The notes under the pieces: generated by a model | Seen by the model: the letters and a program-made list of their open reading frames with translations, nothing else | Told to the model about the DNA's origin: nothing | Database searches by the model: none | Position numbers and translations under genes: made by a program | From: Saprospirales bacterium | GTDB taxonomy: Bacteria; Bacteroidota; Bacteroidia; Chitinophagales; UBA8649 | DNA: 37,816 nt | Assembly (NCBI GenBank): GCA_002708985.1 | Contig: PAPS01000031.1 | Coordinates: forward strand, 1-37,816 | Reading direction: 5' to 3' | Shown here: positions 1 to 37,816 of the stretch, in pieces | Numbering within the stretch: position 1 is the stretch's first letter | How the letters are laid out: the number at the start of each line of letters is the position of its first letter

Positions 1-1
1 A

Positions 2-1861
2 GAACAAGAGTCATTTGATCTAGAAACTATAAAAAGAGCAGAGATAACAGATGTCGATGATGTCTTTGCGAAAACCCTAATTGAAGAATTAGAAAAGCAA
101 TCAGAATTCCAGTATGATCTTGCGGAGACAACTCTATTAGATACTCTGGTCAATCTCAACATTGAAAGTTTTGTAGAAACATTCTTAGAAAATTTTCAGA
201 ATTTAATAGAAGATACCGATAAGGTTCAACTACTAGATCAAACTCTTATATCGGAACTAGAAAATAATTTTGAAAGTTTGATAATAGAATCGTCTTTTGA
301 TGATATAATTGAAGAACTTCGGGCTTTAGATTTTACGGAAGATGTCCCAGAGATACAGGATCTGTTAAGGTTTGTATCTACTGAAGAAAGTGAATTTGTA
401 GAAAATATTTTAAGATTATTTGATACTGACGATTCGGTCAGTGGCGAATCTGTAGTCGAAGATGAAACTACTCAGAGTGTTACTGGAGAAGAATCAAGAG
501 ATGAAGAAACCGATTCTACTGTTTCTGGAGAAGATTCTATAGGAGACGAAACCGACGAAACGATTCCATCATCCGATGTGATAGGAGACGAAAGCACTCA
601 GACTATTACTGGAGAGGAAGAACGCGAAGAAGAATCCGATTCTACTATCTTTGGAGAAGATGTTGTAGAAGACGAGGCTTCAACCACAACAGAAGGTACG
701 GATACTATTGGAGAAGACACACAATCAACTCAATTAGCAGAAGATGAATTAGGAGAAACTTCTCCAGAAGTTGTAAATGCAGAACAAGAAGTAATCGATA
801 CAGGAGATTCTGCAGATGTGTCTGAACAAGAAATAGTAGATACTGTTGCGCCACCAGATAACGCAGTAGATCCAATATCTGATGTTGGCGTATCTTCTGA
901 TGAAAGTTTAGAAGAATCCTCCGACACTGTTGCGCCACCAGATAACGCAGTAGATCCAATATCTGATGTCGGATTATCTTCCGATGAGGCAGAGGAAGAA
1001 TCATCCGATATATCAGATCCAGCAGATGAAGTATTAGAAGAAGCTCCGGATGTTTCTGTATCCCCAGATGATGCGATAGAAGTTACAGAAGACACTGCGA
1101 TATCTCCAGATGTTGGCGAGGTAGATCCAGATGACACTGGTGATTCTGCCGATGTTGGTGAAGTAGATCCAAATGACACTGGTGATTCGGCAGATCTTGG
1201 AGAAGTAGATCCGAGCGATACTGGTGATTCTGCCGATGTTGGTGAAGTAGATCCAAATGACACCGGCGACTCTACTGATGTCGGTGAAGTAGATCCGCAA
1301 GATACAGGAGACTCTACTGATGTCGGTGAAGTAGATCCGCAAGATACAGGAGACTCTGCTGATGTTGGAACTGAACAACCAGAAGATACAGGAGACTCTT
1401 CTGATGTTGGAACTGAACAACCAGATGACACTGGAGATTCTGCTGATGTTGCGGAAGAAACACCATCACAAGTTGGAGACTCTACAGATGATTTTGAAGA
1501 AGATCCATCTAATATCGGAGATTCTACCGATGTTGTGGAAGATGAAGTAAGTGAAATAACAGATGAAACAGACGCTGCAGAAGATGAAGCAAATGAAATA
1601 ACAGACGATACAGATGAATCAGAAACTGGAGCAGGAAATATTAGTGATGGAGTTGGCGAAACGGAAACACCATCAGAAAATGTTGATGATGGGGCAGATC
1701 CAGACGAAGTAAATGATGATACAGTAACAAAGGGAATTATTAGATTGCGAGATGGGACAATGACATTTTATAAGTTAGCTCCGTTTAGGATTCTGACTTC
1801 TGATCAATTCATTGGGCCGTTTATAGATAGACTTGGAAGAAATAGGAATATAAGGTTATAA
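2..1861 (+). CDS. Highly acidic 14-residue-repeat virion-region protein (5' partial)
   Basis: The reading frame is open from the left edge to the TAA at 1859-1861, so the start lies outside the window; the TTG at 278 is only an internal codon. The visible 619 residues fall into three parts. First is a Glu/Leu-rich, probably helical stretch of about 140 residues. Then comes a long Asp/Glu/Ser/Thr region built on a 14-residue period, with units such as DSADVGEVDPNDTG. Last is a short, non-acidic, basic-ended tail (about the last 45 residues, with FYKLAPFRIL and a final RLGRNRNIRL) that looks like a folded or docking segment. There is no Cys in the visible part and no membrane segment. The next gene starts one base after the stop, so the two are probably co-translated. 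I do not recognise the family. Position suggests a baseplate or virion component, and the acidic repeats suggest an extended, cation-binding linker. That role is inference. Confidence 0.85.
   Translation, partial: EQESFDLETIKRAEITDVDDVFAKTLIEELEKQSEFQYDLAETTLLDTLVNLNIESFVETFLENFQNLIEDTDKVQLLDQTLISELENNFESLIIESSFDDIIEELRALDFTEDVPEIQDLLRFVSTEESEFVENILRLFDTDDSVSGESVVEDETTQSVTGEESRDEETDSTVSGEDSIGDETDETIPSSDVIGDESTQTITGEEEREEESDSTIFGEDVVEDEASTTTEGTDTIGEDTQSTQLAEDELGETSPEVVNAEQEVIDTGDSADVSEQEIVDTVAPPDNAVDPISDVGVSSDESLEESSDTVAPPDNAVDPISDVGLSSDEAEEESSDISDPADEVLEEAPDVSVSPDDAIEVTEDTAISPDVGEVDPDDTGDSADVGEVDPNDTGDSADLGEVDPSDTGDSADVGEVDPNDTGDSTDVGEVDPQDTGDSTDVGEVDPQDTGDSADVGTEQPEDTGDSSDVGTEQPDDTGDSADVAEETPSQVGDSTDDFEEDPSNIGDSTDVVEDEVSEITDETDAAEDEANEITDDTDESETGAGNISDGVGETETPSENVDDGADPDEVNDDTVTKGIIRLRDGTMTFYKLAPFRILTSDQFIGPFIDRLGRNRNIRL
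840..1010 (+). repeat. Two near-identical 84-nt coding repeats
   Basis: The stretch coding for DTVAPPDNAVDPISDVG occurs twice, starting near 842 and 926. The 84-nt offset equals 28 residues, exactly two of the 14-residue periods seen downstream. The DNA copies are almost identical over more than 40 bases, which points to recent duplication. Confidence 0.85.
1100..1561 (+). repeat. Tandem 42-nt (14-codon) repeat array, about 11 units
   Basis: Units start at 1142, 1184, 1226, 1268, 1310, 1352, 1394, 1436, 1478 and 1520, with a diverged unit at 1100. The consensus is DS(A/T)DVGEVDPxDTG. Units 1268-1309 and 1310-1351 are identical in DNA; others differ mainly at third positions. The array is in frame and coding, with no spacers, so it is not CRISPR. 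Unit number could change by slippage or recombination without breaking the frame. Confidence 0.93.
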
Positions 1862-1862
1862 G

Positions 1863-4526
1863 ATGCCAGTTTTTTTCGGTAGAGGTAATATCATAACGAA
1901 GGCGAAGACAGTTCGCACATCTTCATTTATTTTTACGGAAGCTTCTGAAGTTGATATTACATATGAGAACCACTTCAAAGAATATGTCTTAGACATGGTT
2001 GATGGGTTTTCTGAGCGCCAAAATATTTTCTATGATCCATTTAAGTATAGCGATTATCTAGAAAGAGTTACTTCTACTGTATTTGTTGATACAAAAGAAG
2101 TTTATAGCGGAGAAATGTATAATACATTCTTCGATTCACCACAACACAATCTTGAGTATGTTTTGGGATCTTCATTCAATACGGAAGATAATACCAATCT
2201 AGTAAACACCAAATATGTTTCGGAAATATATCAATCTCTTGATAATTTACTGTCAATTGGTATGTCGTATGAACAAATCACTTCAAAGATTCAGGCACAA
2301 CTGTTGACTTATTCTTCTATGACATTAGATTCGTTTGATCGAAAGAGAGAATATGCTCTCAGAAATTTAAATACAGTTTTCCAACAAATAAAAGAACTTG
2401 GCATTCAAGATATAAACTCTAAACAAATCGTTGAGGCGTTGTATTTTGGCACAACTAGAGAGGTAGTTACGAGTGCGTTAAATCCTCTTGATGGAACTCT
2501 AAATTTAAACAAAGTTTCGTTACTGTTAAAACAATTGAGTTCAGAAAATGTATTTAGTTCTATTATGTCAGATAGGAGCAACACTACTTCCGGTATTTTC
2601 TATCTAGATATTGAAGAGAGAGGAATATACAGAGAACTAGAAAGATCTACATTTGATCAGAAAGTTCCTATCCTACAAAATCCAGAAACTGGTCTTTACT
2701 ATCTAGAGTTTAAAGATACAATAGATCAGATAGATGACTCTATGTTCTTTGATAATGATGTCGATAGAGTTTATGAACATAATAATATAGTATACGGAAG
2801 CCCCAATGTAGAATATCATCCTATTAATAATTTCTTCCAAAGATATATGACAACGATCAATCCTTCTGAGATGTATACTCAAGAAAAGAATGACATAACT
2901 ATTGATCTTTCGCCAAAATATATTTCAGATAGTGACAAGACTTTTGTTCGTAGTATATTCTACATTGAACTGGAAGATTATCAGGATTACCTTGGTTATG
3001 TTCCATACGTCAAAACTTCTACAGACACCGCATATATTCCGGATGAACAGTTCATACAAACAAAAGTTCATACCCCAGATAAGAATATCTTTAAGTTTAG
3101 ATATGAAGAGATTAAGTTTGGTGGTAAATATGTAGTCACAGAGGCAGGGGAAGTATTTGTATTCTACAATACCATAGAAGCAAGATATGCTGGATATTAT
3201 AAAGACTACGATACTCTCTATGAATATATTAATGATTTATTCTTATCGACTAACCTAACGTCTCACGATTCAATAAAACCACATGAAACTTTATATTTTA
3301 GACCAGAATCAAATCATTCGTTAAACGGAGGATCTCATCTTGGACATACGGTTCCTAATGTTATGATTATGAGTAATAGCACAAGGCTTATGGAAACAGA
3401 ATATGTAAAGGAAACTACTGCAGAAAATGTTGATCAAGAATATAAATTTTCTCAAATTGTTTCGGGAAGAGATGCTGCATTTGGGAAACTTTTTGAGTTT
3501 GATCCAGTATTCCACGATTTAGATCAAAACGCAATAGGAGATACTTTTAATTTTGTGTATGAAGTAGTAAATGGCAGATTGCCTAATTGTTTAACCATTA
3601 ATAACGGAATTATTAGTGGCAATATAGGCGAAACAGAACAGTTCTTAAACCAGTATTCATATGAATCGTGGGTTAAAAATCAAAATTTGGAGATAGACAC
3701 CAACTACGACGATTTTAATCCGGAACAGGTCAAAGAAATAGAAGTTACAATTATTGGTAGGTCAACAACGCGAGGGACTATAGATATTATAGATGAAGTT
3801 GGATTTTCTATCGGGGATATTATAACACAAAGAGATAGTTCTGGCAACTTACAGGCCTCAGCTACGGTGACAAGAATTCTATTTAATTACACCAGAGAGT
3901 TTTCTGTTCTTGGAGCAGATCCACAAGATCTCAATATCATACGTTACGAAATAGATAATATTGAAGGTTCATTTATTGCACCAGATATAAATCAGATAAT
4001 TGTAAATGATGAACTGAGAATTGTACTGGAAAGCATTCAAAGAGTAAATGGGTTGATGGTTCTGGAATCTGAATTATTTACTGCTAGCGGATTAATAAAA
4101 CAGATTGACTTAATTTTCCCCATAAATAATAATTATACTTATGATAAAGATAGGTTCTTATTAAATACTGAAGGTATATCTGACAGAGAAGATCAATACG
4201 AATGGTTGACTCATATGAGAAGTCAGGGTCATTATAGATTTGATGTAGATGCGAATATTGCTGCATTACAAGAATCTATAGACGAATTGACGAAGGATTA
4301 CAAAGCAGGCAGAACTAATCTTACTCTGGAACAATTTAACGAAGAAATAGAGTTCCTAGAGTTATCGAAAGGCAATCCTTTCGAAGAAGAAACTTATGAA
4401 AGATTAGAAATAATAGAAGAATTTAAATTGGATTGTAAAGAAGAAGTAGACGAACAGACTTATTACAAAGATAATCCAGAAAGGGTTACGACAAGAGGGT
4501 ATCCAATATATGTCAGCTGCAACTAG
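1863..4526 (+). CDS. Large virion structural protein, probably baseplate wedge (887 aa)
   Basis: ATG lies one base after the preceding stop, with AAGG at 1852-1855 as a weak ribosome site inside the upstream gene. The protein is rich in Tyr, Asp, Glu and Asn, with no signal peptide or membrane span. Residues about 1-250 look mixed helical. Around residues 547-590 there is a putative-Ig (He_PIG-like) signature, with the spaced motif D..IGDTFNF.YEV.NGRLP..LTI.NGIISG. Residues about 635-760 are a beta segment. The last 110 residues are charged and probably coiled (YKAGRTNLTLEQFNEEIEFL). It precedes and overlaps the spike-tip gene by 17 nt. In T4 the wedge genes 6-8 occupy the comparable position and gp7 is similarly large, but I cannot show homology to gp7 from sequence alone. 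A baseplate role is inferred from context. Confidence 0.72.
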   Translation: MPVFFGRGNIITKAKTVRTSSFIFTEASEVDITYENHFKEYVLDMVDGFSERQNIFYDPFKYSDYLERVTSTVFVDTKEVYSGEMYNTFFDSPQHNLEYVLGSSFNTEDNTNLVNTKYVSEIYQSLDNLLSIGMSYEQITSKIQAQLLTYSSMTLDSFDRKREYALRNLNTVFQQIKELGIQDINSKQIVEALYFGTTREVVTSALNPLDGTLNLNKVSLLLKQLSSENVFSSIMSDRSNTTSGIFYLDIEERGIYRELERSTFDQKVPILQNPETGLYYLEFKDTIDQIDDSMFFDNDVDRVYEHNNIVYGSPNVEYHPINNFFQRYMTTINPSEMYTQEKNDITIDLSPKYISDSDKTFVRSIFYIELEDYQDYLGYVPYVKTSTDTAYIPDEQFIQTKVHTPDKNIFKFRYEEIKFGGKYVVTEAGEVFVFYNTIEARYAGYYKDYDTLYEYINDLFLSTNLTSHDSIKPHETLYFRPESNHSLNGGSHLGHTVPNVMIMSNSTRLMETEYVKETTAENVDQEYKFSQIVSGRDAAFGKLFEFDPVFHDLDQNAIGDTFNFVYEVVNGRLPNCLTINNGIISGNIGETEQFLNQYSYESWVKNQNLEIDTNYDDFNPEQVKEIEVTIIGRSTTRGTIDIIDEVGFSIGDIITQRDSSGNLQASATVTRILFNYTREFSVLGADPQDLNIIRYEIDNIEGSFIAPDINQIIVNDELRIVLESIQRVNGLMVLESELFTASGLIKQIDLIFPINNNYTYDKDRFLLNTEGISDREDQYEWLTHMRSQGHYRFDVDANIAALQESIDELTKDYKAGRTNLTLEQFNEEIEFLELSKGNPFEEETYERLEIIEEFKLDCKEEVDEQTYYKDNPERVTTRGYPIYVSCN

Positions 4527-4797
4527 ATTAGGAGACTCTTGCACAGGTCATGGTTGTTATGCGCCTAGAACTTGTGCGAAGGGTAGCAGTAATGTCTTTA
4601 TAAACGGAAAGGCAGCACACAGAAAAGGGGATTCTTGGAATCTTCATAGGTGTGGAAAATCGAAACACGGAGGGGTTACTTCTGTGGGATCTACTACTGT
4701 TTATGTAAATGGAAAACCTCTTGCAAGAAAAGGAGATCCAGTATCTTGTGGATCTGCTATCTTGGAAGGAAGTGATAATGTTAGTGCTGGTGGGTAA
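4510..4797 (+). CDS. PAAR-domain spike-tip protein (gp5.4-like)
   Basis: This 95-residue protein has the PAAR fold pattern: MSAATRLGDSCTGHGC near the N-terminus, two VFINGK/VYVNGK hairpin repeats each followed by A.RKGD, and PVSCGSAI near the end. Cys and His residues (SCTGHGCY, LHRCGKSKHGG, VSCG) are available to bind the metal ion that sharpens the PAAR cone. In T4 the homologous gp5.4 caps the gp5 needle and contacts the host membrane first. The ATG at 4510 lies inside the preceding gene, with GAGGGT at 4495-4500 as ribosome site. That overlap suggests translational coupling with the 887-residue protein. Length is typical for phage PAAR tips and no effector domain is fused to it. Confidence 0.9.
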   Translation: MSAATRLGDSCTGHGCYAPRTCAKGSSNVFINGKAAHRKGDSWNLHRCGKSKHGGVTSVGSTTVYVNGKPLARKGDPVSCGSAILEGSDNVSAGG

Positions 4798-4808
4798 GGA
4801 GATATACT

Positions 4809-7628
4809 TTGGCATTTAATACACCAAGACCGCTAAAGGCCATATTCCAGAGTGATGGAGAAGTTATCCTTGGAGAATTCAACGAGGATGATGTTCTTGA
4901 GGTTGCGAGTGGTGGAACTGGAACCAGTAGTCTAGATCAGTTTAGAACTAATATCAGCGCAATCAAATACGAAGATTTCGCAACCTTCGCAGACTTCCCT
5001 GCAAGCCCAGAAAGTGGTAGACTCGCAAAAGATTTATCTACTGGATCTCTTTATTATTCTCACAATAACGATTGGATAGAGGTTGGAAGTTCGCAGATAG
5101 TTTCCGGAACAGACGTTTCTGGAGTTGCAATAAATGATGTTGAAGTAGAGAAGCTCGTATTCAATGGCAATTTAATATTCGATTATGATTCCGTAACCAA
5201 AGTTGGAACTCTTTCTGTTAGTGCATCACTGACAGCGACTGAACTAACTATAGGTCTTCCAACAGATGGAACTTATGATGACGGTGCGATAGGAATATCG
5301 GATACTGCGAAGACTGCGGATGTTATTGATGATCTCAACGAAGCATTAGATAATATCAGAAATAATACATTTGTCAAAAGTGTTTTCTTTTCCGGAACCC
5401 CCCTTACCGGAGGCGAAGGAATGAATGTTACCCTTAGCATAACTTCCGATGGTAATCCAAATCGTTATGATATAGATTGGGGAGATGGTTCTCAGACCAA
5501 TGGATCTTCCAGTTCTACGCCAAGTCACGTTTATACCTCAAATGTTGACAGTCCATATACTATTAATGTCCGGGCATTCCACAATCAGGCCACAGGAACT
5601 GGAAGCGAAGCATTTCACACAAGAGAAGATTATATTATTGTATTTACTGCCAACCCTGCTGTTGCCTTCAGATTATACAGAAATTCTTCTGGAGGAACTC
5701 CACTGACGGGCAACGATTTGTATGTTGTAGAGGGTGGTTCTTTATATCTAGAAAATATTACAACAAATACTCTTATGGCAGATGTGACTTACGACATGGA
5801 CTGGGGAGATGGTTCCACTAACGATACAATTGCAAATGACTCTGCTGCTGGTGGAGTGAGCGGAGACAGACTACAACATACATGGGCGGATGGAACAGAT
5901 AGTGGGACAGGAAGAGATACTCTGAGACTCACACTAGATTCTCACACCACTGCAGACCCAAATGCAGTCCCAACAAATAGTACGTTAAGCCTAAAGGTTT
6001 ACGATGACAGTATTGCCGCGCCTGATGGTTTGAGTACTAAATCAATTTCTTTCACAGAAGATGTGGGTTCTTCACCAAGACTTGCACATGGGTTTACAGA
6101 TAACACTGGAGTTACAACTCAATCTGCTGGGGATGAGGTTAATAGAATTACATCAACTTCTGGAACTACCGAATCTAGTGAGATAACTTCATTTGCACAT
6201 AACGCAGACTCTGGTGCGTTGAGTGCTATAGTAAATGAAACTGCGGATGGTGCAGTTACTTTAACTGCTGGAAGTAACACAGGAACACACGGAAGTTTAG
6301 TTCTCACACAAGAAAGTGATTACAATCTTTTAACTGCTCAAGGAACTCCCACTAACTTTAATTCTAGCATATATCATCCAGATTTATACAAAGGATTTAA
6401 AGCAAAAGTATCAAAAGATTCTAGCACAATTCCGAATGGTGTCAATAGTTTTAAATTATCTCACACCACTACAGGAGATACAAATAAGGTAGAATTTGTC
6501 AAAGACGATTTGACATCTACTCCAACAGTTACGAATGGTACTATAACAGAAAAGACCGGAACTTACAAGTATATTAGTGGTATTCCTTACTACGATACTG
6601 GTTCTTCTTTGACATGGAGCGGAATACAAATAACGAACTTTATTGGCCAAACCTACAGAGTAACTAATAGTGTGATAGAAGTTTCTTCAAGCACAAACTT
6701 AGAAGGGACAAATGGAAGTTCTATTGCGAGTGAAAATTATTCTTATTCTGAGGTGGACAATCCATCAGACTCTTTCTTGACTGGAGGAATACCGAATGCA
6801 AATACAGCAAAAGATACTCAGTATACCATAAAAGATCTGACCGTCAATATCACGCCGTCAAGTGTTAGGTCTGTGGAGAAAATAAAAGTTAGAGGCCTGA
6901 ATGTCAACGGCTCTGGCAGTTATGAAACTAATGATATGATTTTACAGGTTCACACCGCAAATCAAACAGGAATCAACGAATTATCCATACCCGTAAGTTC
7001 ATCTCTTGGAGATGGTTTCAATGACAACGGAGTGAGGATATTCGATTTTGCTTCAGAGACTACGGATAATCCTTCCATAAGTAACTCAACAAATTACTAT
7101 ACAAATAGTCTTTACACAGAGTCATCAGATCCGGGCGTGGAGGGAACACAAGAAGCAACTATAAGATTGGGAAGATTATCTCATAGTGTCGCAGATTATA
7201 CTTCTGGTTATCTTCCGGTTGGGCCAGATAGAAGTGGAGACACAGGAATTCAGTATTTTACTTTTGCGTTCAGAAGAACAGTGACCGCAAACTTTAATAT
7301 CAATATATCTTCTGGAGGCATCAGTGGTATTTGGATTGCTGCGCCAGGCACTACAATAGATAACTCTAGTACAATCAACGGGTGGTTGGATTGTTCGGTT
7401 CAGTATGCTGGTGCTGGTGTGCCTGGCGAGGATACTGCTGCTGGAGGAAACGGAAGTAATGGTTGTGCGTCTACAGGTTCAGACAAAATACAATCAAACA
7501 CCACACTAAGCGGTTTTTATAGAATGACATTGGGAACAGAGAACTTGACAAACGCGACTGGAAATGTTGCATTGGTTAGAATTGCATTGAATACTGGACA
7601 ATCAGTCAATTCTATTAGTATCACATAG
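4809..7628 (+). CDS. PKD-domain virion or tail-fibre protein (939 aa)
   Basis: The start is a TTG at 4809, supported by AAGGAGAT at 4796-4803 (overlapping the previous stop) and by the first residues MAFNTPRPLKAIF. Near residue 35 there is the fibre motif GGTGTSSLDQFRTNI, which recurs in the 144-residue protein downstream. Residues about 188-285 and 286-400 look like two PKD-type beta domains, with the hallmarks DIDWGDGSQ and DMDWGDGST. The middle is Thr/Ser-rich beta structure. The C-terminal 120 residues contain GIWIAAPGT, NGWLDCSVQYAGAG and a Gly-rich GGNGSNGCAS stretch, a type of ending I associate with large structural proteins of marine T4-like phages. PKD domains elsewhere bind glycans or proteins, so an adhesion role is plausible but inferred. 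Confidence 0.78.
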   Translation: MAFNTPRPLKAIFQSDGEVILGEFNEDDVLEVASGGTGTSSLDQFRTNISAIKYEDFATFADFPASPESGRLAKDLSTGSLYYSHNNDWIEVGSSQIVSGTDVSGVAINDVEVEKLVFNGNLIFDYDSVTKVGTLSVSASLTATELTIGLPTDGTYDDGAIGISDTAKTADVIDDLNEALDNIRNNTFVKSVFFSGTPLTGGEGMNVTLSITSDGNPNRYDIDWGDGSQTNGSSSSTPSHVYTSNVDSPYTINVRAFHNQATGTGSEAFHTREDYIIVFTANPAVAFRLYRNSSGGTPLTGNDLYVVEGGSLYLENITTNTLMADVTYDMDWGDGSTNDTIANDSAAGGVSGDRLQHTWADGTDSGTGRDTLRLTLDSHTTADPNAVPTNSTLSLKVYDDSIAAPDGLSTKSISFTEDVGSSPRLAHGFTDNTGVTTQSAGDEVNRITSTSGTTESSEITSFAHNADSGALSAIVNETADGAVTLTAGSNTGTHGSLVLTQESDYNLLTAQGTPTNFNSSIYHPDLYKGFKAKVSKDSSTIPNGVNSFKLSHTTTGDTNKVEFVKDDLTSTPTVTNGTITEKTGTYKYISGIPYYDTGSSLTWSGIQITNFIGQTYRVTNSVIEVSSSTNLEGTNGSSIASENYSYSEVDNPSDSFLTGGIPNANTAKDTQYTIKDLTVNITPSSVRSVEKIKVRGLNVNGSGSYETNDMILQVHTANQTGINELSIPVSSSLGDGFNDNGVRIFDFASETTDNPSISNSTNYYTNSLYTESSDPGVEGTQEATIRLGRLSHSVADYTSGYLPVGPDRSGDTGIQYFTFAFRRTVTANFNINISSGGISGIWIAAPGTTIDNSSTINGWLDCSVQYAGAGVPGEDTAAGGNGSNGCASTGSDKIQSNTTLSGFYRMTLGTENLTNATGNVALVRIALNTGQSVNSISIT

Positions 7629-7636
7629 AGGCAATA

Positions 7637-8548
7637 ATGGCAATCTCAGACGATCAAAAAATTGACTATCTGTGGAAGAAGCTTGGTTATGGTGCTTCCA
7701 AGACAGATATCAATTCAATAAAAGGTGCGACAAACGAGAGCATTCCTAGTCCTTTACTGATAAGAGGGGATAAATTGTGGTCAGATTCCGCGCAGATTCC
7801 CTCTGTGATGCCCGCAGAAGACACTACCTATGTTGGAGTCTATTTGGATTCTCAGTCCAGTACAGTGGAATGTACGAAGGATTTGACCGCTTCTGCGAAT
7901 AGGACATGGATCACAGGATTGACAGATTGGATTCCGCCAGAGTTTGGTTCTACATATCAGGTCAAAGTATACATCGAATCGGCCGGAGAGTCAACCCCCC
8001 AATCTACTGGAAGTCAAATATTTGCAGCTGGTTCTGGAAACAATGACGAATGGTTCTTTGATTATCAAAGTGGCATCCTTCATTTTATCGGAAATAATCT
8101 CCCAACTGGAATCAACGGAAATGTAATTTACATATCTGGTGCGAGATATGTTGGAGACTTTGGAGTCGGTGGTGGATCAATTGGATCAAATATACAGTCA
8201 TTGGTCAATAATATACAGAACATTCAAAACGCACTAAATAACTTCGAATATTCTGGACACACGCAATCAGAAATAGATACTCTGGTTGCTGGTGGAGAAC
8301 CTGTAGGTATTGTGTATGACGATACAACTGGTAAGTTTATACCTTCTACTATATCAGCATCAGGGGGAGGGGGAGGAAGTAGTAGTGTTCCTTTCTTGCC
8401 ACTCTTATTGAACGATGGAACAGAGGAACAGGTTCCGTTATTGACTACGTTTGATGGTCAAGAGTTAATCAGTGGTCTGTTAAGATTTACTCTGACAGAC
8501 GGAAATAGAGACGATATTGATTTGTTAATATCTGGATCCACTCCGTAA
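7637..8548 (+). CDS. Virion structural protein of marine T4-like type (303 aa)
   Basis: ATG at 7637 follows GAGGC at 7628-7632 and lies 8 nt after the previous stop. The N-terminus (MAISDDQKIDYLWKKLGYG, then NESIPSPLLIRGDKLW) matches a conserved opening I recall from cyanophage baseplate-region structural proteins. Residues about 80-170 are beta-rich (WITGLTDWIPPEFG, DEWFFDYQSGILHF). After a short helical piece (SNIQSLVNNIQNIQNALN) comes a poly-Gly/Ser linker (SGGGGGSSS, near residue 240) and a small terminal beta segment. That layout suits a trimeric fibre or baseplate adaptor. The exact function is unknown, though it may connect the baseplate to fibres. Confidence 0.75.
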   Translation: MAISDDQKIDYLWKKLGYGASKTDINSIKGATNESIPSPLLIRGDKLWSDSAQIPSVMPAEDTTYVGVYLDSQSSTVECTKDLTASANRTWITGLTDWIPPEFGSTYQVKVYIESAGESTPQSTGSQIFAAGSGNNDEWFFDYQSGILHFIGNNLPTGINGNVIYISGARYVGDFGVGGGSIGSNIQSLVNNIQNIQNALNNFEYSGHTQSEIDTLVAGGEPVGIVYDDTTGKFIPSTISASGGGGGSSSVPFLPLLLNDGTEEQVPLLTTFDGQELISGLLRFTLTDGNRDDIDLLISGSTP

Positions 8549-8564
8549 TAGAATGAAAAATAAT

Positions 8565-8572
8565 TATAAATA
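8565..8572 (+). promoter_or_regulatory. T4-type late promoter TATAAATA
   Basis: An exact TATAAATA octamer lies between genes, 52 nt before the ATG of the 1998-residue protein. In T4 this octamer is the -10 element read by gp55-programmed polymerase. No -35 element is expected. Confidence 0.75.
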
Positions 8573-8624
8573 CTAACACAATCTAACTAAATATAGTATT
8601 AAACCAAGCGCAAAGGAGCTCCAT

Positions 8625-11600
8625 ATGGGCGTCAATCTTGAACGAAATAATGTTATACATCTTGACGGATATCATTGGGATAAAGAAAAAGATGACGATA
8701 AACCACTTCTTAGTCAGCTAACAGACGATCTATTGGCCAACGGTTTTACAGACGTTGGGCCCGAAGTTATCAAACTTACAATCTCTGACAGCGAGTTGAC
8801 CTCGTTTATCGATAAATTTATTGTATACCACTACGACTCTGATCCCTCTACGGTTGGAGGTGGAGCGTTTGGTAATGCATTTGAAGACTCCAAAAAAATA
8901 CCAAACTATACTGTGCCTGCAGTTAACGAACATGATCATAATAAATTTGTTTACGACTTACCTTTAGGAAATGGAGAAGATCCAACAGGTCAAAGATTTA
9001 AATACATTCACCAAGCGTATGCAGACGCAGAACGATGGAATAAAAGATGGTCAGAGTTTCCTACTCTAAATCAAATATCGGGAACAACTTCAGCTGCATC
9101 TTACCTTGGGCCAAACTCCGAATTGTTTGCGTATTTAAATCCACACCCATCAAATATGATGACTAATGAAACTAGTCAAACCCTACCTTCTGGTGTTACA
9201 AATCATCAAAGTCGAGTTAAAAAAATTATTTTTAACATTGGTGCAGACAAGTACGAGAGAGTATTTAATCAACTGGATACTGTTGGTGAAGAGGGTTCCG
9301 GTGTCTTCTTGGGATCAAATCAGGGACAAGACGCAATTAGTATTTCTAGTCAAACTGGATCTCTTACTGGAGATAATGACTCTAGTGGAAGTATAGATGA
9401 TAATTTTCCTCTCGCAAAAGAAATATATCCTGCTGCAGCAAGATTTACTGAAGTTGCTCAATTTAGAGTTGGACAGAGAGTTGTTGGTGAACAATCAGGA
9501 GCAATCGGTGTTGTAACAGAATTTATAGATGCAAATGGAGATCCCTGTGTAGTGGGTAAAAACATATTTGAAAAGAATATGATGTATGACCCAGAGTTAC
9601 TTGCAAGTGTCAGAGGTCAAACTGCAACACACATTTCTGATGGAACTAAAAGCGTTCTAGAGTTTTCTACAGATTTTTCTATCGCAGATTTTGATGAAAC
9701 TGTAGATCAAGTTTATACAGTAACTACAACCGATTCTTCTGATGTCGTAACAAAATTAACCTCGACAGGTCTTACGCCAAATTATTCTACAAATGGAACT
9801 GGAATTACATTTTTAGATTCTGCCGGACAACCAGTATCAGTAGGAAATGAGTTGACTGTAACTGTCTCTTATGGCCCGAAAATGTTAAAAAGCAGACTCC
9901 CAAGTGCTGGGATGGTTTATGGTGGAAACTATGTTCCAGAATACGACTTGCCCGATACCGAAGATTCTACTCACGGAAAAATACTCACAAGAGTTAATGT
10001 TGAAAAGAAACCATATGGAAATCTACAAAGAAAAACTGTCTTTATAGACGAATGGGTAGAACAAACAGAGGGAAGACAACTTGTAGTAGAAGCATTGTCT
10101 AAAGATTTCTTCCCCGGCGAAAAAATCTTTTCAGAAAACCCTTTTGGAGACGACGACAATTCTACTGCAGAATTGACTGGATGGGCAGAACCAATAGATG
10201 TAACTGTAAACTATGAGAACAGATATGTGCCATTTACCTTTACTATAGCTGGCACTTTTAATGCTCAAGATCATGATATAGCTGTAGTAGTTAGACCTTA
10301 TAGATTGGTTGGTTCTGGAACATCATCTAAAAGAGAAGCTTCGGCCGACGATCAATTTATTCTTGAAGGGGCAACTTTGACTTCTAATAGTGGCCAAAGA
10401 CTAAAAAATGGAGGGTTTTCTGCGACTCAAATTCAGTATCCTTCGGGGAGTTATGATTATTGGACTCAATCTAGAGTTGGCCAGTCAAATGCATCTGAAA
10501 GTGGGCCCAACCAGCTGACGCAGCTGCTTAATGCTCAGATTATAGTAACTGTATCGGTCAAAGAACCAGATTATACTACTCTTTCTAGAATTCCTCCACA
10601 ATCTACCGGATTTTCTAATTCCGGTATTCAAACTCTTGGAGAAAAGGGAGATAAGACAGGAGATTTTGGAGCTCTTACTTTTTCAAAGTTAAGTAGATTT
10701 AGTGCTCAAACCGAATTAACAAATGTCGCCGATAAAACCACTGGTAATGATGTAGTACACCAAGGAAATGTTGGTACAGGTTCAGCAGAGTCTTTATCCT
10801 TTAGAATAGAATTTGAAAGAGAGAAAAGTCTTCTTGACAAAATTTCACCCATAACAGATGAATTTGATGTCAATAATCAGGTGATTGTGAATCTTGTAAA
10901 TGATTCTTTGGGAACTTCTCATCAAGTCGGAGATAGTTTTACTGTTAGTTCTTGGGACAACGATGATGTAAGAAACGCTGCAACTACTCAATATTTTCCG
11001 GCATTAGTTGTCGGATGGATCAAATCGAGAAGTCCTTTGCCTAGCGGTATGCAAAGAGTAACTTTTGACGAACAAAACGAGTATGATGGTAGAGGTGCAT
11101 CTCCTACGGAAAGAATGAGTTATGTAACTCTTGATATGGTACAACCAGAAGAGTCTAATGAATTTATCGTAAATTCTGGAGAAGGTAAGACATTTCTAAA
11201 GAAAGATCCGCAAGGTGGGGTAATTTCTGGAACTGGGTATTCTACTGGATATGTAGGAATCGGAACAGTTGCTAAACTTGTTTACGAAAATGAATATAAC
11301 AAAGTTAAGAGATGTTTGATCAATTCTGCAAGAGGTGTTAAGTTTTCTCCGGAAGATGTTACTACTGGTCTGTCTACTTCTACCGAAGCAAGTTTAGTTC
11401 AGTATAAAGAAGAAGAATTAGTCCAAGGAAATAAACACCATTTCTGGATTGCTTTAGATAAATCAGAAACATTCTTCACTTCAGATCAAATAGAACCCAA
11501 ACCCCTTCTTGGTTCTATGACTTTATCTATGAAAACAGAAGACGACAGTTCTCCATCTCCGATGGCCGTAACGGGTATGCAGTTGGGAGATGTTTATACT

Positions 11601-14600
11601 TTTACTTTGCAAAGAATTAAAGGAAGATATACTGGAACTTCTAGCGATGTATTATTTGGCGATCCAGTAATTGTTCAGATTACTGTGGAGTCTACTTCTA
11701 TTTCCGACTTTGCATTAGAATTATCAAATGAGTTGAATGATAATTTACCAGAATATAGTTTTGAAATAGATTCTGAAAATACATCTAATATACTGTTTAG
11801 GTCTAATGAAGTAGGTTTTGATTTATCTATTGGTTATAATTCAGTGAATTATTCTGAGAGTTTAGAACCCGTTAGAGTAGAATCTGATAGAGCCAACTTT
11901 GGTATGGGTTCAGTTGATACGAGCACTAGAAATGCTTCTTCTTCTCCGGTTGGGGTAACTGCAATTAATGGTTCTTTTGGAGTTGCTGTAAAAGATAGTT
12001 CTGATGCAAATGGAAATTATTACTTAGGTGGATATCACCATAAAGTAGATTTTGCACTTCCAAGTGAAGCCTATTATGGGGATAAATTTGAATTTGTATT
12101 GAGTGGTTTGATAACTCAGAGTTCTACTTCAGAAACCTACACCACTCCTTCAACTTTCGACTTGACTTTGGAGTATATTGCAGATAGAAGATTTAGCAGT
12201 TCTGCAGCATTGGGTGCGGCCATCAAGAATTCAGTTATAACTAATTCTTATATATCTAAGTTTATGAAAGTAAGTCTAGAATCAAACTTAATTAAGTTTG
12301 AATATACTCCGGACTCATGGGCGTATCTAGATAAGACAACCATACACAACCAAACTGGTGCATACGGATTGATGAATGAAAATTCTTCTAAGTACTCAAC
12401 AGTTTATACTACAGGATCATCTGATTCAGATCCATTTAGTTCTGTAATTACTGCAGCGACAGGGTTAGCAGACGATTCATTCTTAGTAATTATGAATGAA
12501 ATGACATCTAATGGATATACAGATATTCCTACTAATGTATCTTTATATGATATGGAAGTGTGGGATGGAACTCAGTATATAAACAATACAATGTATGTAA
12601 GTGATCTACCATCCGAATCAGTGTTTACTGGTCAACTTACAGTTACACCAATGACTCAGTATGATTTCACTGATGATGATACTGGAGGATTGGGGCCTTT
12701 ACAAACAATTGGATTTGTAAGATCTCAATTACCTTCTTCTTTAGTGAGACAAAAAGTTAAAATTAAGTTCCCATTTGCCAGAGATTTTGGAACATTTGCA
12801 GATCCAATTACTCATCTGTCAGATGCAGTTGGAGCAAGTTATAATAATTCATCTACATCTAGTGCAGATGCTACGACTCATCCTACAACTTTGGGAGGAA
12901 ATACTAAGTATTTTACTTCTTACAAACAACACGTTATTGGTGCAGCAGGGCCTAGGTTTGTCTCTGAAGCTGGTACTACATATTCTTCAAAAGGATTTAT
13001 ATCCCAAGGAGATAGGAAAGGCCCAGAGACATCATTCGATCCCGATTTGCGAGGATTCCATCCAGAGGTTTCTGTGTCTGATAACTATGCACATTATTCT
13101 TCTTTCCCATACCATGAGTGCGGTTTAGAATTAGAAAGTTTTGAATTAATCTCAGATCACTCAATTGGCCCAGTTGTTTTAGAAACAAATGACCAATCAA
13201 ACTTGGGTGGTGTCGCTGGGGATCAACCTTGGAGAATTCGTTTCGAAGTAAGCAGAGGTTATGAAGTAACTGATGCGTCTCCATTCATTGCAACTCAAAA
13301 CTATCAAGGTGTTGGGGGAAGTAAAGGAAATACCGAGTTCGAATATCTGAAAGTACACGTTGCAACAGAATATCAAATTAAAGGTGATGGAACCGTAACT
13401 TCTATACAAAGTGCAGATGGACTTGAAAAGGGCGAGTTTAGAGAGCCGGGATTCCTTGGTGGTGTCAGACCTCAATACTCAGGATATGTTCGAGCAAGAA
13501 CTCACTTGATATCTCCAGAAGTCACTGACTTCTTAGAAGTTCAATCTTTACAATCTATTAGAACTAGTGGTTTGAATCCTTCTGCCGGTATTGTCGGGTT
13601 TAAGGATTATAATAAAGTTGCCGCCGGTACTGAAGATGAAAGAATTCTTGGTGGAGGAACTTCTGACGGAACAGAAACAACGAAGGCAGAGTTTAGATAT
13701 GAAGACAAGTATCTGAGAGGTTCTAGTACAGAATTGGTTTATGATACTCCATTTAATACTGGTACTCTGAGAATGCAAAAAGGATTCTTCAGAAGAACTG
13801 GTAAACAGGAGAGAAGTGTTGCGTTAACATACCCAATGAGTTATACATTGACTGTCGCAGATCACGGTATTGTTTTCTATTTGAGAGATCAAGCAGCAAG
13901 TGCCCAATCTGACGATTACGCATGGTTTGTTATTCAAAGACACGTTGATTCTACAACTGGTGTTCCGGATTATGATTCATTATCACAACCAGTACACTGT
14001 GTATATCAAACTTCAGAGCCACCATTGTTGTACTCCGACTTAACTCCTTTCTTCTCTGTAGATGAATCGAGCGGAGAAACAATAGATAGAACAACTTCTA
14101 TCTTTGTAGAAGGTTTGACAAATCAATTTGGATCTAGAGTTTTTGATTTCAGAGTTGATGAATTCGTAGAACAAGAATTGAAGGCATTTGATATTGAGAA
14201 CCAAGGAAGATTCAGAAGATTCGTAGTTCGCGAGAAAGACGTATTGAAACCTTGGGATAGACACGTTTTCGCCGGTATATCTGAGACGGACTCTCATGCG
14301 GTACTAAATATATTAGAACAACTTGCATTGAATGAAGACGGACAATTAGTAATCCAGTTCCCGAATAGATTGGGATCACAGAGATACTTCTTTACAGGAA
14401 AAGAATTGGATTTGATTGCGTTTTCTGATGGAGGTGCCGTAGGTCAGGATACTTTGATAACAAGTGATCGATTCAGTACTACTGGTACAACAGACAAGAG
14501 AAGACTGTATAAGGCACTTATGTCAACGAAACCTTTTGGTAATGGTATGAGAGTTTTGGCAATGGTCGCTGGATATGGAATCACATCATCACAGGCGGAT

Positions 14601-14621
14601 ACACGGCTCCTATCATCGTAA
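8625..14621 (+). CDS. Giant virion structural protein (1998 aa)
   Basis: ATG at 8625 is set by AAAGGAG at 8612-8618, under its own late promoter. The N-terminal 230 residues (MGVNLERNNVIHLDGYHWD onward) are mixed and contain FKYIHQAYADAERWNKRW. The long middle, about residues 230-1700, is beta-rich and Ser/Thr-rich with no obvious enzyme motif. It includes two short 'G-(E/Q)-x-V/I' beta turns (RVGQRVVGEQSGAIGVV and FFPGEKIFSENP) of a kind common in marine phage virion proteins. The C-terminal 270 residues (SVALTYPMSYTLTVADHG, WFVIQRHVDS, FRRFVVREKDVLKPWDR, VIQFPNRLGSQRYFFTGKEL) look like a conserved folded domain resembling ends of other marine T4-like structural proteins. No signal peptide or membrane span is seen. 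The product is probably a large baseplate or tail-fibre component. Confidence 0.78.
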   Translation: MGVNLERNNVIHLDGYHWDKEKDDDKPLLSQLTDDLLANGFTDVGPEVIKLTISDSELTSFIDKFIVYHYDSDPSTVGGGAFGNAFEDSKKIPNYTVPAVNEHDHNKFVYDLPLGNGEDPTGQRFKYIHQAYADAERWNKRWSEFPTLNQISGTTSAASYLGPNSELFAYLNPHPSNMMTNETSQTLPSGVTNHQSRVKKIIFNIGADKYERVFNQLDTVGEEGSGVFLGSNQGQDAISISSQTGSLTGDNDSSGSIDDNFPLAKEIYPAAARFTEVAQFRVGQRVVGEQSGAIGVVTEFIDANGDPCVVGKNIFEKNMMYDPELLASVRGQTATHISDGTKSVLEFSTDFSIADFDETVDQVYTVTTTDSSDVVTKLTSTGLTPNYSTNGTGITFLDSAGQPVSVGNELTVTVSYGPKMLKSRLPSAGMVYGGNYVPEYDLPDTEDSTHGKILTRVNVEKKPYGNLQRKTVFIDEWVEQTEGRQLVVEALSKDFFPGEKIFSENPFGDDDNSTAELTGWAEPIDVTVNYENRYVPFTFTIAGTFNAQDHDIAVVVRPYRLVGSGTSSKREASADDQFILEGATLTSNSGQRLKNGGFSATQIQYPSGSYDYWTQSRVGQSNASESGPNQLTQLLNAQIIVTVSVKEPDYTTLSRIPPQSTGFSNSGIQTLGEKGDKTGDFGALTFSKLSRFSAQTELTNVADKTTGNDVVHQGNVGTGSAESLSFRIEFEREKSLLDKISPITDEFDVNNQVIVNLVNDSLGTSHQVGDSFTVSSWDNDDVRNAATTQYFPALVVGWIKSRSPLPSGMQRVTFDEQNEYDGRGASPTERMSYVTLDMVQPEESNEFIVNSGEGKTFLKKDPQGGVISGTGYSTGYVGIGTVAKLVYENEYNKVKRCLINSARGVKFSPEDVTTGLSTSTEASLVQYKEEELVQGNKHHFWIALDKSETFFTSDQIEPKPLLGSMTLSMKTEDDSSPSPMAVTGMQLGDVYTFTLQRIKGRYTGTSSDVLFGDPVIVQITVESTSISDFALELSNELNDNLPEYSFEIDSENTSNILFRSNEVGFDLSIGYNSVNYSESLEPVRVESDRANFGMGSVDTSTRNASSSPVGVTAINGSFGVAVKDSSDANGNYYLGGYHHKVDFALPSEAYYGDKFEFVLSGLITQSSTSETYTTPSTFDLTLEYIADRRFSSSAALGAAIKNSVITNSYISKFMKVSLESNLIKFEYTPDSWAYLDKTTIHNQTGAYGLMNENSSKYSTVYTTGSSDSDPFSSVITAATGLADDSFLVIMNEMTSNGYTDIPTNVSLYDMEVWDGTQYINNTMYVSDLPSESVFTGQLTVTPMTQYDFTDDDTGGLGPLQTIGFVRSQLPSSLVRQKVKIKFPFARDFGTFADPITHLSDAVGASYNNSSTSSADATTHPTTLGGNTKYFTSYKQHVIGAAGPRFVSEAGTTYSSKGFISQGDRKGPETSFDPDLRGFHPEVSVSDNYAHYSSFPYHECGLELESFELISDHSIGPVVLETNDQSNLGGVAGDQPWRIRFEVSRGYEVTDASPFIATQNYQGVGGSKGNTEFEYLKVHVATEYQIKGDGTVTSIQSADGLEKGEFREPGFLGGVRPQYSGYVRARTHLISPEVTDFLEVQSLQSIRTSGLNPSAGIVGFKDYNKVAAGTEDERILGGGTSDGTETTKAEFRYEDKYLRGSSTELVYDTPFNTGTLRMQKGFFRRTGKQERSVALTYPMSYTLTVADHGIVFYLRDQAASAQSDDYAWFVIQRHVDSTTGVPDYDSLSQPVHCVYQTSEPPLLYSDLTPFFSVDESSGETIDRTTSIFVEGLTNQFGSRVFDFRVDEFVEQELKAFDIENQGRFRRFVVREKDVLKPWDRHVFAGISETDSHAVLNILEQLALNEDGQLVIQFPNRLGSQRYFFTGKELDLIAFSDGGAVGQDTLITSDRFSTTGTTDKRRLYKALMSTKPFGNGMRVLAMVAGYGITSSQADTRLLSS

Positions 14622-14634
14622 GTAGGAGTAACAT

Positions 14635-15069
14635 ATGTCTAACTCTACTATCCCAATTAGAGTTAATAAGGATGGCACAGGAAATACCGAGGGGCTCGCT
14701 GAATTTCAAACCGGCGAGCACATCGGCCTGGAGCATGGTGGAACTGGTGGTTCCACTGCTGCAGAAGCGAGAACTAATTTAGAACTTGCAAGTATTGCTG
14801 TATCTTCAGATTATGTAGATCTAGTTAATAAACCAGTATTAAAGACATTTCGTTTTGTTATAACTACTCCTGCAAATCAATGGGTTATTCAACATGACAA
14901 AGGAACTACTTCTTTCCATGAAAAACTTTTCGAAACTGATGGAACGCCCTTTATTGCTTATGTGGAAATATTAGATTCTAATAGTTTCAAAGTACACCTT
15001 TCTGAAACAATTACTGGTTATGTTGATGTTATTTTTGACAATGTTGAATTATTACCAGAAACACCATAG
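14635..15069 (+). CDS. Mini tail-fibre / fibre adaptor protein (144 aa)
   Basis: ATG at 14635 follows a TAGGAGT ribosome site just after the upstream stop. Residues about 32-50 carry the fibre motif HGGTGGSTAAEARTNLELA, seen at the N-terminal side of many phage fibres and in the 939-residue protein here. The remainder (FRFVITTPANQWVIQHDKG ... FIAYVEILDSNSFKVHLSE ... GYVDVIFDN) is a compact beta module with the pattern W-x-I-x-H...V-x-I-x-D. A related module ends the neighbouring 857-residue fibre (THTISHNLNSNF...). The protein therefore looks like a fibre with its shaft removed, joining an attachment motif directly to a terminal cap. It is either a short fibre or a connector; the role is inferred. 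Confidence 0.7.
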   Translation: MSNSTIPIRVNKDGTGNTEGLAEFQTGEHIGLEHGGTGGSTAAEARTNLELASIAVSSDYVDLVNKPVLKTFRFVITTPANQWVIQHDKGTTSFHEKLFETDGTPFIAYVEILDSNSFKVHLSETITGYVDVIFDNVELLPETP

Positions 15070-15086
15070 TTAAACTCCTTTCTTTT

Positions 15087-15094
15087 TATAAATA
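15087..15094 (+). promoter_or_regulatory. T4-type late promoter TATAAATA
   Basis: An exact octamer in the 97-nt gap before the long fibre gene, 72 nt upstream of its ATG. The predicted transcript start is near 15100, leaving a 67-nt leader that contains a stem-loop. Confidence 0.75.
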
Positions 15095-15104
15095 GAACAC
15101 TGTC

Positions 15105-15122
15105 GATTCGAGTTACCGAATC
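15105..15122 (+). promoter_or_regulatory. 5'-leader stem-loop
   Basis: GATTCG (15105-15110) and CGAATC (15117-15122) form a perfect 6-bp stem with a six-base loop. It lies just after the predicted late transcript start and is followed by an AT-rich stretch. It may protect the 5' end of the fibre mRNA, or act as a weak terminator for upstream transcripts. Confidence 0.4.
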
Positions 15123-15166
15123 ATTTATTTTTGCAAAATTAAATCTTTTTAACAGAGAGGAAAAAA

Positions 15167-17740
15167 ATGTCTAATAAGTATATTAAATTTCACGGCATTA
15201 AACTTGCAGACAATTCAGTAATCGAAAGTTTACGAATTGAACAGGTTGCTGCCGATCCCACACCTGCGGCCGCTGGTCGTTTGTGGTATAATACTACTGA
15301 AAAAGTATTTAAGTTCTCTAGTTTAGACGGAAGCGATCAAGTCGTAGTACGTCAAGCGGTATCTCTTCAAGAGATGACATCGGCAATTGCAGTAGAAACA
15401 GCTGCGAGAGTTGCAGATGTTAATGCTGAAGAAACCGCAAGACAAAACGCTGACGCGGCGCTCCAATCTGAATTGGATGCTACACAAACTGGTGCTGGTC
15501 TTGCTGCTGACGGTTCATTAACCCAACACAGCGGAACAAACTATATTGACAGTGCAACAACCCTTAAAGGGACTGACGCATTGTTGGATGCTGCAATTAA
15601 AGCAGTATCAGACGAAATCAACACTAGCCAATCTGGCACAGGGTTGAACACAGACGGTTCATACACCGCTGATGGTTCGTCAAACTTTATTACAACTGCA
15701 ACTTCATTAAAGAATGCTGATTCTTTACTGGACGCACAGATTAAGGTGAATGCTGACGCGATCACTGCTGAGGCAACTTCAAGAGCCTCTGCAGACAGCG
15801 CAAATGCAACTTCTATTGGAAATGTGCAGTCTGAGTTGGATGCAACTCAATCGGGTGCTGGACTTGGTGCCGATGGTGCTTATAGTGCTAACGGTTCTGC
15901 AACATACATCAGTGGTGCATCATCATTAAGTAATGCTGATGATCTTTTAGATTCTGCTGTTGCTGCAGTTCAGTCTGAAGTAGACGCAACACAAGCTGGT
16001 GCTGGTCTTAATGCTGACGGTTCGTATACTGCAAACGGTTCTACGAACTATCTTGCTTCTGCCACATCATTGAAGTCTGCTGACGAAGCTCTTGATGCAC
16101 AAATCAAGTCTGTTGCTGATTCAGTTTCCGGTTCAATTACAACTGGAATTTCTGGATTGCAGTCAGAAGTTGATGCTGTAGAAAACGCAGTAGGTCTTGC
16201 TGCTGATGGTACTTTTGTATCATACAGTGGTACTAACTACCTAGATTCAACAACATCTATGAAGACTGCTGACGAAGCACTAGACAGTGCAATTAAGTCA
16301 GTATCTGATGTTGCTGACGCTGCAGTAGAGAAAGCTGGTGATACAATGGCTGGTACTCTGAACATGAGTAGCAACAGAATCACTAACTTGCCTTCTCCTT
16401 CTGACGATGCGGATGCTGCGACTAAGGGTTATGTAGATGCAACTGCTTCTGGTCTTGATGTTAAGGCATCAGTAAGAGCCACAACAACAGCAAACGTAAA
16501 CCTTTCAAGCGCTCTCGCTAACGGTTCAGTAGTTGACGGTGTTACACTATCAAGTGGTGATAGAGTACTTGTCAAGGATCAAACAGATGCATCTGAAAAC
16601 GGTATCTATGTCGTTCAGGCATCTGGTGCTGCCGTAAGGGCAACAGACTTTGATTCTAATTCTGAAGTCACTTCTGGTGCGTTTACATTTGTCGAAGAAG
16701 GTACTGTCAACGCAAACAACGGTTTCGTTCTTGTAACTGACGGTGCAGTCAATGTAGGTTCTACCAATATGGCGTTTGAACAGTTCTCAGGAGCTGGACA
16801 AATCGAAGCTGGTGCTGGTATCAAGAAGAATGGTAATGAACTGTTCTTATCATTTGGTGCTGGTGTTGTAGAACTACCTTCTGACGAAATCGGTCTAGAC
16901 CTTGCGTCTGATTCTGGTATGATGTTGTCTGTAGATGGATCTACTGCTTCAACAGATACTGCTGCTACGCTGCAGTTGAAGTTGGACGGCAATACTCTTA
17001 CTAAGAACTCAAACGGTGTAAGAGTTGCTACTTCAGTAATTACTGACATCTTGAACCTTCAGTCTGACGCTACTAGTCTCCAATCTGAATTGGATGATAC
17101 TCAAGCAGCTGCTGGCCTGAATACAGATGGTACGTTCGCTGCTCATAGTGGATCAAACTACATTGATAGCGCAACAACAATGAAGGAAGTAGACGCAGCC
17201 CTTGATGCTCAAATCAAGACAGTTGCTGATTCAGTTGCTGGTTCAGTAACATCTGGTATTACTGGTCTACAGACAGAAGTTGATGCCATAGAAACTGCTG
17301 CTGGTCTGAATGCAGATGGTACGTTCTCTGCTCACAGTGGAACAAACTATCTTGACTCTGCGACAACGATGAAGGAAGTAGATGCTGCTCTTGACTCACA
17401 ACTTGAGTCTAAAACATCTGAACTGGACTCTTTGATCTCTGATGTTGAGGGCGACCTCGCAACAGAAACTGCTGCTAGAATTTCTGGTGACAGTGCGATC
17501 AGATCTGCTGTAAACTCTACGAAGTTTACCTTCCAGTCTACATCAACAGCTACGACTCACACAATTTCTCACAACTTGAACTCCAACTTCTTGGTTGTAC
17601 AAGTTATGGTATTGGGTGATGACGGATTGTATGCTAACGATCTCGTACCTGTAGAAGAGACTGACGCAAATACTCTTACTTGTTACCTCACGGAATCAAG
17701 ACACGTTAGAGTATCTGTAATGTCAATGTCAGATATTTAA
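15167..17740 (+). CDS. Long tail-fibre protein with seven shaft repeats (857 aa)
   Basis: ATG at 15167 follows GAGAGG at 15155-15160. The N-terminal 65 residues (HGIKLADNSVIESLRIEQV, AAAGRLWYNTTEKVFKF) form an attachment-type beta module. Five repeats then follow, of the form GLxxDGxxxxxSGxNYxxxATxxKxxDxxLDxxIK, separated by heptad-like Ala-rich helices. Residues about 389-424 carry the widespread fibre motif AGDTMAGTLNM...TNLPSPSDDADAATKGYVD. A conserved beta core follows (LDVKASVRATTTANVNL, RVLVKDQTDASENGIYVV). After about residue 640 come two more repeats, and then a terminal beta cap (THTISHNLNSNFLVV). The design suggests a homotrimeric rod. A terminator follows directly and a late promoter precedes it, so it forms its own unit. 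Host-receptor binding is the expected role, but the tip lacks a recognisable receptor domain. Confidence 0.86.
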   Translation: MSNKYIKFHGIKLADNSVIESLRIEQVAADPTPAAAGRLWYNTTEKVFKFSSLDGSDQVVVRQAVSLQEMTSAIAVETAARVADVNAEETARQNADAALQSELDATQTGAGLAADGSLTQHSGTNYIDSATTLKGTDALLDAAIKAVSDEINTSQSGTGLNTDGSYTADGSSNFITTATSLKNADSLLDAQIKVNADAITAEATSRASADSANATSIGNVQSELDATQSGAGLGADGAYSANGSATYISGASSLSNADDLLDSAVAAVQSEVDATQAGAGLNADGSYTANGSTNYLASATSLKSADEALDAQIKSVADSVSGSITTGISGLQSEVDAVENAVGLAADGTFVSYSGTNYLDSTTSMKTADEALDSAIKSVSDVADAAVEKAGDTMAGTLNMSSNRITNLPSPSDDADAATKGYVDATASGLDVKASVRATTTANVNLSSALANGSVVDGVTLSSGDRVLVKDQTDASENGIYVVQASGAAVRATDFDSNSEVTSGAFTFVEEGTVNANNGFVLVTDGAVNVGSTNMAFEQFSGAGQIEAGAGIKKNGNELFLSFGAGVVELPSDEIGLDLASDSGMMLSVDGSTASTDTAATLQLKLDGNTLTKNSNGVRVATSVITDILNLQSDATSLQSELDDTQAAAGLNTDGTFAAHSGSNYIDSATTMKEVDAALDAQIKTVADSVAGSVTSGITGLQTEVDAIETAAGLNADGTFSAHSGTNYLDSATTMKEVDAALDSQLESKTSELDSLISDVEGDLATETAARISGDSAIRSAVNSTKFTFQSTSTATTHTISHNLNSNFLVVQVMVLGDDGLYANDLVPVEETDANTLTCYLTESRHVRVSVMSMSDI
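15461..17410 (+). repeat. Seven fibre-shaft repeats split 5 + 2 around a conserved core
   Basis: The openings GAGLAADG, GTGLNTDG, GAGLGADG, GAGLNADG, AVGLAADG, AAGLNTDG and AAGLNADG mark the seven units. The first five lie at about 15461-16310 and the last two at about 17080-17410. Spacing varies because Ala-rich helical segments of different length lie between them. Confidence 0.85.
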
Positions 17741-17757
17741 TAGATATCTATAGTGAT

Positions 17758-17786
17758 AAAAAGGGGAGCATTGCTCCCCTTTTTTT
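17758..17786 (+). terminator. Strong rho-independent terminator
   Basis: GGGGAGC (17763-17769) pairs with GCTCCCC (17773-17779) around a three-base loop. Flanking A and T runs extend the stem and leave a T tract of seven. It begins 17 nt after the fibre stop codon and is the only strong intrinsic terminator I see in the window. Confidence 0.95.
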
Positions 17787-17806
17787 ATGTTCTTCAGAAA
17801 ATATAT

Positions 17807-17814
17807 TATAAATA
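17807..17814 (+). promoter_or_regulatory. T4-type late promoter TATAAATA
   Basis: An exact octamer 20 nt beyond the terminator and 28 nt before the ATG of the 68-residue gene. Terminator followed at once by late promoter marks a transcription-unit boundary. Confidence 0.8.
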
Positions 17815-17842
17815 GTAAGTGAACATTTAAAAGGAAAGATGA

Positions 17843-18049
17843 ATGGTTCCAATGAAATTATATAATATCCAGACAATGAAAAGTCCGGAAAGAGTGAGAG
17901 AGGCTATTGAAGAGGCTGTTAGTATCCTTAAACAGAACTGCATTCTTGCAGATTTTAATGAAGACGATGTGAGAGAAAGATATTCTGAAGATTTACGACT
18001 AGTTAAAAACTATTTAACTATTATGGAGTTGATGTTAGACAATGAGTAA
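17843..18049 (+). CDS. Small hypothetical protein (68 aa)
   Basis: The start at 17843 is chosen because AAGGAAA (17831-17837) is well spaced. The ATG four bases earlier (17839) opens a frame of only eight codons. The protein is charged and probably all helical (ERVREAIEEAVSILKQNC, DDVRERYSEDLRLVKNYL), with no signal or membrane segment. The last eight bases, ATGAGTAA, are shared with the start of the next gene, a classic coupled arrangement. I do not recognise the family. Its place between fibre genes and behind a late promoter suggests a late role such as an assembly chaperone, but nothing in the sequence proves this. Confidence 0.72.
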   Translation: MVPMKLYNIQTMKSPERVREAIEEAVSILKQNCILADFNEDDVRERYSEDLRLVKNYLTIMELMLDNE

Positions 18050-18263
18050 AAGAACTGTACACGGCCCTCAACTTCTTACATTTATAAGTAAGATAGAAAA
18101 GAACCTAGAAGACTTTAATTTTTATGATGCAAATTCTTCTAAAGAAGATAAAATGGCATATATTAGATATCAGAGAGAACTTTTTGATATCGCAGAAAGA
18201 GTTTTGGCTGGTAGTTTATACTTTGTTGGTACATCTCAGGAAATAAGGGAAACAAAAAGTTAG
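18042..18263 (+). CDS. Small hypothetical protein (73 aa)
   Basis: The start overlaps the previous stop by eight bases and must be translationally coupled, as no separate strong ribosome site is seen. The product is a charged, soluble, mostly helical protein (LLTFISKIEKNLEDFNFY, KEDKMAYIRYQRELFDIAER) ending in a small hydrophobic segment and a charged tail. It is similar in size and character to its partner, so the two may form a complex. No recognised domain is present. A fibre-assembly or chaperone role would fit the position but is speculative. Confidence 0.7.
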   Translation: MSKRTVHGPQLLTFISKIEKNLEDFNFYDANSSKEDKMAYIRYQRELFDIAERVLAGSLYFVGTSQEIRETKS

Positions 18264-18290
18264 AATTATTTTAAAAATATTTCTAATTTT
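18262..18290 (+). terminator. Possible weak AT-only hairpin terminator
   Basis: An imperfect 23-nt palindrome (18262-18284), with AGAA/TTCT ends and a TATTTT/AAAATA core, overlaps the stop codon of the 73-residue gene and is followed by TAATTTT. It is nearly pure A+T, so its strength is doubtful. Confidence 0.3.
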
Positions 18291-18313
18291 GGTGTTCTTG
18301 AGAGAAATAAATC

Positions 18314-18321
18314 CATAAATA
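18314..18321 (+). promoter_or_regulatory. Variant late promoter CATAAATA
   Basis: One mismatch to TATAAATA, in the 118-nt gap 60 nt before the first paralogue of the array. The position is right, but the T-to-C change makes it weaker evidence than the exact sites. Confidence 0.45.
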
Positions 18322-18381
18322 TAGACATACAATACTTGATGAGATTAAATTAATCCTAATTTACGCAAAGGAGAATCATAA

Positions 18382-19272
18382 ATGGCGGATTCAAATCTAA
18401 GCACTTCGATTGCTGCAGTACTTTCTAGAGGTCAATCACTTATTTCAAGTGCAACCGCATCAGAACTTGCTGACATCACCGAAGCACTTAAAAAAATCAA
18501 AAAGACTGATGATGCAACAGCAGAAACTGCTGTCAACGCAAGAGTAAGTTCGTTGTATTCTACTGCAACGATTGATGAAAAACTCAAATTATCCAGAGCT
18601 GTCGCAAATATGTTGGAAACAAAATTTGTAGACGGTATTCAATTTCCAGATGACACTGGGTTGTCCGATAGAATTCTAAAGACAAATGGTATGTCTACTC
18701 AGTGGGCAAAAGTATCTTTGTCTGATATGAATGCCCTATCCGGAACTCCACAGGCTGGAGATATTCTAGTTTACGATGCTGCTTCAACTGCATTTGTTTC
18801 TACTGCCCCCGATTCGGCGAAGATCCGATACTATGCAGATACCGCGAATCTTCCCACTGATGGAGAGAAGGGCGAAATAGTATTATGTGGATCAGATTTC
18901 AAATTCTATTGTGTAGAAAATGTAACTAGGGGAGTTAGTGCTGCATCTGGTGTCTATATAATGGGAGGGGAAAATAATATCCCGTTAACATTCTATAGAG
19001 GAAGCACATATACTTTCACTCTTGATGGAACTTCGACAATTGGTCATCCATTCTACTTTACTACGGATGATGGAACCTACTACAGTGCGGGCTCTTATTT
19101 CGGAGAATACACAAATGGAGTAACAAACTCTAGAGCGCAATCTGGAAATGTGTCTATCACAGTTCCGATGGATGCTCCCGACTACTTATACTACCAATGT
19201 GGTAATCACTCTGCAATGAGAGGAACTATCTCAGTGTATAGTCCTTGGCTCGCAGTATCGGCTGCAAACTAA
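18382..19272 (+). CDS. Fibre-array paralogue A1 with C-terminal cupredoxin-like domain (296 aa)
   Basis: ATG at 18382 follows AAAGGAG at 18367-18373. Residues 1-80 are the helical module shared by all six proteins of the array (ATASELADITEALKKIKK, KLKLSRAVANML). Residues about 90-140 hold the A-type signature RILKTNGMSTQWAKV then GDILVYDAASTAFV. Residues about 150-175 are a 'LP...GEIVLC..FKFYCV' module. From about residue 193 there is a beta domain resembling a blue-copper protein, with a strand pattern IPLTFYRGSTYTFTLDG, His222 in GHPFYF, and Cys273, His276 and Met279 in YQCGNHSAMRGTI. These are the residue types of a type-1 copper site, although the loop is C-x2-H-x2-M rather than plastocyanin's C-x2-H-x4-M. 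There is no signal peptide. Metal binding is inferred, and the domain may be only structural. Confidence 0.82.
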   Translation: MADSNLSTSIAAVLSRGQSLISSATASELADITEALKKIKKTDDATAETAVNARVSSLYSTATIDEKLKLSRAVANMLETKFVDGIQFPDDTGLSDRILKTNGMSTQWAKVSLSDMNALSGTPQAGDILVYDAASTAFVSTAPDSAKIRYYADTANLPTDGEKGEIVLCGSDFKFYCVENVTRGVSAASGVYIMGGENNIPLTFYRGSTYTFTLDGTSTIGHPFYFTTDDGTYYSAGSYFGEYTNGVTNSRAQSGNVSITVPMDAPDYLYYQCGNHSAMRGTISVYSPWLAVSAAN

Positions 19273-19296
19273 TAGAAATATAACGGAGAAAAACGA

Positions 19297-19884
19297 ATGT
19301 CATATACAGATAGCGCATTAGACGCAGCAAGACTTACAATGGTTGCTGACATCGAAGCACAAGTCTCTACTGCAAACAAAGACGAACTCTTGAAATATGC
19401 AAGAATGGTCAAGAATCTAAGAGAAACTGATAACGTAACAATCGAAACACTAATCAACTCAAGATTAGAGTCGCTTCTTGCTACAGAAGATGATGTCGAT
19501 ACTCTTTTAGATCTTTCTGACAGTTTGTCAAAGGTACTGGACTTGGTTCAACCTAACACAGAATCAGGAAGAGAACTTCCTACACAATCTGGAAATGGTG
19601 GTAAGTATCTTACAACAGACGGAACAAATGTCTCTTGGGGAACACCAGCACTATCAGATGTTTCTGATTTAACCAGTGTTTCTGACGGCGAAGTTCCAGT
19701 TTATTCTGGTTCTGGATTTACCGGAGAAACCTTAGTAAATAAAACAGTTGCCACGGAGTATAACTCAGTTGCTTCTTTGCCTGCAAGTGCAAGCAATGGA
19801 GACTTTGCATTTACTTTGGACAACAATAACATTTATTATTGGAACGGAAGTGCGTGGACTGCTTTCGGTGGTTTCACTAAATAA
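19297..19884 (+). CDS. Fibre-array paralogue A2, short form without cargo domain (195 aa)
   Basis: ATG at 19297 follows CGGAGA at 19284-19289. The helical N-terminal module (KDELLKYARMVKNLRETDN, then DLSDSLSKVLDL) and the A-type signature (GKYLTTDGTNVSWG, then GEVPVYSGSGF) match the 296- and 1726-residue paralogues. The protein stops right after the shared beta module (SLPASASNGDFAF ... NNIYYWNGSAWTAFGG), exactly where the others continue into cargo domains. The end is clean, with a stop, a 28-nt gap and the next gene's ribosome site, so this looks like a natural minimal form and not a frameshift remnant. It may be a cap, spacer or heterotrimer partner for the longer members. Confidence 0.8.
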   Translation: MSYTDSALDAARLTMVADIEAQVSTANKDELLKYARMVKNLRETDNVTIETLINSRLESLLATEDDVDTLLDLSDSLSKVLDLVQPNTESGRELPTQSGNGGKYLTTDGTNVSWGTPALSDVSDLTSVSDGEVPVYSGSGFTGETLVNKTVATEYNSVASLPASASNGDFAFTLDNNNIYYWNGSAWTAFGGFTK

Positions 19885-19912
19885 TAAAACAAAATAACGA
19901 GGGATAACAGAC

Positions 19913-20452
19913 ATGGCAGATTCAAATTTACAAAACGCAATCGGCGCGATGAAAACAAAAATTCGTGCAGAAGTCGGTGGTGCGGATGTAGATAATGTAT
20001 TAAAGTTGTCTAGGGCTGCAAAGAATACAGGTTTGGATACAGACGGAGAAGTTGAGGGAGATTTCAACATTCGAGCATTGTCTCTATCCACAACTGCTAA
20101 TGCGAGCGAAGTAGACAAGTTAAGTAGAGGAATTAAGAAACTCATCACAAGAGATGTGGACACAGGTGGTGTTTCCATTTCTAGTTCTGATGATGTTCCT
20201 GCTGGTTCTACGAACCAATACTTTTCTCAAGGTGGAGCAAGAGGATTAATTCAATCCAGCGGAGACGTAAGTTATAATTCAGTAACTGGTGAATTTTCTT
20301 TCACTGCCCCAGCAGGTGGATTGACAGTTTATACTAATTCATCAGAATTACCTCTGAGTGGAAATAACGCAGGCGATCAAGCACTCGTTACTTCTACTAA
20401 CAGACTGTACATCTTCACAGGATCAGGATGGTATAGCGTACCAGTATCTTAA
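19913..20452 (+). CDS. Fibre-array paralogue B1, short form without cargo domain (179 aa)
   Basis: ATG at 19913 follows GAGGGATAA. The N-terminal helices (VDNVLKLSRAAKNTGLDTD, EVDKLSRGIKKL) carry two copies of a KLSR motif and align with the other array members. The B-type signature is TNQYFSQGGARGLIQSSGD followed by VSYNSVTGEFSFTAP. The last 45 residues are the shared module (ELPLSGNNAGDQALVTSTN, RLYIFTGSGWYSV), and the stop follows at once. This is the B-type counterpart of the preceding short A2 protein, and the pair sits directly before the giant A3 member. No cargo domain, signal peptide or enzyme motif is present. Confidence 0.8.
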   Translation: MADSNLQNAIGAMKTKIRAEVGGADVDNVLKLSRAAKNTGLDTDGEVEGDFNIRALSLSTTANASEVDKLSRGIKKLITRDVDTGGVSISSSDDVPAGSTNQYFSQGGARGLIQSSGDVSYNSVTGEFSFTAPAGGLTVYTNSSELPLSGNNAGDQALVTSTNRLYIFTGSGWYSVPVS

Positions 20453-20507
20453 TATTTGGTTGGTTCCTTATACTGTCATTAACAAAGTAATTTAAGGGAG
20501 TTGCCGA

Positions 20508-23500
20508 ATGGCTGACGCACAACTATCAACGTCGATAACATCAATTAGCGAAAGAGCATCAGAGGTCGCACAAACGGCCTCTGCGGATGAGTTACAAAAA
20601 ATATCCAGAGTTGCTCCAAGTCTTGAACAATCAGAAAATGCAGCATTAGAAGTTGCAATCAACACCAGAGCAGCAGCAATTGCTGGAACTGCGTCTGCGT
20701 CTGACTTGAAAAAAATCGGGAAAGCAATTGGAAATATGTTAGAACCACAAACTACTTCTGTATCAGGAGAGTTTATTGGTTCTCAAACTAATCATTCTGG
20801 AAAATTCTTTTCTACGAATGGAACTTCAAAGAACTGGGGTGGAGTCACTGTGGGTGGCCTTCATCAGGTTCAGTTGTCCACAATAGAGAATGATCAGACA
20901 CTTGTATATAATAGTATCAGCGGTAAATTCGAAAACGCTTCAAGAGCATTTAATATTCCGGAATACTCACTAACACAAAATTTACCAGCATCTGGAACAA
21001 CTGGAGAGGTTGTATTTGATGTGCAAGCATCATGTCTAAAATACTGGGACGGATCCGAATGGAAAGTTGCAGCGGTTGTTGCGGCAGCAGGAGGCGGAGG
21101 AGCTGCTTCTGTAGATTGGTCTGGAAGTGTATTTGCCGATAATTTTCATTCAATTACTGGTATCAACGCAAATCCTACTCCAGCGGTATGTGGAAATATT
21201 ATTGTTGCCAGAGATGGTTATACTGATAATTTCTATGCATATGACAGAGATAGTGGCGCACAACAATGGTCTATACCTCAAGACGGTACTATGAGTAGTA
21301 ATATGGGTGGTAGTGATACTATTTTTGTTATAGGTAAATCTTCCAACTGGGCCACAGCCGGTGTTACAGTTTATAATCCGACAGACGGATCTTTATATGG
21401 CACATTATTAGATCATCAAGGAAATAATTTTCCCGGCGATAATATCAAAGTCTATGGAAATACAGTACTTTCACACAGTCAAACAGGTACTGCTACTGGA
21501 GACGCTGGTGTTGCTAAGTTATTTAATATTACAAGTTTAGATCCTTTTCAATATACTTCTGTTGATCTACAATATCCATTTAATCCAAACGGAGTCCAGT
21601 ATGGAATTGACGCTGCACTGGGAGAGACTGTTGCTGCAGTAAGTACTTATACTGGCGGTGGCCTTGATGAAATAATGTTATTTGATCATGCCGGAACTAA
21701 TCTATTCCGAGTAACGGCCCCAGAAAGAAATAGTGGCGGAGAAAGTTGGGGAAGAGCAGAACAATATGCCCATGCTGGTGCGGTGACAATTGTCGGAACA
21801 AATTTGTATGTCGGAGATTGCAAATATGGAGGCAGTGATAACGGTAAACTTTACAAATACGATATCACAGATCCAAGTAATCCTAGTTTAACTACATCAT
21901 TCGAACCTAGCGATTTCGGGTTGACACAGGCTAATAAATTTGCAAAGACAGTTGTTTCTGCTGGAAAATATTTGTCGGTTGGATATATGTCAACTGCTCA
22001 CAGCACTGCAAATTTGGCATTTCTTTTGATCGATACTGACACAGATACCGTAGTGCAGTCAATTGATGGATCATCAAATTCTTATGGAAATCAAGGTCAT
22101 AGATTTATATCAATGGGAGATGACGGTACTAATGCAACTATTGCCATCTCTGCATATAATGATGGAGGTCTTTTAATTTGGAGAAACAACAGCGGATTTA
22201 GTTCGGCATCCAGTGGTTCTGGAGAAAGTTCTGAAAGCGGAGAAAGTTCTTCATCAGTACCAAGTCTAAGACTTGTGGCGAGCTCGCCGAGGGATGATAA
22301 TGATAATGGAGATCAAGCAGGTGCTGTATATCTTTTCAACACAGATGGATCTAACGAAGTTAAGATTACCGCAAGTGATGGTGAAACTTGGGATGTATTT
22401 GGCAGTTCAGTTGCGGCCGGACATGGTAAGATTGCGGTAGGTGCATATGGAGATGATGATCAAGGTAATGGCGCTGGAGCAGTCTATGTTTATGACTCAG
22501 ATGGATCTAACGAAGTTAAGATTACCGCAAGTGATGCTGTAGCAAACGACCAGTTCGGTGATAAAGGCCTGGCAATTGGAGAAAATAAAATAGTAGTAGG
22601 AGCGCCAGCCGAAGAAGATGATGGTCAAGTAAATTACTATAACGCCGGAGCGATCTATGTTTATAATTTAGATGGAACTGGTGAAGTTAAGATGACTGCA
22701 AGTGATGGAGCTCAGAATGATAATTTCGGCAGAGGAGTTGCGATTGGTGGGGGCAAAGTTGTAGGAGGAGCTTCTAATAACGATAGTAAAGGCGCAATAT
22801 ACATATATGACCTAGACGGAACCAATGAAACTAAAGTAACTTCATCAAATCTCAACCAATATGCACAATTCGGATATGCAGTCGCCATCGGAGAAAATAA
22901 AATAGCAGTAGGTGCATATAACGAAAATGAGGGAGATGTGTCGGGATATCAAACATCTGGTGCAATGTTCCTCTATGACATGGACGGATCAAACGAAATT
23001 AAAATAATGCCATCTGATAGGGCAGAATATGATGCATTCGGCCGGAGTGTCGCAATTGGAAACGGAAAGGTCGCAGTCGGCGCAAGAGGGCCAACTAGTG
23101 CTAGTGATGTTCCAAAATCAAATAGTCCGAATGGATCGGTATATGTTTATAATTTAGATGGAACTGGTGAAGTTAAGATTACTGCAAGTGACGGCGCAGC
23201 AAACGATGGATTCGGTTCTTCTGTCACAATAATGAATAGTAAGATTTTAGTTGGGGCCCCCATGAATTATTCTGGAGGAAACGGCGCAATCTATATGTAT
23301 GACTTAGATGGATCTAACGAAGTTAAGATTACTGCAAGTGATGGTGTTGTCGGTGATTACTTCGGCGATGCAACTGCAATCTCAGAGGGATCAAGTGCAT
23401 CCAGTGGTTCTGGAGAAAGTTCTAGTTCGCCCACATCGTCAATACAGTTCGATGGTTCGGATGATTACTTAACCGTAGATTTCCAATCAACTGTCATTTC

Positions 23501-25688
23501 TTCCAATGAAGAGTTTACTGCAGAATTTTGGATTTCCCCAAATGATCTTGCTAACTATTATGGCAACGGATTATTGAACTTTACAAATAATTTGGGAACA
23601 TATGAAAAGTTATTGTATATTTCTAGCACAGGAAATGTCTCTTTGTACGATAGCACTAGGCCCAGCAACAAAGATATTACAGCCAACTCCGGAGGCGGTC
23701 TTACTGTAGATGGGTGGCACCATATTGCATTGACTAGACAATCTGATAATTACATTAGAATTTATATTGATGGCCAATTAATAAATACATCGTCTAGTCA
23801 GTGGGATGTGGAATTACCAAGATATCTTGAAATAGGAAGGGTTAGTTCCACTACTGGATATTTTGATGGAGAGATTGCAGATTTGCGTATCGTTAAGGGC
23901 ACATCGGTCTACAATGCAAACTTCACTCCGACAACATCGCCACTAGGAGATGTTGCAGGAACATCACTACTAATATCTAGCAGTAACACCACAGATATCG
24001 TTGATGCGTCTTCGTTTAATCGAACTATAACTGCATCCGGCAGTCCTACTGTTGTTACAGAAACCCCATATACAACATCCGGTGGTTCTAGTTCATCCAC
24101 ACCAGTAGATTGGAGTCCGCTCACAATAAGTACTACTGTTGCTAGTAGTGTTTACAATTTGACAGATACCGATCCGATTAATCCGAATCCAAATTTTGAT
24201 ACGGATTCTGACTGGTATAAAGATAGAGAAAATTTAGGAACTTCTTTCTGGACAATCTCTGGCGGCCAGGCAGTTATGTCAACTACCAGTGATTATAGAC
24301 CACTATATCAACGCAATATCGGTATGCAAGTTGGAGAAACATACACCGCGACAATAGTCGTAAGTGCGGTAACTGGATCTATGAAATGGGATTTGGTAGG
24401 AGATAACGGAAATGGAATATATGGTGATGGATTGGATGCGAATGGATCTGGGTATGGAAGAATAATTGAATCCCCAGGCACATATACATTTAACTTCACA
24501 TATACTGGAACACAAAGAAATGGAGTTGCGGTTGACGGAATCGGGATTGCTCGGAGATTAGAATCTTCTTGTACCGTTGACAGTATGTCTGTTAAACTCT
24601 CTGGTTCTGGTGGAACTACAGGCGAATCAGATCTTGCAGTAGATATGACAGAAACATACACTGTTATTGGAATCGATAAGGCATACAGTGGATATGGTGT
24701 TATTAAACTTATAGGAAACGCATCAGCGGGCGTTACTCATTGGACTGTAAACAATCCCAATCCAGTAACAGCAGGAAGCTTCGGAAGAAGAAACTCTGTC
24801 GGTATAGACGGCACTCATGTTGTTGCTGGTAACAGAGATCAAGATGAAGTATACGTCTACGATATGTCGGGAACACTTTTAAGAACTATCAGCGGCCCAG
24901 ACGCAGGAGCGCAGTTCGGTCATTCTGTTAAGATTGATGGAGACTATATCGCAGTCGGTGGATACAATCAAGACAAGGCATATATCTGTTCTACATCAAC
25001 AGGTGCGATTTTGCACACACTGACAAATCCAAATGTATACGGATCTACACCAGACCAATTCGGTCAGGTAGTTGATATTTCTGGAAACTACATGGTAGTT
25101 TCTACTGTAGAAGAAGATGCTGCGGATGGAAGCAACTCAGGTGTTGCATATGTATATGCTGTAGATTCCGGCAGTTTACTTCATACATTTGTCAATCCAA
25201 ATGCACACGGAACAAGTGCTTTAGATAATTTTGGAATTGACTGTGCGATTGATGGAGACTATCTCGTAGTGGGTGCTTTCGGGGAATCTGACGCTGCTGT
25301 GGGGTCTGGTTCTGGTAAGGCGTACTTCTACAATGTCGCGACAGGAACACTCTTACACACGATTGACAACCCAAATCCGGACAGTGGAACTGATGTAGAT
25401 TACATGGGTTGGTCAGTTGCTGTTGATGGTCAAACTGCGTTGGTCAGTGCATGGTATGAGACAGGAACTGCTGGCGCTGATGCTGGTAAGTGTTATCTCT
25501 ATGACATAGTATCAGGAAGTTTATTACATACTATCGAAGATCCAGACTTATATTCTGCAAGTGGAACTGATGACAGATTCGGATCAGAAGTTGCTTTATG
25601 CGAAAACTATTTTGCAGTCTCCGCGAAAGGAGAGGATCATGCAAACCAAAATAATGTCGGCGCAATCTATGTATTCAAAGGAGAATAA
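20508..25688 (+). CDS. Fibre-array paralogue A3: FG-GAP propeller, LamG, jelly roll and further propellers (1726 aa)
   Basis: ATG at 20508 follows AAGGGAG at 20494-20500. Residues 1-190 are the shared N-terminal module with the A-type signature (GKFFSTNGTSKNWGGV). After a Gly linker (about 193-200) come: a first propeller-like region, 202-564; a Ser/Gly/Glu linker; seven FG-GAP repeats, about 586-961, each with GAxYxYxxDGSNEVKITASD then FG...KIAVGA; a second Ser linker; a LamG/concanavalin-like domain, about 978-1159 (FDGSDDYLTVDF, DGWHHIALTRQSDNYIRIYI, YFDGEIADLRIVKG); a Ser linker; a jelly roll resembling a carbohydrate-binding module, about 1225-1370; and a final propeller, about 1374-1726 (KAYFYNVATGTLLHTI). 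All these folds bind glycans or proteins in other systems. A receptor-binding or decoration role is therefore likely, but inferred. The next gene starts 4 nt after the stop. Confidence 0.85.
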   Translation: MADAQLSTSITSISERASEVAQTASADELQKISRVAPSLEQSENAALEVAINTRAAAIAGTASASDLKKIGKAIGNMLEPQTTSVSGEFIGSQTNHSGKFFSTNGTSKNWGGVTVGGLHQVQLSTIENDQTLVYNSISGKFENASRAFNIPEYSLTQNLPASGTTGEVVFDVQASCLKYWDGSEWKVAAVVAAAGGGGAASVDWSGSVFADNFHSITGINANPTPAVCGNIIVARDGYTDNFYAYDRDSGAQQWSIPQDGTMSSNMGGSDTIFVIGKSSNWATAGVTVYNPTDGSLYGTLLDHQGNNFPGDNIKVYGNTVLSHSQTGTATGDAGVAKLFNITSLDPFQYTSVDLQYPFNPNGVQYGIDAALGETVAAVSTYTGGGLDEIMLFDHAGTNLFRVTAPERNSGGESWGRAEQYAHAGAVTIVGTNLYVGDCKYGGSDNGKLYKYDITDPSNPSLTTSFEPSDFGLTQANKFAKTVVSAGKYLSVGYMSTAHSTANLAFLLIDTDTDTVVQSIDGSSNSYGNQGHRFISMGDDGTNATIAISAYNDGGLLIWRNNSGFSSASSGSGESSESGESSSSVPSLRLVASSPRDDNDNGDQAGAVYLFNTDGSNEVKITASDGETWDVFGSSVAAGHGKIAVGAYGDDDQGNGAGAVYVYDSDGSNEVKITASDAVANDQFGDKGLAIGENKIVVGAPAEEDDGQVNYYNAGAIYVYNLDGTGEVKMTASDGAQNDNFGRGVAIGGGKVVGGASNNDSKGAIYIYDLDGTNETKVTSSNLNQYAQFGYAVAIGENKIAVGAYNENEGDVSGYQTSGAMFLYDMDGSNEIKIMPSDRAEYDAFGRSVAIGNGKVAVGARGPTSASDVPKSNSPNGSVYVYNLDGTGEVKITASDGAANDGFGSSVTIMNSKILVGAPMNYSGGNGAIYMYDLDGSNEVKITASDGVVGDYFGDATAISEGSSASSGSGESSSSPTSSIQFDGSDDYLTVDFQSTVISSNEEFTAEFWISPNDLANYYGNGLLNFTNNLGTYEKLLYISSTGNVSLYDSTRPSNKDITANSGGGLTVDGWHHIALTRQSDNYIRIYIDGQLINTSSSQWDVELPRYLEIGRVSSTTGYFDGEIADLRIVKGTSVYNANFTPTTSPLGDVAGTSLLISSSNTTDIVDASSFNRTITASGSPTVVTETPYTTSGGSSSSTPVDWSPLTISTTVASSVYNLTDTDPINPNPNFDTDSDWYKDRENLGTSFWTISGGQAVMSTTSDYRPLYQRNIGMQVGETYTATIVVSAVTGSMKWDLVGDNGNGIYGDGLDANGSGYGRIIESPGTYTFNFTYTGTQRNGVAVDGIGIARRLESSCTVDSMSVKLSGSGGTTGESDLAVDMTETYTVIGIDKAYSGYGVIKLIGNASAGVTHWTVNNPNPVTAGSFGRRNSVGIDGTHVVAGNRDQDEVYVYDMSGTLLRTISGPDAGAQFGHSVKIDGDYIAVGGYNQDKAYICSTSTGAILHTLTNPNVYGSTPDQFGQVVDISGNYMVVSTVEEDAADGSNSGVAYVYAVDSGSLLHTFVNPNAHGTSALDNFGIDCAIDGDYLVVGAFGESDAAVGSGSGKAYFYNVATGTLLHTIDNPNPDSGTDVDYMGWSVAVDGQTALVSAWYETGTAGADAGKCYLYDIVSGSLLHTIEDPDLYSASGTDDRFGSEVALCENYFAVSAKGEDHANQNNVGAIYVFKGE
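22316..23390 (+). repeat. Seven FG-GAP blade repeats with near-identical DNA
   Basis: Each unit codes for GA(V/I)Y(V/L)YxxDG(S/T)xE(V/I)K followed by an FG and a VAIG...VGA strand. Copies at 22342-22380 and 22498-22536 share 39 identical bases. Copies beginning at 22656 and 23142 share about 38, and a copy at 23306 differs from the first by one base over a similar length. Seven units is the number of blades in a closed integrin-type propeller. Confidence 0.88.
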
Positions 25689-25692
25689 TTAA

Positions 25693-27771
25693 ATGGCTAA
25701 TACGTTTACCGCAAGAGATACACTTAAGACAAAACTACTCGCAGCATTAGGTAGTGCTACCAGTGCAGATCAGATTGTTAAGTTATCTAGAACAATAGAA
25801 AAGGCAAATCTAGACGATGATGCGGATCTAGAAACTGCGTTGGATACAAAGGTATCTGCAATGGCGGATAGTGCTTCTACTGAAGATATTGAGAAACTTG
25901 CATTCGGTGTCAAAAAATTGAGAACTTCGGCTACCGCGACAGATCCAGTTTCCAGTATGATCCCAGAAGGTTCTAGTAATCTCTATGTAACTGACTCAAG
26001 AGTCAGAGGTTCATTCAGTGCATCTGGAGACTTATCTTATGATTCCGGAACTGGAGTCTTATCTTATACCGCACTACCAGATGCATTAACAGTTTATGCG
26101 ACAGTTGGGGATTTGCCCTTACCAGAAAATACTAATGTTGGTGCAAAGGGAATAGTTGAAGAGAATAAGAAACTTTATATTAACTCAGGATCTTCTTGGC
26201 TCAATGTAGGCCTTGTAGATCAGAAACCAAGTTTTACAACAACACCAGACGGTTCATATACATTGAGCCCAGGCGCAGATACAGTTATTACTCTCAATGC
26301 AACAGATCCTCAAGGAGATCCTATCACATTTTCTCATGTGGTATCTGCAGGATCTTTAGGTGGTTCTACAGTATCACAATCTGGTAATGTTTTCACGATC
26401 ACAGGAAGTTCTGATAGTAATGATACTGCTCCTTTCTCAATAACATTTAGAGCAAGTGACGGAACAAATATCACAGATGCAACTTCAGAATTCACAGTTG
26501 GTTTTGCAATAGATTGGTCTGCGTTTTCTTCTTGGAATACAACACATATAGTAAATCCAAATCCCGGCTACTCTACTTGGACAGACGATAATGACGGGAA
26601 CAAATTTGGTCGTACCGTGGCAATATCAGAAAATTATTTTGTTGTTAGTTCGGAAGAATGGTTTTCGCCAGGTTATCGTGGAGGAAAGCACTATCTCTAT
26701 GATATGTCAGGAACATTGTTGCATACGTTAGACTTTGGCGCAGCAAATTATTTTACATCAAATAATGGAAATATAACAAATGGTGAACGTAAATGTTTAA
26801 TACATGAAGGAAAAGGAATAGTCGTTGTAACCAGCAACCGGAAAAATGGTGGTAACAATCAGACTGTTTTAGATATCTATAGCATATCCACTGGTAATTT
26901 ATTGACAAGCTGGTTTGGTCTCAATTCCGTAACTGGAGGTAGAGCTGGAGATAGTATTATTATGACCGAAGACGGGAATACTCTTCTTTGGTCATCATAT
27001 GCTTTAAATTGGAGTAGTTCAACTTCTGGAGGGGCATATAAAGTAGATATGACCGACCCATCAAATCCAGTTCTAGGTAGTTTTATTTCTGGTAATGGTA
27101 AGTTTTCTGGTAGAAACATGGCAGTTAAAAATAATTGGTTGTTATATAGTGCTGATGGAACTTCTGGTCAAGCAGGACTCACTGAACCAGGCAGAGCAAA
27201 CCTATATAATTTATCAACACAATCAACATATCAAATTGATCCGCCAGTTCAGGCTCACTATGGAAATTTTGGTCTTTGTGTAGCCATTACCGATACTCAC
27301 TTATTAATATCTTCGCCAGGGAATGCAGGAACAGATAATGTTTGGGTTTTTGATTTCGATTCGACTGACGATAATGCTTCCGCTCCTACTGTCAAAGGTA
27401 AAATTTCTGGCGGGAATCACTTGCCCGGATACACAAATAATTTTGGCCAAGGAATAGAAGTTGGTGATGGCGCATTTTTTGTAACATCTAATGCAAACGA
27501 CGATACCATATGGTCTTATTCTTTCGACGCACTACCAACTGGTGGAACTGCAAACAGCGATCTTTCGGCAGCATACTTATCATCTTTGACAATATCAAAT
27601 CCAAATACTGATGGAGGTGATACTATTGATAGATTTGCATCCAATGGAAATGGGTCTTCTCGACATAACTTTGCGGTACACGGAACTAAAATAGTTGCTG
27701 GAGCATGGAGTGCTCAAGAGAGTGGGTATAACGGAAGCGGTGCAGCATACTTATTTACTGCAACAACTTAA
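25693..27771 (+). CDS. Fibre-array paralogue B2 with Ig-like domain and propeller (692 aa)
   Basis: ATG at 25693 uses AAAGGAG (25677-25683) at the end of the previous gene, so the two are co-translated. Residues 1-135 are the shared helical module with the B-type signature (SNLYVTDSRVRGSFSASGD, then LSYDSGTGVLSYTA). Residues 135-176 are the LP...LYINSGSSWLNV module. Residues about 177-272 are a cadherin/Ig-like domain of the kind common in marine phages (VITLNATDPQGDPITFSHVV). Residues about 274-692 are a propeller-like region related to the end of the 1726-residue protein, sharing VNPNPG, FGRTVAISENYFVV and LYDMSGTLLHTL. No enzyme motif or signal peptide is present. The likely role is a receptor-binding or decoration fibre, by domain type. 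Confidence 0.82.
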   Translation: MANTFTARDTLKTKLLAALGSATSADQIVKLSRTIEKANLDDDADLETALDTKVSAMADSASTEDIEKLAFGVKKLRTSATATDPVSSMIPEGSSNLYVTDSRVRGSFSASGDLSYDSGTGVLSYTALPDALTVYATVGDLPLPENTNVGAKGIVEENKKLYINSGSSWLNVGLVDQKPSFTTTPDGSYTLSPGADTVITLNATDPQGDPITFSHVVSAGSLGGSTVSQSGNVFTITGSSDSNDTAPFSITFRASDGTNITDATSEFTVGFAIDWSAFSSWNTTHIVNPNPGYSTWTDDNDGNKFGRTVAISENYFVVSSEEWFSPGYRGGKHYLYDMSGTLLHTLDFGAANYFTSNNGNITNGERKCLIHEGKGIVVVTSNRKNGGNNQTVLDIYSISTGNLLTSWFGLNSVTGGRAGDSIIMTEDGNTLLWSSYALNWSSSTSGGAYKVDMTDPSNPVLGSFISGNGKFSGRNMAVKNNWLLYSADGTSGQAGLTEPGRANLYNLSTQSTYQIDPPVQAHYGNFGLCVAITDTHLLISSPGNAGTDNVWVFDFDSTDDNASAPTVKGKISGGNHLPGYTNNFGQGIEVGDGAFFVTSNANDDTIWSYSFDALPTGGTANSDLSAAYLSSLTISNPNTDGGDTIDRFASNGNGSSRHNFAVHGTKIVAGAWSAQESGYNGSGAAYLFTATT

Positions 27772-27789
27772 TTTCAATAGGAAACAATA

Positions 27790-29133
27790 ATGCCAAATAC
27801 TAATTTAGAAAACTCAAAGATCAACATGAAGACTCGTATTAGAAATCGAGTCCAAGCTGGTCAGACACCAAGAGATCTAGGAAGACTTGCAAAGTCCGCT
27901 AGATTTGTGGGACTCACAGATGACGCAGAAGTAGAAACTGATATTGATACTCAGATGGCTGCTGCGATTCCTACTGCATCTATAGATGATCTAGTAGAAA
28001 TGTCTGAAGGTCTTGCAGAGTTGAGATCTGGCGCGGCGGATATGGGTAGAGTCAGTAATACAGATAACTTAACAGAAGGTGGAAATAAGTTTCTTAAGGC
28101 AGCAAATGTTCAACCGGCAATAAGTGTCTCTGGAGACTTGTCTTATGATAATGGTGTGGTTTCATACACCGCTCCTACTGCGGCTGCACTTCAAGTTGTC
28201 GCAACAGTCGGAGATCTTCCTACTGGTGCAAGTCCCGGCGATCAAGCAGTAGTTCAATCTAATAATAATTTGTATATTAGAACTGCAGACGGTTGGTATG
28301 CAACTGCGTTGATTAATACTGCTCCTAGTATATCGGGGAATGATGCGTCATATGAACTTGCGACAGATGGAACTCCTACAGTCATCACAATGACCGCAAC
28401 GGATCCAGAAAATGATCCAGTAACATTTTCATATGCAGTTTCTAGCGGATCTTTAGACGGAACTACAGTCGAACAAAACGACAATGTTTTCACTGTTACA
28501 CCACACGCATCCAATCCAGCAACATTTTCTCTTACATTCTCTGCGGATGATTCTGTGAATGTTGCAACAAGTTCCTCTGATTTTTCTCTTAATTTTGCTC
28601 CAGATTTTTCTGGTCATTCTTTGGAGTCTGGGCCCTATGGCTCTTACTATCAATGGGGCGGACTACCACTTGGTTCTTTTGATGAATATGATGCAATGGA
28701 TCACACCCAACAAATGAACTCAGGCCAACTTATCAAAGTGCAAGTAAACTCTCCCCGAATTAATTCTGGAGTAATAATAAACTTAGGGACGACTGCGACA
28801 TTAAAGGGGTTTGTCAGTAATGGCACATCTACAGGATTTGGATCCGGAGGGGGTGCTTACCCATTTGGCGGTAATAATAGGACATCAGTTTTTAATGTAG
28901 ATACCAATCAGTGGGAAGTTATTGATAACAAGAATAAAAATCAAAGAAAATATGGTGCTCCAAGTCTTATTACTGCTAATCAGTCTCCGTATGATACCGT
29001 CAATCAAGATCCGAATTGGCAGTATGGAGAAGCAGGAGTAAGAATTAATAAAATTAAAGTTGAAGCAAACGGGCCCGGGCCAAGTCCTTGGAGCTCAGGA
29101 TCTTCGCCAAGAGGAATATTTCTAATATTCTAA
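27790..29133 (+). CDS. Fibre-array paralogue B3 with Ig-like domain and unique C-terminus (447 aa)
   Basis: ATG at 27790 follows TAGGAAAC just after the previous stop. Residues 1-130 are the shared helical module (LGRLAKSARFVGLTDDAEVE), with the B-type end AISVSGDLSYDNGVVSYTAP. The module DLPTGASPGDQAVVQSNNN, LYIRTADGWYATAL follows. Residues about 176-269 are a cadherin/Ig-like domain (VITMTATDPENDPVTFSYAV) closely similar to that of the preceding paralogue. Residues 270-447 are unlike the others: Gly/Ser/Asn/Pro-rich, with TGFGSGGGAYPFGGNNR and an ending INKIKVEANGPGPSPW. This tail may be a distinct tip domain. It is the last member of the array and the unknown 339-residue gene follows. Confidence 0.8.
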   Translation: MPNTNLENSKINMKTRIRNRVQAGQTPRDLGRLAKSARFVGLTDDAEVETDIDTQMAAAIPTASIDDLVEMSEGLAELRSGAADMGRVSNTDNLTEGGNKFLKAANVQPAISVSGDLSYDNGVVSYTAPTAAALQVVATVGDLPTGASPGDQAVVQSNNNLYIRTADGWYATALINTAPSISGNDASYELATDGTPTVITMTATDPENDPVTFSYAVSSGSLDGTTVEQNDNVFTVTPHASNPATFSLTFSADDSVNVATSSSDFSLNFAPDFSGHSLESGPYGSYYQWGGLPLGSFDEYDAMDHTQQMNSGQLIKVQVNSPRINSGVIINLGTTATLKGFVSNGTSTGFGSGGGAYPFGGNNRTSVFNVDTNQWEVIDNKNKNQRKYGAPSLITANQSPYDTVNQDPNWQYGEAGVRINKIKVEANGPGPSPWSSGSSPRGIFLIF

Positions 29134-29152
29134 TGTTCGGATAATAATACAA

Positions 29153-29160
29153 TATAAATA
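29153..29160 (+). promoter_or_regulatory. T4-type late promoter TATAAATA, unusually close to the start codon
   Basis: An exact octamer ending only six bases before the ATG at 29167. With T4 late spacing the transcript would start at about 29166, next to the start codon. Confidence 0.65.
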
Positions 29161-29166
29161 TTCTTT

Positions 29167-30186
29167 ATGAAAGAATTGACGCTGAGTGAAGACTCAATAA
29201 ACTACTTGGATGATTATTACAATCTTGATGGCGAGAAGTTAACATCGAAATATGAATGTAACTTTCCCATCAAGGTTGATAATAATTTCGCATTCTCCCT
29301 CAACTATGACAACAAAGGGGGGTTCTGTATTGGAAACAAAAAAGAATCTCTTTTTTTCTATTCTCCAAATGACAAGATAGAGTATAAATATAGAACTCGT
29401 AATACTAATACATTTGGAACTTTTTTTCAAGAGAAACAAAAGACAAATACTTTTCCGATAGTATTCAATAATACTATATCACTTCTCAACTATAGTCACG
29501 CAAGAAAGAAAGCTTGGATTAATTCTTCTAGTCTTAAAATAGATTCTCTAGTAGAATCAAAGACTGCGATCTTTGGAAAGAGTTATTATAATTTCTTCAT
29601 CACTCAAAACGAAATAATAATTGTTTCTAATAATTTCCAATCCGCAAGAAAGATTAAATTAAGAAACAAAATCATCAAGAATGTAGAGATAGGAACTAAA
29701 GAAGAGAATAAGATCTCTCTGGTTATCAATACTAATCTCGGCGTGTGTATCTTTGATGTGTCTATCCCCAGATTTGCATTCAAATATAAGAAGTTCTTCT
29801 TTGGAGATTATGAAGTATCTATCAACTCAAATAACGAGATATTCTTATACGACAATCAGAGCTCTAAGTATACTAAATTAGATCACTATACATATTCTTC
29901 TAATTATAAGAACCAACGATTCTATCCGGTATGTCTGGGAAATAATGTATCGTATTTCTCTGAGAGACAGAATATATTGTTTGAAGAAGATCCGGATCTT
30001 GAGTTTAATGTCGAAGGTATGTTCTTCCAAAGAATGAAAGAGTTTCCTATGGAGGAATTTCCTGTCAATGCTCGTATAGAGAAGATAGATCTCAATGAAG
30101 AAACCTTCGAAAAACATCAAATAAACCTAGACTCTGAGGTTATTAAGTTTCCTTTTTACAAACCAAGAAAAAGAAGGAAATCCTAA
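29167..30186 (+). CDS. Hypothetical Lys/Asn/Phe-rich protein (339 aa)
   Basis: The ATG at 29167 has no Shine-Dalgarno sequence and sits six bases after a late promoter, so a leaderless mRNA is likely unless translation starts downstream or from read-through transcripts. The protein is rich in Lys, Asn, Phe, Tyr and Ile. It alternates short strands (FAFSLNYDNKGGFCIGNKK, NNEIFLYDNQSSKYTKL), possibly an irregular beta fold. It ends in a basic tail (KPRKRRKS) that could contact nucleic acid or acidic protein. Composition differs sharply from the Ser/Thr/Gly/Asp-rich fibre genes before it and from the neck genes after it. I do not recognise the family. In T4 the fibritin gene wac lies before gene 13, but there is no coiled coil here, so it is not fibritin-like. 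Confidence 0.75.
   Translation: MKELTLSEDSINYLDDYYNLDGEKLTSKYECNFPIKVDNNFAFSLNYDNKGGFCIGNKKESLFFYSPNDKIEYKYRTRNTNTFGTFFQEKQKTNTFPIVFNNTISLLNYSHARKKAWINSSSLKIDSLVESKTAIFGKSYYNFFITQNEIIIVSNNFQSARKIKLRNKIIKNVEIGTKEENKISLVINTNLGVCIFDVSIPRFAFKYKKFFFGDYEVSINSNNEIFLYDNQSSKYTKLDHYTYSSNYKNQRFYPVCLGNNVSYFSERQNILFEEDPDLEFNVEGMFFQRMKEFPMEEFPVNARIEKIDLNEETFEKHQINLDSEVIKFPFYKPRKRRKS
29383..29390 (+). promoter_or_regulatory. Internal TATAAATA octamer
   Basis: An exact late-promoter octamer inside the 339-residue gene. It could add transcripts for the neck genes, but may be chance in AT-rich coding DNA. Confidence 0.25.
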
Positions 30187-30189
30187 AAA

Positions 30190-30197
30190 TATAAATA
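30190..30197 (+). promoter_or_regulatory. T4-type late promoter TATAAATA for the neck-terminase unit
   Basis: An exact octamer 24 nt before the ATG of gene 13, just after the stop of the 339-residue gene. No further intergenic octamer appears until after gene 17, so it probably drives genes 13 to 17. Confidence 0.8.
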
Positions 30198-30218
30198 CTC
30201 TTATAGAATAGGAGTATT
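30194..30218 (+). promoter_or_regulatory. Hairpin covering the gene 13 ribosome site
   Basis: AATACTC (30194-30200) can pair with GAGTATT (30212-30218). The ribosome site AGGAG (30210-30214) lies partly in the right arm. Part of the left arm may lie upstream of the late transcript start (about 30203), so only longer read-through mRNAs would fold this way. Confidence 0.4.
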
Positions 30219-30221
30219 AGT

Positions 30222-30971
30222 ATGCCTGCAATATCCAGCAGAAGTGAATTCAAAGAATACTGTCTCAGAAAATTAGGCAAACCTGTAATCCAGATAAACA
30301 TAGCCGACGAACAAGTCGATGATCGTGTTGACGATGCGTTTGAGCACTATCGCGACTATCACTATGATGCGGTAGAAAAGGTTTATCTGAAACATCAAGT
30401 TACTCAGGATAATATCACAAACGGTTACATCGAACTTAACGATGCCATTGTTGGTGTCAAGAGAGTCTTGCCATTATTTGACAAAACCGATGGATATTCT
30501 AAAAGTTTCTTTGATGTCCGATATCAGATGCACCTTAACGAAATTTATGATCTTCAGAGCATGGAGTTGTTGACTTATGAACTTACACAATCACATCTTC
30601 AGTTAGTAAATGATATGATCACAGGAAGAGTGCCGATTAGATTTAATCGTCACCAGAATCGATTGTTCTTAGATATTGATTGGGAGGAAAGCCTAGACGT
30701 TGACGAATATCTAATTGTGGAAGTGTATCGTGTATTAGATCCGGATACTTATACGGATGTTTGGAATGATAGATGGTTGAAAAGATATGCGACTGCACTT
30801 ATAAAGAAACAGTGGGGGGAGAATCTATCGAAATACGAAGGAATTCAAATGCCGGGAGGCATGACATTTAGTGGAACAAGAATCTTGGACGAAGCAAACC
30901 AAGAGATAACTCAACTTGAGGAAGAGATGTCTACTAACTACGAATTACCTGTAGATTTCTTGGTAGGTTAA
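30222..30971 (+). CDS. gp13: Neck protein gp13
   Basis: This 249-residue protein is the head-completion/neck protein of T4-like phages; T4 gp13 is 309 residues. With gp14 it forms the neck that seals the DNA-filled head and receives the tail. Recognisable parts are the N-terminal SRSEFKEYCLRKLGKPVIQINIADEQ (shown here in part as FKEYCLRKLGKPVI), the acidic helix DDRVDDAFEHYRDYHYDA, and the C-terminal helix with WNDRWLKRYATALIKKQWG then LSKYEGIQMPGGM. The ATG at 30222 follows AGGAG at 30210-30214. The order gp13-gp14-gp15-gp16-gp17 is that of T4 and confirms the assignment. Gene 14 begins one base after the stop. Confidence 0.94.
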   Translation: MPAISSRSEFKEYCLRKLGKPVIQINIADEQVDDRVDDAFEHYRDYHYDAVEKVYLKHQVTQDNITNGYIELNDAIVGVKRVLPLFDKTDGYSKSFFDVRYQMHLNEIYDLQSMELLTYELTQSHLQLVNDMITGRVPIRFNRHQNRLFLDIDWEESLDVDEYLIVEVYRVLDPDTYTDVWNDRWLKRYATALIKKQWGENLSKYEGIQMPGGMTFSGTRILDEANQEITQLEEEMSTNYELPVDFLVG

Positions 30972-30972
30972 C

Positions 30973-31839
30973 ATGGCGGTCAATCAATATTTTAATCAGA
31001 CAAACTTTGCATCTGAACAAAATCTTTTGGAGGATTTGGTCGTTGAGTCTATTCAGATTCACGGTCAGGACTTTTATTATATAGAAAGAACTGAAGTAAA
31101 CTCTGATACTGTATTCAACGAAGCAACTCTAAGTGAATTCAATACTGCATATCTGGTAGAGATGCATATAGAAGATACGGATGGATTTGCTGGTGAAGGA
31201 GACTTCCTTTCTAAGTTCGGTCTTGAAGTACGAGATCAATTGAATGTTATTGTATCAAAGAAAAGATTCACAGAAGCCACAAGCAAAACAATCCCTCTAT
31301 CTGGAGACTTAATATATTTTCCTTTGGTTGATAGGTGTTTCGAGATTCAATTTGTCGAAGATGAAGTGCCATTCTATCAACTTGGCAAAATGTATGTATT
31401 CAGATTGACAACAGAGCTCTTCGAATACTCACATGAGTCATTCGATACTGGTGTTGCAGAGATAGATGATATCGGAACTGAGAATACGACATTCAGTGTA
31501 GACTTAACTTTTGGAACTGGAACTGGAGAATTCTCTGTAGGTGAGACTATCTATCAGGGAGCAGATCTTGCAAACGCAACCGCTACAGGAGAAGTAATCT
31601 CTTGGAACTCTGGAACCAATGTTCTGAGAGTTGGATCACTTACCGGAACATTCTCACAGAACACAAATACTATCGGTGCAACCTCTGGGGCTGAGTATCT
31701 CTTAGGTGCGACACAACAAATAACTTATATAGAAACAACAGAGAATGTAGTAGATAATAGTGGTGGATCAGATTTCTCTGGAACTGCTGATTCTGTTATT
31801 GACTTCTCAGTTACCAACCCATTCAGTGAGAGTTACTAA
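30973..31839 (+). CDS. gp14: Neck protein gp14 with C-terminal beta extension
   Basis: A 288-residue neck protein (T4 gp14 is 256) that works with gp13 at the head-tail junction. The conserved part is residues 1-160: NQYFNQTNFASEQNLLEDL, IHGQDFYYIERTEV, FLSKFGLEVRDQLNVIVSKK, and FELFEYS-type strands near KMYVFRLTTELFEYS. Residues about 162-288 form a Gly/Thr-rich beta segment (GEFSVGETIYQGADLANATA, GEVISWNSGTNVLRVGSLTG) of a type seen in other marine phage virion proteins. It is likely exposed on the neck surface. The TAA stop shares its last A with the ATG of gene 15, so the two are coupled. Confidence 0.92.
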   Translation: MAVNQYFNQTNFASEQNLLEDLVVESIQIHGQDFYYIERTEVNSDTVFNEATLSEFNTAYLVEMHIEDTDGFAGEGDFLSKFGLEVRDQLNVIVSKKRFTEATSKTIPLSGDLIYFPLVDRCFEIQFVEDEVPFYQLGKMYVFRLTTELFEYSHESFDTGVAEIDDIGTENTTFSVDLTFGTGTGEFSVGETIYQGADLANATATGEVISWNSGTNVLRVGSLTGTFSQNTNTIGATSGAEYLLGATQQITYIETTENVVDNSGGSDFSGTADSVIDFSVTNPFSESY

Positions 31840-32591
31840 TGTTAGGCATAACCCCACAATACAGAGGAACTCTTCGAAACTATATTATAGGATTCGGTTC
31901 TCTCTTTGATGACATAGATATCCAGAGAAAAGATTCTTCTGGAAATGTTACGAGCATCATAAGAGTACCACTTTCATATGGGCCTGCACAAAAGTATATC
32001 TCTAGGATTAACTCAGAGAGTAGTGATGTCGCGGTGGTTCTTCCTAGAATGAGTTTTGAAATATCTGGGATCAGTTATGACTCAGGAAGAAAACTTAATA
32101 AGATGTCTGGATATACTGGTGCTCATACTACAGAAGGAAATAAAACATTTGTCTACAATCCAGTTCCTTGGGATATATCTTTGACTCTTTCTCTATTAGT
32201 AAAGAATGCAGAAGACGGCACACAGATATTAGAACAGATACTTCCCTTTTTTACTCCTTCCTTTATAGTGCCTATAAAAGAAGTAGAAGAATTAGATATC
32301 GTAAGAGATACTCCGGTCATATTGGATTCAGTAGATGTTCAAGACACATATGAAGGAGACTATTTAACAAGAAGAGTTTTAGAGTGGACTTTAGGTTTCA
32401 CTCTCAAAGGATATCTATATGGTTCTCAGGACAACAAGAAGACAATCAAAAAGTCAACTGCGAAGATTGTCAATATAGATACAAACAGAGATTTTTCACA
32501 TCAAGAGTATGAGGTAGATCCTACTACTGCTACAGAACTTGATGATTATGGATTTAGTGCAAGTATAACAGAGTTTAATAATGAAGACTAA
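31839..32591 (+). CDS. gp15: Tail sheath stabiliser / tail terminator gp15
   Basis: A 250-residue protein (T4 gp15 is 272) that forms the hexameric ring at the head-proximal end of the tail, fixing the sheath and tube ends and joining the neck. Typical features are the N-terminal YRGTLRNYIIGFGSLFDDID, the motif IRVPLSYGPAQKYISRI, the segment RMSFEISGISYDSGRKLNKM, and NPVPWDISLTLSLLVKNAED. It starts on the last base of the gp14 stop codon and its final 11 bases overlap gene 16, so translation of the neck, terminator and packaging genes is linked. Nothing unusual in length or composition. Confidence 0.95.
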   Translation: MLGITPQYRGTLRNYIIGFGSLFDDIDIQRKDSSGNVTSIIRVPLSYGPAQKYISRINSESSDVAVVLPRMSFEISGISYDSGRKLNKMSGYTGAHTTEGNKTFVYNPVPWDISLTLSLLVKNAEDGTQILEQILPFFTPSFIVPIKEVEELDIVRDTPVILDSVDVQDTYEGDYLTRRVLEWTLGFTLKGYLYGSQDNKKTIKKSTAKIVNIDTNRDFSHQEYEVDPTTATELDDYGFSASITEFNNED

Positions 32592-33045
32592 AAGTGTGGA
32601 CGAAAGGCTCAACGATTTTCTTGGAATCGAAAATGAGATAAAAGAAACATCTCAAGAGTTAGTTGTGAAAGCTAATAATGATATACAAGAATATCAGGAA
32701 GAGAAAGACGAGCAACGTCAAAGAGATATTGAGAATGATTATGATTTTCATCGTCACAATTTACATGACTTGGTAGAGAAAGGTCAGGACACACTGAATA
32801 ATCTCATCGAACTTGCAAAACAAAGTGAACATCCAAGAGCATACGAAGTGGTGGGTCAGTTGATGAAAACTACTGGAGATCTCACAAAAGATCTTATCGA
32901 ACTTCAAGTCACTATGAATAAGATACAGAACACAAAAGAAGGTGGGCCTAGTAAGGTAGTAAATAACAATGCAGTCTTTGTAGGTAATACAAATGACTTA
33001 TTAGAAGTTATCAAAGGTAAGAACAGAGTTATAGATCATGAGTGA
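32581..33045 (+). CDS. gp16: Terminase small subunit gp16
   Basis: A 154-residue protein (T4 gp16 is 164) placed directly before the large terminase. In T4, gp16 forms rings on concatemeric DNA and regulates gp17 ATPase and nuclease activity. The sequence is charged and helical, with a predicted coiled core (NDIQEYQEEKDEQRQRDIEN and DTLNNLIELAKQSEHPRAYE, then GQLMKTTGDLTKDLIELQVT) typical of the central oligomerisation domain. A short C-terminal segment (NNNAVFVGNTNDLLEVIKG) may contact gp17. The start at 32581 overlaps gp15 by 11 nt and the stop overlaps gp17 by eight (ATGAGTGA). Sequence identity in this family is low, so synteny carries much of the weight. Confidence 0.92.
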   Translation: MKTKSVDERLNDFLGIENEIKETSQELVVKANNDIQEYQEEKDEQRQRDIENDYDFHRHNLHDLVEKGQDTLNNLIELAKQSEHPRAYEVVGQLMKTTGDLTKDLIELQVTMNKIQNTKEGGPSKVVNNNAVFVGNTNDLLEVIKGKNRVIDHE

Positions 33046-34660
33046 TGTCTATTTAAATAATCCCAATCTGAAAAATGCAGGGGTTGAGATTCAATGGACG
33101 CAAGAACAAGCACAAGAGTATGTTAAGTGTCTAGAAGATCCAGTATACTTTATTAAGACATATATGAAGATTGTAAACCTAGACACTGGTCTGGTTCCAT
33201 TTGAGTTATATCCATTTCAAGAAAATATGATTCAAACTTTCCACGAAGAAAGATTTACTATATGTAAGATTGGAAGACAGTCCGGAAAGTCTATTACCTG
33301 TATTGCTTTCTTTCTTCATTATATACTCTTTAATAAAGATGTATCTGTTGCCCTTCTTGCAAACAAGCTTGCGACTGCAAGAGAACTTCTTGGTAGACTA
33401 CAAAGAGCATATGAGAATCTTCCTCTTTGGCTACAACAAGGAGTTATGGTCTGGAACAAGACTAATATAGAATTAGAAAACGGGGCGAAGATAATGGCGG
33501 CCGCAACATCTTCCTCTGCTATAAGAGGTGGTTCGTTTAATATTCTATTCCTAGACGAATTTGCGTTTGTACCAAATGAAATTGCAGAAGAGTTTTTCAA
33601 TTCAGTCTATCCTACAATTTCATCTGGTGCCTCTACTAAAGTTATTATTGTATCTACTCCACAAGGTATGAATCATTTCTACAAACTTTGGAATGATTCA
33701 GTTCAAAATACTAATTCTTATAAATCTATAGAAGTTCATTGGTCTGAGGTTCCAGGCCGAGATGAAAAATGGAAAGAAGAAACAATTAAGAATACTTCTG
33801 AAGAACAATTTCGTCAGGAGTTTGAGACTGAGTTTTTAGGTAGTACTAATACTCTTATTAATACTGCGAAGTTAAAAAATCTTTCTTATAATTCTCCCAT
33901 AAAGATGACTCGTAATGGAACTGTAAAAATATATGAGGAGCCCAAAGAAACAAGTACATACTTTATTACTGTAGATGTGAGTAGAGGAAGAGGTCAGGAT
34001 TACTCTGCATTATCAGTATTTGATGCGTCAGAAGTGCCTTATAGACAGGTAGCAACATTCAGATCTAACGAAATGCCCCCTATGGTATATCCGACACTTA
34101 TAAAAGGAATAGCAGTTCAGTATAATAATGCGTATATACTAGTAGAGATTAATGACGTAGGACAACAGGTTAGTGATATTTTATATCACGAGCTTGAGTA
34201 TGAAAATATTATTTCGATTCACAATGATACTCGCAAAGGCCAGTCAATTAGTTCTGGTTTCGGTAAAGCCTTTACGATGGGAATTAGAACAACCAAGTCT
34301 ACGAAAAAAATCGGTTGTTTTAATATGAAGAGTTTGGTCGAAGAAGACAAATTAATTATAAACGACTTTGATACAATAAACGAACTGACAACTTTTGTTT
34401 CGAAAGGACACAAATATGAGGCGGAAAATGGTAGGACAGATGATATGGTCGATACTGTTATTTTATTCTGCTGGATGGTCACTGATGCGTATTTCAAAGA
34501 ACTGTCCGATTTAGACACCAGAAGAGAGATTTACGAAGAAAGAATTCGTATGTTAGAAGAGAATATGACACCGTTTGGGTATATCCAAGATGGTGCAGAA
34601 TTTGAGAATTTTTCGGACGATGAAGGTCAAGTCTGGCAAGTCGTTGAAAATAGTCTTTAA
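33038..34660 (+). CDS. gp17: Terminase large subunit gp17
   Basis: The packaging motor: an N-terminal ATPase powers DNA translocation into the head and a C-terminal RNase H-like nuclease cuts the concatemer. It is 540 residues (T4 gp17 is 610). Visible motifs are the Walker A loop GRQSGKS (residues 79-85), Walker B ILFLDEF with Asp173 and catalytic Glu174, and the coupling motif STPQG (206-210). The nuclease acidic residues are Asp313 in ITVDVSRG, Glu370/Asp373 in EINDVG, and Asp469/Asp472 in TDDMVDTV. All key residues are present, so it should be active. The GRQSGKS form of Walker A is usual in T4-type terminases. It is translated from an ATGAGTGA overlap with gene 16. Confidence 0.98.
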   Translation: MSDVYLNNPNLKNAGVEIQWTQEQAQEYVKCLEDPVYFIKTYMKIVNLDTGLVPFELYPFQENMIQTFHEERFTICKIGRQSGKSITCIAFFLHYILFNKDVSVALLANKLATARELLGRLQRAYENLPLWLQQGVMVWNKTNIELENGAKIMAAATSSSAIRGGSFNILFLDEFAFVPNEIAEEFFNSVYPTISSGASTKVIIVSTPQGMNHFYKLWNDSVQNTNSYKSIEVHWSEVPGRDEKWKEETIKNTSEEQFRQEFETEFLGSTNTLINTAKLKNLSYNSPIKMTRNGTVKIYEEPKETSTYFITVDVSRGRGQDYSALSVFDASEVPYRQVATFRSNEMPPMVYPTLIKGIAVQYNNAYILVEINDVGQQVSDILYHELEYENIISIHNDTRKGQSISSGFGKAFTMGIRTTKSTKKIGCFNMKSLVEEDKLIINDFDTINELTTFVSKGHKYEAENGRTDDMVDTVILFCWMVTDAYFKELSDLDTRREIYEERIRMLEENMTPFGYIQDGAEFENFSDDEGQVWQVVENSL

Positions 34661-34682
34661 GATTATTAAAAAACACTTTTTT

Positions 34683-34690
34683 TATAAATA
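34683..34690 (+). promoter_or_regulatory. T4-type late promoter TATAAATA for the sheath gene
   Basis: An exact octamer in the 91-nt gap between genes 17 and 18, 61 nt before the sheath ATG. The leader also holds a good ribosome site, AAGGAGAT, near 34738, as expected for a very abundant protein. Confidence 0.8.
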
Positions 34691-34751
34691 TTAATCAAAG
34701 AAGAATACACTTAAACTAATGAGTTTATAATCAATTTAAGGAGATGATAAA

Positions 34752-36806
34752 ATGCCATTTCAAGTAAGTCCCGGCGTTAATGTATCAGAAGTAGACCTAA
34801 CTACTACCACTCCTGCCGCTGCGGTATCCGTAGGTGCATTGGTGGGTCAGTTTGCGAAAGGCCCAGTAGGAGAAATAGTTACGGTTTCTAGTGAAACTGA
34901 ATTGGCGCAAGTCTTTGGTAAGCCAACAGACCAAAATTTTGGATCTTTTTACACTGCCGCGAATTTCTTGGCATATGCTGGGAACTTGCAAGTTTCTAGA
35001 GTTGTCGGAAGCGGAACATTTAACGCAGTTGCCGGTGTACCAAGCACCACAACTCCTACCCTCGCAACAGAGACTGGAACTGCAGTTGCCGCAGTGAGTG
35101 GTGAAACTTTCACAGGAAACGGATCAGACACAACATTTACCCTGTCAAGGGATACCTTTGACGAAACCCTTACAGTTACTGTTGATGGATCTGCTACTAC
35201 AGATTTCACAGTAGACGGAACTACACTGACATTTGACTCTGCTCCTACCGGAACTATTCTTATAGATATTCCAGCAAGAAGTAAGTTTGCAATTTCTCAA
35301 ACCGTTGGATCAAATGATACGGTATCAGTTGCAGGATTTAGTATCGGTACAGATTTTACCGTCAGTGGTCAAGTAATTGATTTTACTTCTGCTCCGACAA
35401 GTGATATTACTATCACTGTCAACGGGCCCACGGTAACATCATTTGCGTATAGTCCAGAGTTAGTTGGATCTTCTGACGATGTTTCATTTGGTTCCGGTCA
35501 AGCAGGCGGGGCCGAGTTTGTTGCAAGAACCCCTGGCCCTCACGGTAATTTTCTAAAGGTTTATATGGTCGATGCAGGAACTTTCTCAAGTTTATCCTCG
35601 ACTTTTCAAAATGAATTTTCTGGAGCTCCAAGTGCAGGCGAAGTTCACGTTCTTGTATGTTCTTCTGAGTCTGGAACTGATAAGGTTGTCGAGAAGTTTT
35701 CATTCCTGTCAAAGGCGTCTGATGGAAAACTTGAAGATGGAACAAATATTTTCTATGTAGATTTTATTAATGAGTTTTCAAACTTCATTTTTGTAGTAAA
35801 TCACACTTCAGAAGGAACAAACTGGGGAACTCCAGAATTAGGTACAACATTTGCAACTCTCAGTTCTATGGTTTATGTAGAATTTTCCGGTGGAACAGAA
35901 GGTTCTGTCCCTACTGCCGGCGAAGCAATTTCTGGATACAGTGTTTTTGAAGATGCAGAAACTACAGACGTTGCACTAATTATGTCTGGAGAATGGGGTG
36001 ACATTACGGACGGAAACACAGTCCAAACACATATCATCGATACAGTTGCAGCTGGTCGCAGAGATGCGGTCGCATTAATATCTGCACGATATATAGATTG
36101 TGTAGGATCTAATCCTGCTGCTGATGTTATTAGTTACTTTACCTCTACAATGACAAGCAATAGCAACTACGCATTCGTAGATTCAAACTACAAGTATCAA
36201 TACGATAAGTACAATGATAAGTATCGATGGGTTCCATTAAACGGAGACATCGCTGGTCTTATGGCAAGAACTGACAGCGAAAGAGATCCTTGGTTCTCTC
36301 CTGCCGGTTTCAACCGTGGAGTTATCAAGAATGTTGTTAAGACTGCTTGGACACAAACAAAAGCGAACAGAGACGATCTTTATAGAAAAGCTCTAAACCC
36401 TGTTGTTACCTTCCCAGGCCAAGGTACAGTTCTGTTTGGCGACAAGACATTTACTACCAAACCAAGTGCCTTTGATAGAATCAATGTAAGAAGATTGTTT
36501 ATTGTTCTAGAAAAGACTATTGCAACAGCATCTAAGTTTACTTTGTTCGAAATGAATGATGAATTCACACGTTCACAATTTGTATCTCTGGTCGAACCTT
36601 TCTTAAGAGAAGTAAAGGGTCGTAGAGGTATATTTGACTTTAAGGTTGTTTGTGACTCAACAAATAATACTGCTCAAGTTGTTGACAGCAACGAGTTTGT
36701 TGGTGACATATTCATCAAACCTGCTAGGTCTATCAACTTCATCCAGTTAAACTTTGTTGCTACAAGAACTGGAACAGATTTTGAAGAAATTGTTGGATCT
36801 GTATAA
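34752..36806 (+). CDS. gp18: Contractile tail sheath protein gp18
   Basis: A 684-residue sheath subunit (T4 gp18 is 659) whose contraction drives the tube through the envelope. The N-terminus VSPGVNVSEVDLTTTTPAAA, followed by GALVGQFAKGPVGE and VFGKPTDQNFGSFYTAANFL, and the C-terminal half (YDKYNDKYRWVPLNGDIAGL, WFSPAGFNRGVIKNV, FGDKTFTTKPSAFDRINVRR) are diagnostic. Residues about 114-226 are a beta-rich stretch with two repeats of a TFTL...TVDG...FTVDGTTLTFDSAP type. It lies where T4 gp18 has its outward protruding domain. This is probably a replaced surface domain on the tail exterior. The gene has its own late promoter and strong ribosome site. Confidence 0.97.
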   Translation: MPFQVSPGVNVSEVDLTTTTPAAAVSVGALVGQFAKGPVGEIVTVSSETELAQVFGKPTDQNFGSFYTAANFLAYAGNLQVSRVVGSGTFNAVAGVPSTTTPTLATETGTAVAAVSGETFTGNGSDTTFTLSRDTFDETLTVTVDGSATTDFTVDGTTLTFDSAPTGTILIDIPARSKFAISQTVGSNDTVSVAGFSIGTDFTVSGQVIDFTSAPTSDITITVNGPTVTSFAYSPELVGSSDDVSFGSGQAGGAEFVARTPGPHGNFLKVYMVDAGTFSSLSSTFQNEFSGAPSAGEVHVLVCSSESGTDKVVEKFSFLSKASDGKLEDGTNIFYVDFINEFSNFIFVVNHTSEGTNWGTPELGTTFATLSSMVYVEFSGGTEGSVPTAGEAISGYSVFEDAETTDVALIMSGEWGDITDGNTVQTHIIDTVAAGRRDAVALISARYIDCVGSNPAADVISYFTSTMTSNSNYAFVDSNYKYQYDKYNDKYRWVPLNGDIAGLMARTDSERDPWFSPAGFNRGVIKNVVKTAWTQTKANRDDLYRKALNPVVTFPGQGTVLFGDKTFTTKPSAFDRINVRRLFIVLEKTIATASKFTLFEMNDEFTRSQFVSLVEPFLREVKGRRGIFDFKVVCDSTNNTAQVVDSNEFVGDIFIKPARSINFIQLNFVATRTGTDFEEIVGSV

Positions 36807-36813
36807 TAATCGT

Positions 36814-36821
36814 TATAAATA
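36814..36821 (+). promoter_or_regulatory. T4-type late promoter TATAAATA for the tube gene
   Basis: An exact octamer seven bases after the sheath stop and 24 nt before the gp19 ATG, followed by an AGGAG site at 36835-36839. Confidence 0.8.
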
Positions 36822-36845
36822 TAGTTAAAAATTTAGGAGAAAACA

Positions 36846-37397
36846 ATGGCGTTTGATATCGCATCATTCAAATCAAATCTGAGACAAGGTGGAGCAAGAC
36901 CCAACCTATTCGAAGTAGAAGTGGGTAATCCTATCGATGGTTCTGCAGATGACGTATTTCGTTTTCATTGTAGAGCTGCTCAGTTGCCGGCATCAACGAT
37001 TCCTGCAATCGATGTTCCTTACTTTGGAAGACAAGTAAGAATAGCTGGAAACAGAACATTCGAACCTTGGACAGTCACGATTCTTAATGACGAAGATTTC
37101 TCAGTAAGAACTGCTCTGGAAAACTGGATGGGTGGAATTAATGATCACGCATCGAATCTACAGTTTAACAGTCAGACAACTTACAAGAATAGAGATTCTA
37201 AAGTTATTCATTACGGAAAAGATGGTTCAGTTATTGCGACATATAAGTTTGTTGGTATTTTCCCGACAGAACTTGGTGCAGTAGAACTTGCTTGGGATTC
37301 TAATGATCAAATTGAAGAATTTACTTGCACATTTGCATATGACTTCTGGTTGCATGAAGAGGCTGCGGGCGGTCTGAGGATCAGCGTAAGCATCTAA
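36846..37397 (+). CDS. gp19: Tail tube protein gp19
   Basis: A 183-residue tail tube subunit (T4 gp19 is 163). It stacks in hexameric rings to form the channel for DNA and is surrounded by gp18. Diagnostic stretches are the N-terminal FDIASFKSNLRQGGARPNLF, FRFHCRAAQLPASTIPAIDV, PYFGRQVRIAGNRTFEPWTV, and the C-terminal YKFVGIFPTELGAVELAWDS. The fold is the beta-barrel common to contractile phage tubes and type VI Hcp. The start has an AGGAG site at 36835-36839. The gene is flanked by late promoters on both sides, which allows high output independent of neighbours. Confidence 0.96.
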   Translation: MAFDIASFKSNLRQGGARPNLFEVEVGNPIDGSADDVFRFHCRAAQLPASTIPAIDVPYFGRQVRIAGNRTFEPWTVTILNDEDFSVRTALENWMGGINDHASNLQFNSQTTYKNRDSKVIHYGKDGSVIATYKFVGIFPTELGAVELAWDSNDQIEEFTCTFAYDFWLHEEAAGGLRISVSI

Positions 37398-37428
37398 TAC
37401 TCCTAGATTTATACACTATTTTTTTCAT

Positions 37429-37436
37429 TATAAATA
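37429..37436 (+). promoter_or_regulatory. T4-type late promoter TATAAATA for the portal gene
   Basis: An exact octamer in the 66-nt gap between gp19 and gp20, 27 nt before the portal ATG. Confidence 0.8.
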
Positions 37437-37463
37437 GTTGTATAGATTTAAAGGTGATATTAA

Positions 37464-37816
37464 ATGGCGATTAAACTTTTCGGATTCAATATATCTAGGG
37501 CTTCGGAGGATAACGGCCCGGTTCGTTCCTTCGTCCCTAGAGAAGATCAGACTGATGACGGGGCATTAACAATTCAGAGTGGGTTCTCAGGAACCTACTT
37601 AGAATTAGAAAACAATGCAAAGTCAGATGCAGAACTCATAAACAAATATCGTGAAATGGTGATGCATCCAGAGGTGGAGATCGCCGTTGACGATATCACA
37701 TCCGAAGCGATAGTTCACGATACTATCGAATATCCTGTCAAAATTCATACAAAGAATATCAAGAGTGCCTCACTTCGAAAAACTATCGAAGAAGAATTCA
37801 ATAATATTCTAAAACT
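37464..37816 (+). CDS. gp20: Portal protein gp20 (3' partial)
   Basis: The first 117 codons of the portal gene; the frame runs off the right edge without a stop. The portal is the dodecameric ring at the head vertex through which gp17 packages DNA and to which the neck binds. T4 gp20 is 524 residues. The visible start (MAIKLFGFNISRASEDNG) and the conserved block YREMVMHPEVEIAVDDITSE, then AIVHDTIEYPVKI, match T4-type portals. The ATG at 37464 is preceded by AAAGGTGAT near 37450-37458. Its position after gp19 agrees with T4 gene order. Confidence 0.95.
   Translation, partial: MAIKLFGFNISRASEDNGPVRSFVPREDQTDDGALTIQSGFSGTYLELENNAKSDAELINKYREMVMHPEVEIAVDDITSEAIVHDTIEYPVKIHTKNIKSASLRKTIEEEFNNILK

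Follow-up and report, generated by a model that had tools for sequence, protein, structure and literature searches.

A closed integrin-like propeller as a probable exchangeable binding cassette in an adhesin of a T4-like marine phage

In this study we describe a seven-blade FG-GAP propeller with an integrin-like fold that probably acts, at a likelihood we put at about 0.7, as an exchangeable binding cassette in a phage adhesin. The propeller is encoded on a 37.8-kb contig, which is called the window below, and it forms the central part of a 1726-aa ORF that we name gene A (20508..25688; it and all parts of the fibre cluster given below lie on the forward strand). The product of gene A would be an adhesin built like beads on a string, with an anchor, a PQQ-like segment, the FG-GAP propeller, a laminin-G domain, a beta-rich insert and a C-terminal FG-GAP propeller. 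Between the constant ends, cassettes would swap among related T4-like marine phages and also among neighbouring fibre genes. The junctions would lie in Ser/Gly/Glu linkers that are conserved at the DNA level, and the exchange would most likely proceed by phage homologous recombination. A swapped propeller that binds by its 2-3 loops would then change attachment.

Fold of the propeller cassette and its calcium motifs

The cassette at 22263..23390 corresponds exactly to residues 586-961 of gene A. It holds seven FG dipeptides, at residues 631, 683, 740, 788, 844, 902 and 952 (blade starts at 22398, 22554, 22725, 22869, 23037, 23211 and 23361, within 22398..23390), and seven GAxYxY-type strands, at residues 605, 657, 714, 762, 818, 876 and 926. 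This position count, with its regular spacing, agrees with the exactly seven units reported in the initial annotation, which was made from the sequence alone. The HMM match to the FG-GAP family that had been proposed as a check was found with Pfam FG-GAP_2 (PF14312), which matches the gene A ORF with E=2.1e-98 and a score of 322.8 bits (cut-off 23). The match comprises 12 FG-GAP_2 stretches, which make up the cassette propeller and the C-terminal propeller. The Pfam family FG-GAP (PF01839) gave no match to the gene A ORF at E<=1, and a weak one (E=0.13) to a homologue in another viral contig (L015).

We modelled residues 586-961 with AlphaFold2, using an alignment of 29 homologous modules as input. 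The model reached a mean pLDDT of 89.9 and a pTM of 0.91, and shows 28 strands in the order 3 + 6x4 + 1. The three N-terminal strands and the last strand therefore form one blade, by which the ring is closed. In this 3+1 velcro blade the last FG strand completes the ring together with aa 587-620. The structure prediction that had been suggested as a second check thus returned a closed seven-blade ring, and the blade number remains seven with the boundaries examined: the first strand lies at ~587-593 and the last at ~956-960. On both sides the cassette is bounded by the Ser/Gly/Glu linkers that had been described, linker 1 at aa 562-584 (22191..22259) and linker 2 at aa 956-978 (23373..23441). 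Among the six full blades the mean identity is 51%. In the relatives a blade HMM counts 7 or 8 blades; we take both counts to mean seven, as the closing blade may be counted twice, once for each half, and the spans are mostly 340-370 aa.

When the model was compared with the PDB by Foldseek, the best 50 matches listed were all integrin alpha heads (E 3e-15 to 4e-12), with query TM-scores of 0.64-0.70 and identities of 15-19%. A sequence profile of the modules also found an integrin, alpha-E, as its best PDB match, at a weak E=0.0023, and a single-sequence comparison with PDB chains gave nothing useful. Because of the Foldseek and profile matches, together with matches to viral models, we regard the integrin-like fold as real and note that phage examples of it are already in the databases. 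That the cassette folds as a closed seven-blade integrin-like propeller is close to certain, and the model and the PDB fold matches support its earlier description as a complete and self-contained unit. Residues 586-961 are an autonomous propeller that belongs to the FG-GAP_2 family, folds much like an integrin alpha head and lacks integrin-type calcium sites.

The calcium question deserves separate treatment, as the D-x-D-G turns of the cassette had been proposed to bind this ion. In integrins the calcium motif DxDxDG is located in the 1-2 loop, which connects strands 1 and 2, and is joined by a glycine of the 3-4 loop (PMC3192720); calcium-binding blades of integrins are also the subject of PMC3123361. 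In our model the 1-2 loops are HG, EN, GG, EN, NG and NS, two residues each, and D-x-D-G forms a six-residue 3-4 turn that hardly varies. DxDxDG was present in none of the 29 modules searched, that is the target and 28 homologues. Neither a strict nor a relaxed Cage motif matched in the cassette, in a pattern run made without an integrin positive control, and FG..P..G patterns occur at three places. Calcium binding through D-x-D-G is rejected on the wrong loop position, the missing DxDxDG and the missing Cage motif.

These observations also bear on the idea that the cassette is a true integrin-type head, which binds its ligand in a calcium-dependent manner. The integrin alpha heads among the best PDB matches listed, the seven blades and the D-x-D-G turns all speak for such a head, but it appears very improbable given that D-x-D-G occupies the loop where integrins give just a glycine (PMC3192720), that the 1-2 loops are two-residue turns without DxDxDG both here and in the homologues, and that PF14312 was matched rather than PF01839 and no strict Cage motif was found. 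Of the "integrin-type ligand-binding head" in the initial annotation, the fold with its seven four-stranded blades stood, and the calcium sites did not. The cassette is integrin-like in fold, but by its motifs it is not an integrin-type propeller. The FG-GAP name naturally invites the assumption of such calcium sites, and their exclusion shows this assumption to be wrong here.

A phage contig and its fibre cluster

The window is a whole contig, and the same contig is present in IMG/VR. It encodes a T4-like terminase, a sheath and a tube, in line with the phage origin assumed for it from the start, and with cyanophage and pelagiphage proteins its terminase shares at most ~57% identity. The contig is part of a Bacteroidota bin, and several large FG-GAP_2 repeat proteins of surface type belong to this bin itself, on contigs C43, C8 and C33 of its genome G000 (L098, L099 and L100, respectively). 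One could thus take gene A for a bacterial surface adhesin that belongs to this bin, instead of a phage fibre. We consider this extremely unlikely, since the terminase, sheath and tube genes lie on the same contig, the anchor of gene A is common to five neighbours, orthologues are found in phage contigs of up to 200 kb, and the tested phage gene was not found in 20 genomes related to the bin, with one chance match of 25 bases. A search for 16S in the bin for host assignment found none, and a T4 gp23 query had no match in the bin, where the control was equally silent. The placement of a phage contig in a Bacteroidota bin may reflect infection or an artefact. Elsewhere in the window, an 857-aa ORF (15167-17740) contains repeated LQSELDATQ..GL..DG units. 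Its orthologues have 857, 857, 1011 and 1033 aa, and these differences suggest a change in repeat copy number.

Gene A belongs to a group of six adjacent ORFs, beginning at 18382, 19297, 19913, 20508, 25693 and 27790, that have an N-terminal domain of ~185 residues in common. Two of the six consist of little beyond this domain. These headless anchors, of 195 aa (19297..19884) and 179 aa (19913..20452), are 92-97% conserved among orthologous contigs, and the first of them has a weak match to a PHROGs fibre family; gene A itself had no PHROGs match at E<=1e-3. Gene B (25693..27771) combines the anchor with a Big_9 constant part (aa 1-278) and a variable head with FG-GAP_2 similarity, and gene C (27790..29133) combines it with an Ig-like constant part (aa 1-277) and a variable head. 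In both genes the first ~277 residues are constant and the heads change between related phages. The remaining paralogue, at 18382..19272, carries a cupredoxin-like tail behind its anchor. The tail has no Pfam match, and its histidine and C-x2-H-x2-M motif (HPFYF...YYQCGNHSAMRG) are suggestive of a type-1 copper site.

As far as sequence can tell, six ORFs with a common anchor make the pattern of a fibre cluster. Gene A also combines a conserved N-terminal anchor-type domain with variable modules, as expected of a tail fibre. We infer that its product is a fibre which the N-terminal domain would attach to the virion.

Several parts of gene A had been overlooked initially, namely the PQQ/BamB-like segment before residue 575, the laminin-G domain, the 27-bp repeats discussed below and a second seven-unit FG-GAP_2 propeller at the C-terminus. 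The conserved anchor (aa 1-192, 20508..21083) is followed by the PQQ_2/BamB-like cassette (aa ~200-562, 21105..22193), whose match lies below the Pfam cut-off and which we regard as a putative propeller on this sub-threshold similarity. Behind the FG-GAP propeller and linker 2 comes a laminin-G or concanavalin-like lectin cassette (aa ~973-1194, 23424..24089), and linker 3 (aa 1188-1199, 24069..24104) forms the junction to the constant C-terminal part. Close to where the C-terminal propeller begins sits the beta-rich insert (aa ~1217-1368, 24156..24611), with the junction motif GTTGESDL retained. This insert has no Pfam match, and by eye, in a low-confidence model, it may resemble a carbohydrate-binding module. 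The gene ends with the constant seven-blade FG-GAP_2 propeller (aa 1369-1726, 24612..25685). A model of aa 1195-1726 had a mean pLDDT of 64.7 and is usable for the C-terminal blades only.

Constant ends, a changing middle and linker repeats

Orthologues of gene A were found in five further viral contigs (L011-L015). These five and the window are exactly the viral contigs, six in all, that contain a 21-bp sequence from the junction at which the constant C-terminal part begins. Compared with the window, the orthologues show 90-92% DNA identity over the first ~575 bases and 84-87% amino-acid identity in the C-terminal propeller, and their middle parts vary in content, length and order. The six genomes hold only five distinct middles. 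The window has the order PQQ-like cassette, FG-GAP propeller, lectin and beta-rich insert. L011 lacks the PQQ-like cassette and has FG-GAP, a different lectin and the insert, which is absent from L012-L015. L012 has a different propeller-like segment, then a lectin and FG-GAP; L013 has solely FG-GAP-type repeats, and L014 and L015 have two FG-GAP arrays each. Behind the fibre cluster, the next gene is 99% identical over its covered part, and therefore the whole-module differences are local; the small genes before the cluster are 91-97% identical. We are highly confident that gene A varies by cassettes between constant ends.

The clearest case of re-ordering is the lectin cassette. It is 94.5% identical in DNA between the window and L012, for which the constant ends are 90.7% and 85.6% identical, and both of its ends lie in linkers. 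In the window it stands behind the FG-GAP propeller and in L012 before it. Similar modules are found beyond gene A as well. FG-GAP cassettes ~50% identical to that of the window form the gene B head of L015 and also occur in fibre genes of two further contigs (L020 and L021), and gene B of L012 has a head related to the PQQ-like cassette of the window. A pattern scan with a single sequence, either the FG-GAP module or the N-terminal cassette, returned the window itself as the only close relative.

The linkers mark the module junctions. A perfect 27-bp direct repeat (GCATCCAGTGGTTCTGGAGAAAGTTCT), which encodes ASSGSGESS, flanks the FG-GAP cassette with one copy in linker 1 (22206..22232) and an identical one in linker 2 (23397..23423). 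By chance none would be expected in the window, where these two copies are found. The same 27 bases are present in linkers of L011 and L012, and among 2.9 million viral contigs the 23-bp core of the repeat was found in just three, the window, L011 and L012. With the codon usage of the window, the probability of independently choosing identical codons for ASSGSGESS is ~3e-5, and for this reason we regard the linkers as DNA-level copies of each other. Homologous recombination at the linkers would be the simplest mechanism suggested by these sequences, and we consider linker-mediated exchange somewhat more probable than simple inheritance, by which the shared linker DNA could also have arisen without being a recombination site. 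A stronger and rather doubtful version is that the repeats are standing recombination junctions, at which whole propeller and lectin heads are inserted, lost and re-ordered within gene A and among three adjacent fibre genes. If true, such an array of linker junctions would change attachment specificity as diversity-generating retroelements do, but by a non-mutational route.

Binding role and closest known systems

The variable surface of the propeller is formed by its 2-3 loops. They have the highest column entropy (2.04 bits) and a variable length, of a few up to 17 residues. A value of 1.00 bits was obtained for the 3-4 turns, whose length is almost fixed at six residues, and the 1-2 turns reach 1.98 bits, yet are just two residues long. 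Integrins meet their binding partners with the face made up of the 2-3 and 4-1 loops. Binding by the face of the 2-3 loops is a natural guess, because these loops are variable and the same face meets partners in integrins, but high-entropy loops can equally mean relaxed constraint. Most likely the propeller uses these variable loops to bind a ligand on the host surface. Ligand binding is a plausible role because the propeller is an interchangeable block between conserved ends and its variation is concentrated in these loops, and on balance we find it probable. The recognition of a surface protein or a glycan, as had been suggested at first, would fit such a role.

The same features have to be weighed against a purely structural role, in which the propeller is a spacer or stability module, recognition falls to the lectin or the C-terminal propeller, and the middle shows neutral variation in length. 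Many phage fibres vary at the C-terminus, which makes the constant C-terminal propeller unusual. This propeller is presumably distal, and receptor contact might be made by it or by other genes instead. Propellers and lectin-like modules in series could act as spacers, and repetitive blades with a mean identity of 51% can readily be amplified or lost. Length variation alone, however, does not account for a middle that changes by replacement and re-ordering of whole modules, nor for variation that is concentrated in one loop class, and in genes B and C, too, modules of the same kind are exchanged, which resembles the diversification of heads. We therefore hold the spacer reading to be unlikely, and an exchangeable adhesin head is the most likely identity of the propeller.

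To our knowledge, the host receptors of most marine T4-like phages have not been identified. Interchangeable blocks between constant ends indicate how such phages might switch their attachment target, and they offer a testable model in which attachment specificity could change more rapidly than the remaining genome. Self-contained, foldable heads with known boundaries are also ready units for expression and ligand screening.

Among known systems, the integrin alpha-subunit beta-propeller shares fold and blade number with the cassette, which differs from it by the lack of DxDxDG loops and of a strict Cage motif and by the low identity given above. Bacterial integrin-type propellers have seven FG-GAP repeats, at times with two propellers in tandem, and carry the calcium motif in 7/7 blades (PMC3192720), whereas the cassette has it in none. 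The closest viral relative in fold is a protein of cyanophage S-TIM5 (H6WG31, AEZ65754.1, 407 aa), a seven-blade FG-GAP propeller annotated as a virion structural protein, which is the best viral fold match with a TM-score of 0.90 and 46% identity. It is a stand-alone protein of ~407 aa encoded beside thyX, unlike the propeller of the window, which is a cassette inside a multi-domain fibre. In Synechococcus phage ACG-2014c (S-MbCM6 group) an FG-GAP_2 stretch 40.6% identical to ours is part of a very large T4-like structural protein (AIX22631.1, ~7,000 aa), in which the same anchor, linkers and cassette exchange are not evident. Vibrio phage nt-1 likewise has FG-GAP repeats in a T4-like phage (AGN30308.1), but in a stand-alone protein of ~400 aa and ~32% identity that is encoded away from the fibre genes, unlike gene A. 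Among the papers searched, none joins FG-GAP, phage and tail fiber. For Alteromonas phages, recombination is described as a means by which host-recognition modules come to be shared (PMC10579305). There a fibre and its chaperone are shared across phage families, whereas in gene A internal cassettes change between constant ends. FG-GAP propellers in phages are thus already annotated, and the new part is the cassette array.

What the first reader, a model, noticed from the sequence alone, without database searches (positions are those of the whole stretch)
29153..29190. Late promoter abuts the start codon: probable leaderless phage mRNA
TATAAATA ends six bases before the ATG, so T4 late spacing puts the transcript start at or one base from the ATG, and no Shine-Dalgarno sequence is present. 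All other late promoters here leave leaders of roughly 20-70 bases with clear ribosome sites.
Basis: partly seen in the sequence, partly recalled or inferred. Interest (0 to 1): 0.5.

Follow-up and report, generated by a model that had tools for sequence, protein, structure and literature searches.

The report
Leaderless late genes in marine T4-like phages
In this ocean phage the switch that turns on one late gene sits so close to the gene's first codon that the message probably has no leader for ribosomes to grip, and related marine phages appear to use the same layout for a good share of their late genes.

Summary
TATAAATA (29153-29160) is followed by TTCTTT and ATG 29167, which opens a 339-codon gene without a Shine-Dalgarno (SD) sequence. 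By published T4 spacing (TATAAATA at -13 to -6), RNA starts at 29166, or at 29167 if it slips one base to the first purine. The ORF is real: 104 of 110 variable codons among 8 records are synonymous. All 8 keep the 21 bases before the ATG, although in five the neighbouring gene's 3' part has been swapped.

The wider result matters more. In 404 T4-like loci, TATAAATA-to-ATG distances form two classes: 14 bases or more, usually with an SD, and 5-7 bases (34 contexts; 55 permuted motifs give a mean of 0.56, maximum 4). Only 2 lie at 8-13. By deposited gene starts, Pelagibacter phage HTVC008M has 12 of 28 late-promoter genes at 5-6 bases (1-85 kb searched) and Mosig 6 of 32 at 5. A cyanophage set has 0 of 45; T4 has no annotated start at 5-7. 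Leaderless late mRNA is thus probably a recurrent expression mode of pelagimyophage-type viruses, and this gene one case. No RNA data were available. Ten literature searches listed no paper describing it.

The parts
29153..29160 (+). TATAAATA, T4-type late promoter (-13 to -6 by T4 spacing)
   Evidence: identical in all 8 records; a homologue of late sigma factor gp55 is in both near relatives searched, G001 and G002.
29161..29166 (+). TTCTTT, all-pyrimidine gap between promoter and start codon; strict +1 is T29166
   Evidence: Six HTVC008M-type contigs plus L156 and L158 type contexts have the similar GATAAATA-gtcttt-ATG before a 113-codon ORF.
29167..30186 (+). 339-codon ORF (P0001), orphan protein in the T4 'wac' slot just before gp13
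   Evidence: 104 of 110 variable codons synonymous, 105 of 115 variable sites at codon position 3; no PHROG at 1e-3, no Pfam at E 1, no match in the phages collection.
29146..29193 (+). 48-base block identical in all 8 records: 21 bases upstream, ATG and codons 2-9
   Evidence: neighbouring sequence upstream is swapped or diverged in six of the seven other records.
27790..29133 (+). upstream 447-codon gene (adhesin-like; weak Cadherin/Ig-like Pfam hits below cut-off); its 3' part is replaced in relatives, ending at the promoter
30190..30197 (+). next late promoter, gp13, ordinary: gap 24 with SD (AGGAG)
29383..29390 (+). TATAAATA inside the ORF, no ORF start of 60 codons or more within 150 bases; probably chance

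Best explanation
Late in infection, gp55-programmed host RNA polymerase opens TATAAATA at 29153 and starts RNA at or one base before the A of ATG 29167. The mRNA then begins with (U)AUG and is taken up at its 5'-terminal AUG without SD pairing, as other leaderless mRNAs are. Shown here: the promoter motif, the spacing, the lack of an SD, the conserved coding start, a gp55 gene in near relatives, and a recurrent class with the same spacing in related phages. Inferred: the RNA 5' end, and ribosome entry on that end. The compact promoter-plus-ATG unit also marks the right-hand edge of a swapped neighbouring module, so it may help a gene keep its expression in a recombining region (inference).
For: TATAAATA is at -13 to -6 in T4 (PMC1524935 passages). 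Distances from TATAAATA to the first ATG of ORFs of 100 codons or more in 404 loci: 0-4: 4; 5-7: 34; 8-13: 2; 14-30: 185; 31-80: 188. For 55 permuted motifs not overlapping TATAAATA the 5-7 class has mean 0.56, maximum 4. The 5-7 class spans 7 protein families. The variant [ACG]ATAAATA repeats it with 29 at 5-7, while four other altered motifs give 0 or 1. By deposited starts, HTVC008M has 11 at 5, 1 at 6, 1 at 8 and 15 at 18 or more, of 28; Mosig has 6 at 5, of 32. The gp3 gene keeps the 5-7 spacing in 20 of 35 contexts, among them HTVC008M and Mosig. At longer-leader promoters A is enriched at the sixth base after the motif (62%), where gap-5 genes place the A of ATG. P0001 is strongly conserved as protein, and 21 bases before its ATG are invariant.
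Against: No RNA or ribosome data. The window gene has gap 6, so strict spacing leaves one extra base. All copies of P0001 belong to one species-like group, so its own conservation is shallow. In G001 the only other candidate with a long ORF (278 codons, gap 7) also has an upstream TATAAATA and a GAGG stretch, so P0001 looks alone in its phage. The absence of an SD in the 5-7 class is partly forced, because TATAAATA fills that space. [ACG]ATAAATA also has 13 cases at 8-13, so the gap between classes is less clean for variants. The host is unresolved: the assembly's RpoB is Bacteroidota-like, and Bacteroidia ribosomes are reported not to recognise SDs (PMC9976891, abstract start), in which case a missing SD would mean little.
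Confidence: 0.74

Rival explanations
1. The gene is translated mainly from read-through operon RNA started at an upstream late promoter, by SD-less entry at an AU-rich start or by re-initiation after the stop 33 bases upstream; TATAAATA adds little.
For: No terminator-like site was listed between 29133 and 29167; the neighbouring gene runs in the same direction and ends 33 bases before the ATG.
Against: It does not explain why exact TATAAATA and NATAAATA, but not altered or permuted motifs, pile up at 5-7 bases, nor the two-class spacing in HTVC008M.
Confidence: 0.15
2. The start codon is wrong: the protein starts at a downstream codon such as TTG 29176, so the RNA has a short leader.
For: TTG 29176 is in frame, four codons in.
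Against: The next in-frame ATG is codon 285; TTG 29176 has no SD; codons 1-9 are invariant in all 8 records, although that could also be chance or selection at DNA level.
Confidence: 0.05
3. The 29153 copy is a chance match and not a promoter.
For: One of the nine copies (29383) lies inside the ORF and looks like chance; 2.88 copies are expected in the window.
Against: About 0.005 expected at this spacing for 24 genes; invariant in 8 records while the neighbour's 3' part is swapped or diverged in six.
Confidence: 0.06

Closest known systems
T4 late promoters (gp55/gp33/gp45)
   Same: TATAAATA box, no -35 element, before structural genes in the T4 order gp13-gp19; gp55 homologue in near relatives.
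   Different: In the 148,903 bases of T4 read, 29 TATAAATA copies gave no gap below 14. In all of T4 three ATAAATA-N5-7-ATG strings occur and none is at an annotated start.
Leaderless mRNAs such as lambda cI
   Same: AUG at or next to the 5' end, no SD (predicted here). lambda cI is named as leaderless in a review (PMC9031893, passages).
   Different: Here the class is tied to a phage late sigma-factor promoter and to virion genes.
Pelagimyophages HTVC008M and Mosig
   Same: [ACGT][AC]TAAATA 5-6 bases before deposited starts: 12 of 28 and 6 of 32 promoter-linked genes.
   Different: Mostly gap 5 (A of ATG exactly at +1) against gap 6 here; only one clean case found in the window's group.
Cyanophage late promoter NATAAATA
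   Same: Same box, reported in S-PM2 and Syn9 (PMC2984593, passages).
   Different: 0 of 45 at 5-7 bases in the P-TIM40-type loci.

Membership tests
T4-type late promoter | 8-base box TATAAATA | tested here: met
T4-type late promoter | late sigma factor gp55 encoded by the phage | tested here: met
   Found in both near-relative records searched, G001 E 2.3e-35 and G002 E 7.1e-35; the window itself is a fragment and was not shown to carry it.
T4-type late promoter | initiation 6 bases after the box, gp55-dependent | not testable with these tools
   Needs RNA 5' ends.
Leaderless mRNA | 5' end at or within a few bases of the start codon | not testable with these tools
   Predicted: 0 or 1 base from T4 spacing.
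Leaderless mRNA | AUG start codon | tested here: met
Leaderless mRNA | no SD sequence | tested here: met
   by eye; for the class 0 of 34 with 4 or more SD bases at -16 to -4, partly forced by the box filling that space.
Leaderless mRNA | open 5' end | tested here: inconclusive
   First 16 bases unpaired in the predicted fold, but z -0.39 and not clearly different from four leadered genes.
T4 wac (fibritin) | gene just upstream of gp13 | tested here: met
T4 wac (fibritin) | sequence similarity to fibritin | tested here: not met
   No PHROG at 1e-3, no Pfam at E 1, no tblastn match in phages at 0.01.

The most novel reading that the evidence does not exclude
Pelagimyophage-type T4-like viruses run two late translation classes from the same late promoter box: SD-led mRNAs and leaderless mRNAs whose A of AUG is placed exactly at +1. 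The leaderless class includes tape measure, gp2, gp48-type, gp25-type, gp3 and csgF genes in HTVC008M. A phage-encoded ribosomal protein bS21, present in HTVC008M, Mosig and Melnitz, might tilt infected-cell ribosomes between the classes. The bS21 link is speculation: Melnitz has bS21 but its gp3 is SD-led, and bS21 was not found in the window's relatives G001 and G002.
Probability: 0.6. Interest if true: 0.75.

Novelty: new variant of a known kind. Interest (0 to 1): 0.6.

Why it matters
T4 late transcription is a textbook system, and its late genes have SD leaders. A leaderless class in phages of very abundant marine bacteria would mean late promoters and start codons co-evolved to single-base precision, and that standard gene and promoter finders misread these genomes. 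A pelagimyophage survey reports that late-promoter prediction by the cyanophage method did not work for these phages (PMC7029224, passages); boxes that sit right against start codons may be one reason (inference). It is testable in cultured phage-host pairs.

Tried and rejected
Reading it as a one-off: rejected after HTVC008M showed the same layout and the 404-locus scan.

First permutation control gave up to 18 counts at 5-7 for some motifs, because permuted motifs overlap real TATAAATA copies; masking those copies brought the maximum to 4. Both are reported.

My working note called the upstream genes unrelated. A check showed this is wrong: the upstream gene is homologous at its N-terminal side (77-87% identity over about 275-316 residues in L003, L004, L007, L008; by DNA in L005), its 3' part is replaced, and in L006 the 3' end is a diverged homologue (76% over 132 bases). 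The odds did not need changing.

Structure of P0001: AlphaFold model with mean pLDDT 45 and pTM 0.43; strand-rich but too poor for a fold search, so none was run. Host from 16S: none found in the assembly; RpoB pointed to Bacteroidota. A sigma-70 promoter instead of a late one: 12 weak matches against 11.7 expected, none convincing. Other viral contigs carrying TATAAATATTCTTTATG (31 stretches) were listed but not studied one by one. Of the loci held, L009-L016, L097-L127 and later host loci were left out of the 404-locus count.

Full report
WHAT IS THERE. TATAAATA lies at 29153-29160, TTCTTT at 29161-29166, and ATG at 29167 opens a 339-codon ORF that ends at 30186. An in-frame stop sits inside the TATAAATA and no start lies between. 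There is no SD-like stretch. The gene occupies the place just upstream of gp13 where T4 has wac, but no family or database match was found for it. The window has 9 TATAAATA, all on the + strand, against 2.88 expected. Seven other copies precede genes at 24-72 bases, with SD-like stretches by eye; one copy, 29383, is inside the ORF.

IS THE ORF REAL AND IS THE SPACING KEPT. Eight records carry the gene, one of them (L001) being the window's own contig. Of 110 variable codons, 104 are synonymous, and 105 of 115 variable sites are third positions. A 48-base block from 21 bases before the ATG to codon 9 is identical in all 8, although the ORFs differ pairwise by 1 to 72 bases. Identity with the window ends 21-26 bases before the ATG in six records (L003-L008) and runs 1161 bases in L002. 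The upstream gene is homologous on its N-terminal side but its 3' part is replaced in L003, L004, L005, L007 and L008; in L006 the 3' end is a diverged homologue. So the promoter-ATG unit sits at the edge of a swapped module. L007 and L008 are nearly the same phage, so the five swapped records are about four independent cases.

THE CLASS. T4 late TATAAATA spans -13 to -6 (PMC1524935, passages), so +1 is the sixth base after it: gap 5 puts the A of ATG at +1, gap 6 leaves one base. I measured TATAAATA-to-first-ATG gaps for ORFs of 100 codons or more in 404 T4-like loci (4.03 Mb). Unique contexts: 0-4: 4; 5-7: 34; 8-13: 2; 14-30: 185; 31-80: 188, out of 2877 distinct ORF starts. For 55 permuted 8-mers not overlapping TATAAATA the 5-7 class has mean 0.56 and maximum 4. 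An earlier control without masking reached 18 for one permuted motif. With the slightly different de-duplication, the 5-7 class is 32 contexts in 7 protein families. The base six positions after the box is A in 62% of 373 leadered promoters. [ACG]ATAAATA shows 29 at 5-7, 13 at 8-13 and 93 at 14-30; NCTAAATA shows 7 at 5-7, none at 8-13 and 47 at 14-30; four altered motifs show 0 or 1 at 5-7. SD of 4 or more bases at -16 to -4: 0 of 34 against 310 of 373. This contrast is partly forced because the box fills that space, and the HTVC008M gp063 family has AAAGGA just upstream of its box.

ASCERTAINMENT. The loci came from six searches plus named phages. One set was fetched because its query was a 5-base case. 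Split by set (NATAAATA at 5-7 of all with the motif within 80 bases): window group 6 of 9; window gp13 set 5 of 57; HTVC008M gp063 set 31 of 107 (biased); HTVC008M portal set 22 of 189; window gp18 set 8 of 184; cyanophage gp15 set 0 of 45. The portal set was not chosen for the feature. The sets overlap in part: the window's own group recurs in the gp13 and gp18 sets.

CULTURED PHAGES BY DEPOSITED STARTS. HTVC008M, 1-85,000: 104 CDS, 28 with [ACGT][AC]TAAATA within 100 bases upstream. Gaps: 5 in 11, 6 in 1, 8 in 1, 18 or more in 15. An SD of 4 or more bases is seen in 1 of the 12 at gap 5-6 and in 11 of the 15. The 12 include tape measure, DNA end protector, tail tube cap, a baseplate wedge protein, csgF and the tail completion protein. 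Mosig, 4,380-44,964 and 50,001-98,000: 119 CDS used, 32 with the motif; gaps: 5 in 6, 8 in 1, 10 in 1, 16 or more in 24. In T4, 29 TATAAATA copies in the 148,903 bases read gave no gap below 14; a whole-genome pattern search gave three ATAAATA-N5-7-ATG strings, none at an annotated start. The tail completion gene gp3 has gap 5 in 19 and gap 7 in 1 of 35 contexts. Ten of the others have gaps of 16-25, two have no motif, and L218, L314 and L329 have 9, 11 and 0. Melnitz gp3 keeps TATAAATA-GTAGT-ATG, but its deposited start is a second ATG 17 bases on, out of frame with the first and preceded by AAAAGGG, which looks like a switch between the two modes (inference).

MECHANISM. Shown: motif, spacing, coding start, class, gp55 in relatives. 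Inferred: RNA start on or beside the A of ATG and 5'-AUG ribosome entry. In the predicted RNA the first 16 bases are unpaired, but this does not differ clearly from leadered genes. No terminator-like site was listed between the neighbour's stop and the ATG, so read-through RNA may add to expression.

LITERATURE. Ten searches listed no paper that describes leaderless late mRNAs in T4-like phages. I judged from listings and from passages of the papers I opened; the library holds only open-licence papers. Against novelty, the AR9 transcriptome paper remarks that phage transcripts are often leaderless, in general terms (PMC5312081, passages). The T4 late-gene review (PMC2988020, part 1 of 6 of its main section, and a term search over its text) does not use the word. 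The Melnitz paper searched for TATAAAT and kept sites within 10 bases of ORF ends (PMC9004378, passages). The pelagimyophage survey reports that late-promoter prediction was unsuccessful (PMC7029224, passages).

LIMITS. P0001's family is shallow, its protein function is unknown, and its model is poor. The host is unresolved: the assembly's RpoB is nearest Saprospiraceae at 76% (best 80 shown), while the phage's gp13 is nearest Caulobacter phage Cr30 at 49% and its other genes carry SDs.

Noticed in passing
G000 (window's assembly), L447; window: The assembly's RpoB is Bacteroidota-like (nearest Saprospiraceae MAGs, 76%), yet the phage genes carry strong SDs and gp13 is nearest Caulobacter phage Cr30. 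The contig may be misbinned or the host unusual.
   Followed up: partly
window 27790-29133; L003, L004, L005, L007, L008: The gene upstream keeps its N-terminal side but has a swapped 3' part in relatives, with the swap ending at the promoter of P0001: a host-recognition-like variable module.
   Followed up: partly
L446 14950-15001 (Melnitz gp3), L271 9826: TATAAATA, 5 bases, ATG is kept, but the deposited or first long ORF start is a second ATG further on, out of frame, preceded by a purine-rich SD-like stretch: a possible relic of a leaderless start.
   Followed up: no
W01 91237-91392, W02 9983-10132, W03 35461-35619: Ribosomal protein bS21 genes in HTVC008M, Mosig and Melnitz; not found in G001, G002, T4, Cr30, P-TIM40 or phiM12.
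   Followed up: partly
L131, L226, L253, L262, L274, L445 upstream of gp3: In several pelagimyophage-type loci a C-rich stretch and a T run (terminator-like) end just before the leaderless gp3 promoter; HTVC008M itself (L131) does not show it clearly.
   Followed up: no
L172, L173 near 2400-2583; L145, L146, L151, L154, L156, L158, L174: GATAAATA boxes 6 bases before ATG of 147- and 113-codon ORFs, with gaps gttatc and gtcttt like the window's ttcttt.
   Followed up: no
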